Positions 1-43,896 of a stretch of DNA of 43,896 bases are shown one piece after another (positions within the stretch are counted from its first letter, which is position 1; each line of letters opens with the position of its first letter). The DNA comes from Deltaproteobacteria bacterium (GTDB taxonomy: Bacteria > Desulfobacterota > Desulfobacteria > Desulfobacterales > UBA11574). Below the pieces are notes generated by a model, which made no database searches, was not told where the DNA came from, and saw only the letters and a list, made by a program, of their open reading frames with translations. Location: positions 1 through 43,896 of the forward strand of contig JAFDHQ010000001.1 of NCBI GenBank assembly GCA_019308685.1, given 5' to 3'. Both the position numbers and the translations under genes were made by a program.

Positions 1-114
1 TTGAAAAAGGACAGCAATATCACCTGGTTTTCCGTGAGTGCTGAAAATTTCGAATCCATTCACAACCACAGTGCTTATGCCTCCATTACAGACGGACAAC
101 ATCCACGTCTTTAA
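1..114 (+). CDS. 3' end of an unidentified gene (partial)
   Basis: An open frame enters from the left edge and stops at TAA 112-114, giving 37 visible residues that end in SITDGQHPRL. I do not recognise the family. The stretch is short and could be open by chance; the absence of stops and a protein-like composition are the only support. The neighbouring gene runs the other way, so the two 3' ends would converge. Confidence 0.3.
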   Translation: MKKDSNITWFSVSAENFESIHNHSAYASITDGQHPRL

Positions 115-278
115 TATATTTCCTTGGTTGTAAATTTTGTGCTTTTTGTGGCAAAAAATATCTAAATTTATTGAGTGTGAAGTGCCTTGTATAAGGTATC
201 CTGTCAATTTTATCTAAAATAAATAGCCGGAGCGTAGCGACTCCTTAACTTTAGATCACTTCAAACTTTAGATCACTT
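115..278. other. Convergent intergenic region with a 17-bp tandem repeat
   Basis: This is an AT-rich spacer. It holds a short hairpin near 189-200 (CCTTGTATAAGG) and one around GGAGCGTAGCGACTCC. A tandem pair of the 17-mer AACTTTAGATCACTTCA lies at 247-263 and 264-280; copy 2 differs in the last two bases. The second copy runs to the stop codon of the carboxypeptidase gene. No gene is visible. Confidence 0.5.
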
Positions 279-1569
279 TTAACTCTTCCGGTTTATCCGG
301 GTTAGATTACGTAAAAGTATATCCATGATTGGTTTCGTTGACTTCCCTGGAGTATTCAACAACACCACGAAACAATACAACTCTCCCTTGGTATTTTCAA
401 TATAACCGGCCCTGGTATTGATTCCCTTACCTGGTATTGATTCCCTTAAGGGTCCCGGTTTTGTAAAACGCTTTGCCCGACCGTCGCATAATAGAGTGGT
501 ACGGTTCAAATACTTTAAGGATCTTATAAAGGCTTTTTGCTGAAACCCGGTTTCTTCGTGATATTCCGGAGCCCTCCACCATGATAAGATTTTCGATCTT
601 GAGAGTGTTTTTTGCGAAAGTCAACGCTGAACGAATACCTTTTTCAAGGGTTCCGGGAGGACCGTAAACCTTTGCTCCTGTGGAAATTAGCAATTGGTTG
701 GCGATAAAGTTATTCGAATATTCAAAAAGCTTTGATACGACCTGCATAAATGAGAACCTAGAAAGGTATCTGAAAATGGGTTTGTCGATTTTTTGGTTAA
801 CCTTTCCCATCCGGATAATTCCGTTTGATTTTATTCCTTGTTTTTTCAAGAAATATAAAAAAAGATGGCCGGCATAGAGTGTAAATTCATTTTTTTGAGG
901 GGAAAGTATAATCCTTCCCCGGTCCATGGCAGATGCAGCTATCCTTGACCGTGCAAACGGCAACAGAGGGGTCTGAGTTTCGGCGCTGACATAGGCTCCA
1001 TTTTTATTTCGTCTGAAGTTAACCGTGTTAAAATTTACACACAAGGCCCCGTTCGGTGCATCGTAAGGTTCGAAAGTAGACTCAACTCCGGGAATTAGGA
1101 CAGGGTCCTTGAAATATGAACCATCCAATACCAGATCGTTAATTGTTTTACATTCAGTGTCAAGCCTTTGGATGAGGTGGTTAACCATTTCCATCATCGC
1201 TTCCGAAATGAGAAGTGGATCACCATATCCTTTTATTTTGAGATTATAATCTTGATCCTGGTAGAACTCTGTAGCAAATCTGTATTCCGGCCCCAGATAA
1301 TGGAGGGCGACAAGAGCGGTGAAAATTTTCAGGACAGAGGCCGGAATAAATTGCTTACCGGCATTTTTTGAAAAAACAATCCGGCCGTTCGGGTTTGAAA
1401 CCAGAATTGCATCATGACTCCCGATAAGGTCGTTTAACTTATCGAGTGGTTGGGCCCGAAGATTTTTTGTCCAAACAGATTGAAAAAAACAAAAAAGAAT
1501 CAGGAGAATACATAGTGCAGATTTGAAAGAATTGCCGGTTTTTGATGTGAAATAATTAAATTCCTTCAT
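279..1569 (-). pseudogene. dacB: D-Ala-D-Ala carboxypeptidase (PBP4/DacB, S13 type), frameshifted
   Basis: This is a periplasmic penicillin-binding protein of the S13 family, which trims peptidoglycan stem peptides. The N-terminus (residues 1-40) is a basic segment plus a hydrophobic signal peptide. All three active-site motifs are visible: SxxK as SVLK (S78, K81), SxN as SNN, and KTG within FYKTGTLKG. Just after KTG the frame is broken. The 19-mer CCTGGTATTGATTCCCTTA occurs twice in tandem (411-429, 430-448), and on the coding strand the junction gives ...INTR followed at once by TAA. Removing one copy restores a continuous frame of about 423 aa, whose last 43 residues are read in the other frame (279-410). 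The truncated 380-aa product keeps the catalytic motifs but loses the last strands of the transpeptidase fold. An assembly error is the alternative. Confidence 0.85.
411..448. repeat. 19-bp perfect tandem duplication inside dacB
   Basis: Two identical 19-bp copies lie at 411-429 and 430-448. Because 19 is not a multiple of three, the duplication shifts the frame and creates an immediate stop on the minus strand. Confidence 0.95.
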
Positions 1570-1581
1570 GAGAGAATCGGG

Positions 1582-2022
1582 CTATTTGCTTTCCACAATA
1601 AACGTTACCGGTCCGTCATTGATTAAAAAGACATCCATCATGGATCGGAACCGGCCGGTTTTTACGGAAACACCTTTTTGACGGGCCTGATCGATAAATC
1701 GTTCATAAAGTTTGACCGCCTGATCCTGCCCGGCGGCATGGACAAACGATGGCCTCCGGCCTTTTTTGCAGTCCCCCAGCAAGGTAAATTGAGAGACAAC
1801 CAGCATCTGACCGCCGGCCGCGAGCAAAGAGCGGTTCATTTTACTGTTTTCATCTTCAAAAATTCTCAAGTTTACAATTTTGTCTGCAAGGTAATCGGCA
1901 TCCTCGGATGTGTCTGGTTTTGCAACACCCAAAAGTACCAGAAGGCCCTTGCCAATTTTACCGACAACCTTACCTTCTACGATTACTGAACTTGACTTTA
2001 CTCTTTGTACAACGGCACGCAT
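1582..2022 (-). CDS. dtd: D-aminoacyl-tRNA deacylase
   Basis: This cytoplasmic proofreading enzyme hydrolyses D-aminoacyl-tRNA (and glycyl-tRNA-Ala). It opens with MRAVVQRV, carries the SQFTL motif in mid-protein and NDGPVTF near the C-terminus; the last two form the cross-subunit active site in this family. The length of 146 aa is normal. An upstream ATG at 2028 would add only two residues. I chose 2022 because MRAVVQRV is the family's usual start; there is no clear Shine-Dalgarno for either. It lies 12 bp upstream of the dacB-type gene on the same strand, so the two are probably co-transcribed. Confidence 0.93.
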
Positions 2023-2028
2023 AATCAT

Positions 2029-2565
2029 ACTTATTGATTTTTTAAGCTATCCTGTCAAGATAGATTTTATCAACAACTTATTTCCCCACTTCCCCAAAAC
2101 CAGTTGGGCCAACAATCCAATTTTCCAATGGATGGACACGAGTTCGAGGTGCCCGCTATCAGCTGCAACTCGGCATATACCGGGTCGACTGAGTTGCTGG
2201 ACGAACTTGCATCTGCAACAAGATCAAGCGAGCCTGGTTGTGATAAATACCGTACTATCTTTATGAAATTTATGAGAAAAAAACATCTTGAATGTCTGTA
2301 ATTAATCAGGCATACTATAAGCGATCTCAAAATAATCTTTTGGCCCAACCTCGGCGTTGGGCCCTCGTTTTAAATCCTCGACATACTTAAGTATGCCTGC
2401 GGGTTAAAACTCGGTCCCGCCTTGATTTTGAACCAAAATCTTTATTTTGAGATCGCTTATAACACAAATTTTTGCTTGGTTTGAAGAAAAGCCATATCCA
2501 TTAAGCGATTCAACAAAAAAATCCCCGACTTTTGAAATAAATATACTTTAAAAGGAACCCATAAT
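2029..2565. other. Divergent intergenic region, mostly repeat
   Basis: This 537-bp gap separates dtd (minus) from the hybrid kinase (plus). Bases 2317-2460 are palindromic element copy A. Bases 2100-2310 are more GC-rich than the rest and are open in two overlapping frames (65 and 92 aa) with no recognisable protein, which could be a gene remnant. The segment before 2566 is AT-rich and ends in the ribosome binding site AAAGGA of the kinase. I could not fix a promoter. Confidence 0.4.
2317..2460 (-). repeat. Palindromic element, copy A
   Basis: This 144-bp fold-back has a perfect 19-bp inverted pair at its ends (2317-2335 with 2442-2460). Inside it is a GC-rich hairpin, GGCCCAAC...GTTGGGCC (2342-2363), and a central long hairpin. 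Read on the minus strand, the apex is CGCAGGCATAC, loop TTAA, then GTATGTCGAGG. The same apex occurs in three other copies at 5091-5236, 9887-10035 and 40908-41063. Confidence 0.8.
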
Positions 2566-5001
2566 ATGAAGAAAACGGCGGGGGAATTGCCGGCGGTCAA
2601 AAAACATTTAAATATTGTACTAGAGAAAATATCAGAAGGAATAATAGAGATTACTCCCGATGGAAGAATTAATTATGCGAATGCAGCGGCCCTTTCCTTA
2701 TTTAATATTTCTGAGGAAAACTTGTTAGGTTCCCATTTTGTCGAAATGTTTACCGGAGATGACCGTCAAAAGGTGTTTAAGCTTTTAAGAGAAGCCGTTG
2801 AAGAACCAAAAACCATACCCGGCGATAGTTCTCTGACTCTTAACGAGCATCGGGTTACCTTAAAAATCCTTTCTATTAATAGTGATGAGCTTACACGTAT
2901 CATTATTCTTAATGATGTAACAGAGAAAGAGCGGTTTGAGGAGAAAATTCGGTTATGTGACCTTGAGCTGAAATTGCACAACCAGGCAAGCCGGGCTCTT
3001 AATTCCAGCCTGAATCTGGATTACGTCCTCGCTACCGTTCTGGAAGAGGTTCGTGGGTTGATGGATGTTGTGGGCAGCTCTATATGGTTAACTGATGAAA
3101 AGACCGGTGACCTAATATGCCGTCAAGCAACCGGTGCTCATGGAGAAACTGTACGCGGCTGGCGGCTGGCACCCGGTAAAGGCCTGGCCGGTTGGGTGGC
3201 AAGGCATGGTAAAAGCTTAATTTCACAAGACAGTTATACCGATGAACGTCACTATAAAGAAGTTGACCTTACTATAGGACGGGATCTGCATTCGGTTCTG
3301 ACGGTTCCATTGCGGATCAAAGGAGATGTGATCGGAGTGGTTCAGGCCGTGGATATGGTAGCCGGCCGCTTCGAAAAGGTAGACCTGAAATTACTGGAGA
3401 CACTGGCCGGGTCTGCAGCGATCGCTATTGAGAATGCGCGGTTGTATGAAGAAGCACAAAAAGAGATTGCCGTTCGTAAAAAGACTGAAAAGGCGCTCCG
3501 CGAGAGTGAGAATAGATATCGTACGGTCCTTGAAGCAAATCCGGATTCCGTTATTGTTTATGACATGGAAGGGAAGGTAACCTATTTGAACCCAACATTC
3601 ACAAGGGTTTTTGGATGGAAACTGGAAGATCGTTTCGGTAAAAAAATGGACATGTTTGTGCCTGAAGAGGATTGGCCTGACACCAAGCTAATGATAAAAA
3701 AGGTACTGGCTGGAGAAAATGTTACAGGCATTGAAACACACCGTTACAGTAAAGAAGGCCATATTATCCCTGTGAGCATTAGTGGCGCCATATATAAGGA
3801 TCGTGACGGCAATCCTGCAGGATGTGTGGTGAATTTACGAGACATCAGTGAGCAGAAGAAATTGGAAGCTCAAATCCAACAATCCCAAAAAATGGAGGCA
3901 ATTGGTACTTTGGCCGGCGGAATAGCCCACGATTATAATAACCTGCTTATGGGTATTCTGGGAAATGTATCTCTCATATCTCTCGATTTTGATTCCGACC
4001 ACCCATACTATAAAAAACTTAAAAACATCGAAAAACATGTCCGAAGTGGAGCTGATCTTACCAAACAGCTTTTAGGATTCGCTAAAGGGGGAAAATACGA
4101 GGTCAAACCGGTTGATATTAATGATCTGCTCGAGAGAAGTTCAAATATGTTCAGTCGAACCCGAAAGGAGATCAGAATTCATAAAAAATATCAAAAAAAT
4201 ATCTGGTCTATAGAGGCAGATCTGAGTCAAATTGAACAGGTATTGTTAAATCTCTATGTGAATGCCGCACAGGCGATGCCCGATGGCGGAAATTTATATC
4301 TTCAAACAGAAAATGTTACACTCAACGAGAACTATGTTAGACATCTAAATGCTAAAAAAGGCGATTATGTGAAGATATCCGTTAAAGATACCGGAGTGGG
4401 TATGGATGAAGATACCCTAAAAAGGATATTCGATCCATTTTTTACTACAAAGGACAGGGCCAGGGGAACAGGGCTTGGCCTTGCTTCTGCTTATGGCATA
4501 ATCAAGAATCATGGCGGAATTATTAACGCTCATAGTATAATCGGGCAAGGATCTACCTTTGACGTTTACCTGCCTGCATCAACAAGGAAGATTGTACAAA
4601 AGGGAGAGCTAAACCGGGAGATCTTAAAGGGATCTGAGACGATTCTTCTAATAGATGACGAAGAGATCATTCTTGATATTGGAGAACAGATTCTGGAGAG
4701 ATTGGGTTACCGGGCGTTAACGGCCAGAAGTGGAAAAGAAGCGATTGAAATCTATCGGGCAAATAAAAGTAAAATTAATATCGTTATCCTGGACATGATC
4801 ATGCCTGACATGGGGGGTGGGGAGACTTATGACAGACTGAAAAAAATAAATCCTGAAATTAAGGTTCTTCTTTCCAGTGGATACAGCATAAATGGACAGG
4901 CTTCTGAAATAATGAATCGCGGGTGCAACGGCTTTATTCAGAAACCATTTAATGTGGAACAACTGTCTATGAAAATCAGGGGAATTCTGAGTAATGAATA
5001 A
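2566..5001 (+). CDS. Hybrid histidine kinase, PAS-GAF-PAS-HisKA-HATPase-REC
   Basis: This 811-aa sensor has no membrane segment and is therefore cytoplasmic. Order: PAS (about 15-125), GAF (about 140-295), a short coiled linker, PAS (about 315-425), HisKA with phospho-acceptor H455 in GGIAHDYNN, HATPase_c with DTGVGMDED (N/G1 region) and GTGLGLA (G2), then a C-terminal REC domain with D743 in VILDMIMPD and the KP pair in IQKPF. The HisKA type (AHDYNNLL) is the group seen in orphan hybrid kinases. The ribosome binding site AAAGGA lies 9-14 bases before ATG. No partner regulator lies beside it; the output is presumably through the attached receiver and an unlinked target. The ligand is unknown. 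Confidence 0.9.
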
Positions 5002-5090
5002 TTGTTATTTGAGGGAAAAAAAGAGTTTTTTGTATTGTTGACAAGAACCGGAGACAAAAGTATTCTGTAAAAGAATTTGATGTGATGTGT

Positions 5091-5236
5091 AGAAGTGGTT
5101 TCAAAACCTCCCCTCAGGCCCAATTTCTGTGTTGGACCGAGGGATTCAATACTCGAAATATTAAATATATTCCTGCGTTTGAATCCTTCGGTCCGCCTTG
5201 ACTTTGAACCTGATTGAAGGTTTTGAAAACACTTCT
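5091..5236 (-). repeat. Palindromic element, copy B
   Basis: This 146-bp fold-back has terminal arms at 5091-5109 and 5218-5236 that match at 18 of 19 positions. On the minus strand the apex starts CGCAGGAATAT and ends ATATTTCGAG, flanked by GGATTCAA and TTGAATCC, which pair. The arms are unrelated in sequence to those of copies A, C and D. An apparent ATG-like start for yqgE at 5198 lies inside this element and is not used here. Confidence 0.75.
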
Positions 5237-5263
5237 AAGATAAAAAAATCCACGGAGCAACAT

Positions 5264-5833
5264 ATGGAAAACAATTCTTCGGTTTCTTTTAAAGGACAGT
5301 TTTTAATGGCGATGCCTTTATTGGTTGATCATAACTTCTATCAAACAGTAACCTGTATTTGTGAATATACCCCGGCAGGCGCTGTGGGAATTGTTGTCAA
5401 CCGGGTTCACCCCTCATTGTCCGGGAAGGATATTTTTAATGAACTTAATATAGAGTATACTTCTGACACAGAATCGATTCCAATCCATATTGGCGGACCG
5501 GTTCATATGGGTGAAATATTTGTTCTCCATCGTGCTCCATTTGGCTGGGAAGGTTGCTTTATGGTTACTTCTACTTTAGCAATGAGTAACACCAGAGATA
5601 TCTTAGAAGCGGTTGCAATGGGTAGAGGTCCGGAATCTTTTATTATCGCTTTGGGATGTGCAGGCTGGGGACCGGGACAGTTGGAATCAGAAATAAAGCA
5701 AAATGCATGGCTGACCGCTCCCATTTTTGAAGAAATTATATTTAGTATGCCGATTGAGACAAGATGGGAGGAGGCGATAAGAAAGGTCGGGGTAGATCCG
5801 GCCATGCTTTTAGCTACATCAGGTAATGCATGA
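5264..5833 (+). CDS. YqgE/AlgH family protein
   Basis: This 189-aa member of the YqgE/AlgH (DUF179) family has no firmly assigned biochemical role. Typical family segments are visible: FKGQFLMAMP near the start, GAVGIVVNR, IGGPV, and GCAGWGPGQLE followed by NAWL. I chose ATG 5264 because GGAG at 5254-5257 is well spaced and the protein then starts with the usual MENNSSVSFKGQFL. The longer frame back to 5198 would translate part of palindromic element B. It sits alone between the hybrid kinase and a minus-strand small gene, so there is no operon context to suggest a job. Confidence 0.9.
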   Translation: MENNSSVSFKGQFLMAMPLLVDHNFYQTVTCICEYTPAGAVGIVVNRVHPSLSGKDIFNELNIEYTSDTESIPIHIGGPVHMGEIFVLHRAPFGWEGCFMVTSTLAMSNTRDILEAVAMGRGPESFIIALGCAGWGPGQLESEIKQNAWLTAPIFEEIIFSMPIETRWEEAIRKVGVDPAMLLATSGNA

Positions 5834-6029
5834 AGAATTTATTTTTGCTTAATTTCAATGAGCTTAAACCTAAGCCTTACAAACTAAAACTTGAGCTGCT
5901 GAGGCACAATCTTCCTTTCGGTCTTCTGTCTATTGCAACAAACTTATTTCTTATGAGCCCTTTGCAAAACGCCCCCTTTTGCCCAATCCCGGCGCCTGCC
6001 CCATGGAAGGGGTAAGGCTCAAATTTTAA

Positions 6030-6051
6030 CCCGCCACCGAACTTTGGCGGG
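6030..6051 (-). terminator. Hairpin terminator of the small Cys-rich gene
   Basis: On the minus strand a 7-bp GC stem, CCCGCCA with TGGCGGG, is followed by TTAAAATTT. It lies 25 bp past the stop codon of the small gene at 6076-6225. The T-run is weak. Confidence 0.5.
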
Positions 6052-6075
6052 TGAATCCTCACATAGAAAAATCAT

Positions 6076-6225
6076 CTATTTATGTTTTGTTTTACTTTGT
6101 TTTTTTGTTTTCTTTTTTTTAAGACAGATTTTGTCCTTCTTTACAAATGCACAGAGCTTGGGATTATAATATTCTTTGCAATTTAAGGGATTATACAGCG
6201 GACATTCAGGATATTTTTCTGACAT
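6076..6225 (-). CDS. Small Cys-rich, Lys-tailed protein (49 aa)
   Basis: An ATG at 6225-6223 opens a 49-codon frame ending in TAG at 6078-6076. The protein starts MSEKYPECPLYNPLNCKEYY and has four cysteines at 8, 16, 25 and 34, spaced C-x7-C-x8-C-x8-C. It ends in a strongly basic Lys/Gln tail. The even cysteine spacing followed by a positively charged tail suggests a metal-binding or nucleic-acid-binding mini-protein; from memory, similar short proteins occur in other Desulfobacterota. AAGGAA lies about 13 bases before ATG, and a hairpin terminator follows. The neighbours give no hint of function. I infer that it is a real gene from the Cys pattern, ribosome binding site and terminator together. 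Confidence 0.6.
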   Translation of the reverse strand: MSEKYPECPLYNPLNCKEYYNPKLCAFVKKDKICLKKKKTKKQSKTKHK

Positions 6226-6555
6226 AGACTAAAATTTTCCTTAATAGTTTTTATCCGGAATAGCGGATTTTTTCTTATGTGTTTCAAAAGCAATAAACTA
6301 ATAGCATGAAATCTTAAATTTTACAAGGTATTATACTCACACCATAAATTTTATGCGCTTCCGGTGTGATTTTTCACTAAAGAGTTACTTGTCTATGAAC
6401 CGGTATCCTTTCCAAAAATCTAACCGGTAACAAAAAAGTTCAAAATAAATCGCTTTGACAATTAATTCGATACATTGTAATAAAAAGCGCCAACATCAGA
6501 GCTATTTTTTAAATAAAATTTTAAATGTTTTAACAAAATATAAAATTTCACCAGA
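6226..6555. other. AT-rich divergent intergenic region
   Basis: This is the 330-bp gap between the small Cys gene (minus) and the dynamin-like gene (plus). Apart from the promoter at 6455-6483 I see no gene, repeat or riboswitch. Confidence 0.5.
6455..6483 (+). promoter_or_regulatory. Sigma-70 type promoter for the dynamin-ParA pair
   Basis: A perfect -35 box TTGACA (6455-6460), a 17-bp spacer and TAATAA (6478-6483) put the transcript start near 6490, about 66 bases before the ATG at 6556. Confidence 0.6.
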
Positions 6556-8808
6556 ATGAATACATTTAAATCACTTAAGAAAGAACTTTTACAGATGAAT
6601 CAGGACATTTCGGCTCTTTTTACCGATGCCGGATCGATAACCGGAATGCCTGATGATTCATTTGCAGATTGGCAAAAGACATGCAGCACTATTTATAAAC
6701 AAATGTCGGAACAAATTATTCGTGTTGCTGTTGTGGGAACCATTAAATCCGGTAAAAGCTCGTTTATCAATTCACTTTTCAAAGGAGATTATTTAAAACG
6801 GGGCGCAGGGGTTGTTACATCGATTATTACACGGGTGCGGGGTGGAGAAAACCTTAAAGCCAAGCTTTGGTTTAAATCCTGGGATGAAGTTAATTCCGAG
6901 ATAGATCAGGCCCTGGCTCTATTTCCATCTTTAGATTGGCGTACCCAAAAGAACAGGTTCGACATCAGGCGAACAGGCGAGCGAATTGATCTTCAGAAGG
7001 CATTATCCACTTTGGGCACAGAACATCTATTTACCAATTATTCCCGAAATCTTAACAGTGTTCTTCTAACTTCATACATTAAAGGATATGAAAAGGTGAA
7101 GGACATGATTTCCTCAGATAGATTAACGAGTTATTATGAGGACAACAAGTTTGCAGAACACTGGACTTTTGTGGGTGACGGATCTATGGCGATCTATCTT
7201 AAGGATATTGAACTGGAAATTGATTCAGGAAATATTGACTCCAATATAGAAATTGCCGACTGCCAGGGAAGCGATTCTCCCAATCCCCTTCATCTTGCCA
7301 TGATCCAGGATTATTTGATTTTAACTCATCTTATTATTTATGTGGTTAGCAGCAGAACCGGACTTCGGGAGGCCGATATCAAATTTTTATCCATAATAAA
7401 AAAAATGGGGATTATGGATAACATTTTGTTCATTATCAATTGTGATTTCAGCGAGCATGAATCGATCAACGACCTTCAAGTCCTGGTTAAAAAAGTAAAA
7501 GAAGAGCTTTCAATGATAAAACCGGATCCCGAGGTTTATTCAATATCAGCGCTTTTTAATCTTTTTAAAGTGAAAAATGAAAACCTGTCGCAAAAAGATA
7601 GTCTGAGACTGGCGCAATGGAAAAAAGAAAAAGAACTTATAGCCTTTTCAAGCCATGAAACAGAGCGTTTTGAATCATTATTTTATAATAAACTGACCCG
7701 GGGCAGCCATTTTCTGCTTTTGAAAAACCATCTCGAACGTCTAAGTGTGATTTTATCGGGAATGACCCATTGGATTTTAGTCCATCAGAATATTTTTGCC
7801 AAAGATGCTGATAGTGCAAATGAAATCATTGAAACGATAAAACATAACCAGATAAGAATGAATAAGATCACGTCGATGATGAAAAATACCCTTGATGGCT
7901 CTATTCAAAAGATAAAGGACGAGTTAAAAGCGGACATTGATCGTTATTTTGACCTGCGATCCGGAGATCTTTTGGGTGATATTGTTGAATTTGTCAGAAG
8001 CTATACCGTGCCGTATCAAAATTATGAAGAAAATCTTAAAGTTGCAGGTTTCTCAAACACGCTATACCTAATTTTTCAGGAATTCAAGCAGGCGCTTGGC
8101 ACCTACATGGCCGAAACAATAAATCCTGAAGTGATTCGTTTTGTGAGGGAAAAAGAGACACGGATAAAGGAATATTTTGACTCCGTTAACAGTTCATTCG
8201 ATGTCATGGTACAGGATGCTATTGTTGAATATAACAAGATGATGGGAAATTTTGGAATCAACAAGTCTCCAAAGAACCAGGAAAGGATCAGGTTGCTTGA
8301 CATCGACTCGATAAAGGGTATCGCCGGATTAGCGCTTCCTCCTGCAGTTGCGTCCATGAATTATACGGCAAGAATGAAAACCGAAGCCGTCATACGTCTC
8401 GGATTTTATACCGTTCTTAAGTTTTTTAAAAAATTTTTAAAAAAACCGATTCGAAGTAAAAACGAACAGGAAGTACTGGCATTGAAGGATGGCGTTCTGC
8501 GAGTGAAACGGGAAACAGAAAAATCGGTGGTTTTTCATTTCAAGGACTATCAGGAGAACATCAAATTTCAATATATATATAAACTTATTGAAGCGGCATC
8601 CAATAGCCTTTACGAAGCCCTAACCGATCGTTTCCGGGTTTATGTTACAGATCTTTCCGATATCTTAGAACTAATAAACAACAAGCTCGTTGACAAACAA
8701 CGGGCTTTTGAAATCCTGAAAGAGATGGAACAGACGTCTTTGAGAATCGATGAACGGATAAATATAATAAGAGAAAAGTTAGAATCCATCGGATTGACTG
8801 ATGATTAG
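6556..8808 (+). CDS. Dynamin-like GTPase
   Basis: This 750-aa large GTPase belongs to the bacterial dynamin-like group, proteins that assemble on membranes and remodel them. The P-loop GTIKSGKSS is at about 61-70. The switch threonine is in GVVTSIITRV just after it, G3 is DCQGSDSP with D235, and the G4-like motif is NCDF (N295, D297), a departure from the usual NKxD/TKxD. A long helical stalk follows (about 370-580), then a hydrophobic stretch near 595-610 (GIAGLALPPAVAS) that could be a membrane paddle, and a final coiled segment. No signal peptide or clear transmembrane helix is present. The Shine-Dalgarno is poor. It ends 17 bp before a ParA-type gene, so the two look like one unit. The physiological role is unknown. 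Confidence 0.8.
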   Translation: MNTFKSLKKELLQMNQDISALFTDAGSITGMPDDSFADWQKTCSTIYKQMSEQIIRVAVVGTIKSGKSSFINSLFKGDYLKRGAGVVTSIITRVRGGENLKAKLWFKSWDEVNSEIDQALALFPSLDWRTQKNRFDIRRTGERIDLQKALSTLGTEHLFTNYSRNLNSVLLTSYIKGYEKVKDMISSDRLTSYYEDNKFAEHWTFVGDGSMAIYLKDIELEIDSGNIDSNIEIADCQGSDSPNPLHLAMIQDYLILTHLIIYVVSSRTGLREADIKFLSIIKKMGIMDNILFIINCDFSEHESINDLQVLVKKVKEELSMIKPDPEVYSISALFNLFKVKNENLSQKDSLRLAQWKKEKELIAFSSHETERFESLFYNKLTRGSHFLLLKNHLERLSVILSGMTHWILVHQNIFAKDADSANEIIETIKHNQIRMNKITSMMKNTLDGSIQKIKDELKADIDRYFDLRSGDLLGDIVEFVRSYTVPYQNYEENLKVAGFSNTLYLIFQEFKQALGTYMAETINPEVIRFVREKETRIKEYFDSVNSSFDVMVQDAIVEYNKMMGNFGINKSPKNQERIRLLDIDSIKGIAGLALPPAVASMNYTARMKTEAVIRLGFYTVLKFFKKFLKKPIRSKNEQEVLALKDGVLRVKRETEKSVVFHFKDYQENIKFQYIYKLIEAASNSLYEALTDRFRVYVTDLSDILELINNKLVDKQRAFEILKEMEQTSLRIDERINIIREKLESIGLTDD

Positions 8809-8825
8809 AAAGGGAGGTGTTAATT

Positions 8826-9611
8826 ATGGGTGACAAGAAGACCAGAATCATCGCCGTGGCAAATGAAAAGGGTGGCGTTGGGAAAACCGTTACGGTCGTA
8901 AATCTTGGAGCAGCTCTTTGCAGAGAAGGGAAAACCGTTCTTGTTGTGGACATGGATCCGCAGTTTAACGCGACCCGGGGACTGGGTGTCGACATCGAAG
9001 ATGGCATGCTGACGGTATACGATCTCATAAAAGATAATATATCCATTGGGCCAGCCGATGTGATTGTTCCGACAAAATGGAAAGGTCTTGATCTTTTACC
9101 TTCCCATGTGGACCTTGCCGGTGCCGAGGTAGAACTGATTGACGAAACCGGAAGGGAGAACCGGTTGAAAGAAGCTTTAGATACTATATCCGGAGAATAT
9201 GATTTCATACTCCTTGATACCCCACCCAGCCTTTCCCTGCTGACCGTTAATGTATTGGCTTATGCCAAAGAGGTTATCGTACCGTGCCAGACACATCCGT
9301 ATGCTTATGCCGCGCTGGATGATCTCTTCGATACTATTTTCGCCGTCAAGGAGAATATTAATACGGATCTTAGGATAGCAGGTATTGTTGCGACCTTATT
9401 TGACTCTCGGACAAGGGTAAGCCATACCATTTTGGAAAAGCTGAAAAGCCATGAGAGGTATGCGGGTTTGCTTTTCGATACGGTCATAAGGGTTAATACA
9501 ACGATTGCGGAAAGTGCTGATGTAAAAAAACCGGTGATTTTTTACAGAAAGACCAGCTACGGTTCATTAGACTACACGAGTCTTGCCCATGAATTGATGG
9601 CATACCGTTAA
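8826..9611 (+). CDS. Orphan ParA/MinD-family ATPase
   Basis: This 261-aa deviant Walker-A ATPase has KGGVGKT at residues 15-21, DMDPQ (Walker A', with the polar partner), and LLDTPPSLS as Walker B. The full Soj/ParA core is present, including the helix around HPYAYAALDDL. I chose ATG 8826 because AGGGAGG lies just before it; an in-frame GTG at 8817 overlaps that site. No parB, parS cluster or replication gene is nearby, so this is not a normal partition locus. Its partner is more likely the dynamin-like GTPase immediately upstream, for example to place it at a pole or midcell. That pairing is inference from spacing alone. Confidence 0.85.
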   Translation: MGDKKTRIIAVANEKGGVGKTVTVVNLGAALCREGKTVLVVDMDPQFNATRGLGVDIEDGMLTVYDLIKDNISIGPADVIVPTKWKGLDLLPSHVDLAGAEVELIDETGRENRLKEALDTISGEYDFILLDTPPSLSLLTVNVLAYAKEVIVPCQTHPYAYAALDDLFDTIFAVKENINTDLRIAGIVATLFDSRTRVSHTILEKLKSHERYAGLLFDTVIRVNTTIAESADVKKPVIFYRKTSYGSLDYTSLAHELMAYR

Positions 9612-9633
9612 CCCTATATAGACAACCTTATCC

Positions 9634-9816
9634 ATGCCAAAAGGAACATTTCGATTTTATGAAGAATTAAATGACTTTCTTCCAAAGCACAGAAGAAAAA
9701 CTGATTTTGAAGCACCGTTTATAGGGAAAAGATCAATAAAAGATATGATAGAATCGCTCGGAGTTCCTCTTATGAACATGAAAAATGCTTCATTACACAC
9801 CGGACAGGTAATATGA
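9634..9816 (+). pseudogene. Truncated Mut7-C ubiquitin-like/RNAse protein
   Basis: The first 45 or so residues (MPKGTFRFYEELNDFLP through MIESLGVP) match the opening of the deltaproteobacterial Mut7-C proteins, which carry an N-terminal ubiquitin-like fold followed by a PIN-like Mut7-C RNAse domain of about 250 aa in total. After residue 45 the sequence no longer fits, and the frame ends at 60 aa. No other frame downstream resumes the homology. Palindromic element C begins 70 bp later. The gene looks cut by a rearrangement and is very unlikely to be functional. Confidence 0.6.
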
Positions 9817-9886
9817 GCAAACTCTCATCCAAACCATTTTTTAAACACCCTTGACCGAAATTCAAAAATCCAAACAATTTTACCTG

Positions 9887-10035
9887 CTCGGTGTTCATCC
9901 ATTAACGGTAGATTTTGGCTTCCGGCAAGGCCCGAGCGAGTTTTTAACCGCAGGCATAGCGTGCTATGTCGAGGATTGAAAACGAGTGATAACGCCGCCG
10001 GGGGTCAAAAGATGCCGTTAATGGATGAACACGAG
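9887..10035 (+). repeat. Palindromic element, copy C
   Basis: This 149-bp fold-back has terminal arms at 9887-9908 and 10015-10035 that pair over 21 bp with one bulged G. On the plus strand the apex is CGCAGGCATAG, loop CGTG, then CTATGTCGAGG, flanked by a paired TTTTTAAC/TTGAAAA stem. Its right end touches the stop codon (10036-10038) of the convergent YcaO gene. Its left end lies just past the truncated Mut7-C gene. Confidence 0.8.
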
Positions 10036-11766
10036 TTAGTTTTGCCTCAGCTTGGATAGACTCTCTTTTGCAAACTCTATTTCAGGATCCATGGCCAATG
10101 CCATCTCATAATATTGAATGGCTTTTCCTTTTTGGCCCATATCCCGATAGTTTGAAGCAATATTGGCATAATCGATAGCTGAACCCGGGTCCAGCTGGAG
10201 GACCTTTTTGAAACATGCGATGGCCTTTTCATACTCTTTGAGTTTGAAATAGCTGAATCCCATTAAGTTATAGATATCCGTTCTTTCTTTATCATACTTT
10301 TCTGCATTTTTTAATACCGCAAGTGCCCTTCGGTATTCTCCCATTTCTTTGAGACAGACACCCATGTAGGAATAAATACTGGGGATGTCCTGTCCTTTGG
10401 GATCAAGTTCCAGAGCCCGGTTGAAATAGCTGAGCGCTGATGCCGGATCATTGAGAGCCAGGTGGCATGACCCCAGATAAAATTGGATGTAATATTTGCC
10501 CGGAAGCATTTTTTCTATCTTTTTAAGCTCATTAATGGCCAGGTTAGGACTTTTGTTTTCAGTGATAATTTTGGCAGAGAACATCCCCACACTTGTTCCC
10601 AAAGCCCGTTCTCTGAAATGTGCCCCGGGTATAATGGTATAAAAAGCCGGTATTTCAAGTAACGGATGCATGGTGTTGACCACTATGACTTCCATACTTT
10701 TTTTTGAGAGAGCGGAAATTAAGTTTTGAACCTCAATCTTAATATTTTCATTCGAAATGTCAGAAAGGGCATTGATATCTATCTCTTTACCCGGCCTGAT
10801 GATAAAATCGGCGTCCTCTATTTTTTTAAATTTTGGAAGGCCGCTGGCCACATAGTTGGAACCTGTATTAAAATCACCGGCAAGCTGGGCGACTTCTGTA
10901 AGGGCACGACTTAGGGCCTTTTCCGGGTCGGGTGTTGTTCCGGCTGTCCAGACGATTTCACTCTTTGCCGGAAAATTTAAAGGGTCGTAGGCCAGCACCC
11001 CAACGGAAGGGATGCCCATGTCCAGAGAAAAATCTGAAATATAGAATTTTACGCCGTTATTTCTATATTTTTGTATCATTTCCACAACCATGGGGTCTGC
11101 AGCTGAATCCGCATGAATTGCCGGCACCTTCAGACGGTTTCTGCTGATGATTGAAGATACGTGCCGTTCAACAATTTCGCAAATGCCCTGGCTTATTGCT
11201 TCTTCAACGCAGTTGCCGGCCGATGGACCATTGAACTCATTTATAGTGAAAAACCAGTTAAAAGGGATTGCAACTTCTTGATCCCGGGTCAGATTAAAGG
11301 CATGGGTCCATTTTAAGGGAAGGTCCTCAAATATCTTTCTGGATATTTCCAGATCATCTGAATCATCGTGAACGGACCGTGCGATCATTTCAAAAGAAAT
11401 AGCTCTCTCTTTTATGTCACGGTATTTTTGAATAAAAAAGTTTTTTGGATTTTTATAGAAGCTAAAAAAACTGTATCTTTCGGCAAGCTCCATTACCGCA
11501 CTGGCCTCAGATTGCCGGGGAGTCGCCCCTTTCCCCATTTGTTTTTTTGTCCCAATAATTTTAACTGCATCCTTACCGCAGCTACTGAAATAGACCGGAA
11601 TACCCAATCTTCCATTATCGATTCTAACCGTGTATTCAAGGATATCGAGATTAACTTTTTTTAATTTTTCCTTGAATCTTCTGACCGTTTCTCCGGGTGA
11701 GAATATTTTATCCTGGTCCAGGGTAAAACGCTTAAAGGCGTCATTTAATATAATCTTATGTGTCAT
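10036..11766 (-). CDS. YcaO-domain protein with C-terminal TPR repeats
   Basis: This is a 576-aa protein. Residues about 50-390 form a YcaO domain, an ATP-dependent activator of amide bonds. The three nucleotide/Mg-binding segments are visible: GKGATPRQSEASAVMELAER, GNCVEEAISQGICEIVERH and ALSRALTEVAQ. Residues about 415-570 are four to five TPR units (for example YIQFYLGSCHLALNDPASAL). YcaO proteins make thioamides, azolines or macroamidines, and E. coli YcaO supports RimO-dependent methylthiolation of ribosomal protein S12. No TfuA, RiPP precursor, McrA or dehydrogenase gene is nearby, so the substrate is unknown and the TPR part is the likely docking surface. GGGAATTT precedes ATG 11766. 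It stands alone, transcribed toward palindromic element C. Confidence 0.85.
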   Translation of the reverse strand: MTHKIILNDAFKRFTLDQDKIFSPGETVRRFKEKLKKVNLDILEYTVRIDNGRLGIPVYFSSCGKDAVKIIGTKKQMGKGATPRQSEASAVMELAERYSFFSFYKNPKNFFIQKYRDIKERAISFEMIARSVHDDSDDLEISRKIFEDLPLKWTHAFNLTRDQEVAIPFNWFFTINEFNGPSAGNCVEEAISQGICEIVERHVSSIISRNRLKVPAIHADSAADPMVVEMIQKYRNNGVKFYISDFSLDMGIPSVGVLAYDPLNFPAKSEIVWTAGTTPDPEKALSRALTEVAQLAGDFNTGSNYVASGLPKFKKIEDADFIIRPGKEIDINALSDISNENIKIEVQNLISALSKKSMEVIVVNTMHPLLEIPAFYTIIPGAHFRERALGTSVGMFSAKIITENKSPNLAINELKKIEKMLPGKYYIQFYLGSCHLALNDPASALSYFNRALELDPKGQDIPSIYSYMGVCLKEMGEYRRALAVLKNAEKYDKERTDIYNLMGFSYFKLKEYEKAIACFKKVLQLDPGSAIDYANIASNYRDMGQKGKAIQYYEMALAMDPEIEFAKESLSKLRQN

Positions 11767-11876
11767 AAATTCCCTTTTTTATGAAAATCACAATTGATAA
11801 CATAAGCTTCTTAATTTTTATAGAACAATAATGCAAGTTTTAAAAAGATCAAAATATTATGAATAACTTTTTTAAA

Positions 11877-11905
11877 TTGACCGGTCTGAAACAATTTGAT
11901 ATGAG
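11877..11905 (+). promoter_or_regulatory. Promoter of tRNA-Ala
   Basis: TTGACC (11877-11882), a 17-bp spacer and TATGAG (11900-11905) sit 17 bases before the tRNA. The spacing fits a sigma-70 type promoter. Confidence 0.5.
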
Positions 11906-11921
11906 ATAGTGACTGTTTTGT

Positions 11922-11994
11922 GGGGATGTAGCTCAGTCGGGAGAGCGCGGCGTTCGCAACGCCGAGGTCGAGGGTTCGATTCCCTTCATCTCCA
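11922..11994 (+). tRNA. tRNA-Ala(CGC)
   Basis: This 73-nt cloverleaf has a 7-bp acceptor GGGGATG/CATCTCC with the G3:U70 wobble pair that identifies alanine tRNA. The D arm is GCTC...GAGC, the anticodon stem CGGCG/CGCCG with loop TTCGCAA (anticodon CGC), and the T arm AGGG-TTCGATT-CCCT type. The 3' CCA is not encoded, unlike the Met tRNA at 32368. No integrase lies beside it. Confidence 0.95.
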
Positions 11995-12048
11995 CTTTGA
12001 TCAAATAAACCTCAATAAGCTCAATTAGTTAAAAAGGGTATATTGAGT

Positions 12049-12106
12049 AAAAAGGCACCGTTTTGGCTTGGTTAGTCACAAAATTAGTCATAAAAGGTGC
12101 CTTTTT
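12049..12106 (+). terminator. Long hairpin with T-run after tRNA-Ala
   Basis: A perfect 11-bp stem AAAAAGGCACC (12049-12059) pairs with GGTGCCTTTTT (12096-12106). The loop is 36 nt and the 3' side ends in a T-run. It fits a Rho-independent terminator of the tRNA transcript. Confidence 0.65.
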
Positions 12107-12246
12107 TATAGTAACACCCTATCGGAATTGCAAATTTTACTTGATCAAACAGGTCAAAACTTGGCATCTTAGAATTAAGCTTCCCTGTGAATTGAGTGAA
12201 GTCTTACATGAATTATGGTCTATCCCTCGATTTGTAGAGAAGAACC
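12107..12246. other. Short convergent spacer
   Basis: This spacer lies between the tRNA terminator and the stop of the receiver gene at 12247. No gene or repeat is visible. Confidence 0.4.
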
Positions 12247-12624
12247 CTATTGTCTATCTTTAAATGCTTCTCTAATTTTAGCGATTAATGCGTCGTTATC
12301 AATTGGTTTTTTAATAACAAGATCAATATCACCTTTCTGTAAGGCATGTTGTACGCTTTCAGGTATATATGGGTATCCTGTCATCAAAACGCAATAGCAC
12401 TTGGGATACCTTTCTTTTACTCGAATTAAAAAATCTAATCCTTCCATATGAGGCATACGGCGATCAGAGAGGATAACCTGTGGTTTGATTTCTTCGATTG
12501 AATCTAGTGCGTTGGTCGCCGAGGTAACACAGTGTATATCGTAATCTTCTTTTCTGAGAACCCTTTCGATTACATTTAACACCTTTTTTTCGTCATCAAC
12601 TACCATTATGGTGTTAGACCCCAT
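12247..12624 (-). CDS. Single-domain response regulator
   Basis: This 125-aa protein is only a REC domain. It has the acidic pair in MVVDDEKK, the phospho-acceptor Asp in VILSDRRMPHMEG, the switch Thr in LMTGYP and the KP pair in VIKKPID. The 'SDRRMP' variant is common in receivers of HD-GYP and hybrid-kinase partners. With no output domain it must signal by protein contact. It is the last gene of a minus-strand unit, 38 bp after the hybrid kinase at 12663-15026, with GGGAG before its ATG. It is the likely phosphotransfer partner of that kinase. Confidence 0.88.
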   Translation of the reverse strand: MGSNTIMVVDDEKKVLNVIERVLRKEDYDIHCVTSATNALDSIEEIKPQVILSDRRMPHMEGLDFLIRVKERYPKCYCVLMTGYPYIPESVQHALQKGDIDLVIKKPIDNDALIAKIREAFKDRQ

Positions 12625-12662
12625 AAATTGTCTCCCTTTTTAAAGCCAAATGTAAGTTACAA

Positions 12663-15026
12663 TTACTTTTTTACCTGATCCAGCACCTTTCGGATCGTGT
12701 TAGCGATTTCATCCAAAACAACAGGCTTCATAACAAAAGCACGAATCCCGCTTCCTTTGGCTTTATCTTCATTTATATGTTCACTATACCCGGTACAAAG
12801 AATTATAGGTATATCAGACCGCAATTTTAAGAGTTCTTTAGCCAGTTCCATACCTGTCATATTGGGCATGGTAAAATCGGTAATGACCAGATCGAATCTA
12901 CGAGGATTTGCACGAAAGGCCTCCAGGGCTTCAATGCTGCTCGTCCTTGAATTCACTTTATAACCCAGGCGTTCTATCATCGGTTGAATTGCATCGACCA
13001 TGGCCTTTTCATCGTCAACAAAAAGTATTCTTTCCTTGCCCCTGGGAATCTCAACCGCAACATCAACTTCCGGTTCCGGCTCATCTTCAATGCAGGGAAA
13101 AAGTACATGAAAGACAGTTCCTTTTCCTGGTTCACTACTTACTGAGATACCACCGCCATGGGTTTTGACTATGCCATGGATCACAGAAAGCCCCATCCCC
13201 GAACCTTCACCTAATTTCTTAGTGGTAAAATATGGGTCGAATATCCGTTCCAAGGTCTTGGGTTCAATACCATGACCTGTGTCACTTACCGTCAGTCTTA
13301 CATATTTCCCAGAGGATAAGTCATAATAATGAATTGCAGAATCCTCATCCATTTCAATATCTTCAAGGCTAACCTCCAGGACACCCGCTTTTTCTCCCAT
13401 GGCATGGGCGGCATTGGTGCAAAGATTTATGAGCACTCGATTTATTTGGGTTGGATCTGCACGGACGGTATCTGACTTGCTTGAAATATTCTGGTGAATT
13501 TCGATTGTTTTTGGAATTGAAGATCGCAATAACTTAAGAGATTCTTTGATAATCGGGCTAATCCTGACCGGTTTCATTTGCTGTGGACTTTGGCGGCTGA
13601 AGGCCAAGATTTGCTTGACCACATCTCTGGCGCTCATGCTGGCAGTACGAATCTCTTCCAAATTGTGCCTTGCCGGATTCCACTCCGGAACATCATCCAT
13701 TGCCAGTTCAGTATTACCCACTATTATCCCCAGCATGTTGTTGAAGTCATGGGCAATGCCGCCTGCGAGTGTGCCGATGGATTCCATTTTTTGGACTTGT
13801 TGGAGTTGAGACTGGAGTTTGGTCTTCTCTTCCTCTGCTATCTTGCGCTCTTCAATTTCTCCCTTCAGTTGTTCATTTGCTTCCATTAATTCGATAGTAC
13901 GCTCTTTCACCCGCCGTTCCAGTTCGTCATGCGCTTTGCGCAGCAACTCCTCGACCTGTTTGCGCTCGTTGATTTCCTGCTCAAGCTGTCTGTTTTTTTC
14001 TTCGATTTCCTGTCTCCGTTTAGACGCCTCTTCGAAGCGAGCCTCGAGAACCAGATTGTTTGTGGTGACCCGCCAAAAAATCATCATCCCGATCAGAACG
14101 GCTATCGATAACACCGCCATTGCCACAAGAAGATGAAAAGGCGATCTGCGTCCTAATATATCTGAAGCCGGCATAGCCCTGGTTAGGGAGAAAGGGGTTC
14201 CCTTGATCGGAACCCGAATAATAATCATGTCCCTCTTAATTCCCGTGTGATCGGTCACCTCAAGACGGCGAGTTTTCCCCATTTCTATATTCATAAGCTC
14301 AGACAGGCTGAGAGGGGAAAACTTGGTCAGCATATACTCTGTAGATCGAAGATGGTCTTTAATAGAGATGAAACTGGTAAGTCCATTACCAGGTCCGCTT
14401 TTTTTGACGAAATGTTCGTAAACATCTACAAGATGGACCCAGGCTACGAGCTGACCGGCAAAACTGCCTTTAAAAAAATATGGGATGGTAACAATCATCA
14501 TGGGAATCTGTGGATTGTGCTTGTAAATGAAAGTCACATCGCGGTTGTCCGGAGTAAGAAATTCATTCCAGTTACGTCCTTGATCCTGCTCAAGGTTTAT
14601 AAGACCGGTATCCACAAGTAATTCCCCATGGGGCCTGATAAAAGTTACCCGGGGATAAATCCTTTTACCGGCAAACTTTTTTTCTTCCATGAGACGATCA
14701 AACTGGTATCTTATGGCATTCAGGCTGGCCTTTAGGCCGTACTCCATAGACATTCCCAGGGCTTTGTTTTCAAAATATACCGAAATGGCTCTGTTTTCAG
14801 ACAGGTTCTTAAGGTCAATTTTTCTCTCTGCACAGAAATAGCTCACCGACATGGCAAGTTTTTCCGTATCCCGCCTCAATTTCTCCAGAGCGGTTTTCTG
14901 AAGATCGATCTGGGATAGATAATTGCTGGTAATCAGAAAACCTATGTATAGAAACAGAACCAGGCCTATGGTGAGTGCGGCCAGATTTCGCTTTCCGGCA
15001 AATACCCTGAACGGGTGAATCTTCAT
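12663..15026 (-). CDS. Membrane hybrid histidine kinase with periplasmic sensor
   Basis: This is a 787-aa protein. A transmembrane helix at about 15-35 (LTIGLVLFLYIGFLI) is followed by a Cache-like periplasmic region to about 295, a second helix (LLVAMAVLSIAVLIGMMIFW) and a long charged coiled coil. Next come HisKA with H426 in GGIAHDFNNML, HATPase_c with DTGHGI and GSGMGLSV, and a C-terminal REC with D717 in LVITDFTMPNMTG and a KP pair. GGAG precedes ATG. The gene directly upstream encodes a periplasmic solute-binding protein and the one downstream a single receiver, so the three form a likely ligand-sensing relay. The ligand is not evident. Confidence 0.9.
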   Translation of the reverse strand: MKIHPFRVFAGKRNLAALTIGLVLFLYIGFLITSNYLSQIDLQKTALEKLRRDTEKLAMSVSYFCAERKIDLKNLSENRAISVYFENKALGMSMEYGLKASLNAIRYQFDRLMEEKKFAGKRIYPRVTFIRPHGELLVDTGLINLEQDQGRNWNEFLTPDNRDVTFIYKHNPQIPMMIVTIPYFFKGSFAGQLVAWVHLVDVYEHFVKKSGPGNGLTSFISIKDHLRSTEYMLTKFSPLSLSELMNIEMGKTRRLEVTDHTGIKRDMIIIRVPIKGTPFSLTRAMPASDILGRRSPFHLLVAMAVLSIAVLIGMMIFWRVTTNNLVLEARFEEASKRRQEIEEKNRQLEQEINERKQVEELLRKAHDELERRVKERTIELMEANEQLKGEIEERKIAEEEKTKLQSQLQQVQKMESIGTLAGGIAHDFNNMLGIIVGNTELAMDDVPEWNPARHNLEEIRTASMSARDVVKQILAFSRQSPQQMKPVRISPIIKESLKLLRSSIPKTIEIHQNISSKSDTVRADPTQINRVLINLCTNAAHAMGEKAGVLEVSLEDIEMDEDSAIHYYDLSSGKYVRLTVSDTGHGIEPKTLERIFDPYFTTKKLGEGSGMGLSVIHGIVKTHGGGISVSSEPGKGTVFHVLFPCIEDEPEPEVDVAVEIPRGKERILFVDDEKAMVDAIQPMIERLGYKVNSRTSSIEALEAFRANPRRFDLVITDFTMPNMTGMELAKELLKLRSDIPIILCTGYSEHINEDKAKGSGIRAFVMKPVVLDEIANTIRKVLDQVKK

Positions 15027-15061
15027 GATAACTCCTTTACAGAGAACTCCGATATCCTCAG

Positions 15062-15964
15062 CTACATTTTCTCAAAAAAGGCTGGATAGTACATGAACAC
15101 ACCCAGATAGTATTTCTTCAAAAGGCGTTGATACGTCCCGTCCGCTTTGCACTTTTCGAAAAACCGGTTAAAGGCCTTCCGCAGCTCAGGAGATGTTTTA
15201 GCAAACGCGACGCCCATCTCCTGCATGGAAGAAATAGGGCCGATCACCTTAAGCTTGCCGGGCCACTTTTCCAGGGCAATCAGCGCATCAGGCACATCTA
15301 AAATAGTGGCTTCGGCTTCGCCTTTGATGACAGCTGGAGCCAGTTCATTAAGGTTTCCGCTAAACAGTTTGACTTCCGCTCCAGTTTCTTTGAGACGATA
15401 CAAGGAGGGATCGATGCACGTTTTAGCTTTCCCCAAAACGCAGCGATCCTTAAGCAATTCCTTTACCTGGGCAATGTCCCTGTTAATGTCGCCAGTGGGT
15501 TTGATCGGTTCTATGGTCGAATCCGCCCGCGCGACCAGCCAGACCTGCGTGGGAAAAGTGGGTGTTGAATAGTCCACTATTTTCTGTCGCCAGGGTATTT
15601 TAGTTAGGCCGTTGGCAATAACATCTCCTCTGACAGGTACTTCACCAAGAATATCAATATTATTGCCTCTGGCCTGTACCTTTTTACCGGTAAGGTCTCC
15701 GATCACATTTTCCCAGTCGGTTTTGACATACTCGTATCTCACACCCAGATGTTCGGCAAAACGCTTGACCAATTCCACATCCATACCGTCCCCGCTCCCG
15801 GTGACAAAGTTGGCATAGGGTACGCCAAGATGACGCAGTACTCCTCTTTTCTTGATTTCGGGAAAATCGGCTCCAAAGGCAGAACCCCAGGAGATCATTC
15901 CCAACATTGCCGCTATGCATAACAAGGTTGTTGCGAAAAATAAGACTCTTTTTTTCCGGTTCAT
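15062..15964 (-). CDS. Periplasmic amino-acid-type solute-binding protein (SBP family 3)
   Basis: This 300-aa protein has a signal peptide (MNRKKRVLFFATTLLC...GSAFGA) and a family-3 extracellular solute-binding fold: LRHLGVPYANF, the GMDVELVKRFAEHLGV core motif, DYSTPTF, and an AEATILDVPDA hinge. ATG 15964 is preceded by a strong AGGAGG; an earlier in-frame start at 15994 would cover that site. No ABC permease or ATPase lies nearby. Lying just upstream of a kinase with a periplasmic sensor region, it probably presents a ligand to that sensor rather than feeding a transporter. That role is inferred from context. Confidence 0.85.
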   Translation of the reverse strand: MNRKKRVLFFATTLLCIAAMLGMISWGSAFGADFPEIKKRGVLRHLGVPYANFVTGSGDGMDVELVKRFAEHLGVRYEYVKTDWENVIGDLTGKKVQARGNNIDILGEVPVRGDVIANGLTKIPWRQKIVDYSTPTFPTQVWLVARADSTIEPIKPTGDINRDIAQVKELLKDRCVLGKAKTCIDPSLYRLKETGAEVKLFSGNLNELAPAVIKGEAEATILDVPDALIALEKWPGKLKVIGPISSMQEMGVAFAKTSPELRKAFNRFFEKCKADGTYQRLLKKYYLGVFMYYPAFFEKM

Positions 15965-15974
15965 TATGATCCTC

Positions 15975-16094
15975 CTAAAAGTTATAAAATCCATCTTCAG
16001 CAGTGATAACCTGATGTCCTTCTCCCCCTAACAAATTATTCATATAATCTAATATCGCTCGATTATCGTCAACCACCAGAATTTTCTTTTTCAT
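15975..16094 (-). pseudogene. Truncated receiver-domain fragment (39 aa)
   Basis: An ATG at 16094-16092 opens 39 codons starting MKKKILVVDDNRAILDYM and continuing to HQVITAEDGFYNF before TAG. The first 34 residues are the start of a REC domain (beta1 with the acidic pair, alpha1, beta2). Everything from the phospho-acceptor Asp onward is missing. The stop codon lies 11 bp before the binding-protein ATG, overlapping its Shine-Dalgarno region. It is either a deletion remnant or now acts as a translated leader for the downstream gene. Confidence 0.6.
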
Positions 16095-16193
16095 GATAAA
16101 AACCCTTTTTATGAAATCATTTGCAATGTATTATTAATTCTTAATAAAAAATTCGGATTACTGGTTGAACAACATACATTACATTAACTCAGG

Positions 16194-17441
16194 TTAGCTA
16201 AGAATAGCCCTTTCTACAGGTAGGATAAAGAAAAAGCGACTTCCCTTCAGGCTCTCACTTTCCACCCCAATTTTTCCTCGGTGGGCCTCCACAGCCATTT
16301 TACAAAAGGTCAGCCCTAAGCCGGTGGTATAAACTTGGCCGTCACTTATTTTGTTAAGTTGGAAATATTTCTCAAAAATGGATTTATGGTGCTCGGGAGG
16401 AATACCCGGGCCTTTGTCTTTGATGAAAAAATTAATTTCCTGAGATTTCAAATACTCATAACCCACCTCAATGATTTCATTATACGGTGAATAGTTGATG
16501 GCGTTCGTCAAGAGATTTTGTAGAACCCTGAGCAGAAGGCCTCGATCGCCCCAGAAAAAGTTAGAGGTTTTACTTGATGGAAAATTTTCTACAAAAGTAA
16601 GTTTTTTGATCTTGAAAAGCCCAAACAGCCTCACCAGAGCTTCCTTTATTAGATCTTGTGGGAAAATTTTCTCATAGATCAACTTGATCCTGTCTTCTTC
16701 AAGTTGCACAATATCCAGCATATTGGACACCATCGAGTATAATGTGCCGCACCCGGTTTTGGCAGCTTCGACATATTCCTCATTTTCATCGGAAACCGTA
16801 TAAGAAAGGATGTCAAGATTCGCTATTAATTCCGAAATCGGCCCTTTTAAATCGTGGATTAACATATTGTAGAAGTCCGTTTTCAGTTTTTCCAACTTCT
16901 TTAATTGAAGGTTCTTTTTCTGAAGCGTTCGTTTTTTCATTTTTAAAGATTTTGCCAGGCGTTTATTTTCAAGAGCGCTGATGACTTGACCTGCTATAAT
17001 TAAAAGGGCTTCCTGTTCCTCTTTCTGGAAATAATCCTCACCGATCTTATCCGTCACGGTCAAAATGCCAATAACTTTATTATTGTCTTTAATAGGCACC
17101 AGAAGCAACGCACACCCTTCGTAGTGATCAAACCTCATCGGGAAAATATCGCTCTTGGAAATATCTTTTACATACAAACTGTCTTTATGTTTGAAAACCC
17201 ACGAGGAAGGAGATTCTTCATCAAGACGTTGATTTATCCCTATCAATTGAGCGTTTGTTGAGGCAACCACTTCGAGATTCTTAGATCCTTTTACAAGCAT
17301 TATAGATCCGCTTTTGACGTGCATGTACCGAACAATTTCAATGATAATATGTTGCAGCTTCTGCCCGAAATCGAAGCTCCTGTCGTTGGAGATCGCATTA
17401 ATTTTTATTAAAACTTCAAGCAATCTCTTATCGTTCGTCAT
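16194..17441 (-). CDS. GAF-domain sensor histidine kinase
   Basis: This 415-aa soluble kinase begins at ATG 17441, right behind GGGGGAGG. It has a GAF domain (about 20-165), a basic coiled linker rich in Lys/Leu, HisKA with the phospho-acceptor His at about residue 196 (MLIHDLKGPI) and HATPase_c with NAINYSPYN (N box), DKGPGIP (G1) and TTGLGLTFC (G2). It resembles phytochrome-like or HDLKGP-type kinases that signal from the cytoplasm. It follows the REC-TPR gene by 21 bp, so the two are an operon and probably a cognate pair. Confidence 0.9.
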   Translation of the reverse strand: MTNDKRLLEVLIKINAISNDRSFDFGQKLQHIIIEIVRYMHVKSGSIMLVKGSKNLEVVASTNAQLIGINQRLDEESPSSWVFKHKDSLYVKDISKSDIFPMRFDHYEGCALLLVPIKDNNKVIGILTVTDKIGEDYFQKEEQEALLIIAGQVISALENKRLAKSLKMKKRTLQKKNLQLKKLEKLKTDFYNMLIHDLKGPISELIANLDILSYTVSDENEEYVEAAKTGCGTLYSMVSNMLDIVQLEEDRIKLIYEKIFPQDLIKEALVRLFGLFKIKKLTFVENFPSSKTSNFFWGDRGLLLRVLQNLLTNAINYSPYNEIIEVGYEYLKSQEINFFIKDKGPGIPPEHHKSIFEKYFQLNKISDGQVYTTGLGLTFCKMAVEAHRGKIGVESESLKGSRFFFILPVERAILS

Positions 17442-17462
17442 TGGTTCCTCCCCCATTAAAGC

Positions 17463-18620
17463 TCACTCTTTAACACAATGTCTAATAAGCTCTTTGGCTT
17501 CTTCGTGGTTTGGGTCAATCTTAAGTATCCTCTTCAGGACTTTTTCAGCCCAAATAGGTTTACCTAAAGTCAGATAATCTTTGGCAAGGTGGATTTTAAT
17601 TTCCAGGTTTTCTTTATTGATTTTTTCCGCTCTGATTAAATACTCCAATGCCTTTTTGATGTCGCCCACACTTTCCAAGGTTTTCCCCAATTTAAAGAAT
17701 AGATCCGTTCGATTCGGCAGTTCCATGACAATGGACTCTAAAAGGGAGGCAGCATATTCGTTTGCATCGTTCTCAATACAAAAGTCGACAATTTCCTCCC
17801 GCAGTTCTATAGAATTTCCTGACAATTTGATAGCATCATTAAATACCCGAACGGCTTTTGGGACCATTGTTCTCTGAACCAGAGTTTTCCCGAATTTAAT
17901 TCCTCGATCTATCTGGCGTGGACTGATCTGCATGGCTTTATCAAAATAATGGTGCGCCTTTTCGATGTCGTTCAGTTTGAGATAAAGCTCTCCAAGGTTA
18001 TGAAAAGCGAACACATCCAGACAATTCATCTCGGCGGCCTTCAATAACCACTGTTCAGCTTCTTTAAACGCGTTCTTTTTAAAATAGTAATAGCCCAATT
18101 CACGGACGGCTCTTGATGTGCCCGGTTTCGCTTCCATGGCCAGTTTTGCTTCATTGATAGCCGCATCTATATCGCCTTCATCTTCAAAATACATTGCTTT
18201 TTTAAGATGGGCGACAAATGGAGGAGGATTGTTGGCCTTTTCAACGACATCGAAAATCTTGGCCTCTAATACCTTCATGGTGAGGGGCTTTAATATATAG
18301 GCATCAATATAGGATTCAGCAGCTTCGGCCACATAATCCCTGTATACCTGAGCCGTAATCATAATTACCGGTATATCTCTTAAATTCCTTTCCACCCGAA
18401 TATGTCTCAATGCATCTCCCCCGGACATCTCGGGCATATTGTAGTCCATCAAGACTAAATCAATGGACTCTTCCCGCAAGATCCGCAAAGCTTCTTTTCC
18501 ATTATGGGCATATAAAAATTTTTCCCCATACCCGATGTTTAATACCATGCGATGGAGTGATTTGCACATGGTGATGATGTCATCTACAATCAGTACTGTC
18601 ATTTCGTTTAAGTCTATCAT
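17463..18620 (-). CDS. Response regulator with TPR output (REC-TPR)
   Basis: This 385-aa protein starts at ATG 18620 behind GGAG; the frame stays open 63 bp further upstream. Residues 1-125 are a REC domain with the acidic pair in LIVDDIITM, D59 in VLMDYNMPEMSG and a KP pair in ILKPLT. The rest is a run of TPR-like helix pairs (for example AVRELGYYYFKKNAFKEAEQ, AFHNLGELYLKLNDIEKAHH). It has no DNA-binding domain, so the output should be a protein-protein contact. It is first in an operon with the GAF kinase. Confidence 0.88.
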   Translation of the reverse strand: MIDLNEMTVLIVDDIITMCKSLHRMVLNIGYGEKFLYAHNGKEALRILREESIDLVLMDYNMPEMSGGDALRHIRVERNLRDIPVIMITAQVYRDYVAEAAESYIDAYILKPLTMKVLEAKIFDVVEKANNPPPFVAHLKKAMYFEDEGDIDAAINEAKLAMEAKPGTSRAVRELGYYYFKKNAFKEAEQWLLKAAEMNCLDVFAFHNLGELYLKLNDIEKAHHYFDKAMQISPRQIDRGIKFGKTLVQRTMVPKAVRVFNDAIKLSGNSIELREEIVDFCIENDANEYAASLLESIVMELPNRTDLFFKLGKTLESVGDIKKALEYLIRAEKINKENLEIKIHLAKDYLTLGKPIWAEKVLKRILKIDPNHEEAKELIRHCVKE

Positions 18621-18869
18621 AACCGGTTCTCCGTGATGGCTGTTTCTAAGAAATATGGTTGCCCGTAAACGGCGATAAAACATACCTTAAGATCAATTTT
18701 TAATCGGATTTGCCTTCAAAACATGCTTCGATATCTATCCTCCATGGTCACAAAGTAAAATATAGAAACAGTGCACAACCGAAAATCAGCCGCCAAATAT
18801 CTTATTTAGTTTTCAACATATTTTCATTCAAATAATCATGTTAATAATAACAAACTTTGTTGTCTCGCA

Positions 18870-19676
18870 TCATTTAAGTTGTGAGATCTTTATCTTCCAC
18901 TCCAACATATCATCAGGACCATAGATCTTTTGCTCCTTGATGAGGACATTTTTTAATTCTTGTTTTAAGATCAATGAAGAATAAATTCCATTGATAGCAG
19001 TGTCCTGAAAAATCACACCGTTAACTCTAACCTCTGGAATTCCCTTTTCTTCGTTCGACCATTCAGTAATCTCTGAAATCTTATCCTTCATTTTTTTAAC
19101 TTCTGCTTTGGAATCTGTGATCTTTTTCTGAATATCAGATATCTCTTCCGGAAGTTGGTCCTGTTTATTGAAAAGTTTGTCAAGATCTTCTTCCACTGTT
19201 TTTATTTCTGAATCCAATTCTTTTAGTTCTTCCTCAGCATCTGCTATCCGTGCTTTATTTCCTGCCTTTTCAAGTTCTTTGATTTGGTTTTCAATATCCC
19301 TTCTTTTTACCATTAATCTGTCTTGTACTTGTGCCATTTCGGCAATTTGGATTTCGACTTTTTCCGGTTCATCCTTAATTTCTTCCAAACGGCTCTCAAA
19401 TTCTTTATGCTCTTCTATTTTCAAAAGTATGGCTTCCTTTATAATATTTATCTCGTTCTTTATTCTTTCATCCACACTGACTGTCAGATTGCACGGCCTT
19501 GATATTTCAGAACCGATCTGAATTGCACGTATCCCTTTCTTGACCGCAACCGTGGAGGAAAAAACCGGACCTCGCTTAACAATGCATGCACCGCTGGTAT
19601 GTATTTTAGAATCAATAATTTCCTTCTCAATAACAACATCCCCGTATGCTTCAATGTTGGATTCACGCATATACAT
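18870..19676 (-). CDS. C-terminal piece of a FapA-type (DUF342) protein
   Basis: This 268-aa piece starts inside the beta-helix of a FapA (DUF342) protein (ESNIEAYGDVVIEKEI, IVKRGPVFSSTVAVKKG). It then has the family's long coiled coil (about 75-210, Glu/Lys rich) and its final beta segment. FapA proteins are usually about 500 aa or longer, so the N-terminal half is gone. In the same frame the homology extends a little upstream of the first ATG (GATIKTEGNIRA) and stops abruptly at about 19712, exactly where the overlapping cheW sequence loses its own homology. It overlaps cheW by 14 bp and may be translated by coupling. It is probably a deletion product. Confidence 0.65.
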   Translation of the reverse strand: MYMRESNIEAYGDVVIEKEIIDSKIHTSGACIVKRGPVFSSTVAVKKGIRAIQIGSEISRPCNLTVSVDERIKNEINIIKEAILLKIEEHKEFESRLEEIKDEPEKVEIQIAEMAQVQDRLMVKRRDIENQIKELEKAGNKARIADAEEELKELDSEIKTVEEDLDKLFNKQDQLPEEISDIQKKITDSKAEVKKMKDKISEITEWSNEEKGIPEVRVNGVIFQDTAINGIYSSLILKQELKNVLIKEQKIYGPDDMLEWKIKISQLK

Positions 19677-20043
19677 GGCCCGGATATTCCCCTCTGTTTT
19701 GATCGTGGCGCCTATCGATTACCATTCCGACCTGAACGATTCCTGACCGGCCTTCAACTTCCACCACAATGATGCGGGACCACTCATTGTTATCGACAGT
19801 ATCCTCTCCCGACCTTGACCTCAAATCAATTACCAAGATATAATTGCCACGCAGGTTAATGACCCCTTTCGCAAACTCTGGCATTTGAGGAATAGTGATG
19901 ATCGGCATCATGTCGATGATCTCCTTAATTTTCAGGATGCCGATGTCGCATTCCTCGTCCGCCAGCATAAAGGTCAGGTATTTGCCCTCCCTTTTTGCCA
20001 TTGCCTTTGCTGCCTGGTCCATTATTCCTGCTGTTTCCGACAT
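19663..20043 (-). CDS. cheW: C-terminally truncated CheW
   Basis: CheW is the coupling protein between chemoreceptors and CheA. GGAG precedes ATG 20043. Residues 20-110 match CheW closely: KYLTFMLADEE, ILKIKEIIDMMPI, FAKGVINLRGNYILVIDLR and IIVVEVEGRSGIVQVGMVID. A complete CheW then continues for about 50-60 residues (the second beta barrel, starting with an SVSEVL-like segment), but here homology stops at D110 (19714) and 16 unrelated residues follow. The loss includes part of the receptor/CheA interface, so activity is doubtful. Upstream is the broken CheX-REC gene, downstream the cut FapA piece. Confidence 0.8.
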   Translation of the reverse strand: MSETAGIMDQAAKAMAKREGKYLTFMLADEECDIGILKIKEIIDMMPIITIPQMPEFAKGVINLRGNYILVIDLRSRSGEDTVDNNEWSRIIVVEVEGRSGIVQVGMVIDRRHDQNRGEYPGHVYA

Positions 20044-20084
20044 TGTTCATCTCCTTTTTTCTATCGAGTTCATGTTTAATCTAT

Positions 20085-20939
20085 TTATTCAAAGAGTTCT
20101 TTTATTTTTGCTAAGAAATTTTCTATTTTTAATGGTTTGATAATGTAGGACAAAACATTTAATTTTTGCCGCCACAACTTCGTCTTTTCTTGATGATGAG
20201 GTAAACATAACAAGTTTCGCTTCCGGATCGGATTTCTGAATTTCAATTATTGCATCCAATCCTCCTTTCTTAGGCATGACAAGATCTATTATCGAAAGGT
20301 CTGGTTTGAAAATTTGAAAATTTCGTATTTTTCTATTGCCTCCTGAACATCCTTCGACTGTTCTACTTTAAAACCTGATTTCTCAAAAGCCTTGGTGATT
20401 ATGTTTCTTATCACTGCTGAATCGTCAACCACCAAAATGCGCTTTTGCAGTGGTTTGTTTTCCATGGTTTTCGTAAAAGTGACCATTATGGTCAAACAAT
20501 TGGTTTTCTTATCATGGATCATAAGTCTTTGCGAAAACTCTGGGATAATCAAATAGGCTTCGGTATAGAGAGCATCAGATATGTTTATGCTCTTATTTTT
20601 GAGTGAGACCGTAGGGCTGAATCGGACATTCAAACCTTTTTTATCCCATTCTGAAATCGTGTGTCCCACCACGGTATTCAAGAACTCGTTAATAATATCT
20701 GCCGCTGTTTCGTCAAATTGTTTGATGGGTGTTAGTCCTAAGTTTTCAGCAATTGCGGAAGCAACTGAAATAGCAAAAGTTTCATCAAAATCGTTATATT
20801 GTATGGTGTGCGCAATTGAATAAGTTGCTTTCAGGTGTTCATCTTTTCTAATTTTCACGCTGCCAATATCAATATTTGCCATCTTTATTAAAATATCTTT
20901 GGAACATTCGCCTAAAATATTTATGTGTTCGGTAAACAT
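20085..20939 (-). pseudogene. CheX-REC fusion, frameshifted twice
   Basis: Residues 1-165 are a CheX/CheC-type phosphatase domain with the ExxN catalytic motif as EFLN (INEFLNTVVGH). A REC domain follows (RILVVDDSAVIRNIITKAF...EAIEKYEIFK). There the 8-mer TTGAAAAT (plus strand) is tandemly duplicated (20306-20313, 20314-20321), which shifts the frame; the intact 216-aa product ends 5 codons later. The REC domain goes on in a second frame (DLVMPKKGGLDAI...VMFTSSSRKDEVVAA). After a second indel of 1-2 nt near 20158-20166 it continues in a third stretch ending YIIKPLKIENFLAKIKELF, TAA at 20087-20085. The CheX domain may still be made; the receiver cannot be. Confidence 0.8.
20306..20321. repeat. 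8-bp tandem duplication inside CheX-REC
   Basis: TTGAAAAT occurs at 20306-20313 and 20314-20321. Deleting one copy restores EIFKPDLSIIDLVMPKKGG in a single frame on the minus strand. Confidence 0.85.
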
Positions 20940-21003
20940 ATATTATAATCTCCTTGTTCCCTTTTAATGTCTGGAATATTGTTTTATCTAATTCGGCCGT
21001 TTT

Positions 21004-21444
21004 TCACATCCTATTTCCATCTTTTATTTGTCGTCTGATTTTTTCATCACTATCCGCATGAATCGGCTTTTCCTCCATAAGAACCTGTGCCACACATTCA
21101 AGCAACTCACCAGGCTCAAACGGTTTAGCAATGAAATGCGAACAACCCCGACGCAACAGTTGTGCCTTCATCCTGTCATCGGCGTAGCCGGTGATAACCA
21201 CGATTGACAAAGCCAGTCCTTGTTTTTGAATCTCATCTATTAATTCCAGGCCGGTCATTCCCGGCATGAATATATCGGCAAGCAGGAGATCAATTGGATA
21301 TGAATTGCTTTGGGAGGCGAACAGTTTCTCCAGAGCATCCAGGCCGTCTTTTGCTTCCTCAAGACAGTAACCTGCATTATTCAGCACAATGCTAATTGAC
21401 CGACGGGTGGGCGCCTCGTCTTCGGCTAAAAGGATACGTTTCAT
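21004..21444 (-). CDS. Response regulator, REC plus short tail
   Basis: This 146-aa protein has a CheY-like REC domain: acidic pair in LLAEDEAPT, phospho-acceptor Asp in LLLADIFMPGMTG, switch Thr in VVITGYADD and KP in IAKPFEPGE. A charged 25-residue tail follows with no recognisable output domain. ATG 21444 fits GGGAGAG better than the GTG at 21450. It is the first gene after the predicted sigma-54 promoter at 21502-21516 and is followed 65 bp later by CheX-REC, cheW and the FapA piece. That makes it the head of a chemotaxis-like operon. Confidence 0.88.
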   Translation of the reverse strand: MKRILLAEDEAPTRRSISIVLNNAGYCLEEAKDGLDALEKLFASQSNSYPIDLLLADIFMPGMTGLELIDEIQKQGLALSIVVITGYADDRMKAQLLRRGCSHFIAKPFEPGELLECVAQVLMEEKPIHADSDEKIRRQIKDGNRM

Positions 21445-21501
21445 TCTCACACTCTCCCGTTCTGTTTAGGAATAATCTTGAATTCTTGCCTTATTATCAA
21501 A

Positions 21502-21516
21502 GCAAAAGCTGTGCCT
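21502..21516 (-). promoter_or_regulatory. Sigma-54 promoter (-24/-12)
   Basis: On the minus strand the sequence reads AGGCACAGCTTTTGCT, with GG and GC separated by exactly 10 bases, close to the consensus TGGCAC-N5-TTGC. Transcription would start near 21490, about 45 bases before ATG 21444 of the receiver gene. Confidence 0.75.
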
Positions 21517-21592
21517 AATCGAAATTTATTATTCTAACCTATTGAAATGGCGACTGTTTTAGATTTGACAGGCCAGGGATGGGTTGGGGAAA

Positions 21593-21614
21593 ACTTACAA
21601 CTTAAGTTGTAAGT
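21593..21614. promoter_or_regulatory. Activator site 1: perfect 22-bp palindrome
   Basis: The centre is TTACAACTTAAGTTGTAA and the symmetry extends two more bases on each side. It lies about 80-100 bp upstream of the sigma-54 promoter, the usual distance for an enhancer bound by an NtrC-type activator. Confidence 0.7.
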
Positions 21615-21664
21615 GATCCTGCTTGAAACCGGCTTAAGCCTTGCTATGGCAGGGTTTTAAGCGG

Positions 21665-21700
21665 TTACAAATTAAGTTGTGGTTACAACCAAAGTTGTAG
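21665..21700. promoter_or_regulatory. Activator sites 2 and 3
   Basis: ACAAATTAAGTTGT (21667-21680) and ACAACCAAAGTTGT (21685-21698) repeat the ACAA-N6-TTGT frame of the perfect palindrome at 21593. Their start points are 18 bp apart, which would place two dimers on nearly the same helix face. They lie between the 3' end of the NtrC-type gene and the sigma-54 promoter. Confidence 0.6.
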
Positions 21701-21720
21701 GCTTTGGGACAAGAGGCGGA

Positions 21721-23130
21721 TTAGACAGCGGAATTCTTAAGGCGTTTGCTCAGGGCCTGTTGTGATATGCCCAGTAATTGGGCGGCGACGGACTGGTTGC
21801 CATTGGCCCGCTTTAGTGCCTCGGCCACGATCAGCTCAGTCCCTTCCTTCAAGGTAGGCAACTCTCCGAAAAACGTGATAAGGGGGGTCTTTTCCGGATC
21901 GGATTTTCTTAGAACAACCCTTTCCCCTTTCCGGGCAATGTGAGACTTGAACGCCTTCATGGAAAGAATTCTGGACGTATGTGTGCTCACAGCGTCAAAG
22001 ATCATGGACCGCAATTCTCTGACATTCCCGGGAAAGGAGTATGTTCTTAAAAGCGTGAACAACTCCTTGGGCGGGGTGGGCTTCTTTTTGTTGACGACAC
22101 GTGACGCTTCTGCCAAGAAATCATTCACCAGAAGCGGGATATCATCCATACGCTCTCGAAGGGGCGGGATATGGATGTGGTGGGTTTGGAGTCGATAGAA
22201 TAGATCCTTGCGAAATTTACCTGCTTCCTGGAGAGACCAAAGATCCCGATTGGTGGCTGCCAGAATTCGAGCATTGGTGTGTCTGGGGTGGTCCAGACCC
22301 AATGGCAGGTACTCGCCCTCCTGTAGTAGCCGCAATAGTTTAACCTGTGATGCCGGGCTAAGTTCGCCTATCTCGTCCAGAAAGAACGTGCCGCCGGATG
22401 CCTGTTCCAACATTCCTTCACGATTACTGTCGGCACCTGTAAAGGCCCCCTTGACGTGCCCGAAAAGGGTGTCCGAAAAGACGTGATCATCCAATCCGGC
22501 TACATTGACCGCCGTAAAGGCGCCCTTGCCGCTGAGAGCGTGGATTGCTCCGGCGATCAGCTCCTTTCCCACGCCTGTTTCCCCTGTGATTAGTACCGGC
22601 TGTGATGTCCGGGCGATGGCCTCGACATATCGAAAAAGCGAGATCATCTTTTTGTTGTTTGTGATAATCCCGGCAAAGGTTTCGGGATGTTCTAGGGTGT
22701 CGGAAAGAATTCGCTGCTTGAGACTCATGTTTTCCCGCTTCAATTCCCGAAAAGCAATGGCATTACTTACAGCGGTGACCATACAGCCTTCTTCTACAGG
22801 CTTAACCAAATAATTGAATGCACCTGATTTCATGCACTGGACTGCAGTCTCCACATCAACCGTCCCGGTGACGATAATAATTGGAATTTCCGGGAAATCT
22901 CGGGTGACCATTCTAAGGATGTCCTCACCATGAATGTGTGGCATGGTCAGATCCAGGAGCATGACTTCGATCTTCTGCCTGGAAAGGATATCCATGACCT
23001 CTCTGCCGTCTTTACTTGTGATGATGTTGTTCATGCCGGCCATACGCAAAGCGGTGTCCATGGCCAACAGAATTGCTTCTTCGTCATCAACTACCATGAT
23101 CGGATAGGAAGGATTAAGTGCCTCGTTCAT
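21721..23130 (-). CDS. NtrC-family sigma-54 activator
   Basis: This 469-aa protein has a REC domain with D60 (MLLDLTMPH), an AAA+ domain with Walker A GETGVGKE (183-190), the sigma-54 contact loop GAFTGA (228-233), Walker B FFLDEIGEL (D252, E253) and the R-finger region, then a C-terminal Fis-type helix-turn-helix (about 440-467, GNQSVAAQLLGISQQALSKRL). It is fully equipped to remodel sigma-54 polymerase. Its ATG overlaps the stop of the upstream kinase (ATGA type), so the two are translationally coupled and cognate. The palindromic sites and the sigma-54 promoter lie immediately downstream and are its most likely target. Confidence 0.93.
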   Translation of the reverse strand: MNEALNPSYPIMVVDDEEAILLAMDTALRMAGMNNIITSKDGREVMDILSRQKIEVMLLDLTMPHIHGEDILRMVTRDFPEIPIIIVTGTVDVETAVQCMKSGAFNYLVKPVEEGCMVTAVSNAIAFRELKRENMSLKQRILSDTLEHPETFAGIITNNKKMISLFRYVEAIARTSQPVLITGETGVGKELIAGAIHALSGKGAFTAVNVAGLDDHVFSDTLFGHVKGAFTGADSNREGMLEQASGGTFFLDEIGELSPASQVKLLRLLQEGEYLPLGLDHPRHTNARILAATNRDLWSLQEAGKFRKDLFYRLQTHHIHIPPLRERMDDIPLLVNDFLAEASRVVNKKKPTPPKELFTLLRTYSFPGNVRELRSMIFDAVSTHTSRILSMKAFKSHIARKGERVVLRKSDPEKTPLITFFGELPTLKEGTELIVAEALKRANGNQSVAAQLLGISQQALSKRLKNSAV

Positions 23131-24560
23131 TTTACCTCCTCGTCTCGATTTCTGCCTTCCGATGAGGGATTTGCCGGCAGGCTGACCGTGGCAGTAGTAC
23201 CCTTGCCCGGGCTTGAGTCAAGCTTCATGGTCCCGCCGTGGTCTTCTATAATACTTTCTGAAATGGCCAGCCCCAAGCCTGTGCCGCCCGATTCGCGGTT
23301 GGTTGTAAAGAACGGGTCCTTGATCCTTTGAAGCACCTCGGCAGACATGCCCACACCTTGATCGCGGACCTGGACCAACACGCTACTCGCTTTTTTATCG
23401 TATGCCGTGGAGATTTGGATCGAGCGCTCTTTATCCGGAAGGGCCTGGCAGGCGTTGACCAAAAGGTTGATGATGACCTGTTCAATTCGCTGGGTATTGC
23501 CTTTGAACCTGGGTATATCCAGGCCGTATTCCACTTCAAAATAGTCGGTGGACTTCTTGATCTGGTTCGAGACAAGTTCCACAGCCGCCTTTATCGTACT
23601 GTTAACATCCACCCTATCGGTCAAATCAGATGGTCCTTGCCGTGAAAAATCTTTGAGGTTCTCAACAATTCGCTTGACGCGCATGGCCCCTTCCTTAATG
23701 TCCTTCAAGAGAAGAGGCACCCGTTCTTGCAATTGGGTGTAACTCATGCCGCTGACCCGGAAATCTCCGTTTGTCCGGCAATACTTATCTAAGATGGGGG
23801 TAACGCTGTTCCAGACCTTCTCAAAGATCGGTGCGTTTAACATGACAAAGGTAATGGGGTTATTGATCTCATGAGCAACCCCGGCTGCCAGTTGGCCTAT
23901 GGAAGCCAGCTTGCCGGATTGGACTAGCTGAGCCTGGGTATTTTTTAGTTTCTCGTAAGCTTGCTTGAGCGCCTCCTCCCTCCCTCGGATCATATTGTAC
24001 AATTCAAAGCTTTTAATGGCATTGGCACTATTCAACAAAATAATCGAAAGCAGGGATAAAGATATGTCCGGGATGTCGGCGTCTTTTCCCATTAAACCGA
24101 CGAACATGCCCTTGATCCTGGACCTAGTGGCCATAACATGGAGAATTATTCTCTTTTCATTGTCTTTTGAGGAGACAATAACAGCCCTTCTTTCCATCAA
24201 AGCCCAGGCGTAGATGCCATTCTCAATCAAAAAATCAACCTCATTCTGGATATAAGGACTGTTATTTTTTGGTTCTGCCTTAGCGAGAAAAATGTCGTTG
24301 GTCTCCTCATCCACTAAAAAGAAAGCTATCGCCTGGAACTGGATCAAGCGCTGTATCCGTGATATGGTTTCACTTAAAAGGACAGATGTGTCCTGGAGTT
24401 TGTTGATATTGGGTTGAAAATCCCCAATGGAGGCTGCCATCTCCAGTGCATCTAGAGTATGACGATTGACTTCTTCGAGATACTGGATGCGCTCCTCCAG
24501 ATACTGGATACGATCCTTGTCATATGTGATTGCTCTTTCTGTTTTGTGTTTAGCGCTCAT
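23127..24560 (-). CDS. Sensor histidine kinase (coiled coil-GAF-HisKA)
   Basis: This 477-aa soluble kinase has an N-terminal coiled coil with a seven-residue unit repeated twice (RIQYLEE RIQYLEE, a 21-nt in-frame duplication in the DNA). Next come a GAF-like domain (about 55-190), HisKA with H230 in GVAHEINNPITF, and HATPase_c with NLLVNACQALP (N box), DQGVGM (G1) and GTGLGLAI (G2). It overlaps the HDOD gene by 11 bp on one side and the activator gene by 4 bp on the other. The three are one tightly packed operon, and the kinase should phosphorylate the NtrC-type protein. Confidence 0.92.
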   Translation of the reverse strand: MSAKHKTERAITYDKDRIQYLEERIQYLEEVNRHTLDALEMAASIGDFQPNINKLQDTSVLLSETISRIQRLIQFQAIAFFLVDEETNDIFLAKAEPKNNSPYIQNEVDFLIENGIYAWALMERRAVIVSSKDNEKRIILHVMATRSRIKGMFVGLMGKDADIPDISLSLLSIILLNSANAIKSFELYNMIRGREEALKQAYEKLKNTQAQLVQSGKLASIGQLAAGVAHEINNPITFVMLNAPIFEKVWNSVTPILDKYCRTNGDFRVSGMSYTQLQERVPLLLKDIKEGAMRVKRIVENLKDFSRQGPSDLTDRVDVNSTIKAAVELVSNQIKKSTDYFEVEYGLDIPRFKGNTQRIEQVIINLLVNACQALPDKERSIQISTAYDKKASSVLVQVRDQGVGMSAEVLQRIKDPFFTTNRESGGTGLGLAISESIIEDHGGTMKLDSSPGKGTTATVSLPANPSSEGRNRDEEVK

Positions 24561-25815
24561 CTGAAACCAGAAATTTAACTAGTTCCCGAACCTGATGTTC
24601 CATTTGTTTTATGGTAAGGGACAAAATATTTGGAGACAGGCCAATACATGTCCATGCATCCTGATCCAATGGGGGCACAAATCGTTCTCCGCTGGAACCC
24701 ATATCCAAGGCGTTTGTCATGATATCTGACAGATGTACTATAGCGGGTTCCAGAGGATCGTTAGAAAGCATAGGATAATGATGGTATTTAACAATGTTTT
24801 CCAGGGACATCGGTAATTTCCATTTTTTTAAAATTAACTTTCCTAGTTCTGTGTGGTCAAAATTCATGATTTCATGTTCTATCTCATATAACAGACTATG
24901 ACTATTACGAGCTTTCAAAATGATGTTCCTCGCATTAATGGAAGTGGAATTATAAAAAACAAGACGGCCAATATCGTGAAGTAAGCCGGCCACAAATAAG
25001 CGTTCTGTATTTTGAATATTTTTATGACTCGCCAAAATCCGGGCAATAGTTCCGCAGACAATACTATGCTCCCAGAACGATTTCATATCAATGAGGTCCC
25101 AAGAAATATTCTTAAACGCATTGATAATATATATTCCGAATGTCAAGATGCTCAGGTGTTTTGTCCCCACAATGGCCACTGCTCGTGATATGGTATCTAT
25201 CTTAGATGGGAAACCGTAAAATGCGCTGTTGACTAATTTCAAAAGCTTAGCAGAGATATTCGTGTCTTTGCTGATCGCTTCGGCAATATCTCTGGCTGAA
25301 CTCTTAGGATCATTTATAGTTTCTTTGATTCGTATAAATATATCGGGTAATGTTGAAAGGCTGATATCATCTCGGATAAATTCAAGAGGACTCATCTCGG
25401 TTGTTGTATCCTCCAAGATTTCATTTGCATCCATATTTCTTTCATAAGAGTCATGATGTTCGAGTTTTGCTTCTGAATCCGTTATATCTAGTTCCTCAGC
25501 TTTTCGCAGAGTGCAGAGGCGAAATAATTCGCGAGTTGCCGGATGATCCAAGTCAGTGTGCACAAAACGTTCACGGATTTCCTTTTCAGCTGTTTCCATA
25601 ATGGCCGGGTCTATTTGGGCTCCGGTATTTGATTCCACATTTTTTTGTGAAATTCCTTCTATATTAACCTCGATGACTCCCCATATTTTAAGGATCCTTA
25701 GATGTTTTAATGTCAGTCTTGTGCCTTTAGCCAATAGAAAGCGGCCATTACGATCTCGCAAGTCTTCAGCTAACGCCATGCCAGGTTTTAACTCCGCTAA
25801 ATTTATAACGCCCAT
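24550..25815 (-). CDS. HDOD-domain signalling protein
   Basis: This 421-aa protein has an N-terminal segment (MGVINLAELKPGMALAEDLRDRNG) of the type found before HD-GYP and HDOD modules. A linker follows, then an HDOD domain from about 160: LPDIFIRIKETINDP, ISAKLLKLVNSAFYG, AVAIVGTKHL, WEHSIVCGTIARILA and the LLHDIGRL segment. HDOD proteins lack phosphodiesterase activity and act as signalling adaptors. As the first gene of the HDOD-kinase-NtrC operon it may modulate the kinase. GC composition and codon use look like those of its neighbours. Confidence 0.88.
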   Translation of the reverse strand: MGVINLAELKPGMALAEDLRDRNGRFLLAKGTRLTLKHLRILKIWGVIEVNIEGISQKNVESNTGAQIDPAIMETAEKEIRERFVHTDLDHPATRELFRLCTLRKAEELDITDSEAKLEHHDSYERNMDANEILEDTTTEMSPLEFIRDDISLSTLPDIFIRIKETINDPKSSARDIAEAISKDTNISAKLLKLVNSAFYGFPSKIDTISRAVAIVGTKHLSILTFGIYIINAFKNISWDLIDMKSFWEHSIVCGTIARILASHKNIQNTERLFVAGLLHDIGRLVFYNSTSINARNIILKARNSHSLLYEIEHEIMNFDHTELGKLILKKWKLPMSLENIVKYHHYPMLSNDPLEPAIVHLSDIMTNALDMGSSGERFVPPLDQDAWTCIGLSPNILSLTIKQMEHQVRELVKFLVSDER

Positions 25816-26182
25816 AATCTTACCGTTTCAAAATTTACATAACTTACTGATAGTGCCCATTGTTCTAATTATATATCGTCAGATCAGCCAGAAACTTAAA
25901 ATATAATTGAGTCATATTTCCATAAAGAAATTTGTTTCTGCCTTGAAAATAATAATTCTTGCAATGTGTTACCTTTTAGTTTATTTTTACTGCTGATTTT
26001 AGTCACAGATCGTGTCACTGTGACATATTTCTTACTCACAAATTATGTCACAAAAGCTGATTGGTGGGCTGAAGATAACTTAGAGATAAAAGGGAGATAG
26101 AAAGTGATAAATACCCGTGCGTTTGCCGTAAGTGCATCGCGAAGTCCAAAAGGGAAACATACAATTAAGGAACAATAAAATT
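25816..26182. other. Divergent intergenic region with TGTCAC palindromes
   Basis: This gap lies between the HDOD operon (minus) and hisB (plus). Bases 26001-26052 hold the palindrome TGTCACTGTGACA (26013-26025), a flanking AGTCACAGATC, and half sites ACTCACA (26034-26040) and TGTCACA (26046-26052). This pattern is like an operator of a CRP/FNR-type regulator. It is about 130 bp before hisB and 190 bp before the HDOD gene, so either may be the target. I see no further gene or riboswitch. Confidence 0.5.
26013..26052. promoter_or_regulatory. Candidate operator, TGTCAC/GTGACA palindrome plus half sites
   Basis: A 6-1-6 inverted repeat TGTCAC-T-GTGACA is followed 20 bp later by TGTCACA. The half site resembles the TGTGA/TCACA of the CRP-FNR superfamily, but the spacing is not canonical. 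Confidence 0.45.
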
Positions 26183-26770
26183 ATGGAACGTACTGCTAAA
26201 ATTGAACGCGAAACAAAAGAGACACGAATTACTTTGGAGCTGAATTTAGACGGCAGCGGCAAAGATAAAATATCCACAGGAATCCCTTTTTTTGATCATA
26301 TGCTGACACTTTTTACCGTTCATGGATTTTTTGATCTTTCCATTGTTGCCACCGGAGATATTGATGTTGATTTCCATCACACGATCGAAGATGTGGGTCT
26401 TGTCTTGGGGGATGCTTTTGACAAGGCTCTCGGCGATAGAAAAGGAATAAAACGATTCGGCCATTCTGTTACACCCATGGATGACGCTTTATCTTCCGTT
26501 GCGGTTGATTTGTCTAAACGCCCCTTTCTGGTTTATAATGTTCCCCAAAAAGCTGGTGTGGGAGGGAATAATTTCACGTCTCTTACAAAGGAATTCTTAC
26601 GGGCATTTTCAAACCGGAGCGGAATGAATCTCCATGTGAATGTTCTTTATGGAGAAAATGAACATCATATTCTCGAGTCTATTTTCAAAACTGTGGCAAG
26701 GGCTCTGGATCAGGCAACTTCTTTTGATGATCGCTTAAAGGGCATTCGATCTTCCAAAGGTGTTTTGTAA
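26183..26770 (+). CDS. hisB: Imidazoleglycerol-phosphate dehydratase
   Basis: This is histidine biosynthesis step 6, dehydrating imidazole glycerol phosphate with a di-manganese centre. The 195-aa protein has the metal-binding motifs typical of IGPD: GIPFFDHML, DVDFHHTIEDVGL and ENEHHILESIFK. It is the monofunctional form without the HAD phosphatase. ATG 26183 follows AAGGA; a longer frame from 26132 would start upstream of that site. It is the first gene of a his segment, with a lipoprotein gene 2 bp downstream and hisA after that. The other his genes are not in the window. Confidence 0.95.
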   Translation: MERTAKIERETKETRITLELNLDGSGKDKISTGIPFFDHMLTLFTVHGFFDLSIVATGDIDVDFHHTIEDVGLVLGDAFDKALGDRKGIKRFGHSVTPMDDALSSVAVDLSKRPFLVYNVPQKAGVGGNNFTSLTKEFLRAFSNRSGMNLHVNVLYGENEHHILESIFKTVARALDQATSFDDRLKGIRSSKGVL

Positions 26771-26772
26771 TA

Positions 26773-27489
26773 ATGGTTAAAAACAAATTGAAAAATAAAA
26801 CAGCCGTATGGATTAAATTTTTTCTTTTAACGGTGATACTGTTTTTGCCGGGATGCAGAAACAATATTGTGGTCAAGGAAAATATGCTCCAGAAATCAGG
26901 CGTAGAAAAAATTCTAATTTTTCCCTTTAAAAATATGTCCGCGGTGTATGGTGAAAATATGAATGTCCGTTGTCCGATCTCTGGAAAGGTTTTCATGACA
27001 GGAAAGGTTGCTGAAGATGCAGATAATATGCTCACGGAACAGTTGTTTGTTTTATTGAAGGATCGCAAAGATATTGAGCTGATACCCGCAAGTCAGTCTC
27101 GGGGAGTTGTGTCGGATCTGTTATCAGAGGATAAAAAAAAGTTGTCGGAACGAAATTTGTTGATAGAAACAGGGCGTGCCCTGAAGGCCGATTCAGTATT
27201 GTCAGGGTATATTTTTCGTTTCAGAGAACGTGTGGGAGGCAAATATTCCGTGGATCTGCCAGCCTCTGTGGCATTCAATATCCATCTCATCCGGGTGGCA
27301 GATGGTCATTTATTATGGAGTGATCATTTTGATGAAACTCAACGCCCGTTATCTGAAAACCTTTTTCAACTTGGCTCCTTTTTGCAAAGAAAGGCCAAAT
27401 GGATTACCGCAAATGAGATGGCCGAGTCCGGTCTAAAAAATATTCTTAAAACCTTTCCTGTCTCAAATAAAGCCGAACCAACACAGTAA
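26773..27489 (+). CDS. Outer-membrane-type lipoprotein of unknown function
   Basis: This 238-aa protein has a lysine-rich start, a hydrophobic helix and the lipobox LPGC (Cys at about residue 28), so it is a lipoprotein. The mature part has an IFPFKNMSAVYGENMN segment, TEQLFVLLKDRKDIELIPA, and SVLSGYIFRFRERVGG...VAFNIHLIRVADGHLLWSDHF. This order resembles CsgG/TolB-N-like or LptE-unrelated 'DUF799/DUF4136' lipoproteins that bring a periplasmic alpha/beta fold. I cannot place it more closely. It sits between hisB (2 bp) and hisA (about 90 bp) in the same direction. A role in histidine synthesis is unlikely; co-transcription is probably incidental. Confidence 0.75.
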   Translation: MVKNKLKNKTAVWIKFFLLTVILFLPGCRNNIVVKENMLQKSGVEKILIFPFKNMSAVYGENMNVRCPISGKVFMTGKVAEDADNMLTEQLFVLLKDRKDIELIPASQSRGVVSDLLSEDKKKLSERNLLIETGRALKADSVLSGYIFRFRERVGGKYSVDLPASVAFNIHLIRVADGHLLWSDHFDETQRPLSENLFQLGSFLQRKAKWITANEMAESGLKNILKTFPVSNKAEPTQ

Positions 27490-27575
27490 ACTTATTACCT
27501 GAACTTTTCATGAAAATTAATGAGGATCTTCAGGTATTAACAAAACACGAAACTTCACTAGGAAAATATTTCAGA

Positions 27576-28298
27576 ATGATTATTATCCCTGCGGTTGATA
27601 TAAAAAATGGAAAATGTGTGAGACTTCTTCAGGGGCGTATGGACGAAGAAACGGTATTTTCAGATGATCCTGCAGCCATGGCAAAAAGGTGGGAAGATGA
27701 AGGTGCGGAAATTATCCATGTGATTGATCTTGACGGTGCGGTTGAAAAAAGTCCGCAGAACTTAAATTCCATAAGGAAGATCATAGAGCGTGTCGTTGCG
27801 CATATTCAGGTGGGTGGTGGAATCAGGAATGAAAAAACGGTTGGATTGCTCCTGGATCTTGGGGTTCGAAGGGTCATTATTGGCACTCAAGCGATTCGAA
27901 ACCCGAATTTCGTGAAAGACGCATGCAAGGCATTCCCCGGCCGGATTGTTGTGGGTATCGATGCGCGAAACGGGCTTGTTGCAATTGAGGGATGGACAAA
28001 AACCACAAAAATAAAGGCAGTGGATCTTGCAAAACAGTTTGAGGATTGCGGTGTCGCCGCGATCAATTTTACAGACATTCACAGGGATGGGATGCAGACC
28101 GGTCCAAACATTGATGAAACCCGACGTCTGGCAGAAGCTGTCTCCATTCCTGTGGTTGCTTCCGGCGGTGTTTCAACAATAGAAGACATTAAAAATATAC
28201 TACCGTTAAAAGAAGCTGGGGTTGTGGGAGTTATTACCGGTAGAGCGTTATACAGCGGAAGTCTGAATCTTAAAGAGGCTATTGAAATTGCAAAATAG
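27576..28298 (+). CDS. hisA: Phosphoribosyl-formimino-AICAR-phosphate isomerase
   Basis: This 240-aa TIM-barrel enzyme isomerises ProFAR to PRFAR in histidine synthesis. The start MIIIPAVDIKNGKCVRL holds the catalytic Asp of strand 1. The second catalytic Asp is in the NFTDIHRDGMQTG segment, and the phosphate-binding loops QVGGGIR and ASGGVST are clear. An upstream in-frame ATG (27510) would add 22 unusual residues, so ATG 27576 is preferred, with AGGA about 12 bases before it. The domain is complete and the C-terminus normal. Confidence 0.94.
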   Translation: MIIIPAVDIKNGKCVRLLQGRMDEETVFSDDPAAMAKRWEDEGAEIIHVIDLDGAVEKSPQNLNSIRKIIERVVAHIQVGGGIRNEKTVGLLLDLGVRRVIIGTQAIRNPNFVKDACKAFPGRIVVGIDARNGLVAIEGWTKTTKIKAVDLAKQFEDCGVAAINFTDIHRDGMQTGPNIDETRRLAEAVSIPVVASGGVSTIEDIKNILPLKEAGVVGVITGRALYSGSLNLKEAIEIAK

Positions 28299-28430
28299 CA
28301 GATTTTACCATTAACCCAATATTACATTATCTCGGCCTTCCACCATTCCTTCCGAGGCGTAGGCCCTAAGGGCCGGAGGCTAATTGTGGCGAAGCCCTTA
28401 ACTTGATTGATTAAAATACCAATAAAATTC

Positions 28431-28459
28431 TTGACAAATTTGACTTTAATCATTAAAAT
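28431..28459 (+). promoter_or_regulatory. Sigma-70 promoter of the dnaG-rpoD operon
   Basis: A perfect TTGACA (28431-28436), a 17-bp spacer and TAAAAT (28454-28459) give a start near 28466 and a leader of about 190 nt before dnaG. Confidence 0.65.
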
Positions 28460-28566
28460 TTAGGTTTAATCTTTGAAAACTTTGATTATTACCGCTTAAT
28501 TTTTGATGGAACTTATTTATAGAACAGATACTGATCTTCGATTATTTCAACTTAAGCACATATTAA

Positions 28567-28584
28567 GCACATGCGAACATGTGC
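28567..28584 (+). other. Leader hairpin GCACATG-CGAA-CATGTGC
   Basis: This perfect 7-bp stem with a CGAA tetraloop lies in the dnaG leader. It has no T-run after it, so it is not a terminator; it could be an operator or an RNA stability element. Confidence 0.5.
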
Positions 28585-28658
28585 AAAACTTCATCCCATT
28601 TACGATCCTTCCATTATTGTCAGTTATTCCGGTTTCATAACGATGGGGGTTGGTCTTT

Positions 28659-30506
28659 TTGACAATTTATATTCCTGAAGATAAAGTTTCAGAAATTAAG
28701 AATACCGCTGATATCGTTGAGGTAATTTCGGAAGTTGTGGTTCTGAAAAAGACCGGGAAGAACTATGTTGGCCTATGTCCGTTCCATTCGGAAAAAACCC
28801 CGTCTTTCACCGTTAGCCCGGAAAAACAGATATTCTATTGTTTCGGGTGTGCTGCAGGTGGGAATGTTTTTAGTTTTCTTATGAAACACGACGGCATGTC
28901 TTTTCCTGACGCAGCCAAAATACTTGCCGGACGATATGGAATCAACATCCCGACCACTACAATGTCTCCGGAGCAAAAACGGCGAATGAGCCAAAGGGAA
29001 AGTCTTTTTGCCGCCAACAGACAGGCCATGGAGTTTTTTCGTAAGAAACTTCTTGATGATATTTCGGGAAGACGGGCAATAAAATATCTTAAGAAACGGG
29101 GGATAAACAAAGAGATACTCGATAAATTTTATTTAGGATACGCACCCGAAGGGTGGGAAAACCTGTTACGGTTTTTTACAAAAAAGAATATTTCCCTTGA
29201 TCTTGTTGAAAAAGCCGGCCTGATTGTCCCAAGAAAAGAAAAGAGTGGTTTTTATGATCGTTTCAGGGATCGTATCATATTCCCAATCTTTGATTTAAAC
29301 ATGCAGGTGACCGGTTTTGGTGGCCGGGTAATGGATGACTCCCTGCCAAAATACCTCAATTCTCCGGAAACACCCGTATATCATAAAGGCCGTTCCTTAT
29401 ACGGTTTGCACTTGGCAAAAATGAAATGCAGGGAGAATGAAAGGGTCTTCATCGTTGAGGGATATTTTGATCTATTAGCACTTCATCAGCAGGGTCTTCA
29501 AGATTCAGTTGCCACTTTAGGTACGTCCCTTACCGCCGAACATGCTCAACTTCTAAAAGGTTTTATCGGTAAAGATGGCAGGGTAATACTGGTATTTGAC
29601 TCGGACGATGCCGGTATCAAGGCCTCTCAAAAAAGCATAGAAGTATTTGACAAAGCATATATTAATGCTCAAATTCTTATTTTACCGGATGGATATGATC
29701 CGGACTCATATATATCCGAATTCGGGGTTGAAGCCTTTTTGGATCTCGTTTCAAAAGCGAAGGATATCATTCCCTTTCTCATGGATTCTGCCGTAAAAAA
29801 GCACGGACTTTCCATTGAGGGAAAGATTCGTATAATTTCAGATATGGAAGATGCTCTGTGGTCAATTAGTGATAACATACGAAGATCGTTATATATCAAA
29901 GAACTTGCCGAGTGTATACACATTGATGAATCCGCTGTTCTTGAAAAGATCAGGAAAATATCGGTTCGAAATCGGGATAGAGCAAAAAGGCCAATTCGTG
30001 CAAACACTGATTTGGGACGCGGTCATCGCAAAACAGGTGTTCCGGATAAGGCTCAAGAAAAAGTCTTTCAAGGCAAATGGGATAAGCTGGAGCGCCAGAT
30101 CATATCAATGATGCTTCAATTCCCGCAAATTTTATCCGAAATATATGATCGGAATATACTCGATCTTTTTGAAAATAACGCCTTAAAATCGATCGGCCAG
30201 ACGCTTTTAACGCACAAGGATGACTCGAAATTACAAGTATCCGATATAATTGATTTATTTAAATTAAAAGAGCAAAAAAACATGGTCGCCTCTCTGGCAA
30301 TTGGTGAAAATGTATGGGATCATGAGGCTTGCATTGGCATTATCAACCGATTTGAGTCGATCCGAAAGAAAAATGAAAACAAGCTGTTAGAACAGATAAA
30401 GGCGGCTGAAAAGGACAACGATCTCGACTTGCTCGCAAAATTATTGAATCAAAAGCAAAAAATGGCGCTGTTGAATGAAAAAAAGAAAATGGCGCTGTTG
30501 AAATAA
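28659..30506 (+). CDS. dnaG: DNA primase
   Basis: This enzyme makes RNA primers for the replication fork. The CHC2 zinc finger ([11 protein letters not shown]...YCFGC), the N-terminal core, the TOPRIM domain with EGYFD and DSDDAG, and a C-terminal DnaB-binding region are present; total about 615 aa. The start is a TTG. TTG 28659 gives [14 protein letters not shown], which matches the usual family start, and GGGGG at 28645-28649 is well placed. TTG 28650 would add three residues. The last codons come from a 27-bp tandem duplication (30459-30485, 30486-30512) whose second copy supplies the stop, giving [15 protein letters not shown]. It is transcribed with rpoD, the conserved macromolecular-synthesis order. 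Confidence 0.95.
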
Positions 30507-30512
30507 AAAAAG
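30459..30512. repeat. 27-bp tandem duplication at the end of dnaG
   Basis: Two 27-bp copies differ only at a few bases (GAATGAA against GAAATAA). The change makes the stop codon in copy 2. The unit is in frame, so it lengthens DnaG by nine residues. Confidence 0.85.
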
Positions 30513-30544
30513 AAACGAAGGGAATCTGCAGGAGGCTAAAATCA

Positions 30545-32314
30545 ATGGCAAAAAAATCTGCTAACAAACGGGGAAAAATTAAGAAGATTCCAAAAAAGAC
30601 TCTTGAAAAATTGATTTTCAAAGGGAAACAGCGGGGGTTTTTAACCTATGATGAAATTAATAAGGCGCTTCCAGATGATTTTCTTTCCGAACAGATTGAT
30701 GAAACGCTTATTATGTTTGATGATCATGATATTGAAATAATAGACGAAAAAAAGAACAAGTTGCCGGCCAAAGTAAAAAAGGTCAAGATTTCTGACACTT
30801 CTGTTTCTGATTATGGATCCGTAACCGACCCCGTTAAAATGTATTTGCGTGAGATGGGCTTGGTGACCCTTTTGAGCAGAGAAGGAGAAGTTGTTATTGC
30901 AAAGGAAATAGAAGCCGGTGAACAGGAAATTTTAAAAGCACTGATAGATACGACCATTGGCGTAAAATGCATTTTAGAGCTCGGGCGAAAGATTGAAAAC
31001 GGTGAGTTGCGTCCAAGACGAGTATTAAGGGATGTCAGGGAGATCGAAGAAGGGGATGCATATGTTGAAGAATCGATTCAAATCGAAAATTATTTAAAAA
31101 CCGTACATTTAATTAAAGCTATTGATGATGAAAACACAGCATACAGAAACAAGCTTTTTTCTTCTAATCTGGATCTCGATGAAAAGCGTCGTATAAGAAG
31201 GTGTATCTCTCGCAGGAATAAAAAAATTTTCGACCTACTAAAAGATTGGCGGTTTGAAATAGGAATTTTAGATAAAATCGATAAACTGATCAGGGAGCAA
31301 ATCGAATGGATGGATTCCATGAATCGAATGATCTTGATGTGTTCGGAAACACTTAATGTATCCGTAACAGAGATCCGTTCCAACCTTAAGACCAAGAAAA
31401 AATTTAGTAAATGGCTCAGTTCCCGTAATGAACTATCCAAAGATGAGATTGCTGTATTATATAGAGATCTTAAAAATATTCAGAATCAGCTTGCAGAAAG
31501 GGAATATGCCATCAAGGCAAAAAACAGAACATTAAAAAGAATTGTGTCCAGTATTGAAGAGGGACGATTTAGAGCAAAGCTCGCCAAAAGTGAGTTGACC
31601 AAAGCCAATTTACGCCTGGTGGTCAGTATTGCAAAAAAATATACCAACAGGGGTCTTCAGTTTTTGGATTTGATACAGGAAGGAAATGTGGGTCTTATGA
31701 AAGCCGTCGACAAATTCGAATATCGTCGCGGCTATAAATTCAGTACATATGCCACATGGTGGATAAGACAGGCCATTACAAGGGCCATTGCCGATCAGGC
31801 AAGAACCATTCGGATTCCGGTCCATATGATTGAAACAATTAATAAACTTATCCGTACTTCCAGGTACCTTGTACAGGAACTGGGACGAGAGCCTACGCCT
31901 GAAGAAATAGCGGAAAAAATGGAAATTCCCTTATTCAAAGTGCGTAAGGTTCTAAAGATTGCCAGAGAACCCATATCGCTGGAGACGCCTATTGGTGAGG
32001 AAGAGGACAGCCATCTCGGTGATTTCATAGAAGATAAAAAGTTTATGTTGCCTTCGGATGCTGCTGTGAGTCTGAACCTGGCCGAACAGACGAGAAAGGT
32101 CCTCGCAACATTGACCCCGCGTGAAGAAAAGGTCCTGCGTATGCGGTTCGGCATTGGTGAAAAGGCGGACCATACTCTGGAAGAGGTGGGTCAGGATTTT
32201 GCAGTCACCCGTGAAAGGATCAGACAAATAGAAGCAAAGGCTCTGAGAAAACTTAGGCATCCGACCAGAAGCCGTAAACTTAAAAGTTTTATTGAGAACT
32301 TAGAGCAAACATAG
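30545..32314 (+). CDS. rpoD: Primary sigma factor RpoD (sigma-70)
   Basis: This is the housekeeping sigma factor of RNA polymerase. The 589-aa protein has region 1.1 (about 15-70), region 1.2 ([21 protein letters not shown]), a non-conserved insertion, region 2 ([13 protein letters not shown] to [17 protein letters not shown]), region 3, and region 4 with the -35-binding HTH ([20 protein letters not shown]). AGGAGG is 9 bases before ATG. It is 38 bp downstream of dnaG. Nearby promoters in this window (TTGACA-N17-TAAAAT and similar) fit its expected specificity. Confidence 0.97.
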
Positions 32315-32315
32315 C

Positions 32316-32344
32316 TTGACAAAAATATTTTCTGAAGTTAGATA
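32316..32344 (+). promoter_or_regulatory. Promoter of tRNA-Met
   Basis: TTGACA (32316-32321), 17-bp spacer and TAGATA (32339-32344). It begins 2 bp after the rpoD stop, so the tRNA can be made independently of that operon. Confidence 0.55.
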
Positions 32345-32367
32345 TTTCAGTTTTATGTTGCCTTTTG

Positions 32368-32443
32368 GGGCCCATAGCTCAGTTGGCAGAGCCACCGGCT
32401 CATAACCGGTCGGTCCCTGGTTCGATCCCAGGTGGGCCCACCA
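32368..32443 (+). tRNA. tRNA-Met(CAT), elongator type
   Basis: This 76-nt tRNA includes an encoded CCA. The acceptor is GGGCCCA/TGGGCCC, the D arm GCTC...GAGC, the anticodon stem ACCGG/CCGGT with loop CTCATAA, and the T arm CCTGG-TTCGATC-CCAGG. The first base pair is G:C and the three G:C pairs of initiator anticodon stems are absent, so it is not an initiator. The alternative is tRNA-Ile(CAT), with its C34 changed to lysidine; the overall sequence resembles elongator Met more. Confidence 0.9.
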
Positions 32444-32716
32444 TTGTCATTGCGGACTTTTTAGGCCCCTATTTTTCCCTTACGATGATTGAACAATAAA
32501 ATGACATGGTTTTATGTCACTCTTTCGGTATTATTAATATAACTTGCAGGCGAAATATGCAAAAGAATCAAGGCGTGGTTATAACAAATAACCACGCCTT
32601 ATTTGTTGATTAAAAGTTGAACCAAAAATATTGCCACAAAATCATAAAGAAACCATGGATAAATTAATTAACCTTTCTTTGTGCCTTGGTGGTAATGAAA
32701 ATTGTAGGGTGATGTT
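32444..32716. other. Spacer with terminator and an imperfect inverted repeat
   Basis: It contains the terminator at 32570-32600. A fold-back follows (about 32631-32697), in which GCCACAAAATCATAAAGAAA faces TTTCTTTGTGCCTTGGTGGT. A 73-aa frame across this fold-back is not a gene. Confidence 0.45.
32570..32600 (+). terminator. Rho-independent-type hairpin after tRNA-Met
   Basis: A perfect 11-bp stem AAGGCGTGGTT/AACCACGCCTT with a 9-nt loop, followed by ATTTGTTGATT. Confidence 0.65.
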
Positions 32717-33835
32717 ATGGAAGCAAAAATCTTTGATATCATCAAGGCAATGGAGACAATTGCTCCCTACTGGCTTGCAGAAGAATGGGATAATGTCGGA
32801 CTGCAGGTTGGGGAGAAAAACTGGCCAGTTCGATCGATCTGGATTGCTCTAGACCCTGGCCCGGATGTCGTTGATGATGCCTGCAAAAGTGATGTTGACC
32901 TTTTGATTACGCATCACCCTCTTATATTTCATCCGTTAAGTTCTATCAATTTAAATTCGGCCGTCGGCTCGATCATTCAAAAGGCAATACAGCACCGGAT
33001 GGCTATATTTTCAGCTCATACCAACCTTGATAATGCAATGGATGGGTTGAACGATGTACTTGCACGACGGATTGGGATTAAAAACCTGAAAGTGCTCGGG
33101 ACGGTCGGTGCTACGGAAAATTACAAACTGGTGTTGTATGTACCTCTGGCCTATGAACATCAGGTTCTAAATTCGATTTTTGAAACAAAGGCCGGTGAAA
33201 TAGGTTCGTATACGTGCTGTTCGTTCAGAAACAAGGGCACAGGTACCTATAGACCGGGATCTTCATCAAAACCGTTTGCCGGCAAAGTTGGTGAAATCTC
33301 CCATGCCGATGAAATCAGGATCGAAACCGTTGTTCGAAAGAGTGATCTAAATAGCGTTATCGAACATGTCAGGAAAAATCATCCTTATGAGACCATGGCG
33401 TATGATATATACCCACTGAAAGGAAATGAAGACATGCAAGGTGCCGGCCGGATCGGAGATCTTGATGAAAGCACCAAACTGATATCCTTTGCGCGGTCAA
33501 TTAAAGAAAAATTGGGGCTTAACTCAATAAAAATTGCGGGAAATCCTGAATTAAAAGTAAACACAGCAGCTGTCTGTACGGGAAGCGGTTCAAGCCTAAT
33601 GAGTCATTTTATTTCATCCGGGGCCCAGGTTTATATCAGCGGAGATTTGCGGTATCATGATGCCAGAGCTGTAGAAGCCGAAAATCTTGGGCTTATTGAT
33701 ATCGGCCATTTTGCATCGGAACATTTGATCCTTGATGTGCTTGCAGATCGAATTGAAAAGATTTTGTCTAAAAAGGAATTTTATGTGAAAGTTGAGGCAT
33801 ATGGACTTGAAAATGACCCGTTTATGATATTATAA
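32717..33835 (+). CDS. Nif3-like dinuclear metal centre protein
   Basis: This is a 372-aa member of the NIF3/YqfO family (GTP cyclohydrolase I type 2 in older annotation). Metal-site motifs visible: LITHHPLIFHP, AHTNLDNAMDGLND and GHFASEHLILD. The middle insertion of about 110 residues (YKLVLYVPLAYEHQVL... to AYDIYPL) is the PII/CutA-like domain found in the longer YqfO form. Enzymatic activity is uncertain in the family. It is followed by the zinc-ribbon gene and rnpB, a common arrangement near rpoD in this group. ATG 32717 is preceded by a weak GGGTG. Confidence 0.9.
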   Translation: MEAKIFDIIKAMETIAPYWLAEEWDNVGLQVGEKNWPVRSIWIALDPGPDVVDDACKSDVDLLITHHPLIFHPLSSINLNSAVGSIIQKAIQHRMAIFSAHTNLDNAMDGLNDVLARRIGIKNLKVLGTVGATENYKLVLYVPLAYEHQVLNSIFETKAGEIGSYTCCSFRNKGTGTYRPGSSSKPFAGKVGEISHADEIRIETVVRKSDLNSVIEHVRKNHPYETMAYDIYPLKGNEDMQGAGRIGDLDESTKLISFARSIKEKLGLNSIKIAGNPELKVNTAAVCTGSGSSLMSHFISSGAQVYISGDLRYHDARAVEAENLGLIDIGHFASEHLILDVLADRIEKILSKKEFYVKVEAYGLENDPFMIL

Positions 33836-33937
33836 TATTTTAATATTGAACGAGTCGCGTCAACATAATTATTTCATACCCCGAACTTATTGATAACTTA
33901 CATATTCGAGACGTAACTATTATAGGTACTGGACAAC

Positions 33938-34648
33938 ATGAAAGAACAAATTTCTTTGCTTGTTAAGCTGCAGGGAATTGAGACAGAAGCCGGGAGCATC
34001 CAATCAATACTGAATGACACACAGAGTAAACTTGAAGCTTTGGATGCAGGTCTCATGGAGTATGAACGAACCATAGAAGAACAAGAGTCTATTATCGACA
34101 AGTTGAAGAAACAATATAGGGACTATGAATCTGATTTACGAATAAATCTCGACAAGGAAAAAAAGACTCAGGTAAAGCTTAGATCTGTAAAAACAAACAG
34201 AGAGTATCAATCATTATTAAAGCAAATTGAAGAGGAAAAGGCCAAAAATTCCAAAATTGAAGATAAGATGATCGAGTGCCTGGATCTCATGGATGAGACG
34301 GAGAAGATCATCGCAATGAAAAAGGATGAATATTTAAAACTCTCCGATAGCGTAAAAAATGAAAAAGAGATCATTAAGCAAGAATCGAAACAGGGGAGGA
34401 TAACGCTTTCGAAACTTGATGAAGACCGGGAGAAAGTTACCTGTATGATAGACCCGGAATTAATGAAAAAGTACTTAATGATAAAGAAACAAAATTCGGG
34501 CGGACTTGCAGTGGTTCCGGTAAAGAATGCCCTATGTCATGGATGTAATATGAATCTTCCTCCCCAGTTGTATAATGAACTTTTTCTTGGCGATAGCTTA
34601 AAGTTTTGCCCCAATTGTCAGAGGATTATATACTTGAAAAACTCGTAA
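33938..34648 (+). CDS. C4-type zinc-ribbon coiled-coil protein (DUF164/CdsZ family)
   Basis: This 236-aa protein is a long antiparallel coiled coil (about residues 1-185, rich in Glu, Lys and Asp) with a C-terminal zinc ribbon. The four zinc ligands are CHGC (about residue 200) and CPNC (about residue 225), in the order ALCHGCNMNLPP...LKFCPNCQRIIY. CdsZ-type proteins bind nucleic acid or act as RNA/protein scaffolds; the exact role here is unknown. It lies 102 bp after the Nif3-like gene and about 300 bp before RNase P RNA. Confidence 0.85.
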   Translation: MKEQISLLVKLQGIETEAGSIQSILNDTQSKLEALDAGLMEYERTIEEQESIIDKLKKQYRDYESDLRINLDKEKKTQVKLRSVKTNREYQSLLKQIEEEKAKNSKIEDKMIECLDLMDETEKIIAMKKDEYLKLSDSVKNEKEIIKQESKQGRITLSKLDEDREKVTCMIDPELMKKYLMIKKQNSGGLAVVPVKNALCHGCNMNLPPQLYNELFLGDSLKFCPNCQRIIYLKNS

Positions 34649-34714
34649 GTTAATACAGGAAATGTGACATCGTATTTATGAAATCTAAACGCTCGCGGAG
34701 TAAATGAGTTAGTG

Positions 34715-34918
34715 GAAATTCCAAATAACAAATCCCAAATAACAAAAAAATCTCAATGACCAAAAAACAAATGACAAACAGTTGGCTTTGGATCTTATTT
34801 GGACCCTGGTATTTTTTTGAAATTTGGAGCTTGTGCTTGTAGTTTGGAATTTATTTGAGATTTGATGCTTGTGATTTAAATGATTTTTGGCGTTTGGAAT
34901 TTGTGATTTTAAAAATTT
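34715..34918. repeat. CAAA/TTTG fold-back repeat
   Basis: The left half is built of AATTCCAAAT/AACAAATCCC type words on the plus strand, the right half of the complementary TTTGGAATTT words. The two halves make a large imperfect hairpin of about 200 bp. It lies between the zinc-ribbon gene and rnpB. This looks like a miniature fold-back element rather than a gene. Confidence 0.6.
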
Positions 34919-34947
34919 GTGAACGGTTTTACGATGACATATAAATA

Positions 34948-35327
34948 CGGTCCGAGCAGCCCAGATGATCGCTGGATCAAAAAAAATCCAGAGGAAAGTC
35001 CGAACACCATAGGGCAGGGTGCTTCATAACGTGAAGTCGCGGCAACGTGAAGGAAAGTGCAACAGAAAATATACCGCCCCGTGTTTAAGCGGGGTAAGGG
35101 TGAAAAGGTGCGGTAAGAGCGCACCAGTTCCCTGGGTGACCGGGGAAGCTTTGTAAACCCCACCCGGTGCAAGACCAAATAGGGGAGCGTTTGAGAGCGG
35201 CCCGTTCAAGCTCCCGGGTAGGTCGCAAGAGGTGCCCGGCAACGGGCATCCATAGATGAATGATCGTTATCCAGTCCGGGGCAACCCGCATTGGGCACAG
35301 AATTCGGCTTATTGGCTGCTCGGACCG
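34948..35327 (+). ncRNA. rnpB: RNase P RNA, bacterial type A
   Basis: The ribozyme of RNase P, which matures tRNA 5' ends. Helix P1 is a perfect pairing of GGTCCGAGCAGCC (from 34949) with GGCTGCTCGGACC (ending 35326). Conserved regions are present in order: GAGGAAAGTCCG, ACCATAGGGCAGGGTG, ACAGAAAATATACCGCC, GGTAAGGGTGAAAAGG, AAACCCC, GCAAGACCAAATAGGG and ATGAATGAT. The length, about 380 nt, fits. Several long open frames on its minus strand are artefacts of its GC content. Confidence 0.93.
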
Positions 35328-35385
35328 TTGTTTTGAATCCTGGATTCTGGGTTCCGGATACTCGATTTGAAGTTTTTTCTTGCTC

Positions 35386-35414
35386 CGAAGATCTTAGAGT
35401 AGGAGGGATCTTCG
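35386..35414 (+). promoter_or_regulatory. Hairpin before sufC
   Basis: An 8-bp stem CGAAGATC/GATCTTCG with a 13-nt loop lies 40 bp before sufC and 59 bp past rnpB. There is no T-run, so it is more likely an operator or leader hairpin than a terminator. Confidence 0.35.
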
Positions 35415-35451
35415 AAAAGAATCCAGTATACAGTTTTAAAGGGTGATGCAT

Positions 35452-36228
35452 ATGCTTCAGATAGAAGAACTCGAGGTCGAAGTCGGCGGAAAAACCATAT
35501 TAAATAACCTTAACATGGAAATACCCAAAGGACAAACCCACGTACTTTTCGGACCCAATGGATCCGGCAAGACCAGCTTGATGATGACCATTATGGGATT
35601 TTCCGGATATAATGTGACCCATGGAAAGATTACCTTTAAAGGCGAAAACATCACCGAAATGCCCATAAACGAGCGGGCTCGACTCGGTATCGGCGTTTCG
35701 TTTCAAAGGCCTCCGACGATTAACGGGTTAACCACAAGAAATATTGTTGAAATCTGTGATGTAGATCGTTCAGTAAATGTTGATGAACTGGCAAAAGAGC
35801 TTAATTTTACCGATCTTCTTGACAGAGATGTAAACCGAAATTTTTCAGGGGGAGAAATAAAACGTTCCGAACTCCTTCAGCTTATGGCACAACAGCCGGA
35901 TCTTGTTCTTCTTGATGAGCCCGAATCAGGAGTTGACCTTGAAAGCATTGTTGTTATCGGTGATACAATCAATTCACTTTTGGGCCGGCAAATCAAATGC
36001 CCCCAGAACAGACCTCATAAAAAGGTAATCGGTGAGCATGCAAAATCCGCACTGGTTATTACCCACACCGGACACATACTGGATTACATTACGGCAGACA
36101 AGGGTCAGGTCCTCTACAACGGAGTGTTATGCTGTTCGAGAAACGCCAGAGAGATTCTAAAGTGGATCAGAGAATACGGATATGAGGAGTGCGTCAGATG
36201 TTCAAACGAGATAATGTCGTGGATATAA
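35452..36228 (+). CDS. sufC: Fe-S assembly ATPase SufC
   Basis: This is the ABC-type ATPase of the SUF Fe-S assembly scaffold. The 258-aa protein has Walker [11 protein letters not shown], the Q-loop in [11 protein letters not shown], signature [10 protein letters not shown], Walker [13 protein letters not shown] and a switch His in [11 protein letters not shown] 35452 starts MLQIEELEV, like other SufC proteins; in-frame GTG/ATG codons 6-9 bp upstream are possible. It is followed by sufB with a 31-bp overlap. No sufD, sufS, sufE or sufU is present. A SufC-SufB-only layout is known from anaerobes and archaea. Confidence 0.93.
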
Positions 36229-37373
36229 CTATTGAAAACTACAACGTTGATGCAAATGATCATGCGTATGTTGAAACGTTATCACAGATTGAGCCCACAG
36301 ATGCAAAGCAGTTTTTAGACGTGGGTGTGGATATTGATGAACATGCTCGTATCGGCACTTTTATTCAAAAAGACAATTCCGTGGTACACTGCAAAACCAG
36401 GATGGAGGGTATCGAAGTCATGGGCATATCCCAGGCCCGGGAAAAACACCCATGGCTTTCAGATTATATGTGGAAAAACATATCTCCGGATACAGACAAA
36501 TTTACCCTGCAAGCCAATAAAAATTCACGCGAAGGTTACTTTATTCACGCCCTTGCCGGTGTTAAAACAAAAAATCCGATTCAATCATGTCTATATATTG
36601 CCAAAGAAGGATTTTCACAAAATGTTCATAATGTCGTCGTTGCGGAACAAGGATCGGAGCTACATATCATTACCGGGTGTGCCACCGCTCCTCACCTGGT
36701 ATCAGGCCTGCATATAGGAATTTCAGAATTTTATGTGAAAAAAGGCGCCAAGGTTACGTTTACTATGATTCATGACTGGGGGGAAAAGATCAATGTCCGA
36801 CCCAGAACCGTGATCTGTGTTGAGGAAGGCGGAACCATCGTTTCTAATTATATTTCCTTAAAACCCGTGGGGAGTCTTCAGATGTTTCCGACCACCCATT
36901 TGAACGGAAAGGGAGCTGTAGCGCGATTTAACAGTGTTCTTGTGGCAGGACCGGGGAGTTTTCTGGATGTGGGTTCACGGATTGTATTGAATGCTCCTGA
37001 TACCCGCGCTGAAATAATATCGCGCGGAATTTCATCAGGAGGATCAATTATTGCCCGTGGTGATCTTGTGGGCAAAGTTGCCGGTATTAAAGCACACCTG
37101 GAGTGTCACGGTTTGATATTAAACGACGGGCTCATGCAGGCTATTCCGGAGCTTTCCGGATACGTTCCCGGCGTGGAAATGTCTCACGAAGCGGCTGTGG
37201 GTAAAATCGATCAGCAGGAGATAGAGTATCTAATGGCAAGGGGTCTTGATGAGGAAGAGGCAATATCTACCATTGTTCGAGGGTTTTTAAATGTGGACAT
37301 CGAAGGATTGCCGACCGATTTGAAAAAGAAACTCGACGAGACGATTTCTGAAACCCAAAAGGAAATGATGTAG
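36198..37373 (+). CDS. sufB: SufB/SufD family Fe-S scaffold protein
   Basis: This 391-aa beta-helix scaffold partners with SufC. The C-terminal core has [41 protein letters not shown] and [11 protein letters not shown], the usual SufB/D segments. It is shorter than E. coli SufB (about 495 aa), as expected for the minimal SufBC form. ATG 36198 is preceded by AGGAG and lies within the end of sufC, so the two are translationally coupled. The HPr-fusion gene starts 3 bp after its stop. Confidence 0.92.
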
Positions 37374-37376
37374 ATA

Positions 37377-38687
37377 ATGAAATTTCAGAAAACTGTTTGC
37401 GACATTTCTTTTGCGGAGAAAGTTAGAATATTTTCTCACGATTATTTGAAAGCATGCATTTATATTTCAAATTTTGATTCTTCCCGTTATCTTTTTACCA
37501 AAAAGCTTTTTTCAGAGCTGATCGCCACCTCCCAGGTTCTGGAAGACTTTCTCGATTTTCACGGCGCTAAAAACAACAAGGAGTGGTTTTTTTACAGGGA
37601 GCTTTCCGCTGCTGTCAGGCATCTAAGCCTTGGAGGCTACTCGCAGACACACATTTTAAATCGTCTCGATTTCTATGGTCTCCCGGATACTGAGATTTTT
37701 GAAAAGGAAGGCACTTCTACGCTTTATTTTATAAGAAAGACGATAATGAAATTGGCCCCGATTATACTGAATGAGGCCCGCCGGCTGAACATCCCCATAC
37801 CTGACGAGAGTTATGATATGGCTGAATTCCCCGGTATTATCACCGGCGAGATGCTCGATTATGATATTGACGATACGGATAAGGACCAACAGAAAAAGCA
37901 TATCGTTAAAATTGCCAGTGAATTTTTGAGCATCGCTGCAACGTTTGATCATCTCAAATTTTATGAGCCATATGATCTGAAAGAGATATTGAAGATTGTT
38001 CCGGAAAAGGTCAATGAAGTGAATATGAGGCGTTTTGAAATGCTTGTTCATAACCTTCAATCTTCTTTTGATACATATGTGATCCACGGCGGATATCGGT
38101 TTGGAAACAGAAAGCTCAAAGATTTACGGGGTTATTTCTCGGTTGTATTTCATCTTCTTCAAATGATCGGAAGGTTGTTACATTTTTATGAGCGGCATTT
38201 ACATAAAGCAGGATATAAAAATATTTACAAAAAAGTTCAGGATCGATTATCCGCCATGATTGACCCGGAAGAGCTTCTGGATCGAACCATTAATTACGGA
38301 TTCTACTATGTTTGCCACTTTCTTACTACCGGTAAAGAAGTTGCCAGGGAGATACTCAATGAAAATATTGAGCGTTCTTCCATTACCGTGGGTGTTCCTG
38401 TAAAGCTCGGCTTCCACAGCAGGCCCAGCCTTTTGGTGGCTAAAATCGTTCAACACTATGGGGGACAAGTGGAACTCTGTGTGGGCCGAGACCGGTTTGA
38501 TGCCAGCAGTGTATTGGATATTCAATGGGCAGGGGGCAAGATACAGAAAGAAAACATTACCGAAGTTACTTTCGAAGGTGACACTCGGGCATTAAATGAT
38601 ATTGAAATCCTTGCAGGTGTCAATTACGGTGAAGATACAATGGGAAAAGGAATTCCACTTCCCAAGGAACTGAAATACCTGAAATAA
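37377..38687 (+). CDS. Unknown alpha-helical domain fused to an HPr-like domain
   Basis: This is a 436-aa protein. Residues 1-330 are mostly helical and I do not recognise them. The last 100 residues are HPr-like: VPVKLGFHSRPSLLVAKIV carries the phospho-His position (H347 in GFHSRP), and ASSVLDIQWAGGK corresponds to the segment around HPr Ser46. HPr is the phosphocarrier of the PTS, but no EI, EII or HPr kinase gene is nearby. The gene is 3 bp after sufB and shares that operon, so it may link carbon or energy status to Fe-S assembly. That link is inference from position only. Confidence 0.7.
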   Translation: MKFQKTVCDISFAEKVRIFSHDYLKACIYISNFDSSRYLFTKKLFSELIATSQVLEDFLDFHGAKNNKEWFFYRELSAAVRHLSLGGYSQTHILNRLDFYGLPDTEIFEKEGTSTLYFIRKTIMKLAPIILNEARRLNIPIPDESYDMAEFPGIITGEMLDYDIDDTDKDQQKKHIVKIASEFLSIAATFDHLKFYEPYDLKEILKIVPEKVNEVNMRRFEMLVHNLQSSFDTYVIHGGYRFGNRKLKDLRGYFSVVFHLLQMIGRLLHFYERHLHKAGYKNIYKKVQDRLSAMIDPEELLDRTINYGFYYVCHFLTTGKEVAREILNENIERSSITVGVPVKLGFHSRPSLLVAKIVQHYGGQVELCVGRDRFDASSVLDIQWAGGKIQKENITEVTFEGDTRALNDIEILAGVNYGEDTMGKGIPLPKELKYLK

Positions 38688-38803
38688 CACTTTGTTATTA
38701 GTATAACTTTTTGAAATTAAATGGGTTTTCGGGTGCTTGAGCTTTTTGCCTCAAAAAATGCCATATATTTTCATTAAGTTATAGAATTCCGAAACGTTAA
38801 ATT

Positions 38804-39496
38804 ATGGTTTCTGCAATTATTGTTGCCGCCGGCAAAGGCATCCGGATGAATGTTACGACCCGCAAGCAGTACCTGGACCTTGGGGGCCGACCGATTCTGG
38901 CTCATTCGGTAATGGCATTTGATGCATGTAACCTGATAGATAAAATCTATCTGGTTATCCCCAAAGAAGATATCGAATATTGCCGAAAAAACATAATTCC
39001 CTTGCTGGAGCTTAAAAACGGGATTGAACTTATACCTGGCGGTGAAAAACGCCAGAATTCTGTATATAATGCACTTCAAGCCATGGATAAAAAGACCGAC
39101 ATGGTCGTTGTCCATGACGGCGTGCGTCCTTTTATTCAGGCTGAAAAACTGGAGTCGTGTATACTCGGCGCAAGAAAATTTGGTGCATGTATCCTTGCCA
39201 TACCTGCCGGCGATACGATTAAGTGTGTGGGCAAATCGGGCTTTATCAAAAAAACACTTGAAAGAGACAACATCTGGCTTGCCCAGACTCCCCAGGCATT
39301 TAAATATGAATTAATCAAAAAAGCCCATGAAACGGCACGTCATGATGGATATACCGGTTCTGACGATTCGATGCTTGTGGAACGGCTGGGGGGGATAGAC
39401 GTAAGAATTATTAATGGTAGTAAAGGCAATATTAAGGTTACTGTCCGGGAAGATCTGGTTGTGGCACGGGCGATGCTTGGTACAATAACCGGATAA
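38804..39496 (+). CDS. ispD: 2-C-methyl-D-erythritol 4-phosphate cytidylyltransferase
   Basis: This step of the MEP isoprenoid pathway transfers CMP to methylerythritol phosphate. The 230-aa protein has the nucleotide-binding start IIVAAGKGIRM, TRKQYLDLGGRPIL, GGEKRQNSVYNAL and VVHDGVRPF, all typical of IspD. No ispF is fused or adjacent. The Shine-Dalgarno is weak. The fmdB-type gene follows 6 bp after the stop. Confidence 0.94.
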   Translation: MVSAIIVAAGKGIRMNVTTRKQYLDLGGRPILAHSVMAFDACNLIDKIYLVIPKEDIEYCRKNIIPLLELKNGIELIPGGEKRQNSVYNALQAMDKKTDMVVVHDGVRPFIQAEKLESCILGARKFGACILAIPAGDTIKCVGKSGFIKKTLERDNIWLAQTPQAFKYELIKKAHETARHDGYTGSDDSMLVERLGGIDVRIINGSKGNIKVTVREDLVVARAMLGTITG

Positions 39497-39505
39497 GGAT
39501 TTGTG

Positions 39506-39820
39506 ATGCCTATTTATGAATACGAACACTTAAAGAAATCATGCTCACTGGGCAAGGTGTTTGATGTAAAGCAGTCGATTCAGGACAAATCATTGATGCA
39601 ATGCCCCAATTGCGGTGGGCCGGTGAGAAAAATCATTTCTCGAATCAATATCAGCACTCCTAAAACCAACAGCGAACTGCGCGACCTTGGTTTTACCAAG
39701 CTTGTAAAAAGAGATGACGGGGTTTATGAGAATGTAACGGCTCGTGATGGTGATAGTCGCATGGTCATCCGGGGTAAATCCGAAACCCTTCCGGATTTAA
39801 AAAAAACGATTAAAGATTAA
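39506..39820 (+). CDS. FmdB-type zinc-ribbon protein
   Basis: This 104-aa member of the FmdB family starts MPIYEYEHL. The zinc-ribbon residues CPNCGGPVRK are clear. The usual first CxxC pair (near residue 10-15) is reduced to a single C, in KKSCSLGK. The rest, ISRINISTPKTNSELRDLGFTKLVKRDDGVY, is a conserved tail seen in the Desulfobacterota version. Function is not known; FmdB proteins are suspected regulators or assembly factors. It starts 6 bp after ispD and is probably co-transcribed. Confidence 0.8.
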   Translation: MPIYEYEHLKKSCSLGKVFDVKQSIQDKSLMQCPNCGGPVRKIISRINISTPKTNSELRDLGFTKLVKRDDGVYENVTARDGDSRMVIRGKSETLPDLKKTIKD

Positions 39821-40362
39821 CTACATTTCAGAAAGAAATATGCACAAAAAAATGTGCATCATGCCCAGATTACTGTGCTTATTTATAAATAATTTGAAGA
39901 AGTTCTGCTCCTCGTATTTATCCAATCTGCTTCAAATATAGTTATTTTAAAAAAAAATAAAAAGATTTGCAATCCCTTTTTGATAATAATTTTCTTACCT
40001 ATCGGGACTTAAAGCCCCCTATCCGCCAACGGTTGTTTTCACCATTAACTCACATAATTTAAAATATATGAAATCTTATAAGCTATTGAGGTTAATATTA
40101 ATAATGGAATACTGTTCGTAAAATCATAATGGATAAAAGGAATGCTGGAATATTTGAGGTAAGGGGGACAATAAACCATTCTAATTGTAAAATACTCCTT
40201 CAAATCCAGTATTCCATTACTCCATCATTCCATTATTCCAATTGGAGCAAAGTCCCTCACTTCTTTTTGGCATGATTTTTGGAAGAGCTTTTCTCGGCCG
40301 GGAATTCCCGTTAGTCTTTTAGTGTACGGAACGTCAAACCATTAATCGAAAGGAGAAAAAAA
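39821..40362. other. Intergenic region with fold-back repeats
   Basis: A hairpin ATGCACA...TGTGCAT follows fmdB (39840-39858). Bases 40095-40245 form a fold-back in which TAATGGAATACTG (40102-40114) faces CAGTATTCCATTA (40207-40219). No gene is visible. The AAAGGAG before ATG 40363 closes the gap. Confidence 0.5.
40095..40245. repeat. Fold-back repeat with GGAAT/ATTCC words
   Basis: This imperfect 150-bp palindrome has a perfect 13-bp inner pair, TAATGGAATACTG with CAGTATTCCATTA. Repeated ATTCCATT/AATGGAAT words are present on both sides. Confidence 0.55.
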
Positions 40363-40644
40363 ATGACAAAAACGAAAAAGTTGGTATTCTTGTGCATTTC
40401 AGTTGCAATTGTTATGGTTTTTATTGGGCCTTTATGGGCTGTAGATGCGGGAAAGATCAATTTGAACAAAGCAACAGTAGAAGAGCTAATGCAACTCAAA
40501 GGGATAGGGCAAAAATACGCAGAGAGAATTGTAAAATTCCGTGAGAAAAATGGACCTTTCAAAAAAACAGAAGATCTAATGAATGTGCCGGGTATCGGTT
40601 CAAAGATCTGGGAAAAGAACAAAGACAAGATTGCTGTGGAATAA
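40363..40644 (+). CDS. ComEA-like helix-hairpin-helix protein
   Basis: This 93-aa protein has a signal peptide or signal anchor (KLVFLCISVAIVMVFIGPLWA) and a helix-hairpin-helix pair, KINLNKATVEELMQLKGIGQKYAERIVKF and LMNVPGIGSKIWEKNKDKI. ComEA-type HhH proteins bind DNA non-specifically at the cell surface during uptake. No other competence genes are nearby and the protein lacks the longer ComEA linker. GGAGAAA precedes ATG. A hairpin follows directly after it (40655-40696). Confidence 0.85.
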   Translation: MTKTKKLVFLCISVAIVMVFIGPLWAVDAGKINLNKATVEELMQLKGIGQKYAERIVKFREKNGPFKKTEDLMNVPGIGSKIWEKNKDKIAVE

Positions 40645-40654
40645 AAATATGAAA

Positions 40655-40696
40655 TCTGCGTAGTCAACCATTCCATATATATGTGTGGTTGACTGC
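40655..40696 (+). terminator. Hairpin after the ComEA-like gene
   Basis: GCG-AGTCAACCA-type left arm pairs with TGGTTGACT-CGC, a 12-bp stem with an unpaired base. It is just past the stop codon. There is no clear T-run, so termination is probable but not certain. Confidence 0.4.
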
Positions 40697-40747
40697 GCAC
40701 ACAACATAATTGAAGCGATGCCGTCGCGTTATTATGGAGCCATTTTC

Positions 40748-40909
40748 TTGAAGATCACAGTGGATTATCGTGAGAAGACATCCGGGCTTATAGATTTATT
40801 CAAAAAGGCAATCCTTACAATACAGATCTCAAATTTGACAGAAGGGCAATTAAAGGAGCCCTCATATCTGCTGAAACCATATGGTATATTCCTGTTCTTT
40901 TTAAGCTAA
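40748..40909 (+). pseudogene. Truncated ERCC4-type nuclease domain
   Basis: From TTG 40748 (GGAG nine bases before) the frame reads LKITVDYREKTSGLIDLFKK followed by AILTIQISNLTEGQ. This resembles the start of ERCC4-fold nuclease domains (..DYRE...GL..LL). Homology stops after about 35 residues; the catalytic ERK/D segment is absent. The frame ends at 40909, where palindromic element D starts. I read it as the cut 5' end of a nuclease gene. The family call is from the short match only. Confidence 0.45.
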
Positions 40910-41063
40910 GGGCTCGCGCAAAAATAACTTCACATTTTTACATCTCAGCTTCAGCCCATCTTTGGCTGATACCTCACTCGCAAAATCCTCGAAATAGCTC
41001 GCTATTCCTGTGGTTTTGCAATCTAAGCGCCAATTCTGCGAAGTTATTTTTGCGCGAACCCTT
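40908..41063 (-). repeat. Palindromic element, copy D
   Basis: This 156-bp fold-back has arms at 40908-40931 and 41040-41063 that pair over 24 bp with one mismatch. Inner hairpin AGCCAAAG/CTTTGGCT-like arms (40951-40971 region) are also present. On the minus strand the apex is CACAGGAATAG, loop CGAG, then CTATTTCGAGG, flanked by a paired GCAAAA/TTTTGC. Its left end sits at the stop of the ERCC4 fragment. Confidence 0.8.
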
Positions 41064-41687
41064 ACAGAAGAGGATTTTCAATTTAAGCGGCATCGCCGCG
41101 TTTTATAAAATCGTGAAACGATTTTATTTTTATTTTTTGCTTGACATACCTCTCCAAAACATGTTCAACTGCTGAACACCCAAAAAACAAATGCCCATCT
41201 ATTAAAAAAAATATAGAAAAAATATAAATTACAATATGTTATTGATTAAAACTTAATGTAATTTACTAAGCAGAGCCTTGTGTTCGGACAAGACACCCAC
41301 CACAATCCTACATTACAATATCTGTAACCGTTCACGGGTTCAGGGTTCAAAGGTTCAGGGTTAAGGACAAAGAAGGCATTGAAGATCGGAAGTCCTCGTT
41401 AAAAATGTTCATTTTCCCAAGTAATTGCCAATTTGGCTTCAAATTTTGGATTAGGCCTGACGAAACTGACACTTTTCTCTTAAATACTCATCCCAAATGC
41501 AGCCCGGGGACGAGAATGGAACCTTGAACCCCTGAACCTTTGAACCCGTGAACGCCTATGTATCTTCTGCCCATTGTCTTCCTCAACACCTCGGCTTCAT
41601 TTTTCATAATGCGGAAACTGCAAATCCCCCAACCTTTAAACCGTGAACTTTGAACCGTGAACGGTTACCAAACATCGAAAAAAAATT
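41064..41687. other. Intergenic region with nested inverted repeats
   Basis: This 624-bp gap precedes the polysaccharide locus. Apart from the nested repeat at 41325-41667, it is AT-rich in the first 250 bp and shows no gene. A promoter for the regulator at 41688 could lie near 41580-41680 but I could not define it. Confidence 0.45.
41325..41667. repeat. Nested GGTTCA inverted repeat
   Basis: GTTCACGGGTTCAGGGTTCA at 41330-41349 faces its near reverse complement at 41520-41554. An outer pair, TAACCGTTCACGG with CCGTGAACGGTTA, closes at 41667. The unit word GGGTTCA/TGAACCC is repeated within each arm. Confidence 0.6.
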
Positions 41688-42269
41688 ATGGATAGAGAAG
41701 ATATCCGTACACTGAAAATACTTGAAGAGATCGATAACGATTACACCCCGAGCCAACGGGATTTATCCAAAAAGCTGAATATTTCCCTGGGGCTTGTTAA
41801 TTCTTTTGTTAAACGGCTCGCCAACAAAGGGTATTTTAAGATAAACAATATTCCTAAAAATCGAGTCAAGTATATCCTTACACCAAAGGGAGCAGCGGAA
41901 AAAACCCGACTGACCTATCAATATATTCAGTATTCCTTCGAATTTTATAGAAACGCTCGTGAGAAACTACACAAGCTTTTCAAGTACCTTAATAATCAAG
42001 GGGTCAGGCGAGTTGTATTTTACGGTACGGGTGACTTTGCAGAAATCGCTTTTATCTCTTTGCAAGAGACTTCCATCCAAATGTTAGATATAGTGGACGA
42101 CAACAAAATCGGCGAGAAATTCCTGGGTGGCGTGGTCAAAGATCCTGACATTCTATATTCACTTTCCTTTGACAGAATCCTCATTACATCTATGATTTCA
42201 AAAGATAAAGTGTTAGAAAAAGTATTGGAACAAGGAATTCCCCAAAGCAAAGTGGTCATGCTGGAATGA
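41688..42269 (+). CDS. Winged-helix/Rossmann regulator of a polysaccharide locus
   Basis: This is a 193-aa protein. Residues about 1-70 are a winged helix (KILEEIDNDYTPSQRDLSKKLNIS-type, with LVNSFVKRLANKGYF as recognition region). Residues about 105-190 are a Rossmann-like domain (RRVVFYGTGDFAEIA, LDIVDDNKIGEKFLGG). Such fusions commonly open exopolysaccharide or O-antigen gene clusters, and the next sugar gene (gmd) is nearby. The Rossmann half may bind a nucleotide or sugar intermediate. ATG 41688 has no strong Shine-Dalgarno. Confidence 0.75.
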   Translation: MDREDIRTLKILEEIDNDYTPSQRDLSKKLNISLGLVNSFVKRLANKGYFKINNIPKNRVKYILTPKGAAEKTRLTYQYIQYSFEFYRNAREKLHKLFKYLNNQGVRRVVFYGTGDFAEIAFISLQETSIQMLDIVDDNKIGEKFLGGVVKDPDILYSLSFDRILITSMISKDKVLEKVLEQGIPQSKVVMLE

Positions 42270-42273
42270 GTCT

Positions 42274-42474
42274 ATGAAGGATCCGAGACTTAAAGAACGA
42301 TTAAGCAAAAATTTAATGGCTTGGCCGGACATAACAGCTTTTTGTTTTGAGTTAAGAAAGTCTTTCTTAAAATCGAGGTATACTTCTATGAATGATAAAA
42401 ATCTGACAAAGAAACTATTTGCAGAAATTGTAGCGAATAAGGAAAAAAATTGGATATCAAAGAGACACTCATAA
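42274..42474 (+). CDS. Small partner of the nucleotidyltransferase (66 aa)
   Basis: A 66-aa basic, helical protein without a recognised domain (ending [20 protein letters not shown]...). It begins 4 bp after the regulator gene and overlaps the following nucleotidyltransferase gene by 25 bp in another frame. Small basic proteins in this position usually belong to two-gene nucleotidyltransferase modules. The overlap suggests coupled translation. The toxin-antitoxin reading is inference. Confidence 0.55.
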   Translation: MKDPRLKERLSKNLMAWPDITAFCFELRKSFLKSRYTSMNDKNLTKKLFAEIVANKEKNWISKRHS

Positions 42475-43004
42475 ATCAGTTAAAGAAAATAGTGAAATTT
42501 TTAAATAAGCAAAATATAGATTATGCTTTAGCCGGGGGTCTTGCTTTTAGTGCATTGGTAGAGCCAAGAGCAACAATGGATATTGATATTATTTTAATGA
42601 TTAAAGAAGAACAACTATCCGGCTTTACTAAATTGTTAGAAGGTGAATTTGAGTCGATAATAGCTCACAAAGAGCCAATGCATTTTAATTTAATAAAGAT
42701 ATGGAGAGTAATAAACTTTACAGATGATCGAGAGATGATATTCGATTTTATTCTGGCTGAATCTAAATACCATAAGAATGTAATTGAAAGGGCTTTTGAA
42801 ATAGATTTTTTTGAAACTACACTGAAAGTCATTACCCTTGAAGACCTGATCCTGTTAAAGAATTGTGCAAAGCGTGCTCAAGATATTGCGGATCTGAATA
42901 AAATTTACAAAGCACTTGATGATGAGATTAATCACGAATATTTAAAATTTTGGTCGGACAAACTTAATATAAGCTTATATGGATTATCTGGAGACATTTT
43001 ATAA
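42450..43004 (+). CDS. Nucleotidyltransferase (AbiEii/MNT-like)
   Basis: This 184-aa protein has a start TTG 42450. Its N-terminal motif [25 protein letters not shown] carries the GG...T.DID signature of DNA polymerase beta-type nucleotidyltransferases of the AbiEii/MNT kind. A helical C-terminus follows. Together with the 66-aa overlapping gene it resembles a toxin-antitoxin or abortive-infection pair. It ends with TAATG shared with gmd, so it sits inside the polysaccharide operon by position only. Confidence 0.7.
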
Positions 43005-43896
43005 TGAAACGGGCTTTGATTACAGGAATTACCGGGCAGGACGGGGCATATCTGGCTGACCTTTTGTTAGACAAGGGCTATGAGGTGCACGGTATTAAAC
43101 GCCGTTCTTCACTATTTAATACACAACGGATCGATCATCTGTATCAAGACCCCCATGAAAAGGATGTTCGTTTTGTTTTGCACTATGGCGATCTCACCGA
43201 TGCCACAAACTTAATTCGAATTGTTCAGGAAGTCCAGCCCGACGAAATTTATAATTTAGGGGCTCAAAGCCATGTAAAAGTTTCTTTTGAAACCCCTGAA
43301 TACACAGCAGATACGGATGCTCTAGGAACCTTGCGTTTATTAGAGGCGATTCGGATGCTGGGACTTGAAGGGAAAACCAGATTTTATCAAGCGTCCTCGT
43401 CCGAATTATTCGGAAAGGTCCGGGAAATTCCACAAACCGAACAGACCCCTTTTTATCCCCGTTCGCCTTATGCCTGTGCGAAACTCTATAGCTTCTGGTG
43501 CACGGTAAACTATCGAGAAGCCTATGGTATATATGCTTGCAACGGAATTCTTTTTAACCATGAATCGCCCTTACGCGGTGAAACCTTTGTTTCTCGTAAA
43601 ATTACCAGAGCGGTCGCACGAATTGTGCTGGGACTTCAGGAACGTCTTTATCTGGGGAATCTGGATGCCCTGAGGGACTGGGGACATGCCAAAGACTTCG
43701 TATAATGCTTCAGCAGGACCAACCCGATGATTACGTCATCGCAACAGGGGAACAGCATTCGGTAAGAAAATTCTGTGAAGGTGCGTTTTTGGAAGCAGGA
43801 ATTAAACTTGAATGGAAAGGTAAAGGAATTGCCGAAATAGGAGTAATCGATGAGATACAGCCTACTGAATTATTGAAGAAATATGATCGTCGTGAT
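43004..43896 (+). pseudogene. gmd: GDP-mannose 4,6-dehydratase, frameshifted, 3' end outside window
   Basis: Gmd converts GDP-mannose to GDP-4-keto-6-deoxymannose for fucose, rhamnose or perosamine sugars. The NAD(P)-binding [16 protein letters not shown] and YxxxK ([11 protein letters not shown]) are present, as is [18 protein letters not shown]. After HAKDFV the frame stops at TAA (43703-43705). Homology resumes at once in the frame starting ATG 43704 (MLQQDQPDDYVIATGEQHSVRKF) and runs to the window edge. An intact Gmd has about five more residues (a V-x-M-Q-W-type segment) between these parts. So about 13 nt appear to be missing, which shifts the frame. True mutation and assembly error both remain possible. 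Confidence 0.8.

Follow-up and report, generated by a model that had tools for sequence, protein, structure and literature searches.

Introduction

MITEs are usually taken to have arisen by deletion from a single parent IS, with nothing valuable left between their ends. Bacterial MITEs are shorter than 500 bp, carry no gene, and show terminal inverted repeats of 15–25 bp, direct duplications, a high copy number, and a hairpin (PMC10969869). The elements analysed here share these structural features of MITEs (PMC10969869), namely the size, the absence of a gene, fixed terminal inverted repeats, duplications (in families C, D, E and J), the copy number, and the hairpin. Known MITE families, however, have one end set and one parent, whereas the present elements combine one covarying, strand-specific core with many end sets and differing duplication lengths.

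IStrons, which join a group I intron to an IS (PMC4227781), are the nearest analogue and the best precedent, the likeness being that one structured RNA class is joined to several transposon families. Unlike IStrons, the elements here have no Rfam intron match, and their hairpin of ~145–180 bp has no transposase gene and no room for one. Rickettsia palindromic elements (PMC10969869) are alike by description, being ~150-bp palindromes of several families that occur in frame inside protein genes; defined duplications and a common core are demonstrated here only for the present elements, most copies of which are intergenic. The hairpin MITEs of Candidatus Thiomargarita nelsonii (PMC4853749) are also of high copy number without a known parent IS, and one of them has a group I intron; their terminal TATAG repeats set them apart, by description, from the present elements. 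REPs are 20–40 bp long, bear GTAG or CGTC tags, and are linked to RAYT tyrosine transposases (PMC3733652). REP and REPIN sequences (PMC3733652) resemble the present elements as dispersed palindromes with conserved hairpin features, and identity with them was rejected, as the conserved apex and the ends studied here bear no GTAG or CGTC tag and the elements have long arms and duplications. Integron attC sites have conserved R and L boxes at their ends, a variable tip, and an integrase; on inspection, the layout here is the reverse, with a conserved tip and variable ends.

The window, a 43,896-nt stretch of a Desulfobacterales draft genome, contains four such elements, for which the initial annotation knew no described family. 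For Rfam 15 and the open-access papers searched that statement holds; as to the kind of element it does not, the elements being MITE-like. Specifically, the window's only Rfam 15 matches at the gathering score are tRNA and RNase P, and a permissive Rfam search of copy A gives one chance-level match. The open-access papers searched contain no description of the core, and an earlier one may exist in ISfinder or in the subscription literature. We consider it likely that the elements are non-autonomous MITE-like transposons of several families with one common structured core.

Results

Four palindromic elements in the window

The four long palindromes are present where the initial annotation had placed them. 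With borders that exclude the flanking duplications, they span positions 2318–2459 (element A), 5092–5235 (B), 9891–10032 (C) and 40910–41061 (D). Element A (family A, 142 bp) has its core and apex on the minus strand. Its left terminal inverted repeat (2318–2336, plus strand) pairs with 2441–2459, its apex (2377–2399, minus strand) reads CAGGCATA-CTTAAG-TATGTCGAG, and TA flanks it at 2316–2317 and 2460–2461. Element B (family B, 144 bp, minus strand) is flanked by TA at 5090–5091 and 5236–5237 and has the apex CAGGAATA-TATTTAA-TATTTCGAG at 5152–5175 on the minus strand. Element C (family C, 142 bp) lies on the plus strand, with the apex CAGGCATA-GCGTGC-TATGTCGAG at 9951–9973 on that strand; in its flanks, TGCTCG and GAGTTA, a 6-bp duplication is no longer discernible. 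Element D (152 bp, minus strand) is an internally shortened member of family D, whose length is ~178 bp, one side being short by ~26 nt. Its apex (40988–41010, minus strand) reads CAGGAATA-GCGAGC-TATTTCGAG, and the duplication in its flanks, TAA (40907–40909) and TTA (41062–41064), is no longer intact.

The apex pattern CAGGMATA-N6/7-TATKTCGAG occurs exactly four times in the window and not once in 100 dinucleotide shuffles, so the common apex is above chance. As first described, the third apex pair is C:G in A and C and A:T in B and D, and the inner stems differ in sequence among the four copies with their pairing kept. Elsewhere in the window, positions 41330–41547 hold a further inverted repeat pair, GGGTTCAAAGGTTCAGGG / CCCTGAACCTTTGAACCC, with GGTTCA-type units unrelated to the core, and a solitary E-type end-like sequence, GAGCCCTTTGCAAAACG, lies at 5955–5969.

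Families with fixed terminal inverted repeats

Searches with each of the four copies revealed many relatives of each in their own genome, a 3.26-Mb draft in 283 contigs. The elements of the four families are 142–183 bp long and contain no transposase gene. Their terminal arms, initially described as copy-specific, are constant inside each of these multi-copy families: among complete copies in the own genome, the outer 19 nt are 93–97% identical to the family consensus (A, n=13; B, n=9; C, n=19; D, n=15). The left-arm consensus sequences are GAAGCCATCTCAAAAATAG (A), GAAGTGGTTTCAAAACCTT (B), GTGTCCATCCAGAAATGGT (C) and GGGTTCGCGCAAAAATAAC (D). The arms had also been said to have no sequence in common between copies, and this fails for A and B, whose ends are similar to each other (TAGAAGY..TCAAAA). 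C ends alone occur 284 times, versus 10 for the reversed pattern, and D ends occur 44 times. Each of the four window elements represents a different MITE-like family, and in every family the terminal inverted repeats are fixed.

A common core behind many end types

A part of ~100 nt, larger than the apex alone, is common to A, B and C. In D the apex is present and similarity to the model as a whole is weaker, and its kinship outside the apex is the least certain. Alignment A1 comprises 25 dereplicated copies with A, A2, B, E and F ends and with C ends on an A-type core. In A1, little or no variation is seen in TCAAGG, ACC-RCAGG, TATKTCGAGGAYT and AAC-C--GA, in contrast to the stems and ends; the conserved unpaired motifs of the core run TCAAGGC ... 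ACCRCAGGMATA-loop-TATKTCGAGGAYT ... AACRCMGA.

The covariance model R1 was built from A1 and thus mainly from A, B, E and F ends. R1 matches all four window copies, with 128 bits for A on the minus strand (33 bits on the plus strand), 122 bits for B, 73.5 bits for C (E 1e-14), and 33.6 bits for D, where only the apex part is matched. Elsewhere it also matches J, C, D, G, H and I elements (E ~1e-5 to 1e-23, rough values). Both the own-genome search and the model search in the phylum therefore found copies beyond the four. C ends accompany either their own core or one of A type (L035, L079, L104), and B/C chimeras occur (L072, L078); therefore, ends and core recombine. Several copies (L203, L204, L206 and L208; L196 and L198, genome G009) have extra nested hairpin sequences within the inner stem.

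Covariation and strand preference of the core

RNAalifold on A1 gives 43 pairs, 29 of which have compensatory double changes. The pair cells of A1 are paired in 92.2% of cases, versus 75.4% with partners shuffled, and the covariation score is 0.459, versus 0.158 with partners shuffled and at most 0.162 with partners slid, these controls leaving the relatedness among copies in place. For 41 further copies from seven genomes, which were retrieved by means of the model and also aligned to it and are to that extent biased towards it, the score is 0.312, versus 0.141 shuffled and at most 0.075 slid. Across end types, two internal loops persist, RCA/GA and TCAAGGC / AACRCMGA, as do the wobble pairs at columns 23:112, 24:111 and 59:75.

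The two strands are not equivalent. With the structure predicted on the apex strand, wobbles outnumber A.C mismatches there by 94:16 and 162:12. When both strands are folded, with RNA and DNA parameters alike, the apex strand is the more stable in 33 of 35 A, 10 of 10 B, 32 of 32 C and 47 of 47 D copies, and the averages show the same for each of the 11 end types. This bias is what selection for a single-stranded fold with fixed polarity would give, unlike a symmetric palindrome or arm-to-arm correction. Selection for structure, one of the two explanations offered initially, is thus supported by the covariation, by the conservation of internal loops and wobble pairs, and by the one-strand preference.

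We also considered that these are ordinary MITEs, the core being neutral filler from one ancestral MITE and the complementarity arising by arm-to-arm (quasi-palindrome) correction. In favour of this, every element is a palindrome, copies in genome G041 vary at the hairpin tip, and some B copies (L065, L066) have matched double arm changes that template switching could produce. Such correction, however, would eliminate the three wobble pairs and the conserved internal loops, all of them retained across end types, and the strand bias is consistent, which leaves a neutral core rather unlikely.

Target-site duplications and transposition systems

The flanks of four families contain direct duplications of a length specific to the end type, with counts that exceed every shuffle. 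Specifically, an identical 3-bp TWA stands on both sides of 38 of 48 D copies (300 shuffles: mean 21.8, maximum 32). C copies, whose duplication has the form TANNTA, have an identical 6 bp in 9 of 32 cases (expected 1.3, maximum 5) and, in a larger set, in 21 of 54 (expected 1.2, maximum 5). For J (GGGT.CCTTGAAAAAT), an identical 4 bp (TNNA) is found in 13 of 19 copies (expected 1.8, maximum 6), and for E (GAGACCTTTGCAAAA), an identical 5 bp in 7 of 20 (expected 0.4, maximum 3), with 72% of the positions of E duplications matching versus 28% expected. The ends thus sort by duplication length into GTGYCCATCCGGAAAT (6 bp), GAGACCTTTGCAAAA (5 bp), GGGTACCTTGAAAAATT (4 bp) and GGGYTCGCGCAAAAATAAC (3 bp). 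In the window, and nearly always elsewhere, A and B terminate at TA, which is compatible with a 2-bp duplication, inseparable from the repeat itself.

For DDE transposases, the length of the duplication is set by the enzyme. Since the lengths are fixed per end type, several transposition systems are presumably involved. A single transposase with relaxed end recognition might instead serve all families, the duplication length varying with the end type. The A, B and A2 ends are indeed similar, a single genome (G009) has all three on the one core, and a parental IS was not found; nevertheless, lengths of 3, 4, 5 and 6 bp are each tied to one end type and the enzyme sets the length, so that we regard a single enzyme as improbable.

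No autonomous element with matching ends was found in the assemblies searched, and draft MAGs lose IS copies. Because the window's genome is a draft in 283 contigs, missing repeats such as IS elements are weak evidence. The only IS630-type gene found (L193) was rejected as a partner because its ends differ, and a search for a PF01609 gene as partner found none. In G041, 21 C ends with other interiors proved to be divergent MITEs, fused ends or solo ends, and what lies within the one pair of C ends spaced by ~1 kb (L258) is a lipoprotein-like ORF rather than a transposase. In L189, no transposase adjoins the lone C end.

Distribution and genomic context

The apex pattern is present in at least 111 stretches of GTDB contigs and, among the matches listed, most are in Desulfobacterales or Deltaproteobacteria MAGs. 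Within the order, 29 of 96 genomes carry it, each with 1 to 162 matches, versus one for the reversed control, and R1 matches 32 of 118 sampled genomes of the phylum Desulfobacterota. A complete genome (L085) has two matches only. This patchy, high-copy spread is the pattern of a mobile element. The apex pattern is absent from the viral contigs searched, and the cores tried have no match in viral contigs, phages or plasmids; a search with D matched a single D-type element, carried by a Desulfosarcina plasmid. Core-like elements also occur in MAG contigs labelled Ruminococcaceae and Sandaracinaceae (L156:4377-4476; L120, L149, L152, L158, L180), reflecting either transfer beyond the phylum or mis-binned contigs.

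The elements show no orientation bias relative to genes (17 sense versus 23 antisense in tandem contexts) and no replication bias by GC skew (mean −0.006, t −1.25). Most copies are intergenic. A family A element plus TA measures 144 bp, or 48 codons, and each strand of many copies has one open frame. Three genes of the own genome are read through family A elements in frame, always in the same frame and for family A only: inside an M1-peptidase-like protein (L011:1476-1617), as the linker joining the TIGR04282 domain to the TIGR04283 domain in one protein (L014:795-936), and inside an ORF without a family match (L015:1473-1614). These insertions hint that the elements are tolerated in transcripts.

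RNA-like covariation and strand bias would also be expected if the core were an independent functional RNA, a host sRNA or mRNA element, captured by MITEs and serving the host. The patchy distribution, from 0 to over 100 copies per genome, and the lack of gene-orientation bias speak against a host function, and a solitary core without transposon ends was not seen, truncated copies excepted; we therefore think a host RNA very unlikely. Finally, it had been suggested that local sequence is newly copied in inverted form at every insertion, and the four outer arms do appear unrelated in the window alone, but this is hardly credible given that each arm type recurs at many sites with unrelated flanks, 93–97% constant, as a fixed family terminal repeat with direct duplications of family-specific length outside it.

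Discussion

Our analysis thus favours non-autonomous MITE-like transposons that have one structured core in common. Judging from the ends and duplications, DDE-type transposases provided in trans would carry out the cutting and insertion of the ends. The covariation and strand bias suggest that the core travels as a passenger and that its folded single strand, of fixed polarity, aids spread or tolerance. That strand could be RNA, made by read-through or by the core's own transcription, or ssDNA at replication. Recombination of neighbouring or nested copies may have moved the core between end sets, so that it would now be on at least four, probably five, transposition systems, the ends, and hence the transposases, having apparently changed several times around it.

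A conserved, covarying, strand-specific core amid changing ends and duplication lengths points to selection on the middle of these elements. More tentatively, and with some doubt, we propose that the core is a selfish hairpin module of ~100 nt, RNA or ssDNA, that is not the product of any single transposon, was taken up by at least five transposition systems, and spread in the phylum because its fold is of general benefit to small transposons. If so, the benefit might be, for example, tolerance in transcripts or access to transposition. A concrete question becomes testable, namely how a passenger RNA or ssDNA fold benefits a transposon. Furthermore, the covariance model can annotate hundreds of unexplained Desulfobacterota repeats, some of them in frame inside proteins.

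Several minor observations concern ends and tips. C-like or D ends surround other palindromic cores at L049:2873-3090, L010:638-820 and L081:4004-4160, with differing apices such as GGCGTAC..GTACGCC or GTAGGAATA..TATTTCTAC. In G041, solo C-type ends with an apparently intact 6-bp duplication (TAGTTC, TAGCCG and TAGCTT) occur at L256, L258 and L268, and fused C ends at L263 and L271 are end-to-end scars without a core; both are probably deletions through TAG microhomology. G041 copies (L214–L273) that are otherwise near-identical differ at 0.35 differences per site in the loop tip, versus 0.10 in the arms. In the window's own genome, the apex-loop centre is not clearly variable; in G041, the variable tip hints that the DNA hairpin extrudes.
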